This document shows positions 1-64,000 of a stretch of 64,000 nt of DNA, in pieces. Where the stretch lies: positions 50,340-114,339 of the forward strand of contig JAUVWL010000011.1 of NCBI GenBank assembly GCA_030604135.1, read 5' to 3'. The position numbers and the translations under genes were made by a program. How positions within the stretch are numbered: position 1 is the first letter of the stretch; each line of letters begins with the position of its first letter. The stretch comes from Burkholderiales bacterium (GTDB lineage Bacteria; Pseudomonadota; Gammaproteobacteria; Burkholderiales; Burkholderiaceae_C). The notes beneath the pieces were generated by a model. That model worked only from the letters and a program-made list of their open reading frames with translations, was not told where the DNA came from and searched no databases.

Positions 1-108
1 CGGGCGCTGGAAATGCACCAGGGGGCCACGATCTCGGGGCAGCTCAAGCCAATGGCAGCCGGCGCAGAGGAAAAGCCCCCACTGAAGCTGGCGGCAAACA
101 ACGGCTGA
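1..108 (+). CDS. C-terminal fragment of a protein, possibly a bactofilin/polymer-forming cytoskeletal protein (partial at window edge)
   Basis: Open frame from base 1 (RALEMHQGATISGQLKPMAAGAEEKPPLKLAANNG) ending TGA 106-108; 'LEMHQGATISGQL' resembles the bactofilin repeat end. Confidence 0.45.
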   Translation, partial: RALEMHQGATISGQLKPMAAGAEEKPPLKLAANNG

Positions 109-222
109 GTCACAAATCCGACCGATTTGCTATAGCATGTGTTGAAGGTGTCGGCCGAAACGTTTTGCCGACGGTTTGAGTTCAGCACATGGAGCCGGTG
201 GGCTCCGAGATCGAGGTAACCC

Positions 223-588
223 ATGAGCGCAGTGGCCGAAATTTCCCAGACCGATATGCCGGCACCGTTGGTGTTCACCGACAGTGCGGCCGCCAAAGTG
301 GCCGATCTGGTCGCGGAGGAAGGCAACCCCGACCTCAAGCTGCGTGTGTTTGTGCAGGGCGGTGGCTGCTCGGGTTTCCAGTACGGCTTCACCTTTGACG
401 AGGTTGTCAACGAAGACGACACCCAGATGTCCAAGAACGGCGTCACCCTGCTGATCGATGCCATGAGCTACCAGTACCTGGTGGGCGCAGAAATCGATTA
501 CAAGGAAGATCTCGAAGGCGCCCAGTTTGTGATCCGCAACCCGAATGCCACCACCACCTGTGGTTGTGGTTCGAGTTTCAGCGTCTGA
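223..588 (+). CDS. erpA: Iron-sulfur cluster insertion protein ErpA (HesB/IscA family)
   Basis: 121 aa; [17 protein letters not shown] and C-terminal [12 protein letters not shown]-type carrier cysteine motifs. Confidence 0.93.
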
Positions 589-634
589 GGCGCGGCAGCG
601 GGCCGCACCGTTTGCCGTATTGACCACGGAAACG

Positions 635-660
635 AAAAAGGGAGCTTGAGCTCCCTTTTT
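635..660. terminator. Bidirectional intrinsic terminator between convergent erpA and M23 peptidase genes
   Basis: AAAAAGGGAGCT-TG-AGCTCCCTTTTT perfect hairpin with A/T tracts on both sides. Confidence 0.85.
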
Positions 661-675
661 TGATGCCTGCAGATC

Positions 676-2097
676 TTACTGGGCGCTGGCCCTGGTCACG
701 GTGGCTGCCGCGTCGAGCATCTGGCGTTGCGCCTGGGCGACTGCCTCGAACTGGGGTTTCAGGGCACGGTCGAGCGGCACACTCTCGCTGTTGCGCAGTG
801 CCACCAGGGGGTCCAAATGCCGGCCGTTGTCGCGGAACTCGAAGTGCAGGTGCGGTCCGGTGCAGGTGCCGGTGCAACCCACCGCGCCGACCCGGTCGCC
901 CTGTCCGACCCGTTGGCCGCGCCGGACGTCGATGCGGCTGAGGTGGGCGTACACGGTCACATGACCACGGCGGTGCTGGATGAACACCACGTTGCCGTAC
1001 CCGCCCTGGCGCCCCGAGAAGCTCACAACACCGTCGCCAATGCTGCGCACCGGCGTACCCGTAGGAGCGGCAAAGTCAACACCCAGGTGCGCCCGCCGGT
1101 CGCCGTGTACCGGGTGGAAGCGCATGCCATAGCCGCTGCTGACACGGGTGAATTCCAGTGGCGAAGACAGGTACTCCCGCAATGAACTCTGTCCGTCGAA
1201 GTCGTAGTAGCCACCTTTGTGGCCGGGGGCTTCGAACCAGACGGCATGGTAGGCCTTCCCTGCATTGATGAACTCGGCACTCAGGATGCGGCCAGCCCGC
1301 AATGCCTCACCGTCCCCTTCGAGTACCTCATAGACCAGGCTGAATCGGTCGCCGCGGCGCAGGTCGCGACGGAAGTCGATGTTGGCCGAGAACATCTCGG
1401 CCAGCTGGACGGCCACCGAGTCGGGCAGGCCGATGCCATCGGTGGCGGCAAACAAGGAGCTGTGGATTTCGCCACTGGCCAGCCGGTTGGATGCGGTGAG
1501 TTCGCCCTTTTCGAGGCGTGACTGCAGCCCTTCGGCGGTTCTTTCGATCACCAGTCGTTCGAAGGCACGCTCGTCACTGGACAGCCAGCGACCCGAAAGC
1601 CGCTGCAGTTCGTGACGATCGTTGGTTTCGACGGCCACCAGTTTGCCGAGTCGACCTGCAAACAGCTGGCGTGCCAGAGGGTCGTTGCGCAGAAAACTCT
1701 GGGCTTCGGTGTCGCTGACCCCCATGCGTTGCAGCAGGCTGCTGGCGTTGTCGTCGCGCCTGACGGTGTCGCTCCGGTACAGCGTGAAACCATCCTGGTG
1801 GGCCGACAGTGGCAATGAGGCGAAGGCGTCGGGGAGGGCCAGGCTGTCGACCACCTGTCGCACCGGCAGGTCGGCCGCGTCAGGGGCAAGGGGGGCAATG
1901 CCGAAGGCCGTGACGCCGGTGCCCAGCAGCACAGCTCCGACCCCTCCCACAATGCGGCGGTGGTGGCGTGAGACCGACAGGCGGATGGCGTCGACCAGGG
2001 GAGGGCGTGAGTGCAGGGAACGGCGGGTCAAAACAACATCCTGTGGGCCAACGTGAGCAAGACAACAAACCCTGTGCGATTTTCTGGGGCCACACAA
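676..2097 (-). CDS. M23 family metallopeptidase (murein DD-endopeptidase type)
   Basis: 473 aa; [22 protein letters not shown] and GPHLHFEF LytM motifs; precise start uncertain. Confidence 0.9.
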
Positions 2098-2231
2098 GTT
2101 CCCCGACCACGGGCATCGGATCGTCGCCGGGAGCCTCGCGCGCGAGGCTTGCCCGGGCAGGCGACACTAGAATCGGTGCACCACCCAAAAGTATAGCCAC
2201 GCCCTGGGCTGATGCATCTGAAAAAACCCGT

Positions 2232-3494
2232 ATGAACTCTGGCCCGAACGCAACCAAAAGTACGCCGGAAACCACCGGCGAAGGCGCCCAACTGACAGAC
2301 GGCGTCAGAGAGGCTCTGGCCGTGACCCTGCGCGGCTGCGAAGAACTGCTGCCCCAGGAGGATTGGGTGCGCAAGCTGGCGCGTGCCGAACAGCAGGGAC
2401 AGCCCTTGCGGATCAAGCTCGGCCTGGACCCGACGGCCCCGGACATCCACATCGGCCACACGGTGGTGCTCAACAAAATGCGCCAGCTGCAGGACCTTGG
2501 GCATCAGGTGATCTTCCTGATCGGGGATTTCACCAGCCTGATCGGCGACCCCTCGGGCCGCAACAGCACGCGACCGCCGCTGACGTCCGAGCAGATCAAG
2601 GCGAATGCTGAGACCTACTACCGTCAGGCCAGTCTGGTGCTGGATCCGGCGAGGACCGAGATCCGTTACAACAGCGAGTGGAGTTTGCCGCTGGGGTCGA
2701 TGGGCATGATCCAGCTGGCGGCCAAGTACACCGTGGCGCGCATGATGGAGCGCAACGATTTCCACGACCGCTTCAAGGCCGGCACGCCGATCAGCGTGCA
2801 CGAGTTTCTGTATCCGCTGATGCAGGGCTACGACTCGGTGGCGCTCAAGAGCGACCTGGAGCTGGGCGGCACGGACCAGAAGTTCAACCTGCTGATGGGG
2901 CGCCACCTGCAGCAGGAATACGGCCAGGAGCCGCAGTGCATCCTGACCATGCCGCTGCTGGAGGGGCTGGACGGTGTCGAGAAGATGTCCAAGTCCAAGA
3001 ACAACTACATCGGCATCACCGAAGAGCCCAACACCATGTTCGCCAAGGTGCTGTCGATTTCGGACACGCTGATGTGGCGCTGGTACACGCTGCTGTCGTT
3101 CAAGTCGATGGCCGAGATCGAGGCCCTGAAGAAAGAGGTCGAAGCCGGTCGCAACCCCAAGGACGCGAAGGTGATGCTGGCCAAGGAGATCACGGCCCGG
3201 TTTCACAGCGCGGCCGCCGCCGATGCCGCCGAGCAGGACTTCATCAACCGCAGCAAGGGCGGCATTCCGGACGGGATTCCCGAGGTGTCGCTCTCGGGTG
3301 CGCCGATGGGCATCGCCGCCTTGCTGAAGGCCGCGGGGCTGGTGGCCTCGACGAGCGAGGGCAACCGCCTGATCGATGGCGGGGGCGTGCGGATCGACGG
3401 GGCCGTGGTGTCGGACAAGGGCCTGAAGGTGGAGGCCGGGACCTGTGTGGTGCAGGTGGGCAAGCGCAAGTTTGCTCGTGTAAATTTGCATTAA
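2232..3494 (+). CDS. tyrS: Tyrosyl-tRNA synthetase
   Basis: [17 protein letters not shown] (HIGH) and [12 protein letters not shown] (KMSKS) motifs, C-terminal S4 domain; start ATG at 2232 preferred. Confidence 0.95.
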
Positions 3495-3590
3495 TGGATG
3501 GCACCTTGGAGTAGTTTTATGCGATGTCTCGTGGTGCACAGGTTTTTGCGCTGTCGTTGGTGAGGATCCCTGGAGATCCGGAGGGTTCTT

Positions 3591-3761
3591 ATGCTGCACT
3601 TGTTTAATGAAGCTTCGTTGCTTGGTGTAGCCGCAGATGCCACTTTTCTAACCGCACTTGCCGGCTTTGTCGGACGAATCTCATGGACCTTTGCTGCATG
3701 GCTTATTCGCGTGGTGCAGGAGAGGATGGCAAAGAGTCCTTTGGTGATTGAATTAAAGCTT
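3591..3761 (+). pseudogene. 5' remnant of an unknown small gene truncated by the IS element
   Basis: ATG preceded by a good Shine-Dalgarno (GGAGGGTTCTTATG); reading frame runs straight into the IS left end at 3762; lower GC than surroundings. Confidence 0.4.
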
Positions 3762-4884
3762 GGGATGGTCTGCAAAACCTCGGCGCCTCTGCCCCGATGT
3801 GAGACAGTGACGGCATGACGCAAATGAGCCAGGGCGAGAGCGGATTCGAGCGCAAGACCAGGAGGACACGCAAGCGCGAGTTCCTGGACGAGAAGAACCT
3901 GGTGGTGCCCTGGGCCGAGCTGGTGGCCCTCATCGCGCCGCATGCGCCGGCTCCGGTTTCCAGGGGCGGACGCCCACCGTTTGCCGTCGAGACCATGCTG
4001 CGCATTCACTTCCTGCAGCAGTGGTTCACTCTCTCGGACCCAGCGATGGAAGAGGCTCTGTACGACATGGCTCTGTTCCGCGAGTTCGTGGGTCTGGATG
4101 CCGGGGAAGACAACCTGCCTGACGAGAGCACCATTCTTCAGTTCCGCCACTTGCTCGAAGCTCACAACCTGAGTTTGCAGATCCTGACCACCGTCAATGC
4201 GACGCTGATCGCAGCGCCGAGTTCGACCAAGCACAGCAGTGGCGAGCGCGACCCCGAGATGCACCAGACCAAGAAGGGCAACCAGTGGTGCTTTGGGATG
4301 AAGGCGCATATCGGCGTCGATTCGGACTCGGGCCTGGTGCACACGGTGGTGGGGACGGCGGCCAACGTCAACGATGTGACGCAGGCGCATGCGGCGGTGC
4401 ACGGAGCGGAATCCGATGTCTTCGCCGACTCGGGTTACCAGGGCGTTGGCAAGCGGCAAGAGACGCAAGAGATCAACGTCAACTGGCACGTGGCCATGCG
4501 ACCGGGCAAGCGCAAGGTGCTGGACAAGAGTACACCGATGGGCGCGATTCTCGACCAGTTGGAGCAGGCCAAGGCTCGCATCCGGGCCAAGGTCGAACAC
4601 ACTTTCCGGGTGATCAAACGCCAGTTCGGGCATGAAAAGGTGCGCTACCGGGGCTTGGCCAAGAACATCGCTCAACTGCATTCGCTGTTTGCACTGTCCA
4701 GCCTGTGGATGGTGCGGCGCACGCTGCTGCAGGAGAGGCGGGGATGAGTGCGTCCGAATGCGGCCAAGGAGCCGCGAAAATGGGCGAAATTGCCCCCCGA
4801 ACGCGCCGAAATGCCCCCAGATCGCCATCATCTGAAATCACGCATATCAACTCCCGCGCCAGAGGGTGTTGTGCAGACCATCCC
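3762..4884 (+). mobile_element. IS5-family insertion sequence (about 1.12 kb)
   Basis: Terminal inverted repeats GGGATGGTCTGCAAAAC (3762-) and the reverse complement of GGGATGGTCTGCACAAC (ending 4884) flank an IS5-type transposase ORF; no obvious target-site duplication. Confidence 0.85.
3815..4747 (+). CDS. IS5-family transposase (probably defective, see findings)
   Basis: 310 aa; GERDPEMHQTKKGNQW.FGMKAHIGVD, DVFADSGYQGV, VEHTFRVIKRQFG motifs of IS5 DDE transposases. Confidence 0.92.
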   Translation: MTQMSQGESGFERKTRRTRKREFLDEKNLVVPWAELVALIAPHAPAPVSRGGRPPFAVETMLRIHFLQQWFTLSDPAMEEALYDMALFREFVGLDAGEDNLPDESTILQFRHLLEAHNLSLQILTTVNATLIAAPSSTKHSSGERDPEMHQTKKGNQWCFGMKAHIGVDSDSGLVHTVVGTAANVNDVTQAHAAVHGAESDVFADSGYQGVGKRQETQEINVNWHVAMRPGKRKVLDKSTPMGAILDQLEQAKARIRAKVEHTFRVIKRQFGHEKVRYRGLAKNIAQLHSLFALSSLWMVRRTLLQERRG

Positions 4885-5005
4885 CAGGAGGTTCTCGAGT
4901 GTTTTTCCTGCTGAAGATGGACGGCTGCGCGGTTGTGAAGACCGTCGAAGGGTACGAAAACACCATGTGTTTTCCCCATTGACCAGGCACTAGGGTTGCA
5001 CCGGG

Positions 5006-5935
5006 ATGAAAGGCTTTAGTCCACGCCGCCTCCTGCTGGCGTCCGTGGTGGTGGCGCTGCTGACCATCGGGCTCAAGACCCTGGCCTGGCACGTCACCGG
5101 TTCGGTTGGCCTGCTCTCGGACGCCCTGGAATCCTTTGTCAACCTGGCCAGCGCGGTGTTCGCACTGGCCATGGTGACCATCGCCCAGCGCCCGGCCGAT
5201 GACGACCACCCTTACGGGCACACGAAGGCCGAATATTTCTCCAGTGGCTTCGAGGGCGTGCTCATCCTGGGCGCTGCGCTGGCCATCGGCTGGACGGCCG
5301 TGGGGCGCCTGTTCAACCCCCAGGAACTGGAAGCCCCGGGACTGGGGCTGGGCTTGTCGGTGGCCAGCGCGGCGCTCAACGGTCTGTTGGCCGCGCTGAT
5401 GTTGCGCGCCTCGCGGATGCACCGCAAGCAGGGTGTGGCTGGTGCCGAGGCCGTCGAGGCCGACGCCCGACATCTGCTCACCGATGTCTACACCACGGGG
5501 GGGGTGGTGCTGGGCGTAGGTCTGGTGTTCCTGACCGGCTGGCTCTGGCTGGACCCGGTGGTGGCGCTGCTGGTGGCCGCCAACATCGTGCGCGAAGGCG
5601 TGCATCTGATCCGTCGGGCCAGTGACGGGCTGATGGACCACGCGCTCGACCCCGAGCTTCAGGAGCGCATCGATGAGGTGCTGGCGCAGTTTGTGGACCC
5701 GCAGCGACCGGACCTGCTGCGTTTCGACCATGTGAGCACGCGGCGCGCCGGTCAGCGCCGGTTCGTCGACCTGCACATGCACATGCCACCCAACTGGACA
5801 TTGCGCCGGGCGGCTGCCTTGCGGATGAGTGTCGAGCAGGCCCTGATGAGTGCGGTACCCGGGTTGCGGGCCACCATCCAGTTGCTGCCGGGAGACGTCG
5901 AGGCGCATTTCCACGACCAGGAGGATCTGAAGTGA
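5006..5935 (+). CDS. Cation diffusion facilitator family transporter
   Basis: [35 protein letters not shown] motifs and multiple TM helices. Confidence 0.92.
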
Positions 5936-6372
5936 TCGCGTTGCTGCAGCGGGTGTCCAGCGCCCGGGTGGACATTGGTGGCGAGACGGTGGGGGCGATC
6001 GGGGGCGGGCTGCTGGCGCTGGTGTGCGCCGAGCCGCAGGACACCGAGGCCGTGTGCCAGCGCATGCTGGACAAGATCCTGAAGCTGCGCATCTTCGGTG
6101 ACGACCAGGGCAAGATGAACCTGAGTGTGCAGGACGTGGGTGGTGGCCTGCTGGTCGTCAGCCAGTTCACCCTGGCGGCCGACACGCGCCACGGCAACCG
6201 GCCCGGGTTCACCGCGGCGGCGCCACCGGAACAGGGTCGTGCGCTGTTCGACCATTTCGTGGCGCTGGCACGCACCCGTCACCCGCAGGTTGCAACCGGG
6301 CGCTTTGGTGCCGACATGGCGGTTCACCTGGTCAACGACGGACCGGTGACCATTCCCTTGCGCATGTCCTGA
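5932..6372 (+). CDS. dtd: D-aminoacyl-tRNA deacylase
   Basis: [51 protein letters not shown]. Confidence 0.95.
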
Positions 6373-6396
6373 CAGGTTTGGGGTCGTACCTATAAT
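6369..6396 (+). promoter_or_regulatory. Predicted sigma70 promoter for the first pigment operon
   Basis: -35 CTGACA (6369-6374), 16-bp spacer, perfect -10 TATAAT (6391-6396), 58 bp before the FAD-enzyme start at 6454. Confidence 0.65.
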
Positions 6397-6453
6397 CCCG
6401 CGCTTGCAAGGGTGGATGGACAAGTGGACAGAGGGGCGGATACAGGAGTGACC

Positions 6454-7812
6454 ATGGCAACCGTTGACGAACACGCAGTACCCGGCCGCCTCCAGGCGGA
6501 CGAGCAGGCCTGTGACGTGCTGGTGATCGGTGGCGGCCCGGCCGGGTCGACCGTGGCTCCCCTGCTGGCCCGCAAGGGGCACCGGGTGGTGCTGATCGAC
6601 AAGGACCATCACCCGCGCTTTCACATCGGCGAATCGCTGCTGCCGGCCAACCTGCCCTTGCTGGAGCGGCTGGGTGTGGGTGATGAGGTGAGTGCCATCG
6701 GCATGCCCAAACCCGGTGCCGAGTTTGTTTCGCCTTGGCATGACCAGGCGATGTCGATCGCCTTTGCCGATGCCTGGGACAAGAGCATGCCCGGGGCTTA
6801 CCAGGTGCGCCGTGCCGATTTCGACGACATCCTGATCCGCAACGCGGCCCGCTGTGGTGTCGAGGTGCACCAGGGCTGCAAGGCCACCGGAGTCGAGTTC
6901 ATCGACGACCGGCAGGTGCGGGTGGAAGCGCTGGATGCCGAAGGCCGGCCGCGGCGCTGGCGGGCGCGTTTCCTGGTCGATGCATCCGGGCGCGACACCT
7001 TCCTGGCCAGCCGCCAGGGCATCAAGCACCGCAACCCGCACCACACCAGCGCAGCGGTTTATGCCCACTTCAGCGGTGCCCGCCGCCATGAAGGCCCGGC
7101 CGAGGGCAACATCACCGTGTTCTGGTTCGAGCACGGCTGGTTCTGGTTCATTCCGCTGACCGACGGTGTCACCAGCGTCGGCATGGTGTCCTGGCCGTAC
7201 TTCATGAAGACCCGGGGTGGGCGTTCGCTGCAACAGTTCCTGCTCGACGGCATTGCGATGTGTCCTGCACTGGCCGAGCGCCTGAGTGGAGCCTGCATGG
7301 TCAGCGAGGCCGAGGGCACGGGCAATTTCTCCTATGCCGCCGAGCGCAACCACGGTCCGAACCATGTGCTGCTGGGCGATGCGTTCGCCTTTGTCGACCC
7401 GGTGTTCTCCTCCGGTGTCATGCTGGCCATGCAGGGCGGCGTGGCAGCGGCCGAGGCCATCGACACCTGCCTGCGCGAACCCCGCAAGGCTGCGGCCGCG
7501 CTCAAGGCCTACGACCGGGTGGCGCGCAAAGGGCCGGCGGTGTTCTCCTGGTTCATCTACCGCATGACCAATCCCATCATGCGCGACCTGCTCATGCACC
7601 CGAGAAACGTGCTGCGCATGAAGGAGGCCCTGCTGTCGGTGCTGGCGGGTGATATCTACGGGCGCACACCGATCTGGACCTCGGTGCGCCTGTTCAAGCT
7701 GGTCTACTACATCAACAACGCGGTCCAGCCGCGCCGTGCCTACCGGGCCTGGAAGCGCCGCCAGTTCAACATTGGACAGGCATCGGCTCCCGAACTGCAA
7801 GCCGCGCGGTGA
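6454..7812 (+). CDS. FAD-dependent oxidoreductase, flavin-dependent halogenase-like
   Basis: GGGPAGSTVAPLLARKGHRVVLIDKDHHPRFHIGESLLP; WFWFIP (WxWxIP) at 7138-7155; RBS AGGAG upstream of ATG 6454. Confidence 0.85.
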   Translation: MATVDEHAVPGRLQADEQACDVLVIGGGPAGSTVAPLLARKGHRVVLIDKDHHPRFHIGESLLPANLPLLERLGVGDEVSAIGMPKPGAEFVSPWHDQAMSIAFADAWDKSMPGAYQVRRADFDDILIRNAARCGVEVHQGCKATGVEFIDDRQVRVEALDAEGRPRRWRARFLVDASGRDTFLASRQGIKHRNPHHTSAAVYAHFSGARRHEGPAEGNITVFWFEHGWFWFIPLTDGVTSVGMVSWPYFMKTRGGRSLQQFLLDGIAMCPALAERLSGACMVSEAEGTGNFSYAAERNHGPNHVLLGDAFAFVDPVFSSGVMLAMQGGVAAAEAIDTCLREPRKAAAALKAYDRVARKGPAVFSWFIYRMTNPIMRDLLMHPRNVLRMKEALLSVLAGDIYGRTPIWTSVRLFKLVYYINNAVQPRRAYRAWKRRQFNIGQASAPELQAAR

Positions 7813-8801
7813 CCCTCGAGCTCCAGGTCACCCCGATGCCACCCCAGGACGCCCACGGCGTGTTGGGCGGCTTCCTGCTGGGTTCCACGAGCGGTTCGCT
7901 TCCCGACTGGCCCTGCCAGCGGCTGAGGGCGCCGGTCCTCGGGGAGTCAGACGGGACCTGGTGGGAAAGCTGGCTGGCAGGTGGTCCGTGCGACTCAGGC
8001 TTGGCCGGCGGGCTGCGCTGGCGCCGCCAGGGCGACCTGTTGTTCGGGTTGATGGAAGTTGACGAGGTGACCCAGGACACCGCGCCCGGCGTGTCGCCAC
8101 TGGAGCAAGCGGCCGAGCAGGCCTACCGCCAGCTGTTCGACCTGCTCGACCGGCAGGGCTTGCCGCACCTGTGGCGGGTCTGGAACTACCTGCCCGACAT
8201 CCACGGCCAGGAGGCGGGGCTGGAGCGTTACCGCCGATTCAACCTGGGTCGGGCCCGGGGCTTCGAGTCGGCCGCGAGATCGGTGGTGGGCCGGGTGCCG
8301 GCCGCCTGTGCCCTGGGGGTGCGCGCGGGCCCGCTGTCGGTGGCCTTCCTGGCCGGCCCCACCCCCGCAGTGCCCATCGAGAACCCGCGCCAGGTGAGCG
8401 CTTTCCACTATCCACAGGCATATGGCCCGCGCAGCCCCACCTTTTCACGTGCGGCGCTGGTCCACCCGCCGGGGCAGGAGTGGTTGTTCATCTCGGGCAC
8501 GGCCAGCATCGTCGGGCATGAAACGGTGCACCCGGGCGATGTGGCGGCCCAGTGCCACGAGACCGTGGACAATCTGGAGGCGGTGATCGCGCAGGCGAAT
8601 GCCCGGCGTTGTTCGGTGCCGGCCTTTTGCCTGGGCGGTCTGGGCCTGCGGGCCTACATCCGGCACGCCAGCGACCTGGGCATCGTGCGCGAGGTGCTGC
8701 GCGAACGCTGTCCTGATGCCCCGCTGCTGTGTGTGCAGGCCGATGTCTGCCGGGAGGACCTGCTGGTCGAAATCGAAGCCTGGGGCAGCCTGCCCTGTTG
8801 A
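7809..8801 (+). CDS. Chorismatase/3-hydroxybenzoate synthase-like protein (XanB2/FkbO/Hyg5 family)
   Basis: LPHLWRVWNYLPDIHGQEAGLERYRRFNLGR and FISGTASIVGHETVHPGDVAAQCHETVDNL resemble XanB2-type chorismate lyases; GTG start overlapping upstream stop. Confidence 0.8.
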   Translation: MTLELQVTPMPPQDAHGVLGGFLLGSTSGSLPDWPCQRLRAPVLGESDGTWWESWLAGGPCDSGLAGGLRWRRQGDLLFGLMEVDEVTQDTAPGVSPLEQAAEQAYRQLFDLLDRQGLPHLWRVWNYLPDIHGQEAGLERYRRFNLGRARGFESAARSVVGRVPAACALGVRAGPLSVAFLAGPTPAVPIENPRQVSAFHYPQAYGPRSPTFSRAALVHPPGQEWLFISGTASIVGHETVHPGDVAAQCHETVDNLEAVIAQANARRCSVPAFCLGGLGLRAYIRHASDLGIVREVLRERCPDAPLLCVQADVCREDLLVEIEAWGSLPC

Positions 8802-8827
8802 ACCTGGATGCCACCAAGGAAACCGAC

Positions 8828-9658
8828 ATGCGCCTGATGTTCCGTGGCTGCACAGCCGCCCTGGCCAGCCTGCCCCTGTTGGCAGGTGCAGCCGACGCAC
8901 CGCTGTGGGAAGTGGGCGCCGGCGTGACCGCCCTCAGTTTTCCGGCCTACCGGGGGTCGGACCAGCGCAACCAGTTTGTGCTGCCGATTCCCTACTTTGT
9001 CTACCGGGGCGAATTCCTCAAGGCCGACCGGGAAGGTGTGCGGGCCGAGCTGTTCGAGACCGACCGGGTGACTCTGACCGTGTCTGGCGCGCTGTCGCCG
9101 CCGTCGTCGAGCAAGGACATCGTGGCCCGCGAGGGCATGAGCGACCTGCGGGCCACGGGCGAGCTGGGGCCGCAGATCGATGTGCGCCTGTGGCAATCGG
9201 AAAACCGGCGCCGTACCCTCAAGCTGTTGCTTCCGCTGCGCACCGGCTACACCCTGGAGCGTTCGCCGCAGCACGTGGGCTGGGTGTTCCACCCCAAGCT
9301 CAACCTGGACCTGACCGATCTGCCGGGATTGCCCGGCTGGAATGTCGGCCTGCAGGCCGGTCCGGTGATGGGCGACCGGCGCCAGCACGCGTATTTCTAC
9401 GGCGTGTCGGCGGCCGATGCGCGTGCCGACCGTCCGGCCTACGCAGCCCAGGGCGGTTTTGGCGGAATGCAGTATCTGGTCGGCGTCTCGCGGCGCTACC
9501 GGTCACACTGGGTGGGCGGATTCCTTCGCTACGATCGCCTGTCGGGTGCCCGTTTTGCCGACAGCCCGCTGGTGCGCGACCGGCACTATGTGGCGGGCGG
9601 CTTTGCGGTCAGCTGGATCCTGGGCGAGTCGGGTACCCGGGTGGTGGTGGATGACTGA
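8828..9658 (+). CDS. MipA/OmpV family outer-membrane protein
   Basis: Signal peptide MRLMFRGCTAALASLPLLAGAADA; YRGSDQRNQFVLPIPYFVYRGEFLKADREGVR. Confidence 0.82.
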   Translation: MRLMFRGCTAALASLPLLAGAADAPLWEVGAGVTALSFPAYRGSDQRNQFVLPIPYFVYRGEFLKADREGVRAELFETDRVTLTVSGALSPPSSSKDIVAREGMSDLRATGELGPQIDVRLWQSENRRRTLKLLLPLRTGYTLERSPQHVGWVFHPKLNLDLTDLPGLPGWNVGLQAGPVMGDRRQHAYFYGVSAADARADRPAYAAQGGFGGMQYLVGVSRRYRSHWVGGFLRYDRLSGARFADSPLVRDRHYVAGGFAVSWILGESGTRVVVDD

Positions 9659-10433
9659 GGTTGGCACGCGCCGCGTGCACCCGCTGTGGAGAGGGTACGA
9701 GGCGCTGGCCATGGTGGTGGGTCTGGGCAGTCTGGCCGCGCTGTGTCTGCTGTGGCTGCCCCTGGCCATGGTGGCCTATCCGCTGCTGCCACGGCACGTC
9801 GGCCAGCCGCTGGGGCGGCGAATGATCGGTTGCGGTCTGCGCTTTTACCTGCGCCTGTTGCACCTGTTGTGCGCCTGCCGATTCGACCTGCGGGCCCTGG
9901 ATGCCCTGAAGCACGAGTCGCCACTGATCGTGGCGGCGAATCATCCCTCGCTGCTCGACGCGGTGCTGATCGTCTCGCGCCTGCCCAATGCCGTCTGCGT
10001 GATGAAGGCGTCGCTGATGGACAACCCCCTGTTCGGCGCCGCCGCCCGGCTGGCCCGCTACATCCGCAACCGGGTACCTGCCGACGTGGTGCTGGGTTCA
10101 TTGGAGGAGCTGCGCCACGGCGGCCAGCTGGTGATCTTTCCCGAGGGCACGCGGACCACGGATTTTCCTGTTGGGCCCAGCCAGCCGGGTGTCGGCCTGA
10201 TCGCCTCGCGCGCCGGCCTGCCGGTGCAGACGGTGCTGATACGCTTCTCCACGCCCTATCTGGGCAAGGCCTGGCCGCTGTGGCGGCCGCCGCAATTGCC
10301 GCTTGTTTGCCGCGTGGAGCTGGGTCGCCGATTTGACCCGCCGTCGGACACGAATGCCTTCCGCCGCGAACTCGACGCCTATTTCCAGGCCGCACTCGCC
10401 CCATCTGCCAGCCAGCCTGATTGCCGCCCATGA
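9651..10433 (+). CDS. 1-acyl-sn-glycerol-3-phosphate acyltransferase-like (PlsC family)
   Basis: IVAANHPSLLDAVLI (NHxxxxD) and VIFPEGTRT motifs. Confidence 0.88.
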   Translation: MTEVGTRRVHPLWRGYEALAMVVGLGSLAALCLLWLPLAMVAYPLLPRHVGQPLGRRMIGCGLRFYLRLLHLLCACRFDLRALDALKHESPLIVAANHPSLLDAVLIVSRLPNAVCVMKASLMDNPLFGAAARLARYIRNRVPADVVLGSLEELRHGGQLVIFPEGTRTTDFPVGPSQPGVGLIASRAGLPVQTVLIRFSTPYLGKAWPLWRPPQLPLVCRVELGRRFDPPSDTNAFRRELDAYFQAALAPSASQPDCRP

Positions 10434-11203
10434 CCCATCCAGACCGAACACACCTGGTGCTGATTCCCAGCTACAACCCGGGCCCCGGCGTCCAGGCCAC
10501 CGTGCGTGCCGCCCGCGCGCAATGGACACCGGTGTGGGTGGTGGTGGATGGCAGCACCGACGGCAGTGCCGAGCTGTTGCAAACCATGGCCGCGTCCGAC
10601 CCGGGCCTGAAGGTCATGGTGCAGCCGGTGAACCAGGGCAAGGGCGCGGCGGTGCTGGCCGGTATCGAGGCCGCTGCGGCCCAGGGCTACACCCATGTGC
10701 TGACCATGGATTCCGACGGGCAGCACCCGGCCGAGCTGATCCCGCGTTTCATGCAGGTGTCCAAGGACGACCCTGCGGCCATGGTGCTGGGTCGGCCGGT
10801 GTTTGGGCCCGAGGCCCCGGCCCTGAGGGTCAACGGGCGCAAAGTGTCCAACGGCTGGGCCAACCTCGAGACAATGTGGATGGGCATTGGTGACTCGCTG
10901 TATGGCTTTCGTGTCTACCCGGTCGGGCCGCTGAGGGCGATCATGCGGCGGCACCGTTTCATGCGCCGCTTCGACTTCGACCCCGAGGCGGTGGTCCGTC
11001 TGTGCTGGGCGGGTGTCCGGCCGGTCAATGTCGATGCGCCGGTGCGCTACCTGAGCGCGGAAGAGGGCGGTGTCTCGCACTTCCGCTACCTGCGCGACAA
11101 CACCTTGCTGACCTGGATGCACACCCGGCTTTTCCTCGGCTTCCTGCTGCGCCTGCCCCTGCTGGTGTGGCGCCGCATTCGCCCCACAGGAGCTTCGACA
11201 TGA
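10430..11203 (+). CDS. Glycosyltransferase family 2
   Basis: HLVLIPSYNPGPGVQATVRAA...VWVVVDGSTDGSAELL; TMDSDGQHP. Confidence 0.88.
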   Translation: MTHPDRTHLVLIPSYNPGPGVQATVRAARAQWTPVWVVVDGSTDGSAELLQTMAASDPGLKVMVQPVNQGKGAAVLAGIEAAAAQGYTHVLTMDSDGQHPAELIPRFMQVSKDDPAAMVLGRPVFGPEAPALRVNGRKVSNGWANLETMWMGIGDSLYGFRVYPVGPLRAIMRRHRFMRRFDFDPEAVVRLCWAGVRPVNVDAPVRYLSAEEGGVSHFRYLRDNTLLTWMHTRLFLGFLLRLPLLVWRRIRPTGAST

Positions 11204-11961
11204 ACCACCCGACGCCGCCCTCTGGCGCCCTCAAGGACGACCCGCGTCTCAAGGCCTATTTCGACGATGAGGCAGAGCGGCGCCAGCTCACGCAGGATCT
11301 GTTCAATCAGGCGGCGGGGGGGTACGACAGCGCCGAAAGCCTGACCGCGCTGGGCAGCGGGGCTTGGTACCGCCGCGAGGTGTTGCGCCGCTGTGGTCTG
11401 CGCGAGGGCATGACTCTGGTGGACGTGGCGGCCGGTACCGGACTGGTCACCGTGGCCGGTGTGGAACTGGTGGGTCCCTCCGGCCGCGTGATCGCGGTCG
11501 ACCCTTCGCCAGGCATGCTGGCCGAGCTGCGCAAGAAGGTCTCGGTGGAGGTGATCGAGGCCTTTGCCGAAGCCATCCCCTTGCCCGATGCGCGGGCCGA
11601 CTTCGTATCCATGGGCTACGCCCTGCGCCATGTGGATGATCTGGGGCGTGCCTTGGCGGAATACCACCGCGTGTTGCGCCCAGGAGGCAAGGTCTGCCTG
11701 ATGGAGATCAGTCGGCCGAAGAGCCCGCTGCTGCGCAGCCTGATGCGGTTCCACATCTCGGTGCTGGTGCCGCTGCTGGCCCGACTGACCGGTCGGCATG
11801 CCGATGTCCGGCGGCTCTGGGCTTACTACGGTGACACCATTGAGGCCGCCATCGACCCGGAAACCATCCTGCGTGCCCTGCGCGAGGCCAGCTTTACCCA
11901 GGTGGAATGCACCGTCTCGCTGGGCGTGTTCCGCGAGTACACGGGCGTCAAAGCCGCCTGA
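11200..11961 (+). CDS. Class I SAM-dependent methyltransferase (UbiE-like)
   Basis: MTLVDVAAGTGLVTVAGVELVGPSGRVIAVDPSPGML. Confidence 0.85.
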   Translation: MNHPTPPSGALKDDPRLKAYFDDEAERRQLTQDLFNQAAGGYDSAESLTALGSGAWYRREVLRRCGLREGMTLVDVAAGTGLVTVAGVELVGPSGRVIAVDPSPGMLAELRKKVSVEVIEAFAEAIPLPDARADFVSMGYALRHVDDLGRALAEYHRVLRPGGKVCLMEISRPKSPLLRSLMRFHISVLVPLLARLTGRHADVRRLWAYYGDTIEAAIDPETILRALREASFTQVECTVSLGVFREYTGVKAA

Positions 11962-11968
11962 GGCCAGC

Positions 11969-13150
11969 TTGAATACAACAGAGCTTTTCCTGGTGGCCAT
12001 GGTGCTGGTCTTCAGCATCCCCTGGCTGGTCTGGCGCCTGCTGCGCACCGAGTCTTTTGCACCGCTGGTGGTGGTGCAGATCATGGCCGGCATCCTGCTG
12101 GGTCCGGGCATGCTGGGGCAGGCCGCCCCCGAACTGCACGCCACGGTGTTCACCCCGGCGGTGATCCAGTCCCTCAACGGCCTGGCCTGGTGGGGCGTGA
12201 TGCTGTTCGTGATGATTGCCGGTGTCGAGCTGGACCTGCGGCAGGCCTGGGCCCACCGGGTCGAGAGCGGGGTCACGGCCGGCCTTGCGCTGGGCACGCC
12301 GCTCCTGCTGGGGGCGGGAGCCGGTCTGGTGTTGCTGGCCGGTGGTGGCTGGATCGGCCCGTCGGCCCGGCCCTGGCAGTTCGTGCTGGGCATCGGCATG
12401 GCCTGCGCGGTCACCGCTTTGCCCATCCTGATCCTGTTCATGGAAAAAATGGCCTTGCTGCGCCAGCCACTGGGCCAGCGCATCCTGCGCTATGCCAGCC
12501 TGGACGACATCGCCATCTGGGCGGTGCTGGCACTCATCCTCATGGACTGGACCCGGGTCGGCCGGCAGCTGGGTTTCCTGCTGGTGTTTGCGCTGGCCAC
12601 CTGGCTGGTCCGGGCGCTCATGCGCCGCGTGCCCGAAGGTGACCGCTGGTACCTGGCGCTGATCTGGCTGGGCCTGTGCGCGCTGGGCTCTGACTGGGCC
12701 GGCCTGCACTTCATGGTCGGTGCTTTCCTGGCCGGTGCCGTGCTGGACGCCGACTGGTTCGACCAGGAACGCATGGACCTGCTGCGGCACCATGTGCTGC
12801 TGGTGCTGATGCCGGTGTTCTTCCTGTCCACCGGACTGCGCACCGAGTGGGCCATGGGCGGCTGGCCGGTGTTCCTGGCCGCTGCCATTCTGCTGCTGGC
12901 CGCGGTGGTCGGCAAACTGCTGGGGGTGCACATCGCCGGCCGCATCCTGCGCTGGCCCCCGGGCGAGGCGCGCATCGTGGGCTGGCTGCTGCAGACCAAG
13001 GCCTTGATCATGATCATCTTTGCCAACATCCTGCTGGACAAGGGGGTGATCACGGCGGATGCGTTCACCGCGCTGCTGCTGATGGCGGTGGCCAGCACGA
13101 TGCTGACGGTGCCTTGTGTGACGCCTTTGCTGCAGAGGGTTCGTGGGTAG
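11969..13150 (+). CDS. Kef-type cation:proton antiporter membrane protein
   Basis: Many TM helices; VVVQIMAGILLGPGMLG, GVMLFVMIAGVELDL, GADFMVGAFLAGAVL-type motifs; TTG start assumed. Confidence 0.8.
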   Translation: MNTTELFLVAMVLVFSIPWLVWRLLRTESFAPLVVVQIMAGILLGPGMLGQAAPELHATVFTPAVIQSLNGLAWWGVMLFVMIAGVELDLRQAWAHRVESGVTAGLALGTPLLLGAGAGLVLLAGGGWIGPSARPWQFVLGIGMACAVTALPILILFMEKMALLRQPLGQRILRYASLDDIAIWAVLALILMDWTRVGRQLGFLLVFALATWLVRALMRRVPEGDRWYLALIWLGLCALGSDWAGLHFMVGAFLAGAVLDADWFDQERMDLLRHHVLLVLMPVFFLSTGLRTEWAMGGWPVFLAAAILLLAAVVGKLLGVHIAGRILRWPPGEARIVGWLLQTKALIMIIFANILLDKGVITADAFTALLLMAVASTMLTVPCVTPLLQRVRG

Positions 13151-13163
13151 GGTTTTGGGTTAG

Positions 13164-13197
13164 TTGGGTTGGCCGGGCCGAAACCCGGCCAACCCAA
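13164..13197. terminator. Hairpin between convergent pigment-cluster transcription units
   Basis: Perfect 14-bp inverted repeat TTGGGTTGGCCGGG-CCGAAA-CCCGGCCAACCCAA. Confidence 0.75.
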
Positions 13198-13237
13198 TTA
13201 ACCGTCAGCAAGAAGAAGAGCGAGACCCGGCCAACAA

Positions 13238-14887
13238 CTAAACCATCGCCCCCACCCCAACCCCAGGCAACATCCACTCCCCCTCAACCACCACATTCCC
13301 CACCAAGCCCCGCAAGGCCGCACCGTCCAGCCCCGGGTGCTCGGCCATCGCCTGCGCCAGGATCTGCGCCGCCAGTTGCCGCAGCTGCTGGCGGGATTGA
13401 CGGATGCGCTCGCGGAAGGCGGCGGAGTCGAGGGTGTCGGTCAGGCTGCGGTTGAGCTCGGCGAACCAGGGCATGCCCGCCTGGTCGAGCATGGCAGGCG
13501 GATTGCGTCGCTCGCTGCAGGCGGACCACTGGCGCAGGAAGGCCTGCACCGCGCGGTTGAGCTGCTGGCAGTCGGCCAGCTCGGTGCGCAGCGCGGCCAT
13601 GCTGGCCAGGTCGGTCAGGCGCTGGTGGAAGAAGAACTGTGCCAGCACACCCCAGTAGAAGGTGTAGTCCCAGATCACCTTGACCGGCAGCACCTCGGGA
13701 TCGCCGAACAAAGGGTACTGGTCCTGGTAGAGCGTGAGGGTGCTGTCGTAGAACGAGTGCATCAGCTGGTCGAACAGCTGGATGTGGGCCCCCAGGCGTT
13801 CACCGCGCCGGTCCATCTCGACCAGCTCGGTGATGTAGGTGTTGCCGATGGCGATGAAGTCGCTGCCCGGCGAGTAGAACGGGTCGAGAAAGAAGCCGGC
13901 TTCACCACTGAGCGCCCAGCGGTGCTCCGAGAACAGTTGCTGGCAGTCGTAGGAGAAGCGCCTGAAAAATGCAAAGTCCTGCAGCAGGTGGCGTTTGCCG
14001 TCGAGCTCATCGAACAGCAGGGGCTGGTGTTGCTGCAGCCAGTCCATGGCCTTGTCGAAGCTGTCCATCCGGTCCAGTGGGTGCAGCGCCGGGTCGGCCA
14101 CGATGCCTACCGAGTGCGACCCCGATGACAGCGGGATGAGCCAGACCCAATAACCCGCGCCGACCAGGTGGTTGGTTGATAGCCAGCGCGCCTGCGGGGT
14201 GCAGCGCTCGCGCCATTCGGTGTTGTCGCTCCAGTGGTCCAGCGTGATGCGGTCCTTGATGCGGAACCAGACGGCGTGGGCCGCATGGTCGTTGGTGCGG
14301 GACAGGCCAAGCTGGCGCTTGAGCAGCCCGGCGCGGCCACAGGCATCCACCACCCAGCGGGCCTGCACGCGGTGGGTCTGACCGGTAGCCGTGTATTCGA
14401 CCGCGTGCGGCGCTTGGACCGTGTTTCGGTCGGCCGGTGCTTCTGACAGGGTGACCTGGCGCACCAGGGCCGACTGGACAAAGCGGACGCCCCGGCGCTG
14501 GGCCTCGGCGGCCAGGAAGTTCTCGAAGATGCCGCGATCGATCTGGTAGCTGGGCACCGACAGGTGCCGGCTGGCCCCGATCTCGGTCACCTGGTCGATG
14601 TCGCGCCGGCCTTCGCTGAAGAAAAAACGGAAGCCGAACTTGCGCAACTGGTGCTGGCGCAGGTGTTCACCCAGGCCCAGCACATGTTCAAAGTAGCGGG
14701 CGCCAATTTCGACGGTGGACTCGCCCACCTTGTGCGCCGCCTCGGGCAGGGGCAGGGTGCGCCGCTCCAGCACGAGCACGTCGATGTCGGGCATGCGGCT
14801 GCGCAGCTGCAGGGCCAGGCTGAGGCCGGCCAGACCACCGCCGAGGATGACGACGTCGTGGTGGATTGCGGGGGATTCGGATGTCAT
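13238..14887 (-). CDS. FAD-dependent oxidoreductase, tryptophan halogenase-like (second copy in cluster)
   Basis: VVILGGGLAGLSLALQLRSRMPDIDVLVLER; KVGESTVEI; YWVWLIP (WxWxIP) encoded at 14132-14149. Confidence 0.85.
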   Translation of the reverse strand: MTSESPAIHHDVVILGGGLAGLSLALQLRSRMPDIDVLVLERRTLPLPEAAHKVGESTVEIGARYFEHVLGLGEHLRQHQLRKFGFRFFFSEGRRDIDQVTEIGASRHLSVPSYQIDRGIFENFLAAEAQRRGVRFVQSALVRQVTLSEAPADRNTVQAPHAVEYTATGQTHRVQARWVVDACGRAGLLKRQLGLSRTNDHAAHAVWFRIKDRITLDHWSDNTEWRERCTPQARWLSTNHLVGAGYWVWLIPLSSGSHSVGIVADPALHPLDRMDSFDKAMDWLQQHQPLLFDELDGKRHLLQDFAFFRRFSYDCQQLFSEHRWALSGEAGFFLDPFYSPGSDFIAIGNTYITELVEMDRRGERLGAHIQLFDQLMHSFYDSTLTLYQDQYPLFGDPEVLPVKVIWDYTFYWGVLAQFFFHQRLTDLASMAALRTELADCQQLNRAVQAFLRQWSACSERRNPPAMLDQAGMPWFAELNRSLTDTLDSAAFRERIRQSRQQLRQLAAQILAQAMAEHPGLDGAALRGLVGNVVVEGEWMLPGVGVGAMV

Positions 14888-14963
14888 GCGCGAAGTATCG
14901 CGTGAAGCCCAGCGCGTTCGGCGAGTGACCCTGCCTTTCGCTGTGCCATCACCCGACGGGGGA

Positions 14964-15776
14964 TCAGGCGGGTGCCAACGGCTGCGGCCGCAGGTTCAGG
15001 CTCAGCCCCGGATCGAGCGGCAGCCCCACCGGTCCGGGCCGCGCGCAGGCCAGTGCCTCCAGCAGGGGCAGGGCGGCTGCCATGCCGTGGTCGGCCAGGG
15101 CGGCACTGACCGGGTGGTGGACACGGGTTGGCGGGGCGGAGCGGCCGGCTTCGACCCGCCAGTCCAGCGCCAGGGCCTCCGAGAGCACCGGTTCGGCCGC
15201 CAGCACCAGGGCCACGGCCATCGGCGCCCTGGCCGGCACCAGTTGCGCCAGCGGTCCTGCGGCCGCGGTGTCGAAGGCGACCAGCAGCACCGGCGACCGC
15301 TGGCTGGCGCACTGCACCAGGGCTTCGAGCAGACCGTGGGCAAAGCTGTGCTCACCTGCGCTGATGGCGGTGCTGCCCCGGTGGCAGGCATGGACCTGGC
15401 TCCAGGCGCCGCTGGCGGCGTTGTGGATGGAGTGGATGAAGCGGGTGGGCGACACCAGCAGCGGTTGCCCGGCCAGCGTCTGGCACAGCTGGTCGATCAC
15501 CGGCTGGTCGCCGTGGGCGGAGCTGAACACCGACAGCAACTCGTGGCCCGGGCGACCGGACGCGGTGAGGGCCTGGCGCGCGGCTTCCAGGGCCAAGGCC
15601 ACCGACGCCGGTGCCCGCCGGCGTTCGGCGGGTGGCAGTTCGGTGGGCGCCGGCAGGCGTGTGCCAGGCCCGGGCAGCAGTGCACCGCCACGCCAGGCTG
15701 CGCTGGCGCTGGGCCAGTCGGGCAGGGTGGGGGCCCAGATGCCGATGCCCTCGATCCAGGCGCGGTGCTCAGCCAT
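14964..15776 (-). CDS. Beta-ketoacyl synthase-like chain length factor (no TACSS Cys nucleophile motif)
   Basis: SPTRFIHSIHNAASGAWSQVHACHRGSTAISAGEHSF; overlaps KS gene by 8 bp. Confidence 0.8.
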   Translation of the reverse strand: MAEHRAWIEGIGIWAPTLPDWPSASAAWRGGALLPGPGTRLPAPTELPPAERRRAPASVALALEAARQALTASGRPGHELLSVFSSAHGDQPVIDQLCQTLAGQPLLVSPTRFIHSIHNAASGAWSQVHACHRGSTAISAGEHSFAHGLLEALVQCASQRSPVLLVAFDTAAAGPLAQLVPARAPMAVALVLAAEPVLSEALALDWRVEAGRSAPPTRVHHPVSAALADHGMAAALPLLEALACARPGPVGLPLDPGLSLNLRPQPLAPA

Positions 15777-17028
15777 GGCCAGCTTCCCTTTCCGTGCCGG
15801 CAGTGCCACGTCCCCAGAGCAGCACACAATTGGTGCCCCCGAAGCCGAAGGCATGGCAGGCGGCCACGCGAACCTCGGCCTGCCGGGGCGTCAGGGCAAT
15901 GCGCCCGCCGAAAGCCGGTTCGGGTTCGCTGGTCTGCGCCGTGCCCGGCATCCAGCCGCTTTGCAGGGCCTGCAGGCAGAAGGCGGAGCCCAGGATGCCG
16001 GCGGCCCCCAGGGTGTGGCCGGTCATGCCTTTGGTGGATGCGGCGTGGGTGTGTTCGCTGAACCTTCGCAGCAACATGGCCGCCTCGACCTCGTCGTTCT
16101 GTGGGGTCGCGGTGCCGTGCAGGTGGGCAAAATCGATCGCTTCGGCACCCAGGCCGGCGCTGGACAGGGCCTGGTCCAGCGCCTGTTCGGCGCCAAGCCC
16201 CTGGGGGTGGGGCGCCGACATGTGGTGGGCGTCGCTCGACTCGCCCCAGCCCAGCAACTGCAGGGGGCCCGGGCCTCGCTCCAGCAGCGCGAACCCGGCC
16301 GCCTCGCCCAGGTTGATGCCCTGCCGGCGCCGGTCGAAGGGGCGGCAGGGTTCGGGCGAGACCAGCTGCAGCGCATGAAAGCCGAACAGCACACTGCCGC
16401 ACAACGAGTCGGCGCCACCGACCACCACGGCATCGGCCAGGTCCAGGCGCAGCAGCCGCTCGGCGGTGCAGAAGGCCTTGGCGCTGGAGGTGCAGGCGGT
16501 CGAGACCGTCTGGGCCACCCCACAGAGACCCAACGCCGCCTGAACGAACTGCACCAGGGCATGCAGGCTGTAGAGACGGGAGGCAGCTTCTCCCGAGGGA
16601 AAGGCTGCGCCCTGAGCCAGATCACGGTAGGCGTCTTCGGTGGCGCCGATGCTGGAGGTGGACGTGCCCAGCACCAGCGCAACCCGGTCGGGGCCATGGC
16701 GCTCCACCGCCACACGCACCGCGTCCATGAAGCCGTCTGCCTGCAGAGCCTGCCAGGCCAGCCGGTGGTTGCGGCAGTCCCAGGCCCGCCAGTTCTCGGG
16801 CAAGGGAGTGTCCAGACCGTCGACGCGGCCGACCCAGGTCGGGAGCAAGGCCAGTGGCGGATGTTGTCCCAGTGGGCGCTCGTCGAGTGGCCTCAATCCG
16901 CTGCGCCCTGTCCGGGTGGCCTCGGCCAGCGCGCGCAGGCCCGGGCCGAGGGCCGAGGTCACGGTGATGGCACTGACGTGGTTGGGTGTGAGCGAGGAGG
17001 GCACGGCGGATCCGGTGGGTGAACGCAT
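15769..17028 (-). CDS. Beta-ketoacyl-ACP synthase (KS1)
   Basis: VSTACTSSAKAF active-site Cys, HGTATPQNDEVE and STKGMTGHTLGAAG His motifs. Confidence 0.92.
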   Translation of the reverse strand: MRSPTGSAVPSSLTPNHVSAITVTSALGPGLRALAEATRTGRSGLRPLDERPLGQHPPLALLPTWVGRVDGLDTPLPENWRAWDCRNHRLAWQALQADGFMDAVRVAVERHGPDRVALVLGTSTSSIGATEDAYRDLAQGAAFPSGEAASRLYSLHALVQFVQAALGLCGVAQTVSTACTSSAKAFCTAERLLRLDLADAVVVGGADSLCGSVLFGFHALQLVSPEPCRPFDRRRQGINLGEAAGFALLERGPGPLQLLGWGESSDAHHMSAPHPQGLGAEQALDQALSSAGLGAEAIDFAHLHGTATPQNDEVEAAMLLRRFSEHTHAASTKGMTGHTLGAAGILGSAFCLQALQSGWMPGTAQTSEPEPAFGGRIALTPRQAEVRVAACHAFGFGGTNCVLLWGRGTAGTEREAGHG

Positions 17029-17197
17029 TGTAGGAAGGCGCGGGCGAGCCGGAGAGAGCCCGTAAAATAGCGCCAGATCCCCACGACACCGGCAGGGGAG
17101 CGCCGGCGAAGACGGTCCCAGGGGATCGCTTGGCGGCGTGTCCTGGCGTCCCGCAGGGCGGGCGTCTGCCGGTCACCGATTCCGCTCTACGCCAGCC

Positions 17198-17482
17198 ATG
17201 TCTACCCCTACTTCGCCCGAAACCGTCGACGCCCTGTTGCCCGAGGTGGCCCAGCTCATCGTCGAGGCACTGAACCTGGATGTGGCGCCCGCCGATATCA
17301 ACCCCGATGCGCCGCTGTTCGGTGAGGGGCTGGATCTGGACTCCATCGACGTGCTGGAAATCGCACTGGTGATCTCCAAGAAGTACGGCTTCCAGATGAA
17401 GTCCGACGACGAGAACAACGAGCGCATCTTCGCGTCCCTGCGCGCACTGACCGCGCACATCGCCGCCCAGCGCACCCAATGA
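17198..17482 (+). CDS. Acyl carrier protein (phosphopantetheine-binding), aryl polyene type
   Basis: 94 aa; EGLDLDSIDVLEIALVI carrier Ser motif. Confidence 0.92.
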   Translation: MSTPTSPETVDALLPEVAQLIVEALNLDVAPADINPDAPLFGEGLDLDSIDVLEIALVISKKYGFQMKSDDENNERIFASLRALTAHIAAQRTQ

Positions 17483-18132
17483 GCGGTTCTCCGGTGCGGC
17501 TGTTTCGCCTGATGGGCGTGGTCGTGCTGGCGGTGGCCTGGGCGGTGGCGGCGCACATCACAAGCGCCAGTGGCGAGCCCTCGGGCTGGGGCGCAGCGCT
17601 GGCCCTGCTGCCACTGGGTCTGGCGCTGGCGCTGGGTTTGTGGCGGGTGCCACAGCGCGGCGTGGCCGCGCTCGGCGCGCTGGCGGCACTGGCCCTGCTG
17701 GCCTGGCTGTGGCCCCTGTTGCGGACCCAGGTGGCCTTGCTCTACTTCGTGCAGCAGGTGGGCATCTATGTCATGCTGGCCGCCTTGTTCGGCCGCAGCC
17801 TGGCCGGACCAGGCGAGTCCCTGGTCACCCAGATGGCACGGCGCCTGCACGGTGGCGCGCTCACCGACAGGCAGGCCAGTTACACGCGTGCCGTGACCGT
17901 GGCCTGGACCCTCTTCTTTCTGGGCATGGCCACGGTGTCGAGCTTGCTCTTTTTGCTGGCCAGTCCGGCCACCTGGTCGGTCTTTGCCAACCTGCTGGGA
18001 GCGCCGCTGATTGGCCTGATGTTTATCGGCGAGTTCCTGGTGCGCTGCTGGATGCTGCCGCCCGGTGAGCGGTCCACCCTGGCCGACGCGGTGCGCGCGT
18101 GGCGCCAGCACCAGTCGGACTCCACACCATGA
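17479..18132 (+). CDS. Polytopic membrane protein of aryl polyene clusters (COG4648-like)
   Basis: Several TM helices; position between ACP and AMP-ligase as in APE clusters. Confidence 0.65.
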   Translation: MSGSPVRLFRLMGVVVLAVAWAVAAHITSASGEPSGWGAALALLPLGLALALGLWRVPQRGVAALGALAALALLAWLWPLLRTQVALLYFVQQVGIYVMLAALFGRSLAGPGESLVTQMARRLHGGALTDRQASYTRAVTVAWTLFFLGMATVSSLLFLLASPATWSVFANLLGAPLIGLMFIGEFLVRCWMLPPGERSTLADAVRAWRQHQSDSTP

Positions 18133-19490
18133 ACCCGTCCCATCCGGTTCCGCTGTCTTCCGTGACCGACCTCGACTCCGTGGTGGCCTGGGGCCCGCAA
18201 GGTGGGCGTCGCCTGCGCGACTTGCTGGCCGATGCCCGGGCCTTGCTGGGTGCGCTGCCCGAAGGCGGCCACCTGCTCAATGTGTGCCAGGACCGCTACC
18301 GGTTTGCCGTCGGCTTCGTGGCCGGCCTGCTGGGCGGGCGGGTCAGCCTGCAGCCGGCCTCGCAGTCGCCCGAGACCTTGCACCGCATCCGCGCCGCGCA
18401 CCCCGATGTGGTCTGCCTGACCGACAGCACCTTCGACAGCCAGGGACTGCCTTGTGTGATCTACCCCGACACGCTGCAGGCACGACCGCAGGACGTGCGG
18501 GAAGTGCCAGCCTTTGAGGCCGATCGCCTGGTGGCCATCCTGTTCACGTCGGGATCGACCGGCCTGCCCCAGCCTCACGGCAAGACCTGGGGCCGGCTGG
18601 TCCGCAACGGCCGTGTCGAGGCCGAGCGGCTGGGGCTGGTGGCCAGGCCACACGGCATCGTGGGCACCGTGCCGGTGCAGCACAGCTACGGCTTCGAATC
18701 GACCTTTCTGATGGCCTTGCAAAGCGGCAGTCCGTTCTGGACCGGCAAGCCCTTTTATCCACAGGACATCGTGACCGCCCTGGCGGCGCTGCCAACGCCA
18801 CGGCTGCTGGTCACCACACCGTTCCATCTGCAGTCGCTGCTGGCGTCCGGGCTGGACTTGCCGCCGACCGACCTGCTGCTGTCGGCCACCGCCCCTTTGT
18901 CCGGGCACCTGGCCAGCCAGGCCGAGTCGCGTTTTGGCGCGCCGCTGCACGAGATCTATGGCTCGACCGAGAGTGGCCAGCTGGCCAGCCGCCGCACCAC
19001 CGACGGCCCCGAGTGGACCTTGCTGGAAGGTGTCGGGTTGTTGGTCGAAGGGGACGGCGCCTTCGCCTCGGGTGGTCATGTCGAGGGACGTGTGCCGCTG
19101 TCCGACCTGATCGAACCCCTGCCGGGCGGACGTTTTCTGCTGCACGGTCGCCACGCCGACCTGGTCAACATCGCCGGCAAACGCACTTCGCTGGCCTACC
19201 TGAACCACCAGATCGGCGCCGTGCCGGGGGTGGTCGACGCGGCCTTCTTCCTGCCCGACGAGACCGACGATGACGCAGCGGCCGTGACCCGCCTGTGTGC
19301 CTTTGTGGTCGCACCCGGGCTGTCGCGCGAGGCGGTGCTGGCCGGTTTGCGCCCGCGCATCGACGCGGTGTTCATGCCCCGGCCGCTGGTGCTGCTGGAT
19401 GCCCTGCCACGCAACAGCACCGGCAAGCTGCCGCGCGAGGCGCTCAGGGTCCTGCATGCGCAGTGGCTGGATTCGCAGCCACCGGGCTGA
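18129..19490 (+). CDS. AMP-dependent acyl-CoA/acyl-ACP ligase
   Basis: ILFTSGSTGLPQPHGKTW, EIYGSTESGQLASR, RNSTGKLPREAL (A3/A5/A10-type motifs). Confidence 0.88.
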   Translation: MNPSHPVPLSSVTDLDSVVAWGPQGGRRLRDLLADARALLGALPEGGHLLNVCQDRYRFAVGFVAGLLGGRVSLQPASQSPETLHRIRAAHPDVVCLTDSTFDSQGLPCVIYPDTLQARPQDVREVPAFEADRLVAILFTSGSTGLPQPHGKTWGRLVRNGRVEAERLGLVARPHGIVGTVPVQHSYGFESTFLMALQSGSPFWTGKPFYPQDIVTALAALPTPRLLVTTPFHLQSLLASGLDLPPTDLLLSATAPLSGHLASQAESRFGAPLHEIYGSTESGQLASRRTTDGPEWTLLEGVGLLVEGDGAFASGGHVEGRVPLSDLIEPLPGGRFLLHGRHADLVNIAGKRTSLAYLNHQIGAVPGVVDAAFFLPDETDDDAAAVTRLCAFVVAPGLSREAVLAGLRPRIDAVFMPRPLVLLDALPRNSTGKLPREALRVLHAQWLDSQPPG

Positions 19491-19501
19491 ACGCAACAGA
19501 A

Positions 19502-19789
19502 ATGACGATGACCCACCACTGGACCGTTCCTGCCGATCTGCCCGCCCTGGTCGGTCACTTTCCTGGCCGGCCCATCGTGCCCGGCGTGGTGCTGCTGGAC
19601 CGGGTGCTGCTGCTCGCTGCTCAAACGACCGGGCGATCGACCGGCTGGTGCATCGACAACGCCAAGTTCTTCCGGCCCGTGGGTCCAGGAACAACACTGT
19701 CATTTGAGCTGTTCACCCGACCCTCCGGCGCGCTCGCCTTCGCTGTGCGTGATGGTGAGCACGAGGTTGCCTCCGGCATCCTGGGCTGA
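19502..19789 (+). CDS. Hotdog 3-hydroxyacyl-ACP dehydratase-like protein
   Basis: 95 aa; LPALVGHFPGRPIVPGVVLLDRVL. Confidence 0.82.
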   Translation: MTMTHHWTVPADLPALVGHFPGRPIVPGVVLLDRVLLLAAQTTGRSTGWCIDNAKFFRPVGPGTTLSFELFTRPSGALAFAVRDGEHEVASGILG

Positions 19790-19793
19790 CGGC

Positions 19794-20693
19794 ATGGAGA
19801 CGCGGCCCGAATGGACCCGGCGCGAGGAGCGCAGCAGCACCGCCGTGCTGCGCCTGATGGTCTGGCTTTCCCTGCGCCTGGGCCGGGCCGCCAGCCGCTG
19901 GGTGCTGTACGGCATTGCGGCCTATTTCGTGCTGTTCGCGCCGGCCGCCCGCCGTGCCAGCCGTGAGTACCTGGGGCGCGCCCTGGGTCGCCCGGCCGGC
20001 TGGGGCGACGGTTTTCGCCATGTGCTCTCGTTCGCCTCCACGGTGCACGACCGCATCTACCTGCTCAACGACCGCTTCGACCTGTTCGATATCCGGTCCA
20101 CGGGGCACGAACATGTGCAGGCGCTGCAGGCCCGTGGCGAAGGGGTCATCATGATCGGTGCCCACCTGGGCAGCTTCGAGGCCCTGCGGGCCGTCGGGCG
20201 GCATTTCGGTGGTGCGCGCGTGGCCATGCTGATGTACGAAGAAAACGCCCGCAAGATCAACCAGACGCTGGAGGCGATCAATCCGGTGGCGACCCAGGAC
20301 ATCATTGCGCTGGGTCAGCCCGGCTCCATGCTGACCGCGCGCGACCGGCTCGACCAGGGCTACCTGGTGGGCATGCTGGCCGACCGTCGCCTGGGCGCCG
20401 ACCCGACCAGCGACCAGGACTTTCTGGGTGCCCCGGCTCCCTTTCCCGACGGCCCGTTCCGGGTGGCGGCCATGCTGCGCCGTCCGGTGATCTTCATGAC
20501 CGGGCTTTACCTGGGCGGCAACCGCTATCACATACACTTTGAACCACTGGCCGATTTCACCGACACCGGGCCGGCCCAGCGCACGGCGGCCATGGCCGCT
20601 GCCCAGCGGGCCTATGCCGATCGCCTGAGCCATTTCTGCCGCATCGCGCCCTACAACTGGTTCAACTTCTTCGACTTCTGGCGCGCTTCATGA
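19794..20693 (+). CDS. Lipid A biosynthesis-type (LpxL/HtrB-like) acyltransferase
   Basis: GVIMIGAHLGSFEALRAVG (HxxxxE/D-type), LADRRLG, PYNWFNFFDFW. Confidence 0.85.
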   Translation: METRPEWTRREERSSTAVLRLMVWLSLRLGRAASRWVLYGIAAYFVLFAPAARRASREYLGRALGRPAGWGDGFRHVLSFASTVHDRIYLLNDRFDLFDIRSTGHEHVQALQARGEGVIMIGAHLGSFEALRAVGRHFGGARVAMLMYEENARKINQTLEAINPVATQDIIALGQPGSMLTARDRLDQGYLVGMLADRRLGADPTSDQDFLGAPAPFPDGPFRVAAMLRRPVIFMTGLYLGGNRYHIHFEPLADFTDTGPAQRTAAMAAAQRAYADRLSHFCRIAPYNWFNFFDFWRAS

Positions 20694-21256
20694 CCCGTCG
20701 GCTTCTTGCTCTTCTCCTTCTGGGGGCTTCCTGGCCGGCGCTGGCCAGCGGCTTCACCATTGAGCAGCTCATGCGCGGCCTGGCCGCCCATCCGGGGGGG
20801 ACCGTGCGTTTCGTCGAAACGCGGCATGTCGCGGTGCTTGATGTGCCGATCGTCAGCACTGGCGAGATGACCTACACGCCACCCGACCGGCTGGAGAAGC
20901 GCACCCTCACGCCGCGCCCGGAGCGTCTGCTGCTCGAGCGCGACACCCTCACGCTGGAGCGCGACCAGCGGCGCATGAGCCTGCGCCTTGGCAACCGGCC
21001 CGAGGTGCTGGCTTTTGTGGACAGCATCAGGGGCATGCTGGGCGGTCACCACCAGGCGCTGGAGCGCAACTACCTGATGCAGTTGCAGGGGACCCAGCAG
21101 CGCTGGGTGCTGACCCTCTACCCCAAGGACCATGAAATCGCCGCCCTGGTGCAACGCATCACCGTGACCGGCCAGGTCGATCAGGTGCGCTCCATCGAAT
21201 ACCTGCAGGCCGACGGCGACCGTTCGGTGCTCGAGGTCGAGTCGGTCAAACCATGA
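20690..21256 (+). CDS. Outer-membrane lipoprotein carrier LolA-like protein
   Basis: Signal peptide; GGTVRFVETRHVAVLDVPIVSTGEMTYTPPDRLEKRT. Confidence 0.85.
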   Translation: MTRRLLALLLLGASWPALASGFTIEQLMRGLAAHPGGTVRFVETRHVAVLDVPIVSTGEMTYTPPDRLEKRTLTPRPERLLLERDTLTLERDQRRMSLRLGNRPEVLAFVDSIRGMLGGHHQALERNYLMQLQGTQQRWVLTLYPKDHEIAALVQRITVTGQVDQVRSIEYLQADGDRSVLEVESVKP

Positions 21257-23592
21257 GGTCAGGCGCCTGGCGCGTGCTGCTGATCTGGCTGGCAGCGATG
21301 CTGGCCGGTGTGGCTGTGGTCGCCCAGAGCCGGTTCACGGCCGACATGTCGTTTTTTCTGCCGAGCGATCCGACGCCTGGGCAGCAGGCCATGGTTGAGC
21401 AGGTCCGTGAGGGCTCGGTAGCCCGGCTGCTGATGCTGGGCATCGAAGGGGGCGACACCGCCAGCCGCGCCCGCCTGTCCCGTGAGCTCAAGAAACGCCT
21501 GGATGCTGGTGGCAGTTTCGAAGGGGTACAGAACGGGCAGTCCGACACCGAGGATTCGGTGCGCGGGCTGCTGCTGGCCAACCGCTACCTGCTCAGCCCG
21601 GCGGTCACGCCCGAGCGTTTCACGGTCGCCGGGTTGAGGCAGTCCATCGACGACAGCCTGGACCTGCTGACCTCACCTGCCGGCATGCTGATGCGTCCGC
21701 ATCTGCTGGAAGACCCGACCGGGGAATTGTGGGCCCTGCTGCAAGGGCTGCAGGTGGGCCAGCAGCCCGACAGCATCGACGGGGTGTGGGCATCTCGGGA
21801 TGGCGACAGGGCTCTTCTGTTGGCCAAGACACGCGCGGACGGGGCCGACACCGACGGCCAGCAGCGCGCCATCGAGACCGTTCGGTCCAGTTTTGAAGCG
21901 GCGCGAGAGGAACTGGGTTTGCCGGATGCGCAGCTGCTGGTGTCTGGCCCTGGCGTTTTTGCGGTGCAAGCGCGCGAGACCATTCGCACCGAGGTGACCC
22001 AGCTGTCTCTGCTGGGGGCTAGCTTGATCGTCCTTTTGCTGCTGTCGGTGTACCGCTCGCCGCGCCTTCTGGGCCTGGGCCTGTTGCCCGTGGCATCGGG
22101 CGCGCTGGCCGGCATGGTTGCGGTCAGCTGGGTGCATGGCACTGTGTTCGCCATCACGGTGGGCTTCGGTCTGGCGCTGATCGGTGAAGCGGTCGACTAC
22201 GCCATCTACTATTTCGTGCAGGCCGGTCGCATCGGTGCGGCGGCCTGGCAGGAGCGTTTCTGGCCAACGGTGCGCCTGGGTGTCCTGACCTCGGTGGCCG
22301 GTTTCGGCGCCCTGTTGTGGGCCGGGTTCCCCGGCCTGGGCCAGCTGGGTCTCTACGCGTTGACCGGTGTGCTGGTGGCGGCACTGGTCACCCGCTTTGT
22401 GCTGCCGGCCGTGGTTCCCGACGGCCTGCCCGTGCGTGACCTGGCGCCCCTGGGTCAGCGCCTGGAGCGCTTCATTGAGCGCCTGCGTCGCTTGCGCTGG
22501 TCGGCTTTGGTGTTGGCGCTGCTGGCCCTGGTCTGGCTGTTTCAGCAACGTGACGGTCTGTGGCAGCCGGACATCTCGGTGCTGAGCACCGCGCGCGCAG
22601 ATGACCTGGCGCTGGACGGACGCCTTCGCGACGACATCGGTGGCCCGGACAGCCGCTACCTGCTGGTGGTCAAGGGGCCCGACCAGGAGTCGGTGCTGCA
22701 GCGGGTGGAGTCCTTGACGCCCCGCCTGGACGCGCTGCTGGCGCAGGGCCTGATCGGTGGCTACGACAGCCCGACCCGATTCCTTCCCAGCGAGCGCACC
22801 CAGCGCAGCCGGCAGGCGGCCCTGCCCGATGCGGACCTGCTGCGTGAGCGCCTGGCCGAGGCACAGGTCGGCTCGCCTTTGCCTGCGAGTCGTCTGGAGC
22901 CGTTCATCCAGGCCGTGGCGGCCGCCCGTGACCAGCCCCTGCTGCACGCGGAAGACCTGAAAGGCAGCGGGTTGGACCTGCTGGTCGGTGCCCTGCTGAT
23001 GGAAGCCTCGGATGGCTGGCGGGCCGTGTTGCCCCTGCACCCGGCATCGGACCAACAGGGGTCGGACCTGGACGGTGAACGTGTTGCCCAGGCACTGGCG
23101 GAAACTGATGCGCTGTTCATCGACCTCAAGGGTGAGCTGGACGGCCTGTATGACAGCTACCTGGGCGAGGCCGTGTGGCTGTCGCTGGCCGGTGTCGTGC
23201 TGGTACTCCTCTTGCTGGCAGTGACCATGCGCTCGGTGCGGCGCCTGCTTTCGGTGCTGCTGCCGCTGGCCCTGGCGGTGGTGTTGCTCATAGCCGGCCT
23301 GCACCTGAGCGGCGAACGTCTGCACCTGCTGCACCTGGTCGGTTTGTTGCTGGTGGTGGCGGTGGGGTCGAACTACGGCCTGTTCTTCGACCGGACAGCG
23401 GCCGGGCAAGGCTTGGAACCGAGCACATTGTCGGCCATGGCGGTCGCCAACCTGACCACCGTCATCGGCTTCGGCATGCTGTCCTTCTCCACCGTGCCGG
23501 TGCTGCACGCCATTGGCATCACCGTCGGTCCCGGGGCCTTGCTGGCCTTTGTGCTGGCGGCCATGTTTTCTCCCGGGGGGGCACGCCCATGA
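21253..23592 (+). CDS. MMPL/RND-family transporter
   Basis: 779 aa, about 12 TM; GFGLALIGEAVDYAIYYFVQ and VGSNYGLFFDRT motifs. Confidence 0.88.
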   Translation: MRSGAWRVLLIWLAAMLAGVAVVAQSRFTADMSFFLPSDPTPGQQAMVEQVREGSVARLLMLGIEGGDTASRARLSRELKKRLDAGGSFEGVQNGQSDTEDSVRGLLLANRYLLSPAVTPERFTVAGLRQSIDDSLDLLTSPAGMLMRPHLLEDPTGELWALLQGLQVGQQPDSIDGVWASRDGDRALLLAKTRADGADTDGQQRAIETVRSSFEAAREELGLPDAQLLVSGPGVFAVQARETIRTEVTQLSLLGASLIVLLLLSVYRSPRLLGLGLLPVASGALAGMVAVSWVHGTVFAITVGFGLALIGEAVDYAIYYFVQAGRIGAAAWQERFWPTVRLGVLTSVAGFGALLWAGFPGLGQLGLYALTGVLVAALVTRFVLPAVVPDGLPVRDLAPLGQRLERFIERLRRLRWSALVLALLALVWLFQQRDGLWQPDISVLSTARADDLALDGRLRDDIGGPDSRYLLVVKGPDQESVLQRVESLTPRLDALLAQGLIGGYDSPTRFLPSERTQRSRQAALPDADLLRERLAEAQVGSPLPASRLEPFIQAVAAARDQPLLHAEDLKGSGLDLLVGALLMEASDGWRAVLPLHPASDQQGSDLDGERVAQALAETDALFIDLKGELDGLYDSYLGEAVWLSLAGVVLVLLLLAVTMRSVRRLLSVLLPLALAVVLLIAGLHLSGERLHLLHLVGLLLVVAVGSNYGLFFDRTAAGQGLEPSTLSAMAVANLTTVIGFGMLSFSTVPVLHAIGITVGPGALLAFVLAAMFSPGGARP

Positions 23593-24263
23593 ACCCACCC
23601 GTCCACCGGCCGTCCCATGCCGACATCTGGTTGCGTCAGGGTGCCGACACGTTGCTGGTGCTGCTGCCCGGTGCCCTGATGCGACCGGCCGATATCGAGG
23701 CCGCCGGCTGGTTTGAGCAGGTGCACCGGCGCGGACTGGCACTGGACCTGTGTGCCGCCGACATGGACATGGACCGCATCATTGGCGGTGCACCACTGGC
23801 CGAGCTGCAGCAGGGGCTGCTGGCGCCGGCCCGGGCGCACTACCGCCGGCTCTGGCTGGGGGGCATTTCGCTGGGCGGTCTGATGTCCATGGTGCATGCG
23901 TCCGAACATGCGGACCAGGTCGACGGCCTGTGCCTGATCGCGCCCTACCCGGGCAGTCGCCTGGTGGCCAACACCATCCGCCGCGCCGGGGGGCTGGCGC
24001 ACTGGCGCCCCAATGCCGTCCAACAGCAGGACCCCGAGTACCAGGTCTGGCACTGGCTGCGCTCGCCCCCGGCCGACCTGCCGGTCTTTGTCGGCCACGG
24101 GCGGGACGACCGCTTTGCCGACGGCATGGCGGCGCTGGCTGCGTGTTTTCCGCCCGCGTCGCGCCATCTGGTCGACGGTGACCACGACTGGCCGGCATGG
24201 CAATGCCTTTGGCAGCTGTTTCTCGATCGGGGCCACTTCCCGGTGGCAGGAGGGCCCGAATGA
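23589..24263 (+). CDS. Alpha/beta-hydrolase-like protein of unknown substrate
   Basis: LWLGGISLGGLMSMVHA (GxSxG nucleophile elbow), FVGHGRDDRFADG, HLVDGDHDW. Confidence 0.65.
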   Translation: MNPPVHRPSHADIWLRQGADTLLVLLPGALMRPADIEAAGWFEQVHRRGLALDLCAADMDMDRIIGGAPLAELQQGLLAPARAHYRRLWLGGISLGGLMSMVHASEHADQVDGLCLIAPYPGSRLVANTIRRAGGLAHWRPNAVQQQDPEYQVWHWLRSPPADLPVFVGHGRDDRFADGMAALAACFPPASRHLVDGDHDWPAWQCLWQLFLDRGHFPVAGGPE

Positions 24264-25060
24264 ACCGACGCTGGACACCCTCACCCGCGCTGAAGGCCAG
24301 CGCCGCGCTCCATGTGGCGTCTGTCGCCGCGGCGGTGGCCGTGCCCGGTGCCTGGCCCTGGGCGCTGGGCGCCCTGGCGCTCAACCACGCGGCGCTCACC
24401 ACAGCAGGCCTGCTGCCGCGCACCCATCTGCTGGGCCCCAACCTGACGCGCCTGCCGGCGGCGTCGGCCGATCGGCACGAGGTTGCCCTGACCCTGGACG
24501 ACGGGCCCGACCCGGCCGTCACACCGCAGGTGCTTGACCTGCTGGACGAGGCCGGTGTGAAGGCCAGCTTCTTCTGCATTGGTTGGCGGGCCCGCGAGCA
24601 CCCGGCGCTTTGCCGCGAGATCGTGCGCCGTGGCCACCGGGTGGAAAACCATGGCGACGCCCATTCGTGGGCCTTCTCCACCTTTGGCTATCGCCGCATG
24701 AAGGACGATATCTCGGCCGCCCAGGCCACACTGTCCGACATCACCGGCCAGGCACCACGCTTCTTTCGGGCGACAGCCGGTCTGCGCAACCCGATCCTCG
24801 ATCCGGTGCTCACCCACCTGGACCTGCGGCTGGCCGCCTGGACACGACGCGCCTACGACAGCCGCACCGGCAACCCGGACACGGTGCTGGCGCGGCTGAC
24901 GCGCGGCTTGGGCCCGGGCGACATCCTGTTGCTGCACGACGGCCATGGCGCCCGCACGCCGGACGGAAGCCCTGTGGTGCTGGCCGCCCTGCCACGCCTG
25001 CTGGACACCCTGAAACAACACCATCTGAAGACCGTGACCCTGCACCAGGCCTGCCCATGA
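24260..25060 (+). CDS. Polysaccharide deacetylase (NodB-type)
   Basis: EVALTLDDGPDPAVTPQVLDLLDEAGVKASFFCIG; HRVENHGDAHSWAF. Confidence 0.88.
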   Translation: MNRRWTPSPALKASAALHVASVAAAVAVPGAWPWALGALALNHAALTTAGLLPRTHLLGPNLTRLPAASADRHEVALTLDDGPDPAVTPQVLDLLDEAGVKASFFCIGWRAREHPALCREIVRRGHRVENHGDAHSWAFSTFGYRRMKDDISAAQATLSDITGQAPRFFRATAGLRNPILDPVLTHLDLRLAAWTRRAYDSRTGNPDTVLARLTRGLGPGDILLLHDGHGARTPDGSPVVLAALPRLLDTLKQHHLKTVTLHQACP

Positions 25061-25803
25061 CGCCAGACGAAAAGCAATTCCTCCGCCGCCTGCTCGACCG
25101 CGCCAGCGCGCCTTTCCGTGCGGCCGGACCTTTTGCCTACCACTATGCGCGCGGCAAACTCGGCGGTGACCCGATCTTCCGCGAGCTGCTGCGCCAGGGC
25201 CTGTTGCCGGACGGTGGCCGGTTTCTTGACCTGGGCAGCGGCCAGGGCAGCCTGTTTGCCTGGTTGCTGGCCGCCGCCGAGTTGCACCGCGAGGGCGACT
25301 GGCCGGCCGGCTGGCCCGCGCCGCCACAGCCGCAGGCCCTGCGCGGTGTCGAACTCATGCCGCGTGACGTCGAACGGGCCGCCCAGGCCTTCGGCGCCGG
25401 CCACCCGATGGTGCGGGTGGAGCAGGGCGACATGTGCCGCACCGACTTCGGCCAGGCCGACCTCGTCACCATCCTGGATGCGCTGCACTACTTCGACCAC
25501 GCCGGTCAGGCCGACGTGCTGCGCCGCATCCACCAGGCGTTGCCGCCCGGCGGCCTGTTCCTCACCCGCATCGGCGACGTCAGCGCCGGTCTGCCCTACC
25601 ACGTGAGCAACTGGGTCGACCACATCGTCACCTTTGCCCGCGGACACCGGCTGCCCCGCCTGTACGCGCGCCCTCTGGCAGAATGGAAAACGTTGCTGCA
25701 GGCCACCGGATTCGAGGTGCGCAGCCAGGACATGAGCGGCGACAAGCCTTTCGCCAACGTCATGCTGCTCTGTCGCAAGCCGGCCATGGAGACCCCCGCT
25801 TGA
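25057..25803 (+). CDS. Class I SAM-dependent methyltransferase
   Basis: GRFLDLGSGQGSLFAWLLAAAE; VTILDALHYFDHAGQADVLRRIHQALPPGG. Confidence 0.85.
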   Translation: MTPDEKQFLRRLLDRASAPFRAAGPFAYHYARGKLGGDPIFRELLRQGLLPDGGRFLDLGSGQGSLFAWLLAAAELHREGDWPAGWPAPPQPQALRGVELMPRDVERAAQAFGAGHPMVRVEQGDMCRTDFGQADLVTILDALHYFDHAGQADVLRRIHQALPPGGLFLTRIGDVSAGLPYHVSNWVDHIVTFARGHRLPRLYARPLAEWKTLLQATGFEVRSQDMSGDKPFANVMLLCRKPAMETPA

Positions 25804-26993
25804 GCCCCTGCCAACTCACCGCCTACACCGCCACGTCCTGCCTGGGGCAGGGACTGGCCGCACACCGCGATGCCCTGCTGGCCGACCACAGCGGTCTGGC
25901 ACCCTGTACCTTCGAGACGGTGCGGCTCGACACCTGGGTCGGTGAGGTGTCCGGTGTCGATACCGTGGTGCTGCCGTCCACGCTGGCCCACTTCGACTGC
26001 CGCAACAATCGGCTGGCGGCCCTGGGCCTGGAGGCCGACGACTTTGGCGACCGGGTGCGCGAGGCCACCGCCCGCCATGGCCGCGACCGGGTGGGGGTGT
26101 TCATGGGCACCAGCACCTCCGGCATCCTGCAGACCGAGCTGGCGTACCGCCGCCGCGATGCGGTCTCCGGCGCCCTGCCGGCCGACTTCGACTACCGCCA
26201 CACCCACAACAGCTTCTCGCTGGCCGATTACGTGCGGGCCCATTTCGGACTGGAGGGCATGGCCCTGGTGATCTCCACCGCCTGCTCGTCCAGCGCCAAG
26301 GTGTTCGCCGCGGCGGCGCGTCAACTGGCGCTCGGTCGCATCGATGCGGCGGTTGTGGGGGGTGTCGACAGCCTGTGCCTGACCACACTGTACGGCTTCG
26401 CCTCGCTGGGCCTGACCTCGGCGCGCCCCTGCCGTCCCTGCGATGCCGAACGCGATGGCATCTCGATCGGCGAGGCGGCGGCCTTTGCCCTGTTGGAGCG
26501 CGCCAGCGATCGGCCGCCCGCCGGCACCGTCCTGCTCGAAGGGGTGGGCGAGTCCAGCGACGCCTACCACATGTCTTCGCCGCACCCCGAAGGTCTGGGC
26601 GCCCGGCTGGCCATGGAGGCGGCCTTGCGCTCGGCCGGTCTGCAGGCCGGCGACATCGACTACATCAACCTGCACGGCACCGCTACCCCGGCCAACGACG
26701 CCGCCGAAGGCCGTGCCGTGGCCGGGCTGTTCGGCGACCGGGTCCCGTGCTCCTCGACCAAGGGCGCCACCGGCCACACCCTGGGTGCCGCGGGCGGGCT
26801 GGAGGCGGTGCTCTGTGCCATCGCGCTGACCGAAGGCCTACTGCCCGGCAGCCCGGGTACCGAGGCGCTCGAACCGGCCCTGCCGGTGGACGTGGTGCGC
26901 CGCACGCGCGCCGCGACACTGCGCCACGTGCTGAGCAACTCCTTCGGCTTCGGGGGCAGCAACTGCGCGCTGGTGCTGGGGGTGGCTGCATGA
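25800..26993 (+). CDS. Beta-ketoacyl-ACP synthase (KS2)
   Basis: ISTACSSSAKVF Cys motif; LHGTATPANDAAEG; STKGATGHTLGAAGGLEAV; TTG start overlapping upstream stop. Confidence 0.92.
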   Translation: MSPCQLTAYTATSCLGQGLAAHRDALLADHSGLAPCTFETVRLDTWVGEVSGVDTVVLPSTLAHFDCRNNRLAALGLEADDFGDRVREATARHGRDRVGVFMGTSTSGILQTELAYRRRDAVSGALPADFDYRHTHNSFSLADYVRAHFGLEGMALVISTACSSSAKVFAAAARQLALGRIDAAVVGGVDSLCLTTLYGFASLGLTSARPCRPCDAERDGISIGEAAAFALLERASDRPPAGTVLLEGVGESSDAYHMSSPHPEGLGARLAMEAALRSAGLQAGDIDYINLHGTATPANDAAEGRAVAGLFGDRVPCSSTKGATGHTLGAAGGLEAVLCAIALTEGLLPGSPGTEALEPALPVDVVRRTRAATLRHVLSNSFGFGGSNCALVLGVAA

Positions 26994-27805
26994 GGCCATC
27001 CACCAAACGCCCCCCGCAGACGGTCTGGATCGACGGTATCGGCCTGATCGCGCCCGGCCTCCCCGACTGGCCCACCGCCCGCGCGGTACTGCGCGGCGAG
27101 CAGACCCATGTGCCGGCACCCAGCGTGCTGCCGGCGCCGGCCCTGCTGCCCTCGGCCGAGCGCCGGCGCGCCAGCCGCGTGGTCAAGCTGGCGCTGGCCG
27201 CCGGGCTGGAGGCCGTGACCCACGCGGGCGCCGACGCGGCCTCCCTGGCCACCGTGTTCACGGCTTCCGGGGCCGACGGCCACAACTGCCACGCCTTGTG
27301 CGAGCAACTGGCCAGCGACGATCGCCAGATCTCGCCAACCCGCTTTCACAACTCGGTGCACAACGCCGCCGCCGGCTATTGGGGCATCGCCACCCGCTCG
27401 ATGGCGCCCTGCCAGGTGCTGTGCGCCTACGATGCCAGTTTTGGCGCCGGCCTGATCGACGCCGTGGCCCAGGTGGTGCTGGAGCGCCAGCCCGTGCTGC
27501 TGGTGGCCTACGACAGCGAATACCCCGAGCCGCTGCATGCCGCGCGCGACACCCCCGACGCCGGTGCCGTGGCCCTGCTGCTCACGCCCGAAGCCGGCCC
27601 GCGGTCGCTGGCCAGCCTCAGGTGGCACAGCGATTCGGCCGCGCCCGACAGGCTGTCCGATTCGTCGCTGGAGTCGCTGCGCCAGCAGATCCCGGCTTTG
27701 CGCGCGCTGCCCCTGCTGCGGGCGCTGGCCTGCGGACAGGCCGCATCGGTCTGCCTGGAATACCTGCCGCCCATGCAGCTGCGCATCGAGGTGCAGCCGT
27801 GCTGA
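26990..27805 (+). CDS. Beta-ketoacyl synthase-like chain length factor (second)
   Basis: ISPTRFHNSVHNAAAGYWGIATRSMAPCQVLCAYDASFGAGLID; lacks TACSS motif. Confidence 0.8.
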   Translation: MRPSTKRPPQTVWIDGIGLIAPGLPDWPTARAVLRGEQTHVPAPSVLPAPALLPSAERRRASRVVKLALAAGLEAVTHAGADAASLATVFTASGADGHNCHALCEQLASDDRQISPTRFHNSVHNAAAGYWGIATRSMAPCQVLCAYDASFGAGLIDAVAQVVLERQPVLLVAYDSEYPEPLHAARDTPDAGAVALLLTPEAGPRSLASLRWHSDSAAPDRLSDSSLESLRQQIPALRALPLLRALACGQAASVCLEYLPPMQLRIEVQPC

Positions 27806-28257
27806 TCGACCGCGCCGGCATTGCGGCCCGCATTCCCCACCACGGCGACATGTGCCTGCTCGACGCTGTGCGGGCCTGGTCGCCCGAGGCCATCGACTGC
27901 GTGGCGGTCAGCCACACCGATCCGTCCAACCCCTTGCGGTCCGACGGCCGCCTGGGCGCTGCCCACGGCATCGAGTACGCCGCGCAGGCCATGGCGGTGC
28001 ATGGTGCCCTGCTGGCCGGCGCCTCGGGTGGACCGCCGAGGCAGGGTTACCTGGCCAGCGTGCGCGGCGTCAGCCTGCATGTGGACCGGCTCGATGACCT
28101 GCCTTCACCGCTGGACGTGCGGGCCGAGCGCATCTCGGGCGACGGACTGCACATCCTCTACCGCTTTGCCGTTCACCACCAGGGCCGCTGCCTGCTCGAA
28201 GGCCGGGCCGCGGTGATGCTGGACGCCGACCCCCCCACCCCGGAGAACCGTTCATGA
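27799..28257 (+). CDS. 3-hydroxyacyl-ACP dehydratase (ApeP/FabZ-like hotdog)
   Basis: ARIPHHGDMCLLDAVRAW; AAHGIEYAAQAMAVHGAL; GTG start. Confidence 0.8.
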   Translation: MLIDRAGIAARIPHHGDMCLLDAVRAWSPEAIDCVAVSHTDPSNPLRSDGRLGAAHGIEYAAQAMAVHGALLAGASGGPPRQGYLASVRGVSLHVDRLDDLPSPLDVRAERISGDGLHILYRFAVHHQGRCLLEGRAAVMLDADPPTPENRS

Positions 28258-28976
28258 AGCGCGCCCTCGTAACTGGAGGCAGCGGCGGCATCGGCGCGGC
28301 CATCTGTCGCCGCCTGGCCGCCGACGGCCTGCATGTCATCGTCCATGCCAACCGGGGTCGCGACCGCGCCGAGGCCCTGGTTGCCGAGATCCGTCAGGCC
28401 GGGGGCTCGGCCGAGGCGGTGCAGTTCGATCTGTCCGACCGAGCCACCACTGGGGCGGCGGTCGAAGCCCTGCTGCAGGTGGGTCCGCCGGTGCAGGTGC
28501 TGGTGAACAACGCCGGCCTGCACGATGACGCGGTGTTCCCGGGCATGCGGCCCGAGCAGTGGGACCGTGTGCTTGATGTGTCGCTGGGCGGCTTCTACAA
28601 CGTCACGCAGCCGCTGACCCTGCCCATGCTGCGCACCCGCTGGGGCCGCATCGTCAACATCACCTCGGTGGCCGGCATCACCGGCAACCGGGGCCAGGTC
28701 AATTACGCTGCGGCCAAAGGTGCCCTGCACGCGGCCACCAAGTCGCTGGCGCTGGAACTGGCCAGTCGGGGCGTGACGGTCAACGCGGTGGCGCCGGGCA
28801 TCATCGAGACCGGCATGATCGACGGCAGCTTCGATGCGGCGGCCATCAAGCGAATGGTGCCCATGCAGCGTGCCGGTCAGCCGGAAGAAGTCGCTGAGCT
28901 GGTGGCTTTCCTGGCGTCCGACAAGGCGGCCTACATCTCCGGCCAGATCATCTCCATCAATGGCGCGATGATCTGA
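28254..28976 (+). CDS. 3-oxoacyl-ACP reductase (FabG-like SDR)
   Basis: ALVTGGSGGIGAAICRRLA; VNNAGLHDDAVF; VNYAAAKGALHAATKSLALELASRGVTVNAVAPGIIETGM. Confidence 0.93.
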   Translation: MKRALVTGGSGGIGAAICRRLAADGLHVIVHANRGRDRAEALVAEIRQAGGSAEAVQFDLSDRATTGAAVEALLQVGPPVQVLVNNAGLHDDAVFPGMRPEQWDRVLDVSLGGFYNVTQPLTLPMLRTRWGRIVNITSVAGITGNRGQVNYAAAKGALHAATKSLALELASRGVTVNAVAPGIIETGMIDGSFDAAAIKRMVPMQRAGQPEEVAELVAFLASDKAAYISGQIISINGAMI

Positions 28977-29013
28977 GAGGCTGACAGGCAATGGGTCATG
29001 CCCGCGCCGCGCC

Positions 29014-29469
29014 TCAGCGGTAGGGGTTCTTCAGGCCCAGTCCGGCCAGGATTTCGATCTCCCGGGCCTCCATGGCCTCGGCGTCCGCTTCGCCCGTCTC
29101 GTGGTCCCAGCCCTGGGCGTGCAGGGTGCCATGCACCAGCAGGTGGGTGTAGTGCTCGGCCAGCGTTTTCTTCAGGTCCTTGGCCTCGCGCGCGACCACC
29201 GGCGCACACAGCACCAGATCGGCCATCACCAGGGGCTCGGTGGCGTAGTCGAAGGTGAGCACGTTGGTCGCATAGTCCTTGCCGCGGTAATCACGATTCA
29301 GGGCACGGCCTTCGTCTTCGTCGACGATGCGCACCGTGATCTCGGCATCGGTCTCAAGGGCGTGGCGGATGGCGCGCTGCACCCGGTGGCGGGGCAGGGC
29401 GGCGCGGTGGACGTCGGCTCGGCTCAGGGCGCCAAACTGCAGCGACAGGCTCAGGCTGGGCAGGGACAT
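29014..29469 (-). CDS. ybeY: Endoribonuclease YbeY
   Basis: HLLVHGTLHAQGWDHE zinc motif; YRGKDYATNVLTFDY. Confidence 0.93.
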   Translation of the reverse strand: MSLPSLSLSLQFGALSRADVHRAALPRHRVQRAIRHALETDAEITVRIVDEDEGRALNRDYRGKDYATNVLTFDYATEPLVMADLVLCAPVVAREAKDLKKTLAEHYTHLLVHGTLHAQGWDHETGEADAEAMEAREIEILAGLGLKNPYR

Positions 29470-29497
29470 GGTGGCGGGGGATTGATGCGGGTTGGGG

Positions 29498-29926
29498 TCA
29501 GGGCCTGACCGCGCGGCAGTCGGCCAGCCGCACCTGCTCGCGGGCCGTGTGGTCGGCCGCCAGAAAGGCCAGGAAACCTTCGTCGCCCTTGCTGTGCCAG
29601 CGCAGGCCGGCTTCCTCGTCCAGTGCCACATAGCGCGCGCCCGATGCCGATGGCCGGTTCTGCATCAGGTGGGTGCGACCCTGGTGGTGCAGGGCCGCAA
29701 AGGACAGGCCGCTGCGCAGGTTCAGGTAGGCGACCTCAAGTTCGACACCGCCTGCGCAGCGGTAGCGCCGGGTGTGGCTCTCGAAGTCCGGACCGCTGAT
29801 GGCGCCGGGTCGGGGGGTGGTCCCGGTGGCTTGCAAGCCCGGTGTGGCGCAGCCGCCCAGCAGCACGGTGAGCCCGCCCAGCAGGGCCGTCGCGACCACA
29901 CCCAAGGAATGAGAAGAGGCGGCCAT
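29498..29926 (-). CDS. Lipoprotein with MliC-like (c-type lysozyme inhibitor) domain
   Basis: Lipobox LLGGCAT; YRCAGGVELEVAYLN...ARYVALDEEAGLRWHSKGDEGFLA. Confidence 0.6.
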   Translation of the reverse strand: MAASSHSLGVVATALLGGLTVLLGGCATPGLQATGTTPRPGAISGPDFESHTRRYRCAGGVELEVAYLNLRSGLSFAALHHQGRTHLMQNRPSASGARYVALDEEAGLRWHSKGDEGFLAFLAADHTAREQVRLADCRAVRP

Positions 29927-29936
29927 GGCGATCCCT

Positions 29937-30917
29937 TCAGCTGCTCTTGCGTCGGCTGCGGGTGGGCAGCGGCGGCAGGTCGTCGGCGTTGCCACGCACG
30001 TCGTAAGCGTCAACGATGCGGGCCACCAGCGGGTGCCGCACCACGTCGGCGCTGGTCAGGCGGTTGAAGGCAATGCCCTGCAGGCGCTTGAGCACCCGCT
30101 CGGCGTCGATCAGGCCCGACAACTGGGTGCGGGGCAGGTCGATCTGGCTCACGTCGCCGGTGACCACGGCCTTGCTGCCGAAACCGATGCGGGTGAGGAA
30201 CATCTTCATCTGCTCGGGCGTGGTGTTCTGCGCCTCGTCCAGGATGACAAAGGCGTGGTTGAGCGTGCGCCCGCGCATGAAGGCCAGCGGTGCGATCTCG
30301 ATCTGCTGGCGCTCGAAGGCCTTCTGGACCTTGTCGAAGCCCATCAGGTCGTACAGCGCGTCGTACAGCGGGCGCAGGTAGGGGTCGACCTTCTGCGTCA
30401 GGTCGCCCGGCAGAAAACCCAGGCGCTCGCCAGCCTCGACCGCCGGGCGCGTCAGCACGATCTTCTGCACTGCGCTGCGCTCCAGCGAGTCGACCGCACA
30501 GGCCACCGCCAGGTAGGTCTTGCCGGTGCCGGCCGGCCCGATGCCAAACGTGATGTCGTGGGTGGCCATGTTCTCCAGGTAGCGGGCCTGGTTGGGCGTG
30601 CGCCCGCGCACCTCGCCGCGCCGCGTCTGCATGGCCAGGGCTTCGTCACCGGCCTCGGGCAGGGCGGTGTCGCCGGCCAGCATCAGCTGCACCTGCTCGT
30701 CCGGGATGGGCTTGCGCGCCATCTCGTACATGGCCTGCAGCACCTCCATCGCCTGCTGGGCTCGCGCCTTGGGACCTTCGACGCGGAACTGTTCGAATCG
30801 GTGCGCCACCTTGACCTGCAGCGCGGCTTCGATGCTGCGGATGTGGCGGTCCATCGGGCCGCACAGGTGGGCCATGCGCTCGTTGTCGGGTGGGGCGAAG
30901 GTGTGGCGCAGGATCAA
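29937..30917 (-). CDS. PhoH family ATPase
   Basis: DITFGIGPAGTGKTYLAVACAVD; IVLTRPAVEAGERLGFLPGDL; FVILDEAQNTTPEQMKMFLTRIGF. Confidence 0.93.
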   Translation of the reverse strand: MILRHTFAPPDNERMAHLCGPMDRHIRSIEAALQVKVAHRFEQFRVEGPKARAQQAMEVLQAMYEMARKPIPDEQVQLMLAGDTALPEAGDEALAMQTRRGEVRGRTPNQARYLENMATHDITFGIGPAGTGKTYLAVACAVDSLERSAVQKIVLTRPAVEAGERLGFLPGDLTQKVDPYLRPLYDALYDLMGFDKVQKAFERQQIEIAPLAFMRGRTLNHAFVILDEAQNTTPEQMKMFLTRIGFGSKAVVTGDVSQIDLPRTQLSGLIDAERVLKRLQGIAFNRLTSADVVRHPLVARIVDAYDVRGNADDLPPLPTRSRRKSS

Positions 30918-30952
30918 GCCGATAATCTCCGGAGAACCAAGGAAATACCCCG

Positions 30953-31531
30953 ATGATAGGCAAGTTGACCGGCACCCTGCTGGAAAAGAACCCGCCGCAG
31001 ATCCTGATCGACTGCCAGGGCGTGGGCTACGAGGTGGATGTGCCCATGAGCACCTTCTACCACCTGCCGGCGGCCGGCGAGAAGGTGTCGCTGCTGACGC
31101 ACTTTGTCGTGCGCGAGGACGCCCAGATCCTGTACGGCTTTGGCAGCGCGCCCGAGCGCGAGGCCTTTCGGCAGCTGATCCGCATCAGCGGTGTCGGACC
31201 GCGCACGGCGCTGTCGGTGCTGTCTGGCCTGTCGGTGGCCGAGCTGGCGCAGGCGGTGACCGCCCAGGAGACCGGTCGCATCGTCAAGGTGCCTGGCATC
31301 GGCAAGAAGACGGCCGAGCGCCTTCTGCTTGAGCTCAAGGGCAAGCTGGGTGCCGACCTGCCGCTGCCGGGCAGCGCGGCGGCTGTGGGCGACGCCGCCA
31401 GCGACATCCAGCAGGCGCTGATGGCCCTGGGCTACAACGAAAAGGACGCCGCCGCCGCGCTGAAGGCCTTGCCGGCCGGTGTGGGGGTGAGCGAAGGCAT
31501 CAAGCTGGCGCTGAAGTCGCTGGCGAAATAA
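30953..31531 (+). CDS. ruvA: Holliday junction branch migration protein RuvA
   Basis: [52 protein letters not shown]. Confidence 0.95.
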
Positions 31532-31546
31532 GCACACCAGACACGC

Positions 31547-32599
31547 ATGACCATCCAGACCGACGACTTCGCTCCCCCTCCGCGTGTGGTGTCGGCCGCG
31601 GCCGCTTCCCCCAAGGAAGAGGCCATCGAGCGAGCGCTGCGCCCCAAGCTGCTGGACGAATACGTCGGTCAGCAGAAGGTGCGCGAGCAGCTGGAGATCT
31701 TCATCGGCGCGGCCAGGAAGCGCGCCGAGGCCCTGGACCATGTGCTGCTGTTCGGCCCGCCGGGCCTGGGCAAGACCACGCTCTCCCACATCATCGCGCA
31801 GGAGCTTGGCGTGAACCTGCGCCAGACCAGCGGCCCGGTGCTGGAAAAACCCAAGGACCTGGCGGCGCTGCTGACCAACCTCGAACCCAACGACGTGCTG
31901 TTCATCGACGAGATCCACCGGCTTTCACCCGTCGTCGAGGAAATCCTGTACCCGGCGCTGGAGGACTACCAGATCGACATCATGATCGGCGAGGGGCCGG
32001 CGGCACGCAGCATCAAGCTGGACCTGCAGCCCTTCACCCTGGTGGGCGCCACCACGCGCGCCGGCATGCTGACCAACCCGCTGCGCGACCGCTTTGGCAT
32101 CGTGGCGCGGCTGGAGTTCTACACCCCGGCCGAACTGCAGCGCATTGTCACCCGCAGTGCCGGCCTGCTGAACGCGCCCATCGACCCCGAGGGCGCGTTC
32201 GAGATCGCGCGCCGCAGCCGGGGCACGCCACGCATTGCCAACCGCCTGTTGCGCCGGGTGCGCGACTATGCCGACGTGAAGGGCGATGGCCACATCACGG
32301 CCGACATAGCCGGCCGCGCGCTGACCATGCTGGACGTCGACCCCGAAGGCTTCGACCTGATGGACCGCAAGCTGCTGGAGGCGGTGATCCACCGCTTCGA
32401 CGGCGGCCCGGTGGGGCTGGACAACATCGCGGCCAGCATCGGCGAGGAGCGCGACACCATCGAGGACGTGATCGAGCCCTACCTGATCCAGCAGGGTTAC
32501 CTGCAGCGCACGCCGCGCGGTCGCACCGCCACGCTGGCCGCCTACCGCCACCTGGGCGTGGCACCGCCGGCCGCCGAGGGCGGGCTGTTCGGCGCCTGA
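31547..32599 (+). CDS. ruvB: Holliday junction DNA helicase RuvB
   Basis: [55 protein letters not shown]. Confidence 0.97.
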
Positions 32600-32606
32600 A
32601 GTCTCG

Positions 32607-34238
32607 ATGCAGGGCACGGTCGAGCGGCTGTCCGATGGCAGCGAGGTATTCCGGGCCAGCTGGCGCGGCGGTACCACGCTGCTGGCCGCCTTCATCCTGA
32701 TGCTGGGCTTGCTGATGGCCTGGTGGGCGCTGGCCGACGAGGAAGCACCGCTGGCGCTCTGGGGTTTTGCGGTCTTCTTTGGCGGTGTGGGCCTGGTGCT
32801 GTTCAAGCCCGTGCTCAGTCGCCTGCCGGTGGTGCAGGTTGGTCCCCAGGGCGTGAGTGGGCAGCTGCTGCGTGGCCACACCGTGCCCTGGTCGGACATC
32901 ACCGATGTGGGGTTTCAGGTGGTGCAGGGCCGGGAGGTGATCACGCTCACGCTGCGCGCTGGTTCGCCGCTGCTGGCGCCGACCAAACCCCTGATCGGTG
33001 GCGGGCTTGTGCGGGGCCTGAGCCTGGACCCCTTGCGCCGGGACGACCGTGCGCTGGCCACGTTGGCGGTGATGCAGGCCTTTCGCCGCCATGCCGGCGC
33101 CCAGGCGCAGCGGGCCGAGCGGGCGGCCTGGCAGGAGACGCTGGACCACGAGGCCTTCGATCAGCGTTTGCGCGAAACCACCCCCAGCCTCTGGGCCCTG
33201 TATGCCGTGATGGCCTTGAACGTGGGTGTCTGGATGGCCAACCTGGCCGATGGCCTGGACCCCATGCAGCCGGCCACGGCCGACCTGTTCCGCTGGGGTG
33301 CCAGCTCCGCCACGGCGGTGGTGCGCGACGGCGAGCTCTGGCGCCTGCTGACCGCCACCGTGCTGCACGGTGGCTTGCTGCACCTGGCACTCAACATGTA
33401 CGCCCTGTGGATCGGGGGAACGCAGGTTGCGCGCTGGTTCGGCAACGGCCAGTTCCTGCTGATCTACTGGGGTTCGGCCCTGGCGGGGGCGTCGCTGAGC
33501 CTGCACTTCTCGGCCCAGCAGGCGGTGTCGGTGGGTGCGTCGGGCGCGGTGTTCGGCGTGCTCGGGGCCTTGCTGGCCGGTGTGCTGCAGCAGCGCGAAC
33601 GGGTTCCGAAAGCGGTGGTCATACAGCTGCTGACCTCGCAGGGCCTGTTCGTGATGTTTTCATTGGGCCAGGGTTTCACGCGCGATGGCATCGACAACGC
33701 GGCCCATGTGGGCGGTCTGCTGGCGGGCGCCGCCATGGGCTGGTTGCTGGTGGAGCTGGTCGACCTGCAGGCCGCGCCCGGGGCGCGCCGGCGCGGCCAG
33801 GGCATGGCGGTGGCTGCGGTGGGACTGGCCGTGGCCGGGCTGGTCTGGGCGGCGCAGCCCGGGGTGGACCACCGGCAGCTGTTTGCCGAGCAGGGGGCGC
33901 TGCGGCAGGTGCTGCCGGCCTACCAGTCGGCCGAACAGGCCTTGCTGGCGGACATCCGCTCCCATCAGGCCGGCAACATGACGCGCGCGCAACTGGTGGA
34001 CGCGCTGCAGCGCGTCCACATGCCGGCCTACCAGGACGTGGGCGAGCGCCTGGCGCGGGCCAGCGACACGGTGTCGTCGGACCGCCTGAGCCACCTGTTG
34101 GTGTTGCAGTCGGGCTGGCTGGAGATCATGGCGATGGAGGTCAACGGTCTGACCGACACGGGTCGGGGCGAGGCCCGGGCCGGCGAGCTGCTGCAGGCCA
34201 TGCAGCTGGCCCGGGAGCGGCTTCAGGCTCGCCCCTGA
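32607..34238 (+). CDS. Rhomboid family intramembrane serine protease
   Basis: VGASGAVFGVLGALLAG (GxSG) and NAAHVGGLLAG His motif; LLHLALNMYALW. Confidence 0.88.
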   Translation: MQGTVERLSDGSEVFRASWRGGTTLLAAFILMLGLLMAWWALADEEAPLALWGFAVFFGGVGLVLFKPVLSRLPVVQVGPQGVSGQLLRGHTVPWSDITDVGFQVVQGREVITLTLRAGSPLLAPTKPLIGGGLVRGLSLDPLRRDDRALATLAVMQAFRRHAGAQAQRAERAAWQETLDHEAFDQRLRETTPSLWALYAVMALNVGVWMANLADGLDPMQPATADLFRWGASSATAVVRDGELWRLLTATVLHGGLLHLALNMYALWIGGTQVARWFGNGQFLLIYWGSALAGASLSLHFSAQQAVSVGASGAVFGVLGALLAGVLQQRERVPKAVVIQLLTSQGLFVMFSLGQGFTRDGIDNAAHVGGLLAGAAMGWLLVELVDLQAAPGARRRGQGMAVAAVGLAVAGLVWAAQPGVDHRQLFAEQGALRQVLPAYQSAEQALLADIRSHQAGNMTRAQLVDALQRVHMPAYQDVGERLARASDTVSSDRLSHLLVLQSGWLEIMAMEVNGLTDTGRGEARAGELLQAMQLARERLQARP

Positions 34239-35956
34239 ACCCGAGACGCGCGCAGCGTGCCGCCGACGATCAGGCACTGCGCCGCGTAGTAGGTGGACAG
34301 CACCCAGACGGCCGACGCCGGCAGGGGGCTGACAAAACGGTTGAGGGCCAGCAGGGTGTCGCTGATCACAAAGGCGACCGCGCCCGCCGCCACCAGCACC
34401 GAGGCCAGGTCGCGCTGCAGCCAGGCGCGGCCGATGGCCTGGGCGGCCATGAGCGAGATCACCAGCGCGTACACCGCCACCGGCCCGTGCAGGCCCGCCG
34501 GCAGGCCACCGACCCAGAGCACGGCCACCATCAGCACGGCGTAGGCCAGGCAACCAACCAGCACGGGGCGCACCGGCCACCAGCGCGTGCCCTGACGAAA
34601 CAGCATGATGTAGGCCAGGTGCGCCAGCAGGAAGGCCACCAGGCCAGGGATGAAAAGACCCTCGAGCATCAGGAACACGTCACCCGCGAGCGAGGCGGCC
34701 AGGGCCAGACCCAGCCAGCGCGCCACTGTACCCGGCAGGCGACCCGAGCGCCGGACCTGCACCACCAGCAGCAGGGCCAGCACCATCGCCGCGGGCTTGA
34801 AAAACAGATGGGCTTCGCGCCAGCCGTCGGCCGCGGTCGCCATGGACAGGGCACCTGCTTCGATGACCAGGGCTTCCAGCGGCAGCAGGCGTCCTTGCAT
34901 GACGGCACCCACCGCCCACAGGCCGACCATCAGCACACCGAACCAGAGGGCGCTGCGCGACAGCGGCCAGGCTTCGGCTTGCCACAGGAACAGCGCCACG
35001 CCACCGAGCAGAATCAGGAACTGCAGGGCGGAAAAAGCCTGCAGGCCTGGTCCCATGGGGGTTTCAAAGCGCTGCAGGCGCACGGGGTCAAAGGCCGGCG
35101 CGGGTTCTGTTGCCGCCAGATCGGTGGGTCGCCAGCCGGGGGGCTTGAGCCAGACCCGCAGTTTGTCGCCCCAGGCCCGGGTGCGCCAGCTGTCCCGGGC
35201 CAGGGCTGCATACACCTCCAGGTTGGCCCACAGCGGGTCCCAGCTGCGCAGCGGTTTGCGCGTGCCGTAGACGCAGGGGTTGGCCGGGTCCTCGTCCTTG
35301 AAACTGCCGAACAGCCGGTCCCACACAATCAGGATGCCGCCGTAGTTCTTGTCCAGGTAGTCGTCGTTGACGGCGTGGTGCACGCGGTGGTTCGAGGGAG
35401 AGGCAAACACCCGGTCGAACCAGCCCAGGCGGCCGATCTGCTGCGTGTGGATCCAGTACTGGTAGAGCAGGTCGACCAGCGCCACGATGGCAAACAGCAG
35501 CGGCGGCACGCCGGCCACCGCCATCGGGACATAGAAAATCCAGCCGAGCAGGGCGCCGCTGCTGGTCTGACGCAGAGCGGTCGACAGGTTGTAGTCCTCG
35601 CTCTGGTGGTGCACCACATGGGCGGCCCAGAACACCGCGCTCTCATGCCCCAGGCGGTGGTGCCAGTAGTAGCAGAAGTCGTAGAACAGCAGCGCCAGCA
35701 GCCAGCCGGCCCAGTGGTCCCACAGGGCCGCGTCGGGGAAGACGGCGAACACGCCGTACACGGCGGTGTAGATGCCCACCCGCAGCAGCCGCGTGAAGAC
35801 GGCGCTGATCTGGCTGAGCATGCCCAGGCCGATGCTGGTGACCGCATCGGCCAGGCGGTAGGTGTTGCGGCCGCGTGCGCGTCCGATGGCGAACTCCAGT
35901 CCGATGAGCAGCAGGAAGACCGGGGTCGCCAGCACGATGATCTGGCTGGATGTCAT
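34223..35956 (-). CDS. Fusion: N-terminal sterol desaturase/fatty acid hydroxylase (AGMO-like) domain plus C-terminal YhhN/TMEM86 lysoplasmalogenase-like domain
   Basis: His-box motifs YYWHHRLGHE, HVVHHQSEDYN, HRVHHAVNDDYLDKN; C-terminal polytopic region LAGDVFLMLEGLFIPGLVAFLLAHLAYIMLF and FVISDTLLALNRF. Confidence 0.85.
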   Translation of the reverse strand: MTSSQIIVLATPVFLLLIGLEFAIGRARGRNTYRLADAVTSIGLGMLSQISAVFTRLLRVGIYTAVYGVFAVFPDAALWDHWAGWLLALLFYDFCYYWHHRLGHESAVFWAAHVVHHQSEDYNLSTALRQTSSGALLGWIFYVPMAVAGVPPLLFAIVALVDLLYQYWIHTQQIGRLGWFDRVFASPSNHRVHHAVNDDYLDKNYGGILIVWDRLFGSFKDEDPANPCVYGTRKPLRSWDPLWANLEVYAALARDSWRTRAWGDKLRVWLKPPGWRPTDLAATEPAPAFDPVRLQRFETPMGPGLQAFSALQFLILLGGVALFLWQAEAWPLSRSALWFGVLMVGLWAVGAVMQGRLLPLEALVIEAGALSMATAADGWREAHLFFKPAAMVLALLLVVQVRRSGRLPGTVARWLGLALAASLAGDVFLMLEGLFIPGLVAFLLAHLAYIMLFRQGTRWWPVRPVLVGCLAYAVLMVAVLWVGGLPAGLHGPVAVYALVISLMAAQAIGRAWLQRDLASVLVAAGAVAFVISDTLLALNRFVSPLPASAVWVLSTYYAAQCLIVGGTLRASRVQGRA

Positions 35957-36039
35957 GGCGGTCTATTCTGGTACGGGTCAGTACCCATGCGCCACCGCAA
36001 GAACCCTTATGCGGGCATGACCGATTTCCTCTCAGCCTC

Positions 36040-36690
36040 TCAAGCGCTGCGCTCGTCCAGGGTCTGGCCCTCTTCGTGCGTCTGCAGGTGGCCAGTGTCG
36101 GCCCAGCCCACCAGGCTCAGGCCCTCCGGCGACCAGAGCAGGCGGTTGATGGCCGTGTTGGGCAGCTCCCAGCTGCGGGGGGCCTGCAGTTCCAGCCGGG
36201 TGGCCGCGCGGTACAGGATGTCCAGCACGCCGCCATGGGCCACCAGCAGCACCTGCTCGCCGGGGTGGCGGGCGGCCAGCTGCTCGACGGTGCCGACCAC
36301 CCGCTCGCGCAGCTGCAGCAGGGTCTCGCCGCCGGGCGGGGCGAAGTCGGGCACCCGTTTGCGCCAGGCCAGCGCCTCTTCGGGGTGGCGCGACTCCAGC
36401 TCGGCCCAGGTCTGCCCTTCGAAGTGACCGAAGCTGCGTTCACGCAGGCCGGTGTGTATCTGCACACGGGCCCCATGGCGGCGCGCCACCGCTTCGGCGG
36501 TTTCGCGGGCGCGGCTGAGATCGCTGGCGTAGAAGGCCGCGATCGGTTCCTCCACGAGTGCATGCGCCAGTTGGTTTGCCTGCCAGCGGCCGTGGTCGTT
36601 CAGCTCGATGTCGGTGTGGCCCTGGATGCGGGTGTCACGGTTCCAGGCGGTTTCGCCGTGTCGCACGGCCAGGATGCGGGTGACTTGCAA
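36040..36690 (-). CDS. Histidine phosphatase family protein (phosphoglycerate mutase-like)
   Basis: ILAVRHGETAWNRDTRIQGHTDIELND; VAHGGVLDILYR. Confidence 0.92.
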   Translation of the reverse strand: MQVTRILAVRHGETAWNRDTRIQGHTDIELNDHGRWQANQLAHALVEEPIAAFYASDLSRARETAEAVARRHGARVQIHTGLRERSFGHFEGQTWAELESRHPEEALAWRKRVPDFAPPGGETLLQLRERVVGTVEQLAARHPGEQVLLVAHGGVLDILYRAATRLELQAPRSWELPNTAINRLLWSPEGLSLVGWADTGHLQTHEEGQTLDERSA

Positions 36691-36819
36691 AACGTATGAG
36701 GCTCCGGTTCAAAGCCCCACTGTAGCGCCTGTGGCGCTTGTCCGCCATCTCAGGGCAATGAACGAGGGTTCGCCTGCGGGTGGCACGATCCCTGCAAATG
36801 CTGGACAAAACGCCAGCAG

Positions 36820-39228
36820 ATGGGCGGTACAGCCTTTGACCTTTCCGCCACAATCACTTCCATGACGTGTGCGTCGCCACCGGACGGAGATCTCTCGTCC
36901 TTGTTCAATTTTCTGCCGGTCGGGGCTTACCGTTGCAGCTCCGACGGCACCATGCTGCGCGCCAACACGGCGCTGGTGGCCCTCAACGGCTACCCCAGCG
37001 AAGCATCCTTGCTGGAAAGTGTGCGGGTCTCTGGCAACGAGTGGTATGTGGTGCCCGGGCGTCGGGCCGAGTTCAGGCGCCTGCTTGAACGCGACGGTTT
37101 TGTCCGAGGATTCGTCTCGGAGATTCGGCCCAAGGACTCGTCGAGGCAGATCTGGGTGAGCGAAAACGCCCATGTGGTGCGCGATGCCAGCGGCCAGATC
37201 CAGTACTACGAAGGCACGGTCGAAGACATCACCGCCCAGGTGCAGGCCCAGCAGGCCCAGCGCAGCAGCGAAGAGCAGTTGCGCCTGTTGACGGCCCAGA
37301 TCCCAGGCATGGTCTACATGATCGACCTCGGTTACGACGGTCGGCGTCACTACCGGTTTGTCAGTGAAGGCGTGCGCGAGATCTATGGCTTCGGCCCGGC
37401 CGAGCTGATGGCAGACCCGATGCTGATTGCGCGCTACCGTCACCCTGATGACGCTGCGCGCCTGGCGCAGGAGACGGTGGCCGTTCTGCAAGATGGGGTC
37501 GAACTGGGCGGGGAGTACCGCATCGTGTGGCCGGATGGCCAGCAGCGCTGGGTCTTTCAGCAGTCCTGCGAGGTGGCCCGCGATGAACGGGGGGTGACGC
37601 GGGTGGGCGTTCTGCTGGACGCCACCGCTCGGGTGCAGGCCCAAAAGGCGCTGCTGGCCAGCGAGGCATTGTGGAAGGTGGCCCTGGAAAGCGCCGGTGA
37701 TGGTGTCTGGGACTGGAACCTGGTTACGGGTGAGGAGTATTTCTCGCCAGGCATCCTGGCCATGTACGGTTTTGGCGAGGGCGATCTGCCCCATGTGGCC
37801 GAAGAGATGGACCGGCGAACTCACCCCGACGACCTGCCACAGATGCAGGCCGACCGACAGGCCCATTTCGAGGGTCGCGCGCCGATTTACCGCAACGAGC
37901 ACCGCATCCGTTGCAAGGACGGCAGCTGGAAATGGGTGTTGTCACGTGGCATGGTCATTGCCCGCGACGAAGCCGGCCAACCACTGCGCATGGTGGGGAC
38001 CCACACCGACATCACCGAGCTCAGGCAGACCGAGGCGCGCCGCCAGCAGCTGGAGACACAGCTGCGCGAGTCGCAGAAGATGGAAGCCATTGGCACCCTG
38101 GCCGGCGGTGTCGCGCACGACTTCAACAACCTGCTGGCGGCCATTCTGGGCAACCTCACGCTGGCCCGAGAGGATATGGAAGCCGGGCATCCGGCGCACG
38201 AGAGCCTGGCCGAGGTGCACCGTGCGGCGATCCGGGCCCGCCAGCTGGTCCAGCAGATCCTGACCTTCAGCCGCCGCCAGGAACAGGAATTGGTGCGGCA
38301 GCCCCTGACACCGCTGGTGGAAGAGAGTCTGCGCCTGCTGCGATCGCTGCTGCCGGCGGGGGTGCGGCTGCATGCCAACCTGATCGATGGTCTGGATGTG
38401 ATGGCCGACGCCACCCAGGTGCAGCAGGTGTTGATGAACCTGTGCACCAATGCCTGGCAGTCCTTTGGCGGGCGGGGGGGCGAAATCTCGGTGAGTCTGC
38501 GTCGGCGCGTGCTCGATGCCAACGAAGCCGAACTGCTGGGTTCGCTGGTACCAGGTTCATTCGCCTGCCTGTCGGTGGCCGATGATGGCCCCGGCATGGA
38601 TGCCGACACCGAGCGGCGCATATTCGAGCCTTTCTTCACCACCAAGGCACCGGGTGAAGGCACGGGCCTGGGGCTGGCGGTGGTGCACGGCATCGTGCAG
38701 GCCCACAACGGGGCCATTGCCGTGCGCAGCCATCCGGGTGCGGGCACGCGATTTGATGTCTGGCTTCCGCTGCTTGCGTCGACACCTGCTCCTGTGGTGC
38801 CGCCTGCCGCATTGGCCCAGGCACCGTCGCCCGATGGGCAGCAAAACGGCTTGCACGTTGTCTACATCGACGACTACGAGGCGCTGGTGTTTCTGGTGGG
38901 CCGGCTGTTGCGCAAGCTGGGTTTCCGGGTCAGCACCTTCGAGTCTGGCGAAGCCGCGGTGCAGTGGCTGCGGTCGCATCCGCAGGACGCCGTGGATCTG
39001 GTGGTGACCGACCAGAACATGCCCGGCATGTCGGGTCTGGATGTCGCGCGCGAGCTGCGTCGGCTGCGCCCCGGCCTGCGTGTGGTGATGATCAGCGGGC
39101 ATGTGACCGATGCGCTGGTCACCGAGGCCGCCGAGCTGGGCGTCTTTCGCGTCTTGGGCAAGCAGGACAGCATGGACGCCCTGGGCAGTGCCATCCACTC
39201 GCTGATCGAGGAGACCCGCGCTGCCTGA
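36820..39228 (+). CDS. Multi-PAS hybrid sensor histidine kinase with C-terminal receiver domain
   Basis: PAS/PAC repeats, GGVAHDFNNLLAAILGNL H-box, G boxes DDGPGMDADTERRIFEPFFTTK, REC VVTDQNMPGMSGLDVARELR; start uncertain. Confidence 0.9.
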   Translation: MGGTAFDLSATITSMTCASPPDGDLSSLFNFLPVGAYRCSSDGTMLRANTALVALNGYPSEASLLESVRVSGNEWYVVPGRRAEFRRLLERDGFVRGFVSEIRPKDSSRQIWVSENAHVVRDASGQIQYYEGTVEDITAQVQAQQAQRSSEEQLRLLTAQIPGMVYMIDLGYDGRRHYRFVSEGVREIYGFGPAELMADPMLIARYRHPDDAARLAQETVAVLQDGVELGGEYRIVWPDGQQRWVFQQSCEVARDERGVTRVGVLLDATARVQAQKALLASEALWKVALESAGDGVWDWNLVTGEEYFSPGILAMYGFGEGDLPHVAEEMDRRTHPDDLPQMQADRQAHFEGRAPIYRNEHRIRCKDGSWKWVLSRGMVIARDEAGQPLRMVGTHTDITELRQTEARRQQLETQLRESQKMEAIGTLAGGVAHDFNNLLAAILGNLTLAREDMEAGHPAHESLAEVHRAAIRARQLVQQILTFSRRQEQELVRQPLTPLVEESLRLLRSLLPAGVRLHANLIDGLDVMADATQVQQVLMNLCTNAWQSFGGRGGEISVSLRRRVLDANEAELLGSLVPGSFACLSVADDGPGMDADTERRIFEPFFTTKAPGEGTGLGLAVVHGIVQAHNGAIAVRSHPGAGTRFDVWLPLLASTPAPVVPPAALAQAPSPDGQQNGLHVVYIDDYEALVFLVGRLLRKLGFRVSTFESGEAAVQWLRSHPQDAVDLVVTDQNMPGMSGLDVARELRRLRPGLRVVMISGHVTDALVTEAAELGVFRVLGKQDSMDALGSAIHSLIEETRAA

Positions 39229-39234
39229 ATGGGG

Positions 39235-39927
39235 TCAACGCGGACTGCGTTCGATTTCAATGTCCACCCGCCGCGGTCCGGTTGGCGGGTTCGGAAAATC
39301 CTGCAGGGCGGCACGCAACATGGCCGACCACAGATCGGGTGTGCTGTTCCAGCGGCCATCGTGGCTGGCGCGTGTTTCGTAGACCACGCTTCCTGTGGCC
39401 ACGTCGCGGATCACCAGCACCACCTCGCGCAGGTAGTAGGGTGAGCTGGGTGGTGGCAGAACGGGAACCCACACGATGCCACCGAAACCGCTGCGGTAAC
39501 CCCCCAGCCCCACGCCCGCGCTGAAGTACCCCCGCCGGCTGTCCCAGGGGTCTTCCCATGGAGCACGGGGCAGTCGCTGGGTGCTGGCCATCACCTGCAC
39601 CTGCCATGGCGTCAGGGCGTCACCATCAGCCACTTGCCAGCCGAACGCGCGCAGTTCTGCCGCAGCCAGGGCTTCAAGGCGTTCCTGGGCACTGAGTTCG
39701 GGGCCCTCGGTCTGCGAGGGCAGGCGGTCGAAGCGGAAGGTCTGGGGCGCCTGTGGGGCCGTGACAACCGGCGCCGTTCCACTGGGTGTGCCATCGGCCG
39801 CCCACTGGGCAAAGCTGCGAACCTGGTTGTCGACCCGAAGCGGACCGCTGCAGCCGGCCAGCAGGGCAACCAGGGCCAGCAGGCCCCAGGCGAGGGTACG
39901 GGACAGAGGGCGAGGCAGGACGTTCAT
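39235..39927 (-). CDS. DUF4136-like lipoprotein
   Basis: Lipobox ALLAGCSG; FRFDRLPSQ and YETRASHDGRW pattern. Confidence 0.7.
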   Translation of the reverse strand: MNVLPRPLSRTLAWGLLALVALLAGCSGPLRVDNQVRSFAQWAADGTPSGTAPVVTAPQAPQTFRFDRLPSQTEGPELSAQERLEALAAAELRAFGWQVADGDALTPWQVQVMASTQRLPRAPWEDPWDSRRGYFSAGVGLGGYRSGFGGIVWVPVLPPPSSPYYLREVVLVIRDVATGSVVYETRASHDGRWNSTPDLWSAMLRAALQDFPNPPTGPRRVDIEIERSPR

Positions 39928-39962
39928 GGCAGCTCCCTTGAAATGGGCCCTGCCGACCATGG

Positions 39963-40916
39963 TCAGACGGCGCGGGCGATGGGTATGACCGCGGCTTCTA
40001 CCCTGGCGTTCCCCGGGTAGGGAAGGTCGGCTTCCCAGCGCCCGGCTGCAGGCGTTGCCACGGGTTCTTCGTCAAAGGCCTTGTCACCGTCCTCATCGGC
40101 CAAGCCAGTGGCCTCAATGGTCTCGAACGGAAACAGTTTGCGGTCCATCAGGTGGCTGGGCACCACGTTCTGCAGCGCGGTCAGCATGTTCTCCAGCCGG
40201 CCGGGAAACTGTCTGTCCCAGTCGCGCAGCAGATTGCCGATCTGCTTGCGCTGCAGGTTCTCCTGGCTGCCGCACAGCGTGCAGGGAATGATGGGGAACT
40301 GGCGGTGTTCGGCCCAGCGGATCAGATCCTTCTCGGGCACATAGGCCAGCGGGCGGATCACCATGAACTCGCCGTTGTCGCTGACCAGCTTGGCCGGCAT
40401 GCCCTTGAGCTTGCCGCCGAAGAACATGTTCAGGAACAGGGTCTGCAGCATGTCGTCGCGGTGGTGCCCCAGCGCGATCTTGGTGGCACCCAGCTCCTTG
40501 GCCACCCGGTACAGGATGCCCCGGCGCAGCCGGCTGCACAGGCTGCACATGGTCTTGCCCTCGGGGATGTTCTTCTTGACGATCGAATAGGTGTCCTGCG
40601 TCTCGATGTGGAACTTGATGCCCAGCTTGCCCAGGTACTCGGGCAGGATGTGGGCCGGAAAACCCGGCTGCTTCTGATCGAGGTTGACCGCGATCAGCTC
40701 GAAGTTCACCGGCGCACGCGCCTGCAGCTTCATCAGGATGTCCAGCAGGCCATAGCTGTCCTTGCCGCCCGAGAGGCAGACCATGACGCGGTCGCCTTCC
40801 TCGATCATGTTGAAGTCGACAATGGCGCGGCCGACCTCGCGGCACAGGCGCTTTTCCAGCTTGTGGTTTTCGAAGGCGCGTTTTTCGGGGGTCATGTCTG
40901 GAGTCCTGTTCACCAC
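39963..40916 (-). CDS. ttcA: tRNA 2-thiocytidine(32) synthetase TtcA
   Basis: [22 protein letters not shown]-loop; [13 protein letters not shown] and [12 protein letters not shown] Cys pairs. Confidence 0.96.
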
Positions 40917-41287
40917 TGTCCGCTTTCCATGCGGATCGCGACTTCGCAGTCGTCAAATATTTCGAGTTTGGCGATCTTCACCCGCACGCCGATGACGCCG
41001 GGCAGCTGCATCAGCCGGCGGGTGAGCTTGCCGATCAGGCTCTCCAGCAGGTTGACGTGCTCGGCGGTGCATTCGTCGATGATGATCTGCCTGACCTTGC
41101 GGTAGTCCAGCACATGGCTGATGTCGTCGTCGTGTGGCATCAGCGGCTGGGTGCCCTGGTTGAGCTCGGCGTCGACGAGGATGGGCTGCGGTGCGGTCTT
41201 CTCGTGGTCCAGGATGCCCAGGTTGGCATCGAAGCGCAGGCCCGTCAGGGCCAGGATCTGGGTGCCGGCGTAGGTGGGTAGGTTCAT
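40910..41287 (-). CDS. folB: Dihydroneopterin aldolase
   Basis: [51 protein letters not shown]. Confidence 0.85.
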
Positions 41288-41307
41288 GGCGGTCGCGCGC
41301 GGGGCGG

Positions 41308-42099
41308 TCACATCAGGGAGAAGTCGCGCTCGAAGCGCATCAGGTGCTGGCCACCGTCGACCAGCACCGTGGTGCCGGTCAGCGAGCGGTTGTTCAGCGC
41401 GAACAGCACGGTGGCTGCCACGTCTTCGGGGGTGGAAGAGCGACCCAGTGGTGACTGTCGGTGCAGTTCGCGAAAGCGCTCGTCGCTGAGCATGTGGCTG
41501 GTCAGGGTCAGGCCCGGGGCCACACCAACGACACGCACCCGGGGCGCCAGGGCCAGCGCCAGCATGCCGGTGGCCGCTTCCAGCGCCGCCTTGGACAGGG
41601 TGTAGCTGAAGAAGTCGGGGTTGAGGTTCCACAGCTTCTGGTCCAGCAGGTTGACCACGACGCCCTCGCGTCCGTCGTCGCTGCCGCTCAGGTGGCCGGC
41701 CAGCGCCTGGGCCAGCAGCACCGGCGCACCGGTGTTGCTGCGCAGGTGCTTTTCCATGCTGTCGAAGCCGAAGCTGGCGGCCTCATCGTGTTCGAACAGC
41801 GAGGCGCTGTTGACCACCGCGTCGACCCGGCCGAAACGGGCCGCCACGGACGGGATCAGGGCACGCACATCGGCCTCGACCGACAGGTCGGCATAGATGG
41901 CCTGGGCGCTGCCGGTGCGACCGCTGAGGGTGTCGCAGTCGGTCGCGGTGCGCAAGGCGTCCTCGGCCGACTGCCGGTGGTGCACCGCCACGTTCCAGCC
42001 CGCACGGGCCAGCGCCAGCGCGATCTCACGCCCCAGGCGGCGGCCGGCGCCGGTCACCAGGGCGGTGCGGATGGAGACGGGCTCCGTGGGGTCGGTCAT
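41308..42099 (-). CDS. SDR family oxidoreductase (pteridine reductase-like)
   Basis: ALVTGAGRRLGREIALALARAGWNVAVHH; VNSASLFEHD; YTLSKAALEAAT; genomic neighbour of folB. Confidence 0.85.
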   Translation of the reverse strand: MTDPTEPVSIRTALVTGAGRRLGREIALALARAGWNVAVHHRQSAEDALRTATDCDTLSGRTGSAQAIYADLSVEADVRALIPSVAARFGRVDAVVNSASLFEHDEAASFGFDSMEKHLRSNTGAPVLLAQALAGHLSGSDDGREGVVVNLLDQKLWNLNPDFFSYTLSKAALEAATGMLALALAPRVRVVGVAPGLTLTSHMLSDERFRELHRQSPLGRSSTPEDVAATVLFALNNRSLTGTTVLVDGGQHLMRFERDFSLM

Positions 42100-43279
42100 G
42101 AAGGACAATCGGGGGGTGAATGACACAGCCGGGGGGCGGTCTGCCCCTGTCGCCGAAGGCGAACCTTCAATTTTACCGGGCGCCCTGCTGCAGCGGGTGG
42201 GTGGGGCCATCCGTGCATCGGATGGCTGGTTGCCCTTCGACCGTTTCATGGCCCTGGCGCTGTATGAGCCCGGTCTGGGCTACTACGCCAACGCCAGCCC
42301 CAAGTTCGGTCATCTTCCGGGCGGACCGCAGGAGCAGGGCAGCGATTTCGTCACCGCGCCGGAGCTGACCCCGCTGTTTGGCCACACCCTGGCGCGCCAG
42401 GTGGCACAGGCCCTGCAGGCCACCGGTACCGACGAGGTCTGGGAGTTCGGCGCCGGCAGCGGTGCGCTGGCGCGGCAGGTGATCGAGGGGCTGGACGCCC
42501 TGTCGGTGCCGCTGTGCCGCTACACCATCGTCGATCTGTCGGGCGACCTGCGGGAGCGACAGCGGGCCACCCTGCGCGCCCACGAAGCCCGCGTGACCTG
42601 GGCCGATCGCCTGCCGCAGCGGCTGTCGGGCGTGTTGCTGGGCAACGAGGTGCTCGACGCCATGCCGGTGCAGCTGCTGGTGCGGCTGTCGGGCCAATGG
42701 CACGAGCGCGGCGTGGTGCTGGACGCGGACGGCGGCCTGGCCTGGGCCGACCGTCCGACCGGGCTGCGGCCGCCGCTGGAGGTCGACGGAAGCCACGACT
42801 ACCTGACCGAAATCCATCCCCAGGCCGAGGCCTTCGTGCGCACCCTGGCCGAACGCTGGCAGCGCGGTGCCGCTTTCTTCATCGACTACGGTTTTCCGGA
42901 GGCCGAGTACTACCACCCGCAGCGCCACATGGGCACGCTGACCTGCCACCGCGCCCACCGGCGCGACGACAATCCGCTGGCCGACCTGGGGCTCAAAGAC
43001 ATCACTGCGCATGTCAACTTCACCGCCATCGCGCTGGCCGCACAGGAGGCCGGGTTGTCGGTGCTCGGCTACACCTCGCAGGGGCGGTTCCTGCTGAATG
43101 CCGGGCTGCCGGAGCTGGCCCGCAACGCCGGGGTGCGCGAGAATGCCCTGATGCAGCGGCTGATCAACGAGCACGAGATGGGTGAGCTGTTCAAGGTGCT
43201 GTGCTTCGCGCCTGAGGCCAGCGCAACCGGCTGGACCCCGCTCGGCATGGCCAGCGGTGACCGCACCCACCGCCTGTGA
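42098..43279 (+). CDS. SAM-dependent methyltransferase, MidA/NDUFAF7 family
   Basis: YEPGLGYYANASPKFG...GSDFVTAPELTPLFG; VWEFGAGSGALARQV; FIDYGFPEAEYYHPQRHMGTLTCHRAHR; GTG 42116 is an alternative start. Confidence 0.88.
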   Translation: MKDNRGVNDTAGGRSAPVAEGEPSILPGALLQRVGGAIRASDGWLPFDRFMALALYEPGLGYYANASPKFGHLPGGPQEQGSDFVTAPELTPLFGHTLARQVAQALQATGTDEVWEFGAGSGALARQVIEGLDALSVPLCRYTIVDLSGDLRERQRATLRAHEARVTWADRLPQRLSGVLLGNEVLDAMPVQLLVRLSGQWHERGVVLDADGGLAWADRPTGLRPPLEVDGSHDYLTEIHPQAEAFVRTLAERWQRGAAFFIDYGFPEAEYYHPQRHMGTLTCHRAHRRDDNPLADLGLKDITAHVNFTAIALAAQEAGLSVLGYTSQGRFLLNAGLPELARNAGVRENALMQRLINEHEMGELFKVLCFAPEASATGWTPLGMASGDRTHRL

Positions 43280-43286
43280 GGCCCGC

Positions 43287-43481
43287 ATGATCCGCTGGAT
43301 GATCGTCATCTTTCTGGCCCTGCTGCTGATCAGCTGGTTCACGCCCCTGCTGCACAAGCTTGGTTTCGGCAAGCTGCCGGGCGACTTCCGCTTCAAGGCC
43401 TTCGGGCGCGAATGGTTCATTCCGTTGACCACCACCATCCTGCTGAGCTTTGTGGCCAGCCTGATCGGTCAGCTCATCTGA
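43287..43481 (+). CDS. DUF2905 family small membrane protein
   Basis: 64 aa; LHKLGFGKLPGDFRFKAFGREWFIPLTTTILLS. Confidence 0.85.
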   Translation: MIRWMIVIFLALLLISWFTPLLHKLGFGKLPGDFRFKAFGREWFIPLTTTILLSFVASLIGQLI

Positions 43482-43566
43482 CACCGGCACTGATACCCCT
43501 TGGGGTGTCTTGATTTCGCCAGGGCAGGACCCATCTGCCCAGACATTCTTTGCCCGGAGTGTCTCC

Positions 43567-44010
43567 ATGTCCACCGAATCCCTGCACATCGTCTGTCCCC
43601 ATTGCCACACCACCAACCGCGTGGCCCGTGCCGATCTGGGCAAGGCCACCGACTGCGGACGCTGCCACCGCGCCCTGTTCGCGGGCCACCCGGTGGCGCT
43701 GGACGAGGCGGAGTTCGAGAAGCATGTGTCGCGTTCCGACCTGCCGGTGCTGGTCGATTTCTGGGCGCCGTGGTGTGGCCCCTGCCGCATGATGGCACCG
43801 GCCTTCGAACAGGCGGCCGCGCAGCTGGAGCCCAACCTGCGTCTGGCCAAGGTGAATACCGAAGAGGCGCAGAATCTGGCAGCCCGCCTGCAGATCCGCA
43901 GCATTCCCACCCTGGCCCTGTTTGTCGGTGGTCGCGAGGTGGCCCGTCAGCCGGGGGCCATGGGAGCCGCGGACATCGTGCGCTGGGCGCGGGCGCACCT
44001 GCCAAGCTGA
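43567..44010 (+). CDS. trxC: Thioredoxin TrxC (thioredoxin 2)
   Basis: N-terminal CPHC / CGRC zinc motif and WCGPC active site. Confidence 0.93.
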   Translation: MSTESLHIVCPHCHTTNRVARADLGKATDCGRCHRALFAGHPVALDEAEFEKHVSRSDLPVLVDFWAPWCGPCRMMAPAFEQAAAQLEPNLRLAKVNTEEAQNLAARLQIRSIPTLALFVGGREVARQPGAMGAADIVRWARAHLPS

Positions 44011-44054
44011 TGGGGTGGGACTGGTGGCCGGTTTCATCAAAAGGCCCCAGGTCA

Positions 44055-44069
44055 TGTAATTTGGTTACA
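44055..44069. promoter_or_regulatory. Putative HexR-like operator upstream of glucokinase
   Basis: TGTAATTTGGTTACA: perfect TGTAA/TTACA inverted repeat, 60 bp before the glk ATG, just upstream of a CATAAT -10-like hexamer (44077-44082). Confidence 0.5.
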
Positions 44070-44129
44070 GCTCCGGCATAATGCCGGTTCTGGCAACCCG
44101 GCGCCGCCGGCATCCTTTGTCGCTCGACC

Positions 44130-45113
44130 ATGACCGCCACCCAAATCCTCACAGATCCCCGTCTGCTGGCCGATATCGGAGGAACCAATGCGCGCTTTGC
44201 CTGGCAGGCCGCGCCCGGCGCCCCCATCACCGATGTCACCGTGCTGCCCTGTGCCAACTTCCCGGGGCTGGCCGATGCCATACAGGCCTTTCTGGCCGGG
44301 ATCGGACGCCAGGCGCCCGCCACCGCGGCGGTGGCCATTGCCAACCCGATCACCGGTGATCACGTCCAGATGACCAACCACCATTGGTCGTTCTCCCAGT
44401 CCGAGGTCCAACGCCGCTTCGGTTTCCGACGCTGGCGGCTGCTCAACGACTTCACGGCGCTGGCACTCGCCGTGCCCGCGCTGCCACCCGATGACCTGCG
44501 ACAGGTGGGCGGCAGGGTTGCGCTGGACGGCGCCCCCATGGCCCTGCTGGGGGCCGGAACCGGGCTGGGCGTCTCCGGACTGCTGCCCGACGGGCAGGGC
44601 GGCTGGGTTCCGCTGGCCGGCGAGGGGGGGCACGTCACCTTGCCGGCACAGACCGCGCGCGAGCGGCTGGTGATGGATGGCCTGTTCCGTGTGCACGGCC
44701 ATGCGTCCGCAGAGCGCCTGGTCAGCGGGCAAGGCCTGCTGGAAACCTTCCAGCTGCTCTGCGAGGCCGATCGGGTCGATGTGGGTGGTCTGACGGCCCC
44801 GGCGGCCGTCACCGAGGCGGCGCTGGCACGCCGGCACCCGCAGGCGGTCGAGGCGCTGGACATGTTCTGCGCCCTGCTGGGCTCGGTGGCCGGCAACCTG
44901 GCCCTGACCCTGGGGGCACGAGGCGGGGTGTTCATCGGGGGCGGCATCGTGCCCCGACTGGGGACGGTGTTCGACCAGTCGCCTTTCCGTGAGCGCTTCG
45001 AGTCCAAGGGGCGTTTTCGCTCCTACCTGGCCGAGATCCCGGTCTGGGTCATCACCGCCAGCCAGTCGCCGGCCCTGCTGGGCGCGTCGCGGGCACTCGA
45101 CGCCGGCGACTGA
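44130..45113 (+). CDS. glk: Glucokinase
   Basis: LLADIGGTNARFAW; GAGTGLGVSGLLP; EGGHVTLPA; GGVFIGGGIVPRLG. Confidence 0.94.
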   Translation: MTATQILTDPRLLADIGGTNARFAWQAAPGAPITDVTVLPCANFPGLADAIQAFLAGIGRQAPATAAVAIANPITGDHVQMTNHHWSFSQSEVQRRFGFRRWRLLNDFTALALAVPALPPDDLRQVGGRVALDGAPMALLGAGTGLGVSGLLPDGQGGWVPLAGEGGHVTLPAQTARERLVMDGLFRVHGHASAERLVSGQGLLETFQLLCEADRVDVGGLTAPAAVTEAALARRHPQAVEALDMFCALLGSVAGNLALTLGARGGVFIGGGIVPRLGTVFDQSPFRERFESKGRFRSYLAEIPVWVITASQSPALLGASRALDAGD

Positions 45114-45154
45114 CCTTCCGGGTCATCCCGGCTGCGCACAGGTTTGCGCAGGCT

Positions 45155-45325
45155 CCTAGGAGTCTGCGCGGCAGAAGGAACATCGGCTGCAACGCGCGAC
45201 AAACCGGTCTCCTGTGGTACTCCCTCCCGCGCCCAGGGGCCCACCCTGGGCTTGTCGGTAGCACCACACGATCCTCGGTTTTCGCACGTTTCGCTTCGAT
45301 GCCTTCTGCCGCGCAGACTCCTAGG
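45155..45325. repeat. MITE/REP-like 171-bp element with 24-bp perfect terminal inverted repeats
   Basis: CCTAGGAGTCTGCGCGGCAGAAGG (45155-45178) and its exact reverse complement (45302-45325); nested inner palindrome GCCCAGG...CCTGGGC. Confidence 0.7.
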
Positions 45326-45434
45326 GTTTCTTCGGATGCCAGTTTTAATTAATTAATGAAAAATGAACGCACTCGACACAAGGTGTCGGGTCCATTCACA
45401 CAACGGGCCCCTGTGCCCCCCTGGAGACAAGCAG

Positions 45435-46682
45435 ATGCAATCCAAACCCCTGTTGGCCGGCGCGGTGCTGGCCCTGGCCCTGAGCGGTGCCGTGGCCGGC
45501 GAAGTCGAAGTCCTGCACTACTGGACCTCGGGTGGCGAAGCCAAGTCGGCGGCCGAGCTGCGCAAGATGATGCAGTCCAAGGGCCACACCTGGAAGGACT
45601 TCGCGGTGGCCGGAGGCGGTGGTGACAACGCCATGACGGTGCTCAAGAGCCGGGTGGTCTCGGGCAACCCGCCATCGGCCGCACAGATCAAAGGGCCGGC
45701 CATCCAGGAATGGGCCGCCGAAGGCGTGCTGGCCAACCTGGACGCCGTCGCCAAGGCCGAACAGTGGGACAGCGCCCTGCCCGCCGTGGTGGCCAATGTC
45801 ATGAAACACAAGGGTAGCTTTGTGGCTGCGCCGGTCAACGTCCACCGCGTGAACTGGCTCTGGGCCAGCCCCGAGGTGCTGCAGAAGGCCGGCGTGTCGG
45901 CCATGCCAAAGACCTTTGACGAATTCTTTGCTGCGGCCGACAAGATCAAGGCCGCCGGCCTGATTCCGGTGGCCCATGGTGGCCAGAACTGGCAGGACTT
46001 CACCACCTTCGAATCTGTCGTGCTGGGTGTGGGTGGGCCGAAGTTCTACCAGGACGCGCTGGTCAAGCTCGACCAGAAGGCCCTGACCAGCGAGACCATG
46101 GCCAAGTCCCTGGAGACCTTCCGCCGGATCAAGTCCTACACCGACTCGGCCGCACCGGGACGCGACTGGAACCTGGCCACCGCCATGGTCATGCAGGGCA
46201 AGGCCGGTTTCCAGTTCATGGGTGACTGGGCCAAGGGTGAGTTCATGGCCGCCGGCAAGGTGCCCGGCAAGGACTTCCTGTGTGCAGCCGCCCCGGGCAC
46301 TGGAAATGCGTTCACCTTCAACGTGGACTCGTTCGCCATGTTCCGGCTGCGAAATACCGCAGCCCAGCAGGCCCAGGCCGACCTGGCGGCGGCCATCATG
46401 AGCCCGGCCTTCCAGGAGGTCTTCAATCTGAACAAGGGCTCCATCCCGGTTCGCCTGGGCATGGACATGGACAAGTTCGACGATTGCGCCAGGCTCTCCA
46501 GCAAGGACTTTGTCGACACCGCCAAGAGCGGCGGCCTGGTGCCCTCCGTGGCCCACGGCATGGCCGTCAGCCCGGCCGCCGAAGGCGCCATCAAGGACGC
46601 GGTCAGCCAGTTCTGGAACAACGACCGCATCTCGGTCGCCGATGGCATGCGCAACATCGCCAGGGCCGCCACGACACGCTGA
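45435..46682 (+). CDS. Sugar ABC transporter substrate-binding protein
   Basis: Signal peptide MQSKPLLAGAVLALALSGAVAGEV; EVLHYWTSGGEAKSAAELRKMM. Confidence 0.93.
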   Translation: MQSKPLLAGAVLALALSGAVAGEVEVLHYWTSGGEAKSAAELRKMMQSKGHTWKDFAVAGGGGDNAMTVLKSRVVSGNPPSAAQIKGPAIQEWAAEGVLANLDAVAKAEQWDSALPAVVANVMKHKGSFVAAPVNVHRVNWLWASPEVLQKAGVSAMPKTFDEFFAAADKIKAAGLIPVAHGGQNWQDFTTFESVVLGVGGPKFYQDALVKLDQKALTSETMAKSLETFRRIKSYTDSAAPGRDWNLATAMVMQGKAGFQFMGDWAKGEFMAAGKVPGKDFLCAAAPGTGNAFTFNVDSFAMFRLRNTAAQQAQADLAAAIMSPAFQEVFNLNKGSIPVRLGMDMDKFDDCARLSSKDFVDTAKSGGLVPSVAHGMAVSPAAEGAIKDAVSQFWNNDRISVADGMRNIARAATTR

Positions 46683-46704
46683 TTGCCACCGGTGCCTGAA
46701 CTGC

Positions 46705-46730
46705 CTCCCTCGCCGAATGGCGGGCGGGGG
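46705..46730 (+). promoter_or_regulatory. Stem-loop between substrate-binding protein and permease genes
   Basis: CCCTCGCC-GAAT-GGCGGGCGGG imperfect hairpin in the 57-bp gap. Confidence 0.4.
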
Positions 46731-46738
46731 CTTGCGGA

Positions 46739-47611
46739 ATGCCCATGAACTCCTTTGACAAGCTGCTGCCCAAGCTGGTGCTGGCCCCGGCCTTTGTGCT
46801 TGGCCTGGCCTTCATCTATGGCTTCATGGTGTGGAACGGTGTGCTCTCGCTCACCGCTTCGCGCATGCTGCCCAACTACGAGTTCGTCGGACTGGAGCAG
46901 TACCAGCGCCTGTTCGAAATGGACCGCTGGTGGGTGGCCCTGAAGAACCTGGGCATTTTCGGGGTGCTCTACGTGGGCGTGTCGATGGCACTGGGCGTAT
47001 TCCTGGCCATCCTGCTGGACCAGAAGGTGCGCGGCGAGGGCTTCATCCGAACCATCTACCTCTACCCCATGGCCCTGTCCTTCGTGGTCACTGGCACGGC
47101 CTGGAAATGGATTCTCAACCCCAGCGATGGCTTGCAGAAGCTGATGCAGGACCTCGGCTGGGAAAGCTTCACCTTCGACTGGCTGGTCCAGTCCGACATG
47201 GCCATCTACTGCGTGGTGATCGCGGGTGTGTGGCAGTCGGCCGGTTTTGCCATGGCACTGTTCCTGGCCGGGCTGCGCGGCATCGATGACAGCATCATCA
47301 AGGCAGCCCAGATCGACGGTGCCTCGTTGCCCCGCATCTATTGGCGCATCGTGTTGCCGGCCCTGCGACCGGTGTTCTTCTCGACGCTGATGGTGCTGGC
47401 CCACCTGTCGATCAAGGCCTTTGACCTGGTGATGGCGCTGACCGCCGGCGGGCCGGGCTATGCCACCGATGTGCCCGCCACCTTCATGTACACCATGAGC
47501 TTCAGTCGCGGACAGATCGGCCTGGGTGCCGCCAGCGCCATGGTGATGCTGGCCACCGTGGCCGCCATCGTGGTGCCCTACCTCTACAGCGAGCTCCGGA
47601 AAAAGCCATGA
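46739..47611 (+). CDS. Sugar ABC transporter permease
   Basis: EAA-like loop AAQIDGASLPRIYWRIVLPALRPVFF; multiple TM. Confidence 0.93.
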   Translation: MPMNSFDKLLPKLVLAPAFVLGLAFIYGFMVWNGVLSLTASRMLPNYEFVGLEQYQRLFEMDRWWVALKNLGIFGVLYVGVSMALGVFLAILLDQKVRGEGFIRTIYLYPMALSFVVTGTAWKWILNPSDGLQKLMQDLGWESFTFDWLVQSDMAIYCVVIAGVWQSAGFAMALFLAGLRGIDDSIIKAAQIDGASLPRIYWRIVLPALRPVFFSTLMVLAHLSIKAFDLVMALTAGGPGYATDVPATFMYTMSFSRGQIGLGAASAMVMLATVAAIVVPYLYSELRKKP

Positions 47612-48468
47612 CCGTCCCCCGCTTCACCCTGGGTCGATTTGCCCTGATGGCCACCCTGCTGATCGGCGCGGCTTTTTTTCTGGCGCCGTTGTACGTGATG
47701 GTCGTGACCTCGCTCAAGGACGCCGAGGAACTGCGCACCGGCAACCTGCTCAGCCTGCCCGGCGGTCTGAACTTCAGCGCCTGGAGCGAGGCTTGGTCCA
47801 GCGCCTGTACCGGCGCGGACTGCCGGGGCCTGCAGCCCTTTTTCTGGAACTCGGTCTGGATGGCCGTTCCGGCGGTGCTGATCTCCACCATCTGGGGCGC
47901 ACTCAATGGCTACGTGCTCAGCCTGTGGAAGTTCAGGGGCTCCGAGACCTTCTTCGGCCTGCTGCTGTTCGGCGTGTTCATGCCCTTCCAGGTGGTGCTG
48001 CTGCCCATGAGCCAGGTGCTGGGCTGGCTGGGCATCTCCAGCTCCATCGGCGGCCTGATCCTGGTGCACTGCCTGGCGGGCCTGCCCAGCACCACGCTGT
48101 TCTTCCGCAACTACTACGCGGCCGTGCCGGGCGAACTGCTCAATGCCGCGCGTCTGGATGGCGCCGGCTTCTGGCAGATCTTCCTGCGCATCATCGTGCC
48201 CATGTCGACGCCGATCGCCATGGTCACCCTGATCTGGCAGTTCACCCAGATCTGGAACGACTTCCTGTTCGGTGTGGCCTTCAGCGGTGCCGATTCCAAG
48301 CCGGTCACGGTGGGCCTGAACAACCTGGCCAACACCACCAGCAGCGTCAAGGCCTACAACGTGGACATGGCCGCGGCGCTGATCGCCGCCCTGCCCACGG
48401 TGGCGGTCTATGTGCTGGCCGGACGCTATTTCGTGCGCGGGCTCACCGCCGGCGCGGTCAAAGGTTGA
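47608..48468 (+). CDS. Carbohydrate ABC transporter permease
   Basis: ELLNAARLDGAGFWQIFLRIIVPMSTP EAA loop. Confidence 0.93.
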   Translation: MTVPRFTLGRFALMATLLIGAAFFLAPLYVMVVTSLKDAEELRTGNLLSLPGGLNFSAWSEAWSSACTGADCRGLQPFFWNSVWMAVPAVLISTIWGALNGYVLSLWKFRGSETFFGLLLFGVFMPFQVVLLPMSQVLGWLGISSSIGGLILVHCLAGLPSTTLFFRNYYAAVPGELLNAARLDGAGFWQIFLRIIVPMSTPIAMVTLIWQFTQIWNDFLFGVAFSGADSKPVTVGLNNLANTTSSVKAYNVDMAAALIAALPTVAVYVLAGRYFVRGLTAGAVKG

Positions 48469-48483
48469 GTTTCAGGAGGTTTC

Positions 48484-49551
<1,068 letters not shown>

Positions 49552-49562
49552 GGCCCCGAGCC

Positions 49563-50927
49563 TCAGGGCAGCCGCAGGCGCACCCGCAGCCCGTGTGGCT
49601 GCACCGGCGCGGCCACGGCATCGCCGCCGTGCCGGCGCGCAATCTCGCGCACGATGGCCAGCCCCAGGCCGCAGCCACCGCCGGTCTGGGTGCCGCGCCA
49701 GAAGCGCTGGAAGACATGCTCCTGGCCGTCGGGGGGCAGGCCGGGACCGTCGTCTTCGATTTCCAGGCTGACCCCGCCCGACGCCACCTCGCGCAGGCGC
49801 AAGGTGATGCGCGTGCCGGCCGGGCTGTAGCGTATGGCGTTGTCGATCAGGTTGGACAAGGCCTCGCGCATCTGCAGCTCGTCGCCCATCCAGACGCGCT
49901 GGTCAGGGCCTTCGTAGCCCAGGTCCATCTGTGCGTCCAGGGCGCGCGGCGTCCATTCGCGGGCGACTTCGCGCACCATCGAGGCGAGGTCGAAGGCCTG
50001 CTTGCGCACCGGCACTTCGGTGCGCGCCAGGGTGAGCAACTGGTGCGCCAGGTGGGCACTGCGTTCGGCACCGGTGCGCACCTTGGCCAGGCGCGGCACC
50101 AGGGGTGTGCCGGCCGCCTCTCGTTGCGCCAGCTCGACCTGGCTGATCAGGCCGGCCAGCGGGGTGCGCAGCTGGTGGGCGGCGTCGTTCAGAAAACGCT
50201 TCTCCTGCCGCAGACTGCGGTCCACCGCCTGCAGCAGGGCGTTGATCGCCTGTACCAGCCCCTGCACCTCGCGCGGTGCCTCGGTGGCGGCGATCGGTTC
50301 CAGGGCGTCGATCTGCCGGTTTTCCAGCTGATCGGTGAGCCGCGTGAGCGGGCGCAGGCCACGGCGGATGCCGCCGTACACCAGCAGGCTCAGCAACAAC
50401 GCCAGCGCCAGCAGCGGCGCCAGCATGTCGGCCACCAGCTCGCGTGCAATCCGCTGGCGCTCGGCCGTGCCCTTGCCCACCTGCACACGCAGCGTCTGTG
50501 GTGGCTCGGTGTCGCCGTACTGCAGGTCCAGGGCGACCACACGCAGGGGCTGGCCCTCGACCTCGGTGCTGTAGAGCAGCGGGACATTGATGGTCGGGGT
50601 CGTGCCCAGAGGTTGTGGCAGTTGCCCGTTGCCCAGCAGGAACTGGCCCGGTGGAGACGAGACCATGTAGCTGACTCGGTCGTCCGGGTCCTGCTCCAGC
50701 ACATCCTGCGCGGCGCGCGGAAAGTCGATCAGCAGCCCCGAACCAATCGGTTTGACCTGGCGGGCCAGGGCACGCACCGATTGGGTCAGGGACTGGTCAA
50801 TGGCTTTCTCGGCATAGGACAGCGCGATCCGGTAGGTCAGGAGCCCGCCCATGGCCCAGAGCACCAGCTGTGGCAGCAACAGCCAGATGAGCAACTGGCG
50901 TCTGAGAGACGGACGGAACCGCCCCAT
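49563..50927 (-). CDS. Sensor histidine kinase (TctE-like)
   Basis: 2CSK-type N-terminus; FLNDAAHQLRTPLAGL H-box; SNLIDNAIRYSP; DDGPGLPPDGQEHVFQRFWRG. Confidence 0.92.
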   Translation of the reverse strand: MGRFRPSLRRQLLIWLLLPQLVLWAMGGLLTYRIALSYAEKAIDQSLTQSVRALARQVKPIGSGLLIDFPRAAQDVLEQDPDDRVSYMVSSPPGQFLLGNGQLPQPLGTTPTINVPLLYSTEVEGQPLRVVALDLQYGDTEPPQTLRVQVGKGTAERQRIARELVADMLAPLLALALLLSLLVYGGIRRGLRPLTRLTDQLENRQIDALEPIAATEAPREVQGLVQAINALLQAVDRSLRQEKRFLNDAAHQLRTPLAGLISQVELAQREAAGTPLVPRLAKVRTGAERSAHLAHQLLTLARTEVPVRKQAFDLASMVREVAREWTPRALDAQMDLGYEGPDQRVWMGDELQMREALSNLIDNAIRYSPAGTRITLRLREVASGGVSLEIEDDGPGLPPDGQEHVFQRFWRGTQTGGGCGLGLAIVREIARRHGGDAVAAPVQPHGLRVRLRLP

Positions 50928-50929
50928 GT

Positions 50930-51622
50930 TCAGGCCCGGTTTTCCAGCAGGTAGCCCAGGCCACGGATGTTGCGGATGTTCAGGTCCGACCCGGCCAGCT
51001 TGCGCCGCAGGCGGTGCACATACACCTCCAGTGCATTGGACGCCAGGCCACCGACCTCATCGGTGTCGTTCTGCCACGCATGCAAGACGTCCTCACGGCT
51101 GACCACCCGACCACATTGCCTGATCAGCAGGTCCAGCAGCACGTACTCCCGCTGGGTGAGGTCGACCGCCTCGTCGCCCACCCAGGCCCGTGGGGGGTAG
51201 GCCTCCAGCCGGAGCGGGCGTGGTGTTTCACTCGCATTGCCTGCGCTGCTGGCAGGCAGGCTGGCCCGCCGCAGCAGGGCATGCAGGCGCGCCAGCAGTT
51301 CCTGCTGGCTGAACGGTTTGGTGAGGTAGTCGTCGGCGCCGGCGTTGAGTCCCGCCACCCGGTCTTCCACGCCGTCGCGTGCGGTGAGGACCAGCACCGG
51401 CAGTGCCGGCCAGCGCTGGCGGGCCTGACGCAACACACTCAGTCCGTCGACGCGCGGCAGGCCCAGGTCCAGCACGATGCCGTCAAACGTGTCGCTGCCC
51501 AGCAGGTCCAGCGCCTGCTGGCCGTCTTCGGCCAACTGGACGCGATGCCCCGCCTGCGACAGCTCGGCGTCCAGGCCGTCGCGCAGCAGCTCGTCGTCCT
51601 CCACGATCAACAGATGTGCCAT
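50930..51622 (-). CDS. OmpR-family response regulator
   Basis: MAHLLIVEDDELLRDGL; LDLGLPRVDGLSVLR; LTARDGVEDRVAGLNAGADDYLTKPF; winged-helix C-terminus. Confidence 0.95.
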   Translation of the reverse strand: MAHLLIVEDDELLRDGLDAELSQAGHRVQLAEDGQQALDLLGSDTFDGIVLDLGLPRVDGLSVLRQARQRWPALPVLVLTARDGVEDRVAGLNAGADDYLTKPFSQQELLARLHALLRRASLPASSAGNASETPRPLRLEAYPPRAWVGDEAVDLTQREYVLLDLLIRQCGRVVSREDVLHAWQNDTDEVGGLASNALEVYVHRLRRKLAGSDLNIRNIRGLGYLLENRA

Positions 51623-51681
51623 GCCGCAGGATTATCCGTGGATTTGAACCACCTGCTGGTGCGCGGGCCGGTGGCCATGCG

Positions 51682-52584
51682 TCAGCGCGTGCTGTTCTGC
51701 AGGTTGAAGGTGGTGGCTTGGCCTTGCTTGTCCTGGCCCGCGTACACGGTCAGGTGCGGGAAGGGGATTTCGATGCCGGCGGCGTCGAAGGCGGCCTTCA
51801 GCCTTTTGAGGTATTCGCGACGCACGCCCCACTGTTCCAGCGGCAGGGTGCGGAATCGGCAGCGAATGACCACCGCCGAGTTGCCCCACTCGTTGACCCC
51901 GGCGATTTCCAGCTCGTCGAGGATGCGCAGACTGAACTCGGGGTCCTCGCGCAGAGCCTGGCCCACCTGGCGCATCACCGCCATCACCTCGTCCACGTTC
52001 TCGCGGTAGGCCACGCCGATGTCCATCACCGCGTGGCTAAACCCGCGGGTCATGTTGATCACGGTGCTGATGGTGCCGTTGGGCACGTAGTGCACATTGC
52101 CGTCGTAGTCGCGCAGCTGCACATAGCGCAGCGTCACCTCTTCGACGAGGCCGGCGTGGTCGCCGAGCTTCACCACATCACCCTGGCGCACCTGGTTCTC
52201 CAGCAGCAGGAAGAAGCCGGTGAAGAAATCCTTGACCAGGCTCTGGGCGCCGAAGCCCACGGCCAGCCCGACCACGCCAGCCGCACCCAGGATCGGAGCG
52301 ACCGACACCCCCAGTTCGGAGAGCACCAGCATGCCGGCGATCAGACTGACCACCACCGCCACCAGGTAGCGGAACACGCGGGCCAGGGTCTCGGCGCGCT
52401 TGGATGCCTCGCGGTCGTCCAGCCGGCCGGCGATGCGCTCGCGCAGCAATCGGATGCCGCGCTGCAGGACCGCGATCAACACCCAGGCGGCGATGATGAT
52501 GAGGGTGATGCGTAGGAGGCCGGTGGCGGCACTGCCCAGGCCGGTCCACCAGCGGACGAGGGTGTCGAGGGTCTGTTCGTTCAT
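51682..52584 (-). CDS. Small-conductance mechanosensitive channel (MscS family)
   Basis: AAGVVGLAVGFGAQSLVKDFFTGFFLLLENQVRQGDVVKLGDHAGLVEEVTLRYVQLRDYDGNVHYVPNG. Confidence 0.95.
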   Translation of the reverse strand: MNEQTLDTLVRWWTGLGSAATGLLRITLIIIAAWVLIAVLQRGIRLLRERIAGRLDDREASKRAETLARVFRYLVAVVVSLIAGMLVLSELGVSVAPILGAAGVVGLAVGFGAQSLVKDFFTGFFLLLENQVRQGDVVKLGDHAGLVEEVTLRYVQLRDYDGNVHYVPNGTISTVINMTRGFSHAVMDIGVAYRENVDEVMAVMRQVGQALREDPEFSLRILDELEIAGVNEWGNSAVVIRCRFRTLPLEQWGVRREYLKRLKAAFDAAGIEIPFPHLTVYAGQDKQGQATTFNLQNSTR

Positions 52585-52659
52585 GGGGCTCCTTTCAGCA
52601 ATGGCGCCGCCCAGCGGTGGCCGGATGGCGGGGTGGTCGGCCAGTTGTGCCGACCGACT

Positions 52660-54042
52660 TCAGTGGATGGGCTGGCTGTGCAGCGCGGCCAGGAAGCGCT
52701 GGCACCACCAGTGCACGTCCTGCTCGCGGATGCGCCGCAGCAAGGCCTGGTGGCGTTCCTGGCGCTCGGCCAGCGGCATTTGCAGCGCGCGCTGCATGGT
52801 CTCGGCCGTGCGCGAGATGTCGTAGGGGTTGACCTGCAGGGCTTCGGCCAGCTGCTCGGCGGCGCCGGCAAACCGGGACAGCACCAGCACACCCGGGTCC
52901 TGCGGGTCCTGCACCGCGATGAATTCCTTGGCCACCAGGTTCATGCCGTCGCGCAACGGGGTCACCAGCGCCACACGGGCGACCTGGTATAGGCCGGGCA
53001 GGCGGCGCCGCGCGACATTGCGGTGGATGTAGCGCACCGGCATCCAGTCGAGTTCGCCGAAGTCGCCGTTGATGGCGCCACTGAGGCTTTCCAGCTCCTG
53101 GCGCAGGCTGGCGTAGGCATCGACCGACTCGCGACTGGGCGAGGCGATCTGGATCAGGGTGGCGCTGCCGACGTTCTCGGGGTAGTTCTGCAGCAGTTGC
53201 CGAAAGGCCTTGAAGCGCTGCGGCAGGCCCTTGGAGTAGTCCATGCGCTCGACACCCAGCAGCAGGCGACGCCGTGCGTATTCCTTCTGCATCTGCCGCA
53301 GCATGTCCTGCGACTCGCGCGAACGCGCGAGTCCGGCGAATTCATCGACGTCGATGCCGATTGGAAAGTCCTGCGCCTGCAGGGTCATGCCGAAAGCCCG
53401 GAAGGTGTGCTCGTCCAGCACGTCGGCCGCCACCTCGTGCCCGACGTAGCGCGAGAAATGGGCCAGGTCGGCCCGGCTCTGGAAGCCGACCAGGTCGTAG
53501 GCAAACAGGCAGCGCATCAGCCAGTCGTGCTCCGGAATGGCGGCCAGGATCAGTGGCGGTGGCAGCGGAATGTGCAGGAAGAAGCCGATGCGCTGGCGGC
53601 AGCCCATGGCGCGCAGTTCGGCGGCCAGCGGAATCAGGTGGTAGTCGTGCACCCAGATGACGTCGTCGGGCTGCAGCAGCGAGGCCAGCTTGTGCGCGAA
53701 CATCTGGTTGACGCGGCGGTAGCCACCCACGAAGCCGGCATCGAAGTCGGCCAGATCCAGGCGGTAGTGAAACACCGGCCAGAGCACGCCGTTGCTGTAG
53801 CCCAGGTAGTAGCTGCGGTGGTCGTCGCCGCACAGGTCGACCGTGGCCAGCTGGACCTTGCCTGCGTGGCCCAGGTGCAGCTCACCCTCGCCGGGGGTGC
53901 CGCCTTCGACCACTTTTCCACTCCAGCCGAACCACAGGCCCCCGGTGTTCTGCAGGGCCTGGCCCAGCGCCACGGCCAGGCCACCGGCCGAGGCCTTGCG
54001 CGGATCGCCCACGCGGTTGGAGACCACCACCAGCCGGCTCAT
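52660..54042 (-). CDS. otsA: Trehalose-6-phosphate synthase
   Basis: [57 protein letters not shown]. Confidence 0.95.
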
Positions 54043-55886
54043 ATCACGCTGTCCCAGTCGGCCGACAGGCGCACCGCCGCGTTGATGATGCCCACCATCG
54101 AGTAGGTCTGAGGGTAGTTCCCCCACATCTCGCCGGTGACCGGGTGCGTGTCTTCGGACAGCAGTCCCAGTTCGTTGCGGGCCTGCAGCATGGTCTCGAA
54201 GATGGCCCGGGCCTCGGCCACGCGCCCCACGCGCGCCAGCGCATCGATGCGCCAGAAGGTGCAGATGTTGAAGGCCGTCTCGGGTTTGCCGAAGTCGTCC
54301 GCCGCCTCGTAGCGGCGCATGTAGGGACCGTCGCAGAGGTGAGTCTCCAGCGCGTCCAGGGTGGACAGAAAGCGCGGATCCATGGGGTCGATGAAACCGA
54401 CCTCGGCCATCAGCAGCACGCTGGCATCCAGATCCTGTCCGCCGAAGCTCTCGGCAAAGCACTGGCGCTGACCGTTCCAGGATTCGTTCAGAATGCGTTC
54501 GCGCATGGTGTGGGCGTGTCCGGACCAGTGGGCTTCTCGGTCCGGCAGGCCCAGTGTGCGGGCAATCTTGGCCAGCCGGTCGCAGGCGGCCCAGCACATG
54601 AGGGCCGAACTGGTGTGCACCCGGGCGCGGGTGCGCAGTTCCCACATGCCGGCGTCGGGCTGGTCGAAGATCCTTACCGCCTGGTCACCCGCGGCTTCCA
54701 GCCGCTTGAAGTCGGCCAGGCCGGCCGGGTGCAGCAGGCGTTTGTCATGAAAGGCCTGGGCGGCAGCCAGCACGATGTTGCCGTAGACGTCGTGCTGGAA
54801 GTGTTCGTGCGCCTGGTTGCCCACACGAACCGGGCCCATGCCCCGGTAACCGGGCAGGTGCTCGCAGATGTGTTCGGGCAGGTTCTGCTCCAGGCCGATG
54901 CCGAACAGCGGCTGCACGTGTCCGCCGTTGGCGCCGACCACCGCATTGGTCAGCCAGCCCAGATAGTCTTCCATGGTGCCAACCTCGGCCAGGCTGTTGA
55001 GCGCCCGCACCACGAAGAAGGCGTCGCGCAGCCAGCAGAAGCGGTAGTCCCAGTTGCGCTGGCTGTGTGGCGCCTCGGGGATGCTGGTGGTCATGGCGGC
55101 CACGATGGCACCGGTGTCCTCGAACACCGAGAGCTTGAGCGTGATGGCGGCGCGGATGACCGCGTCCTGCCACTCCAGCGGCACCGCCAGTCGTTGGCTC
55201 CAGCCGCGCCAGTAGGCCAGGGTCTCCTGCTCGAAATGCCGGGCCGTGTCGCCGACACCGCCTTCCAGGGTTTCATCGGGTCCGAGCAGAAAGTTCAGCT
55301 CGCGGGTCAGCAGAAAGGGCTGGCCACCGAGCACATGGGTGATGCCGGCGTCGGTCTGCAGGCGCAGGGTCTGCTGTTCACCGACATAGCGGATGTGGTT
55401 GCTGCCCGAGGTGATGGTCGGCTTTTGCGCGCCCCAGCCGAAACGCGGTGTCAGGCGCACCCGGATGCGTGGCGTGCCCTCCAGGGCCCGCACCCGGCGC
55501 ACCAGCGTGGTGGGCCGAAAAAAGCGCCCCCTCGAAGGAAACCGGGGTGCAAAGTCGGTGATCAGCAGGCGTTGGCCGTGACGGTCGGTGAGTTCGGTTT
55601 CCAGCACGGCGGTGTTGGGCACATAGCGTTGCCGGCTGCTGGCAAAGTCCTCGATGTCGATGGCAAATGTGCCGGCACCATCGTCCCCGCCCAGAAGGCT
55701 GTGGAACACCGGATCGCCGTCAAAGCGCGGCAGGCAGCACCAGACAACTTGCCCCTGTGCATCCACCAGCGCGCTGAAGGCACAGTTGCCAATCACACCC
55801 AGCGACAGGCTCGCCGCTTCGGGTGGATTGAATCGAGCGGGGGACACGGGCGGTTTGTCGGGGGCGGCGGTTGGACTTGCGTTCAT
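54039..55886 (-). CDS. Glycoside hydrolase family 15 protein
   Basis: LGVIGNCAFSALVDAQGQVVWCCLPRFDGDPVFHSLL; RNWDYRFCWLRDAFF; CTFWRIDALARVG. Confidence 0.92.
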   Translation of the reverse strand: MNASPTAAPDKPPVSPARFNPPEAASLSLGVIGNCAFSALVDAQGQVVWCCLPRFDGDPVFHSLLGGDDGAGTFAIDIEDFASSRQRYVPNTAVLETELTDRHGQRLLITDFAPRFPSRGRFFRPTTLVRRVRALEGTPRIRVRLTPRFGWGAQKPTITSGSNHIRYVGEQQTLRLQTDAGITHVLGGQPFLLTRELNFLLGPDETLEGGVGDTARHFEQETLAYWRGWSQRLAVPLEWQDAVIRAAITLKLSVFEDTGAIVAAMTTSIPEAPHSQRNWDYRFCWLRDAFFVVRALNSLAEVGTMEDYLGWLTNAVVGANGGHVQPLFGIGLEQNLPEHICEHLPGYRGMGPVRVGNQAHEHFQHDVYGNIVLAAAQAFHDKRLLHPAGLADFKRLEAAGDQAVRIFDQPDAGMWELRTRARVHTSSALMCWAACDRLAKIARTLGLPDREAHWSGHAHTMRERILNESWNGQRQCFAESFGGQDLDASVLLMAEVGFIDPMDPRFLSTLDALETHLCDGPYMRRYEAADDFGKPETAFNICTFWRIDALARVGRVAEARAIFETMLQARNELGLLSEDTHPVTGEMWGNYPQTYSMVGIINAAVRLSADWDSVI

Positions 55887-56620
55887 GGTTGCTCACTGCG
55901 GTGGAGCCCTTGCAGCCAGCGCAGCAGGGCCTGGGGGTTGGGCATGCGGTGGCTGGCACAACTGGGGCCGCTACCGACCTTGATGCCGATGCCCCCGAGC
56001 TGCTGCACGACGCGAAAGCCGGCCTCGTCTGTCACATCGTCGCCCGCAAACACCGGAAGTCGCCCCAGAAACGGCGCCTCCCGCAAGAAGGCGGCAATCG
56101 CCACGCCCTTGCTGACATCCACCGACTTGACCTCGACCACTGCCTTGCCCTGCAGCAATTGAAGGGACGGATCGTCGGCGATGGCCTGCGTCATGTGTTC
56201 GCGGCACAGACCTTCGAGCTCGGGTGCCAGGCGGTAGTGCAGGGCCACCGAATGGGATTTGTGCTCCATGAGCAGCCCTGGGTGCAGGTCGACCAGGGTG
56301 CGGGCTGTGGCCAGCGATGCGTCCAGCAAGGGCAGCGGTGCCACGGCAATGGTGTTGTCTGCACGCCGCCTCACCGCACCGTGCTCGAACGCCGTGGGCA
56401 GCTGCAATGGGCTCAGAAAAGGATCCAGGTCCGATTGCGCGCGTCCACTGACCAGCGCCAGCGCGCCATTCAGGTCCGCCTGCAGGCGCACCAGGGTGGG
56501 GCGCAGGTCGGGGTCGACTTGCACTTCGTGCGGTCTGGGCGCCAGGTCGGCCAAAGTGCCATCAAAATCGAGAAACAGCGCGGTCGCGCCCGGCAACAGA
56601 TCTGGTGGACTCCTCATCAC
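55883..56620 (-). CDS. otsB: Trehalose-6-phosphate phosphatase
   Basis: LFLDFDGTLADLAPRPHEVQV (HAD); GDDVTDEAGFRVV; VEVKSVDVSKGVAI. Confidence 0.93.
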   Translation of the reverse strand: MMRSPPDLLPGATALFLDFDGTLADLAPRPHEVQVDPDLRPTLVRLQADLNGALALVSGRAQSDLDPFLSPLQLPTAFEHGAVRRRADNTIAVAPLPLLDASLATARTLVDLHPGLLMEHKSHSVALHYRLAPELEGLCREHMTQAIADDPSLQLLQGKAVVEVKSVDVSKGVAIAAFLREAPFLGRLPVFAGDDVTDEAGFRVVQQLGGIGIKVGSGPSCASHRMPNPQALLRWLQGLHRSEQP

Positions 56621-56683
56621 ATGAGTGACCTTACCAGAACAGCCGAGTTCCCGTGGTCCTGGGGTATGGGGCCGCAGCGATGG

Positions 56684-57949
56684 TCAGGGGCCGGGCATGC
56701 CCTGCGCAATGGCGTCCTGTTGCGCGGCTTGTACGCGCTGGCCAATGTGGTCGCCTTCGAGTCCCTGCTCGCGAGCCTGTGTGGCCACCTCAGCGGTGTC
56801 CACCGTGCGTGCCAGTGCCAAGGCGGCCAGCAGGCGTTCGCGCTGAGGGTAGGCTGCTTCCGAAAAGCCCAGCCGCCCGCGCGCGTCGCATTCGCAGGCC
56901 AGCAGCACCTCATCGAAACGCTGGGGACGGCGCAGGGCATCACAGCGTTGCAGCAGACGCAGAAGTGCTGCGGCGCCGAGCTCGCTGCTGCGGTGGATGT
57001 GGCCGTGTTCGCGCGCCACCACCTCGGCCAGTTCGCGGCATTCGCGCGGGGCACGCCAGCGGTTGCAGACTTGGCGCAGCAAATGCACGCTGCGCTGTTC
57101 GTGGCCGATGTGCCGGGGCAGCACGTCGGCCGGCGTGGTGCCCTTGCCCAGGTCGTGGCACAGGCAGGCAAAGCGCACCGGCAGCGACGCGGCCAGGCGC
57201 GCGCTCATGTCCAGCACCATCATCAGGTGGACGCCGGTGTCCACCTCCGGGTGGTAGTCGGCCCGCTGTGGCACGCCCCACAGGCGGTCGACCTCGGGCA
57301 GCAGGCGTTGCAGCGCGCCACATTCGCGCAGCACCTCGAACATGCGGCTGGGCTGGCGCTCCATCAATCCACGCGCCAGTTCCTGCCAGACACGTTCGGC
57401 CACCAGGTGGTCAACCTCACCGTGCTCGACCATCTGGCGCATCAGTGCCATGGTCTCGGGAGCCACGGAAAAATCGGCGAACCGCGCTGCGAATCGCGCC
57501 AACCGCAGGATGCGCACCGGGTCTTCGGCAAACGCACCGGTGACGTGTCGCAGCACCTTGTGGTGCAGGTCCCGGAGTCCACCATGCGGGTCGATCACCA
57601 CGGCGTCGGCAGGTGTGTCGGCGTGCACCTGTGCAATTGCCATCGCATTGATGGTCAGGTCGCGCCGCGCCAGATCATCTTCCAGCGTCACCGATGGGTG
57701 TGCATGGAAGTCGAAACCATGGTAGCCCGGTGCGGTTTTGCGCTCGGTGCGGGCCAGGGCGTATTCCTCGCGCGTGTCCGGGTGCAGGAAAACAGGGAAG
57801 TCGCGTCCCACCGGGACAAAACCCCGCGCCAGCAGGGCCTCGGGGGTGGTGCCCACCACCACCCAGTCGCGGTCCACATGGGCCTGTTCGTTGTGCTCGC
57901 GGGCCAGCAGCGCATCGCGCACGGCGCCGCCCACCAGATAGATCTCCAT
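56684..57949 (-). CDS. cca: CCA tRNA nucleotidyltransferase (multifunctional)
   Basis: MEIYLVGGAVRDALLARE; RRDLTINAMAI; HD domain CLCHDLGKGTTP. Confidence 0.95.
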   Translation of the reverse strand: MEIYLVGGAVRDALLAREHNEQAHVDRDWVVVGTTPEALLARGFVPVGRDFPVFLHPDTREEYALARTERKTAPGYHGFDFHAHPSVTLEDDLARRDLTINAMAIAQVHADTPADAVVIDPHGGLRDLHHKVLRHVTGAFAEDPVRILRLARFAARFADFSVAPETMALMRQMVEHGEVDHLVAERVWQELARGLMERQPSRMFEVLRECGALQRLLPEVDRLWGVPQRADYHPEVDTGVHLMMVLDMSARLAASLPVRFACLCHDLGKGTTPADVLPRHIGHEQRSVHLLRQVCNRWRAPRECRELAEVVAREHGHIHRSSELGAAALLRLLQRCDALRRPQRFDEVLLACECDARGRLGFSEAAYPQRERLLAALALARTVDTAEVATQAREQGLEGDHIGQRVQAAQQDAIAQGMPGP

Positions 57950-57993
57950 GCCGCAAGTGTAGACCGGGACGCCCCGAACGGCGCTGTCAGCGG

Positions 57994-58872
57994 TCAGACC
58001 TCAACCACCATCGAGGCGCTGATGCTTGCTGTGCCGCCGGCCATCAGGCGGGCAATGCGGCCACGTTCCATCTGCAGGACAACCCGGATGATGCTCGGGG
58101 AGGGTGGCTGCATCAACCAGCCCTGTTCAATGTGGATTTCCTGGTCCGGCACGTCCAGAACATCGTGAAGCAGGCAGGCCAGCGGACCCGCTGCCATGCC
58201 GGTGCCCGCTTCTTCGGGGATGGCGTAGCGGGGCGCGAACATGCGGGCGCCGGCATGGCGGCCCGGTCGGTGCGTCTCGGTCGTGAAGGCGTAGACACCG
58301 ATCAGGTCCAGCTCCTCACTGATCGCCTGCACCAGCTCCTGCCGCGGCTTCAGATCGGCCAGCGACTGTGCATCAGGCAGGTGAACCAGCAGGAAGGCGT
58401 TGCCCGTGCTGACCACGAACGGGTCCAATGCGCCGGGCCAAGGGCCTGGCCCGAACCCCAGCGACATGGCCATCCGGGCACCGAGACCGGACATCACATC
58501 GATGCGGTTGAACACGGGGGCGGTCTGCTCCATGAAGGCCGTATCGCCCTCGATCAGGATGTCCCTGTTGCCGTCGATGGTCTCCTTTGAAAAGCGCCCT
58601 TCCTCAAGCATGCCCCGTTGCCTCAGCAGGCAAAACGTGGCGACGGTAGCGTGCCCGCAATGGGCAATCTGGCGCACAGGCGTGAAGAACTCCAGCTTGA
58701 CGGTGGCCTTGTCCGATGCGGATACGAAGGCCGTCTCTGACAGGCCCACCTGTCGCGCAACCCTGAGCTTCTGCTCATGGGTCAGTGCATCGGCGTCCAG
58801 CACCACGCCGGCAGGATTGCCGCCGGACGGTCCGTCGATGAAGGCATTGACGATCTGAACGCCGACCTGCAT
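57994..58872 (-). CDS. PhzF family isomerase/epimerase-like protein
   Basis: VNAFIDGPSGGNPAGVVLDAD; GLSETAFV; IAHCGHATVATF. Confidence 0.9.
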   Translation of the reverse strand: MQVGVQIVNAFIDGPSGGNPAGVVLDADALTHEQKLRVARQVGLSETAFVSASDKATVKLEFFTPVRQIAHCGHATVATFCLLRQRGMLEEGRFSKETIDGNRDILIEGDTAFMEQTAPVFNRIDVMSGLGARMAMSLGFGPGPWPGALDPFVVSTGNAFLLVHLPDAQSLADLKPRQELVQAISEELDLIGVYAFTTETHRPGRHAGARMFAPRYAIPEEAGTGMAAGPLACLLHDVLDVPDQEIHIEQGWLMQPPSPSIIRVVLQMERGRIARLMAGGTASISASMVVEV

Positions 58873-58903
58873 CTGGTTCTCCCTGTGGATGCCAAACAGG
58901 CGC

Positions 58904-59611
58904 CTAGGGCTTGAGCCTGTACGGTTCCTCGAAGTCGAGGAAGTCGTGTTCGGTCAGGGCGTCGCGTATCCACGCCTGCACACCGGGTAGGGCGGTCACG
59001 CGTTCCACATACGCCTGTAGCGGGGCCGCCAGTGGCAGGCCATAGGTGCGCAGGCGCATGCAGACCGGCGCGAAATAGGCGTCGGCGATGCTGAAGGCGC
59101 CGAACAGCATGGGCTGGCTGCCGTCCGGCAGCCGTTCGGGTTGGGCCGACAGCAAGTCCTGCCAGAGTTCGCTCAGACGCGCGACATCGGCACGCACCGC
59201 ACCCTGGTCGCGCCAGATCAGGCGACCGATGTCCGGCAGGGAAGCCTCGATGTTCATCGGGCAGTGGTTGCGCAGTGCGCCGAAACCGCTGTGCATCTCG
59301 GCGCAGACACTGCGTGCCCGGGCCCGTTGGCGGGGATCGCTCGGCCACAGTTGGCACTCGGGGAAGCGTTCGGCCAGGTATTCGGCAATGGCCAGCGTGT
59401 CCCAGACGGCGAAGCCGTTGTCGACGAGCACCGGCACCTTGCCCACCGGGTTGACGCCCCGCAGGGCTTTCTTGAACGCCGAGTCCGCTTCAAACGAATC
59501 GAAGCGAACCATCACTTCCTCGAAGTCGATGCCGGCCTGGCGCATCAGCACCCAGGGACGCATGGACCAGGACGAGTAGTTCTTGTTGCCGATGTACAGC
59601 TGCAGAGCCAT
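58904..59611 (-). CDS. Glutathione S-transferase family protein
   Basis: LYIGNKNYSSWSMRPWVLMRQAGI; KVPVLVDNGFAVWDTLAIAEYLAERFP. Confidence 0.92.
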   Translation of the reverse strand: MALQLYIGNKNYSSWSMRPWVLMRQAGIDFEEVMVRFDSFEADSAFKKALRGVNPVGKVPVLVDNGFAVWDTLAIAEYLAERFPECQLWPSDPRQRARARSVCAEMHSGFGALRNHCPMNIEASLPDIGRLIWRDQGAVRADVARLSELWQDLLSAQPERLPDGSQPMLFGAFSIADAYFAPVCMRLRTYGLPLAAPLQAYVERVTALPGVQAWIRDALTEHDFLDFEEPYRLKP

Positions 59612-59721
59612 GGGGGTTCTCCTTATTGGAGAACCGATGTTAGGCGCTGGCGGGCATCCGATTGATGTCTGATGAGGCCGTCATTGATGCGACCGCTTCA
59701 CCTGCGTCAGCGCGGGCCGTA

Positions 59722-60036
59722 TCAGGCGTACTTCTCGAGAATCTTGGTCGAGCGCTCGACCTCGCGGACGGTGTCGACCTCCGAGTGCGAGGTGGCCACC
59801 GCCTCCAGGACCGAGCAGGCCATCATGCGGTAGAAGGCTTTGTCCATGGCCTTGCGCGCCGCCGACATCTGCTGGGCCACGTCTTCGCAGGATCGCCCCG
59901 ACTCCACCATGTCGATCAGGCCGCGCACCTGACCCTCGATGCGCTTGAGGCGGTTGACCACGTCCCGCTGGTGCTCGTTTCGGTAAGTCGATGTAGCCGT
60001 GGTGTTGGAGGTCGATGCTTTCTGGTGGGCGGCCAT
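59722..60036 (-). CDS. CsoR/FrmR-family (DUF156) transcriptional repressor
   Basis: VVNRLKRIEGQVRGLIDMVESGRSCEDVAQQMSAARKAMD. Confidence 0.88.
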   Translation of the reverse strand: MAAHQKASTSNTTATSTYRNEHQRDVVNRLKRIEGQVRGLIDMVESGRSCEDVAQQMSAARKAMDKAFYRMMACSVLEAVATSHSEVDTVREVERSTKILEKYA

Positions 60037-60161
60037 GGCAAATCCTTTGCGGTCCGGTGTGGAACAGTCAAATCGACAGTGTGCCAAAAATCGAGACGGC
60101 CCGGGCACCCGGGCTGGACAGGAACGGTTTTTGTCGCCGCCGCGGGTGCCGCGCAGTGGAT

Positions 60162-61085
60162 TCAGCGGCTGGTGCCCGCCTGGCGACCCAGGTAGCCGGG
60201 TGCGACGGTATGCACGCTGGCGGGGCTGATGTTCAGGCTGCGCAGATCGGGGTGCAGGCCGCTGGCCACGTTGTCGACACGCATCGAGTCCAGGTTGTCG
60301 CGACTCATCAGCCGCTCCCCCGGCATCAGCTCCATCATCAGCGCCTGCAGACGGCCAATGCCCATGGGCAGCGGGATGACGGCTCGTTCTTTGCTGCCGT
60401 ACCGACCGGCCAGTCGCACGAGGTCGGCCAGGGTCATCACATCGGGGCCCACGCATTCGATGACCTCGGCCGGTGCCCCGTCGGCGCGTGCGGGGCGGGC
60501 CAGGCAGCGCTCGATGGCATGGGCGACGTCACCCACCCAGACGGGCTGGAATCGGGCCTGGGCGCCAGCCAGGGGCATGACGGGGAACAGCGATTGCAGA
60601 CGGGCGAACAGATTCAGGAAGCGGTCGTCAGCACCAAAAATGACACTGGGCCGGAGCACACTCAGGTCCAGTCCGGCCTGGGTCAGCATGGCTTCGCCGC
60701 GCGCCTTGCTGCGCTGGTAGCGCGATGGCCCGGCCGGGTCGGCGCCCAGGGCGCTGACGTGAACCAGGCGCCGCACCCCTTGTGTGATGCAGGCCTGGGC
60801 CAGGTGGCGTGCAAGGGTCACATGGGTGTGTTCAAAAGCCGCTTCGTTGCCGTGCAGGATGGCGATCAGGTTCACCACGGCGTCGTGACCGGCCACCAGC
60901 CGGTTCAGTGCGTCGGGGTCGTGCACGTCGGCCTCAACCACCGTCACGGAACCCAGATGACCCAGGCGGGCCGCGGTGGCCGCACGGCGTGTCGGAACGG
61001 TGATGCGCCAGCCGGCACGGTGCAGGTGTTCACAAGTCTGGCGACCGACAAAGCCGGTGCCGCCCAGTACAAGCACGCTGTTCAT
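60162..61085 (-). CDS. Complex I NDUFA9 subunit-like NAD-dependent epimerase/reductase
   Basis: VLVLGGTGFVGRQTCEHLHRAGWRITVPTRR; LVHVSALGADPAGPSRYQRSKARGE. Confidence 0.9.
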   Translation of the reverse strand: MNSVLVLGGTGFVGRQTCEHLHRAGWRITVPTRRAATAARLGHLGSVTVVEADVHDPDALNRLVAGHDAVVNLIAILHGNEAAFEHTHVTLARHLAQACITQGVRRLVHVSALGADPAGPSRYQRSKARGEAMLTQAGLDLSVLRPSVIFGADDRFLNLFARLQSLFPVMPLAGAQARFQPVWVGDVAHAIERCLARPARADGAPAEVIECVGPDVMTLADLVRLAGRYGSKERAVIPLPMGIGRLQALMMELMPGERLMSRDNLDSMRVDNVASGLHPDLRSLNISPASVHTVAPGYLGRQAGTSR

Positions 61086-61099
61086 ACGAGAATGTGGTT

Positions 61100-63115
61100 T
61101 CAGGGCAGGTCGCTCAGGGGTGCCGGTGCCCCGTTGGCGCGGGGGCCCACGGTGCCCAGCCGGGCACGCAGGGACTGGGACTCGCCGCTCAGCAGCACGG
61201 CGTAGTGGGTCGTGTTCGCCAGCACGCGCTGAACATAGTCGCGTGTTTCGTCAAACGGGATGTTCTCGATCCAGATCTCTGCCGGCAGGACCGGCCCTTC
61301 CCGCCAGCTGCGGGCCCGGCCCGGGCCGGCGTTGTACGCGGCAGCGGCCAGTGGCATGGAGCCTTCAAAATCCTGCAGCGCCTGCCCCAGGTAGGCGGTG
61401 CCGATGCGGATGTTGGTGTCCCGGTCATTGATCTGCTCCGGTCGGAAACCGTTCAGACCGATGCGTCGGGCCGTCCAGCGGGCGGTGGCCGGCATCACCT
61501 GCATCAGGCCGGAGGCGCCGGCATGGGAGCGTGCGTCGGTGACAAACCGGCTTTCCTGGCGGATCAGGCCGTACACATACGCCGGGTCCAGACCCACATC
61601 CTGGGCGCGCTGCCTGACCTGGACCAGGTAGGGCGTGGGGAAGCGCTGGCGCTGGTCCTGCATGCCGCGGGTGCGCTTGCTGGTGTTGATGCACCGATCC
61701 CACCACTGTTCACGACAGGCGATGTCGGCGGCGGCCAGCAGTTCACGATCAGCCTTGCCGCCAGGGGTGTGCAGGGCGATGGTGTAGTGCCACTCGCGCA
61801 CCGCCTCGCTGCGCAGGCCCAGTGCCCGCGCAGACCGGGCGCGCAGCAGACCGGGGTGGCGCGCTGCCGCCTGGCGCTCCAGATCGGTCAGCGGGTCGGG
61901 TGCAGGCGGTTCGATGACGGGGCGGCCCAAGGCCTCCAGGGCGAGCAGCTCGTAGAAGCCGGTGGGTGCTGCAATGCGTGCATAGAGCTCCCGCGCACGG
62001 ACGGTGGCCATCAGCGGATCGGGCTGGGCCAGCGACTCCAGGGCGCGTGCCTGCCAGTACACCCAGGTGGCCTGCTCTTGCTGCGCGGGTGTCATGGCTG
62101 CAATGGCTTCCAGCACGTGCCCCCAGGCACCGGCCCGCATGCCGGCACGTGCCTTCCAAGCCAGGTGGTCATCGACCAGGTGTTCGTCGCTGGCGTAGGC
62201 GAAGTACTCAAGTGCTTCGGGCATGCGGCGTTGGGCCGCCCGTTTGCCCACCACTCCCCAGGCCCAGCTGCGTTCTTCACGCGTGAGCTGGGTCACCCAC
62301 CGCTTGCGCAACAGGGTGTCGGCGGCGGCGGCCGGGTCGGATGACGCCAGCCGGATCACCGCCAGTGTCACCATTTCGCGGGTACGCGGACGGATGGCGG
62401 TGATTTTTTCGTCCAGATAGGCGGCGGGGTCCTGGGCGATCGACTCGACCTGGGGCACCCAGGCCGGGTCCAGCATGGCGATGGCCTGGCGAACCACAGG
62501 CTGCCGGTTGGTTTCCATGGCCAGGCGGGCACGACGCCAGACCGTGTCTGCACCCAAGTGCCCGCTGTCGATAAAGGCCTGCACCGCCGTTGCACATCCA
62601 TCGTCAGCGTCGCGCTGCTGCAACCACAAAGCCTCCACCTCGATCGCGGCGTCGGCCGCCGGCATGCGCCCGGCGACGGCGTCGAGCATCCGGGCGTAAC
62701 AGCTGACCTGTCGGTCGTCGTTCATCCGGAACAGGGGCAGTTCGGCCTCGAACCGCGGCCAGTCACGCTGACGGCCCAGCTGCAGCAGCCAGTCGTTGCG
62801 CAGCCGGTCCTCCCAGTAGGTGCCGGGCATCCGGTCCAGTGTGCTGCGAATTTCCTGGGGCGGTGCGGACTCCAGGCGGGCACGCATCTCCCAGTACCGT
62901 GCCAGAGGCTCCAGCACATGCCCCTCCACGCGAGGCAGCAAGGTCGAGAGGGTGGCCGGCTGGCGTTTGACAAAGGCGTCACGCATCTGCAGCAGCACCC
63001 GGTCCTGCGGTGTCTGGGCCTGTACAGGGGCGAACAGACACAGGCCCGCCATAATGGAGACCAGACCCCGCATGATCATGAGCGCACGGCTCCCAGACAT
63101 CCGCATCTGTTGCAT
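61100..63115 (-). CDS. Soluble lytic murein transglycosylase (Slt-like)
   Basis: YGLIRQESRFVTDARSHAGASGLMQVMPATARW; AAAAYNAGPGRARSW. Confidence 0.93.
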   Translation of the reverse strand: MQQMRMSGSRALMIMRGLVSIMAGLCLFAPVQAQTPQDRVLLQMRDAFVKRQPATLSTLLPRVEGHVLEPLARYWEMRARLESAPPQEIRSTLDRMPGTYWEDRLRNDWLLQLGRQRDWPRFEAELPLFRMNDDRQVSCYARMLDAVAGRMPAADAAIEVEALWLQQRDADDGCATAVQAFIDSGHLGADTVWRRARLAMETNRQPVVRQAIAMLDPAWVPQVESIAQDPAAYLDEKITAIRPRTREMVTLAVIRLASSDPAAAADTLLRKRWVTQLTREERSWAWGVVGKRAAQRRMPEALEYFAYASDEHLVDDHLAWKARAGMRAGAWGHVLEAIAAMTPAQQEQATWVYWQARALESLAQPDPLMATVRARELYARIAAPTGFYELLALEALGRPVIEPPAPDPLTDLERQAAARHPGLLRARSARALGLRSEAVREWHYTIALHTPGGKADRELLAAADIACREQWWDRCINTSKRTRGMQDQRQRFPTPYLVQVRQRAQDVGLDPAYVYGLIRQESRFVTDARSHAGASGLMQVMPATARWTARRIGLNGFRPEQINDRDTNIRIGTAYLGQALQDFEGSMPLAAAAYNAGPGRARSWREGPVLPAEIWIENIPFDETRDYVQRVLANTTHYAVLLSGESQSLRARLGTVGPRANGAPAPLSDLP

Positions 63116-63123
63116 AGGTGATT

Positions 63124-63774
63124 ATGGACAGCAAAGACCCCGCGAGTTCCTCAGACAGATCAGCAACCCGGACCGGCGGTGGGAATTCTCCTGCCCTGAA
63201 GACCGAGTGGCGCAAGCAGCTGGTCGACAAGCGAGTGAATCTGGCCGATCGTGCCTGGCGCAACGACCTGCTGCAGCGGGTGATGCGGGTCTGGCTGGTC
63301 AACCGGCCGGACACCGTGATCGGCGCCTACTGGCCGATCAAGGGCGAGTTCGACCCCTTGCCCGCCCTGTTCCGCTGGCAGGAGGCCGGGCTGGAGGAAG
63401 ATGCCCAGAGCGCGGCCCGGCAGCGCCGCATCGGCTTGCCGGTCGTCAACAAGATCGACAAGACGCTCACCTTCTACAGCTGGTATCCGGGCTGCCCGAT
63501 GGAGGAAGACGCCTATGGCATTCCCAAGCCCAAGGACACCGAGGTCGTGGTCCCGACGCTGATCTTCGTGCCCTGTGTGGGCTTCGGACCGGGGGGGTAT
63601 CGGCTGGGTTACGGCGGTGGTTTCTATGACCGCACGCTGGCCAGCCTGCAGCCCAAACCCTTCACCGTCGGTCTGGGGTATGACTTCGCCTACCTGCCCG
63701 ACCTGGAGCCCGAGGCCCACGACGTGCCGCTGGACGCGATCCTGGCCGATACGGGGGTGCAATGGCAAAAATAG
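63124..63774 (+). CDS. 5-formyltetrahydrofolate cyclo-ligase
   Basis: VIGAYWPIKGEFDPLP; VPTLIFVPCVGFGPGGYRLGYGGGFYDRTLA. Confidence 0.92.
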   Translation: MDSKDPASSSDRSATRTGGGNSPALKTEWRKQLVDKRVNLADRAWRNDLLQRVMRVWLVNRPDTVIGAYWPIKGEFDPLPALFRWQEAGLEEDAQSAARQRRIGLPVVNKIDKTLTFYSWYPGCPMEEDAYGIPKPKDTEVVVPTLIFVPCVGFGPGGYRLGYGGGFYDRTLASLQPKPFTVGLGYDFAYLPDLEPEAHDVPLDAILADTGVQWQK

Positions 63775-63775
63775 G

Positions 63776-64000
63776 GCCCCCACGCTCCACCGCTGCGCGG
63801 GTCGCTGCCCCCCGAGGGGGCTGACCTTGCTTGGGGCGGCCCTGCGCTGCGGTCCCTCTGGCCCCCACGCTCCGCCGCTGCGCGGGTCGCTGCCCCCCGA
63901 GGGGGCTGACCTTGCTTGGGGCGGCCCTGCGCTGCGGTCCCTCTGGCCCCCACGCTCCGCCGCTGCGCGGGTCGCTGCCCCCCGAGGGGGCTGACCTGGC
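63776..64000. repeat. 85-bp GC-rich direct tandem repeat, about 2.6 copies, truncated by window end
   Basis: Unit start GCCCCCACGCTCC at 63776, 63861 and 63946; near-identical copies each containing hairpin GCCCCC-CGA-GGGGGC. Confidence 0.93.

Follow-up and report, generated by a model that had tools for sequence, protein, structure and literature searches.

Lipids have ether bonds of two kinds, which animals break with alkylglycerol monooxygenase (AGMO) and with lysoplasmalogenase, enzyme types carried on separate genes. At the locus described here both types appear to be joined in one reading frame, and the question is whether this union is real, whether each half could still work and what the whole would do. 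The window, that is, the whole stretch of 64,000 nucleotides analysed, belongs to a common environmental bacterium whose genome groups with Hydrogenophaga (Burkholderiales), judged by its nearest named relatives. The first-pass annotation had placed a 577-aa open reading frame at 34223-35956, and these coordinates hold: the coding strand is minus, with an ATG at 35956 and a stop ending at 34223, and the plus-strand frame across the same positions is meaningless. Domain searching of the protein recovered exactly the two proposed domains and no others, FA_hydroxylase (PF04116) at residues 85-218 (E 1.5e-29, 103.5 bits, curated cut-off 31) and YhhN (PF07947) at residues 383-566 (E 8.6e-44, 149.8 bits, curated cut-off 25.6), both far above their cut-offs. 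The features are collected in Table 1.

Table 1. Features of the fusion gene and its upstream neighbour, with positions in the window and the basis of each assignment.
Feature	Position	Strand	Basis or remark
AGMO-YhhN fusion gene	34223..35956	-	577 aa; Pfam and relatives
AGMO-like part, residues 1-357	34886..35956	-	Extent matched by AGMO-only proteins
FA_hydroxylase (PF04116), residues 85-218	35303..35704	-	Pfam
His boxes 1 and 2: H100, H104, H113, H116, H117 (human AGMO H132, H136, H145, H148, H149)	35606..35659	-	Alignment and PMC7911779
Q130 (human AGMO Q162)	35567..35569	-	Alignment and PMC7911779
H170, ninth essential histidine (human AGMO H201)	35447..35449	-	Alignment and PMC7911779
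His box 3: H190, H193, H194, with D202, N204, Y205, W212, D213 (human AGMO H221, H224, H225, D233, N235, Y236, W243, D244)	35318..35389	-	Alignment and PMC7911779
Junction helix, residues 359-377	34826..34882	-	Last helix of short AGMO-only proteins, at the TM1 position of stand-alone YhhN
YhhN (lysoplasmalogenase-like) part, residues 380-571	34244..34819	-	Pfam and profile comparison
K387 (TMEM86A K43)	34796..34798	-	Alignment and PMC11994398
G425, D426 (TMEM86A G81, D82)	34679..34684	-	Alignment and PMC11994398
H446 (TMEM86A H104)	34619..34621	-	Alignment and PMC11994398
G525, S532, D533 (TMEM86A G182, S189, D190)	34358..34384	-	Alignment and PMC11994398
Y556 (TMEM86A Y213)	34289..34291	-	Alignment and PMC11994398
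Histidine phosphatase gene	36040..36690	-	Upstream, same strand, 83 nt gap; ordinary neighbour

The identity of the hydroxylase half was analyzed residue by residue. The three motifs pointed out previously, HHRLGH (H99-H104), HVVHH (113-117) and HRVHH (190-194), are present as described. For human AGMO, nine histidines and six further residues are listed as essential in a review (PMC7911779), and the fusion protein has all 15, namely the nine histidines together with Q130, D202, N204, Y205, W212 and D213. The offset to the human numbering is 32 for the first six of these residues and 31 for the remainder, reflecting a one-residue difference in length between the two groups. The 15-residue spacing pattern is passed by 73 of the 76 distinct fused proteins and by two additional AGMO-clade loci. 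Among distinct unfused matches 40 of 53 pass, the failures belonging mostly to more distant groups. All 16 control proteins from other FA_hydroxylase groups fail, including a paralog from the window genome itself (L216). The sole NCBIfam match was to OlsE, the ornithine lipid hydroxylase (NF052566), which shares the superfamily; this match is weak, scoring 59.9 bits where the cut-off is 475, and OlsE was rejected. As the full residue set is kept, the other FA_hydroxylase groups fail and OlsE lies far under its cut-off, the hydroxylase half is, judged by its sequence, of the AGMO type and no generic sterol desaturase. It resembles animal AGMO/TMEM195 (EC 1.14.16.5) in domain, in the spacing of the essential residues and in extra C-terminal transmembrane helices, a likeness drawn from sequence, and differs in being bacterial, in being fused to YhhN and in a pterin cofactor that is presumably not biopterin. 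Closer at hand are bacterial AGMO-only proteins (~370-430 aa) with ~45-67% identity over residues 1-357, most of which pass the pattern and which public records label “sterol desaturase family protein”. AGMO-like genes with the same annotation are also borne on plasmids of Delftia (NC_019312.1, 41693-42715) and Pseudomonas aeruginosa (NZ_CP115197.1, 215299-216324). A literature search found no assay of a bacterial AGMO.

The second half, described earlier as a YhhN-like polytopic region, is borne out both by its domain match and by its catalytic residues. Eight conserved residues of TMEM86A/B have been probed by mutagenesis, the majority proving necessary for activity (PMC11994398), and the fusion protein keeps all eight proposed catalytic residues, as in the lysoplasmalogenases TMEM86A/B and YhhN of Legionella and Mycobacterium. 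Across 35 diverse fusions six of them (K387, G425, D426, S532, D533, Y556) do not vary, and H446 and G525 are almost invariant. Loss of active-site residues, which would have spoken against two working domains, was thus found in neither half, the sets for AGMO (15) and TMEM86A/B (8) both being complete.

The membrane anatomy clarifies how the halves meet. An AlphaFold model built with 35 sequences has a mean pLDDT of 82.5 and a pTM of 0.79; the YhhN half lies mostly above 90, and confidence is lowest at residues 120-134 within the AGMO part. Two C-terminal transmembrane helices of the AGMO part (303-329 and 332-353) are common to AGMO-only proteins, the profile of which covers residues 5-393 with a good match up to ~354. 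Two unfused AGMO proteins from other Burkholderiales families (L188 and L191) terminate at the helix equivalent to 359-377, and the profile of stand-alone YhhN begins at residue 356, so that the two known proteins overlap there. In stand-alone YhhN, TM1 comes before the lysine helix, and YhhN of Mycobacterium is inactive when TM1 is missing (PMC9052158). We infer that the last AGMO helix replaces TM1 of YhhN, which would distinguish this half from a free-standing lysoplasmalogenase. The YhhN half has seven helices of its own from residue 380 on, plus helix 359-377, which it has in common with the AGMO part, for a family with eight transmembrane helices and both termini inside; loop charges are compatible with both termini being inside. 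Loop charges place region 166-304, the loops 399-412, 452-465 and 507-520 and the C-terminus in the cytosol. Taken with the model, they hint that the AGMO site may face the cytosol and the YhhN site may lie nearer the periplasmic face, the latter matching the side of entry that has been suggested for YhhN of Mycobacterium (PMC9052158). Active sites seemingly directed toward opposite membrane faces argue against substrate channelling. Sequence searches of the PDB, single and profile, returned no relative of the fusion protein, and a Foldseek search of the model against the PDB gave nothing significant. The weak GPCR- or rhodopsin-like matches that it returned are no proof of a fold, and are consistent with a proposal that YhhN has a GPCR-like fold.

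The protein is predicted, with a probability of roughly 0.7, to be a bifunctional inner-membrane enzyme cleaving sn-1 ether bonds of either kind in lysolipids. The AGMO-type di-iron half would hydroxylate 1-O-alkyl glycerols or lyso-alkyl phospholipids at the carbon beside the ether oxygen, with the help of O2 and, presumably, a reduced pterin, and the resulting hemiacetal would collapse, releasing a fatty aldehyde and the glycerol moiety. The YhhN/TMEM86-type half would split the vinyl ether bond in lysoplasmalogens by hydrolysis, giving a fatty aldehyde and the glycerophospho head, a reaction demonstrated in the literature for relatives (PMC11994398, PMC9052158). Since both routes would yield one product class, fatty aldehyde, it is proposed that the pair scavenges ether (lyso)lipids or detoxifies them, the lipids being most likely of eukaryotic or other microbial origin. 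A gene for pterin-4a-carbinolamine dehydratase, found in 12 of 12 genomes, allows for pterin use by the AGMO half through recycling.

Regarding the origin of the substrate, CarF/PEDS1, the aerobic vinyl-ether desaturase that makes plasmalogens, was found in none of 40 host-genus genomes. The identical search was positive in 4 of 299 genomes of a phylum sample, and it is therefore capable of detection. The caveat attached to the original proposal, that such bacteria are not known for abundant plasmalogens, is upheld by these counts. PF09989, which represents one PlsA domain only, is absent from the window genome, and a literature search on Hydrogenophaga ether lipids gave nothing relevant. Since the search in the host genus turned up no copy of this known aerobic desaturase, the ether-lysolipid substrate is probably exogenous. 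For Mycobacterium YhhN, external ether lysolipids have likewise been argued, as food or for protection, and YhhN-bearing bacteria are often unable to make plasmalogens (PMC9052158). The same absence of a desaturase, the same inability of YhhN-bearing bacteria and the OlsE match, sole but far below its cut-off, could be read another way, namely that the hydroxylase half acts on some other endogenous lipid such as ornithine lipid, with YhhN acting on the lipid so formed or on a different lysolipid, so that the envelope of the host is remodelled. This is considered unlikely, given that every AGMO-essential residue lying outside the general histidine boxes is kept, that other FA_hydroxylase groups, the same-genome paralog among them, are without the full set, and that an ether-lipid enzyme predicts a tie to the lysoplasmalogenase family, as seen here. 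More doubtful still is an extension of the dual ether-cleaving reading, in which the halves would form one catalytic unit. Because both chemistries would share an sn-1 hemiacetal, the YhhN half might speed the collapse of the AGMO hemiacetal, in a bacterial ether-lipid salvage pathway so far undescribed, feeding on ether lipids from algae, protists or anaerobes of the habitat.

Purifying selection acts on both halves, with dN/dS values of 0.05-0.12 for the AGMO part and 0.18-0.24 for the YhhN part in comparisons with the four closest relatives. The faster evolution of the YhhN half, and its loss in a few members, would suit an arrangement in which one half alone is active and the other is a membrane scaffold or decaying; values well below 1 in both halves and catalytic residues complete in nearly all of 70-90 relatives make this very improbable. 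The window comes from a 51-contig draft, and the suspicion of an assembly or annotation artefact is refuted by relatives in which the same frame runs free of stops, in 66 genomes of the family, several of them single-contig assemblies, and in the complete chromosome of Polaromonas sp. P2-4, where the match starts at residue 18. The fusion is genuine, natural and widespread. The survey of its distribution, with full length defined as one match that begins no later than residue 4 and extends at least to residue 564, counted these 66 of 400 GTDB-family genomes, in 31 genera, among the matches listed, and a sample of 36 host-genus genomes included 19 with a full-length relative. Host-genus genomes without the fusion can carry a different stand-alone YhhN (L175, L176, L177). 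No fusion was found outside the GTDB family in genome samples of the class and order; other members of the phylum have long open frames with YhhN, which were considered as extra fusions and rejected, being without an AGMO domain. The literature search retrieved no paper combining YhhN with a fatty acid hydroxylase and none describing the fusion.

The unfused counterparts provide a further link between the two families. Adjoining separate genes, AGMO then YhhN on the same strand, are present in four MAGs (L044, L046-L048), with overlapping ends in L044 and ~10 bases between them in L048. In another family (G1212) the same order occurs with an ATGA overlap, and in G048 and G1257 the order is reversed on the same strand. 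Overall, adjacency is seen in four other lineages, in both orders, with an ATGA overlap twice, and since the gene order differs, such adjacencies probably arose more than once. The YhhN-then-AGMO pairs noted in two other Burkholderiales families (L138, 7188-9075; L226, 3560-5494) have gaps of ~1 and 36 bases. Overlapping or tightly spaced separate genes (L044, 5998-7985; L048, 5998-7999; L227, 3625-5792) likely represent a forerunner state of the fusion. In the family, an AGMO-only genome usually has a YhhN gene at another place: an unlinked YhhN accompanies unfused AGMO in 42 of 48 genomes, compared with 2 of 24 that have no strong AGMO match (Fisher p 4.5e-11). By genus the counts are 19/23 and 2/20 (p 2e-6), the adjustment for shared descent extending to genus level only, and the genomes lacking AGMO being those listed in the family search together with others of the host genus. 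YhhN without AGMO is common in bacteria outside the family, the E. coli control matching for YhhN, and six AGMO-only family genomes have no YhhN, so that neither strictly requires the other. With active-site residues complete, genes adjacent elsewhere and unlinked genes co-occurring, the Rosetta-stone argument by which the fusion was first taken to suggest one ether-lipid enzyme gains support at the level of predicted activity.

On an AGMO tree with 72 fused rows the fused state is clustered, with 4 changes as against 40 in shuffles, and the four-MAG operon group branches beside the fused clade. One old gain suffices for this tree, together with a small number of losses or replacements (in L140, in L043 and in the L023/L150/L154 group), though weakly supported forks would also suit other histories. 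L140 and L043 are members of the fused clade without a YhhN half; in L140 (6923-8128) this half is gone and no YhhN was found elsewhere in the genome, a natural loss. The source of the fused YhhN domain did not resolve on the YhhN tree.

The surroundings of the gene are unremarkable. The upstream histidine phosphatase gene is outside the AGMO-YhhN system, and a convergent rhomboid gene (32607-34238) overlaps the fusion gene by 16 bases. Further neighbours are PhoH, RuvA, RuvB, a hybrid sensor kinase, a DUF4136 protein and a PP-loop protein. No conserved lipid gene was found near the fused gene; neighbours vary among relatives, and none at the window locus suggests lipids. In several relatives a D-threonine-aldolase/D-serine-dehydratase-like gene lies directly upstream on the same strand (L162, 9669-10835). 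A 1234-aa open frame (32723-36427, plus strand) runs antisense to the fusion gene and spans the rhomboid gene; it is probably no gene, the high GC content being the most likely reason for its presence.

Through fusion, neighbourhood and co-occurrence, two enzyme families that occur together in the ether-lipid breakdown of animals are now tied to each other in bacteria. The purification of AGMO from animals has proved irreproducible (PMC7911779), and the fusion offers a predicted bacterial AGMO. A concrete, testable role is thereby provided for some bacterial “sterol desaturase family proteins”, and equally for YhhN in bacteria that make no plasmalogens, a question raised previously (PMC9052158). 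As for the host bacteria, our results suggest that they dismantle ether lipids, though apparently unable to make plasmalogens.
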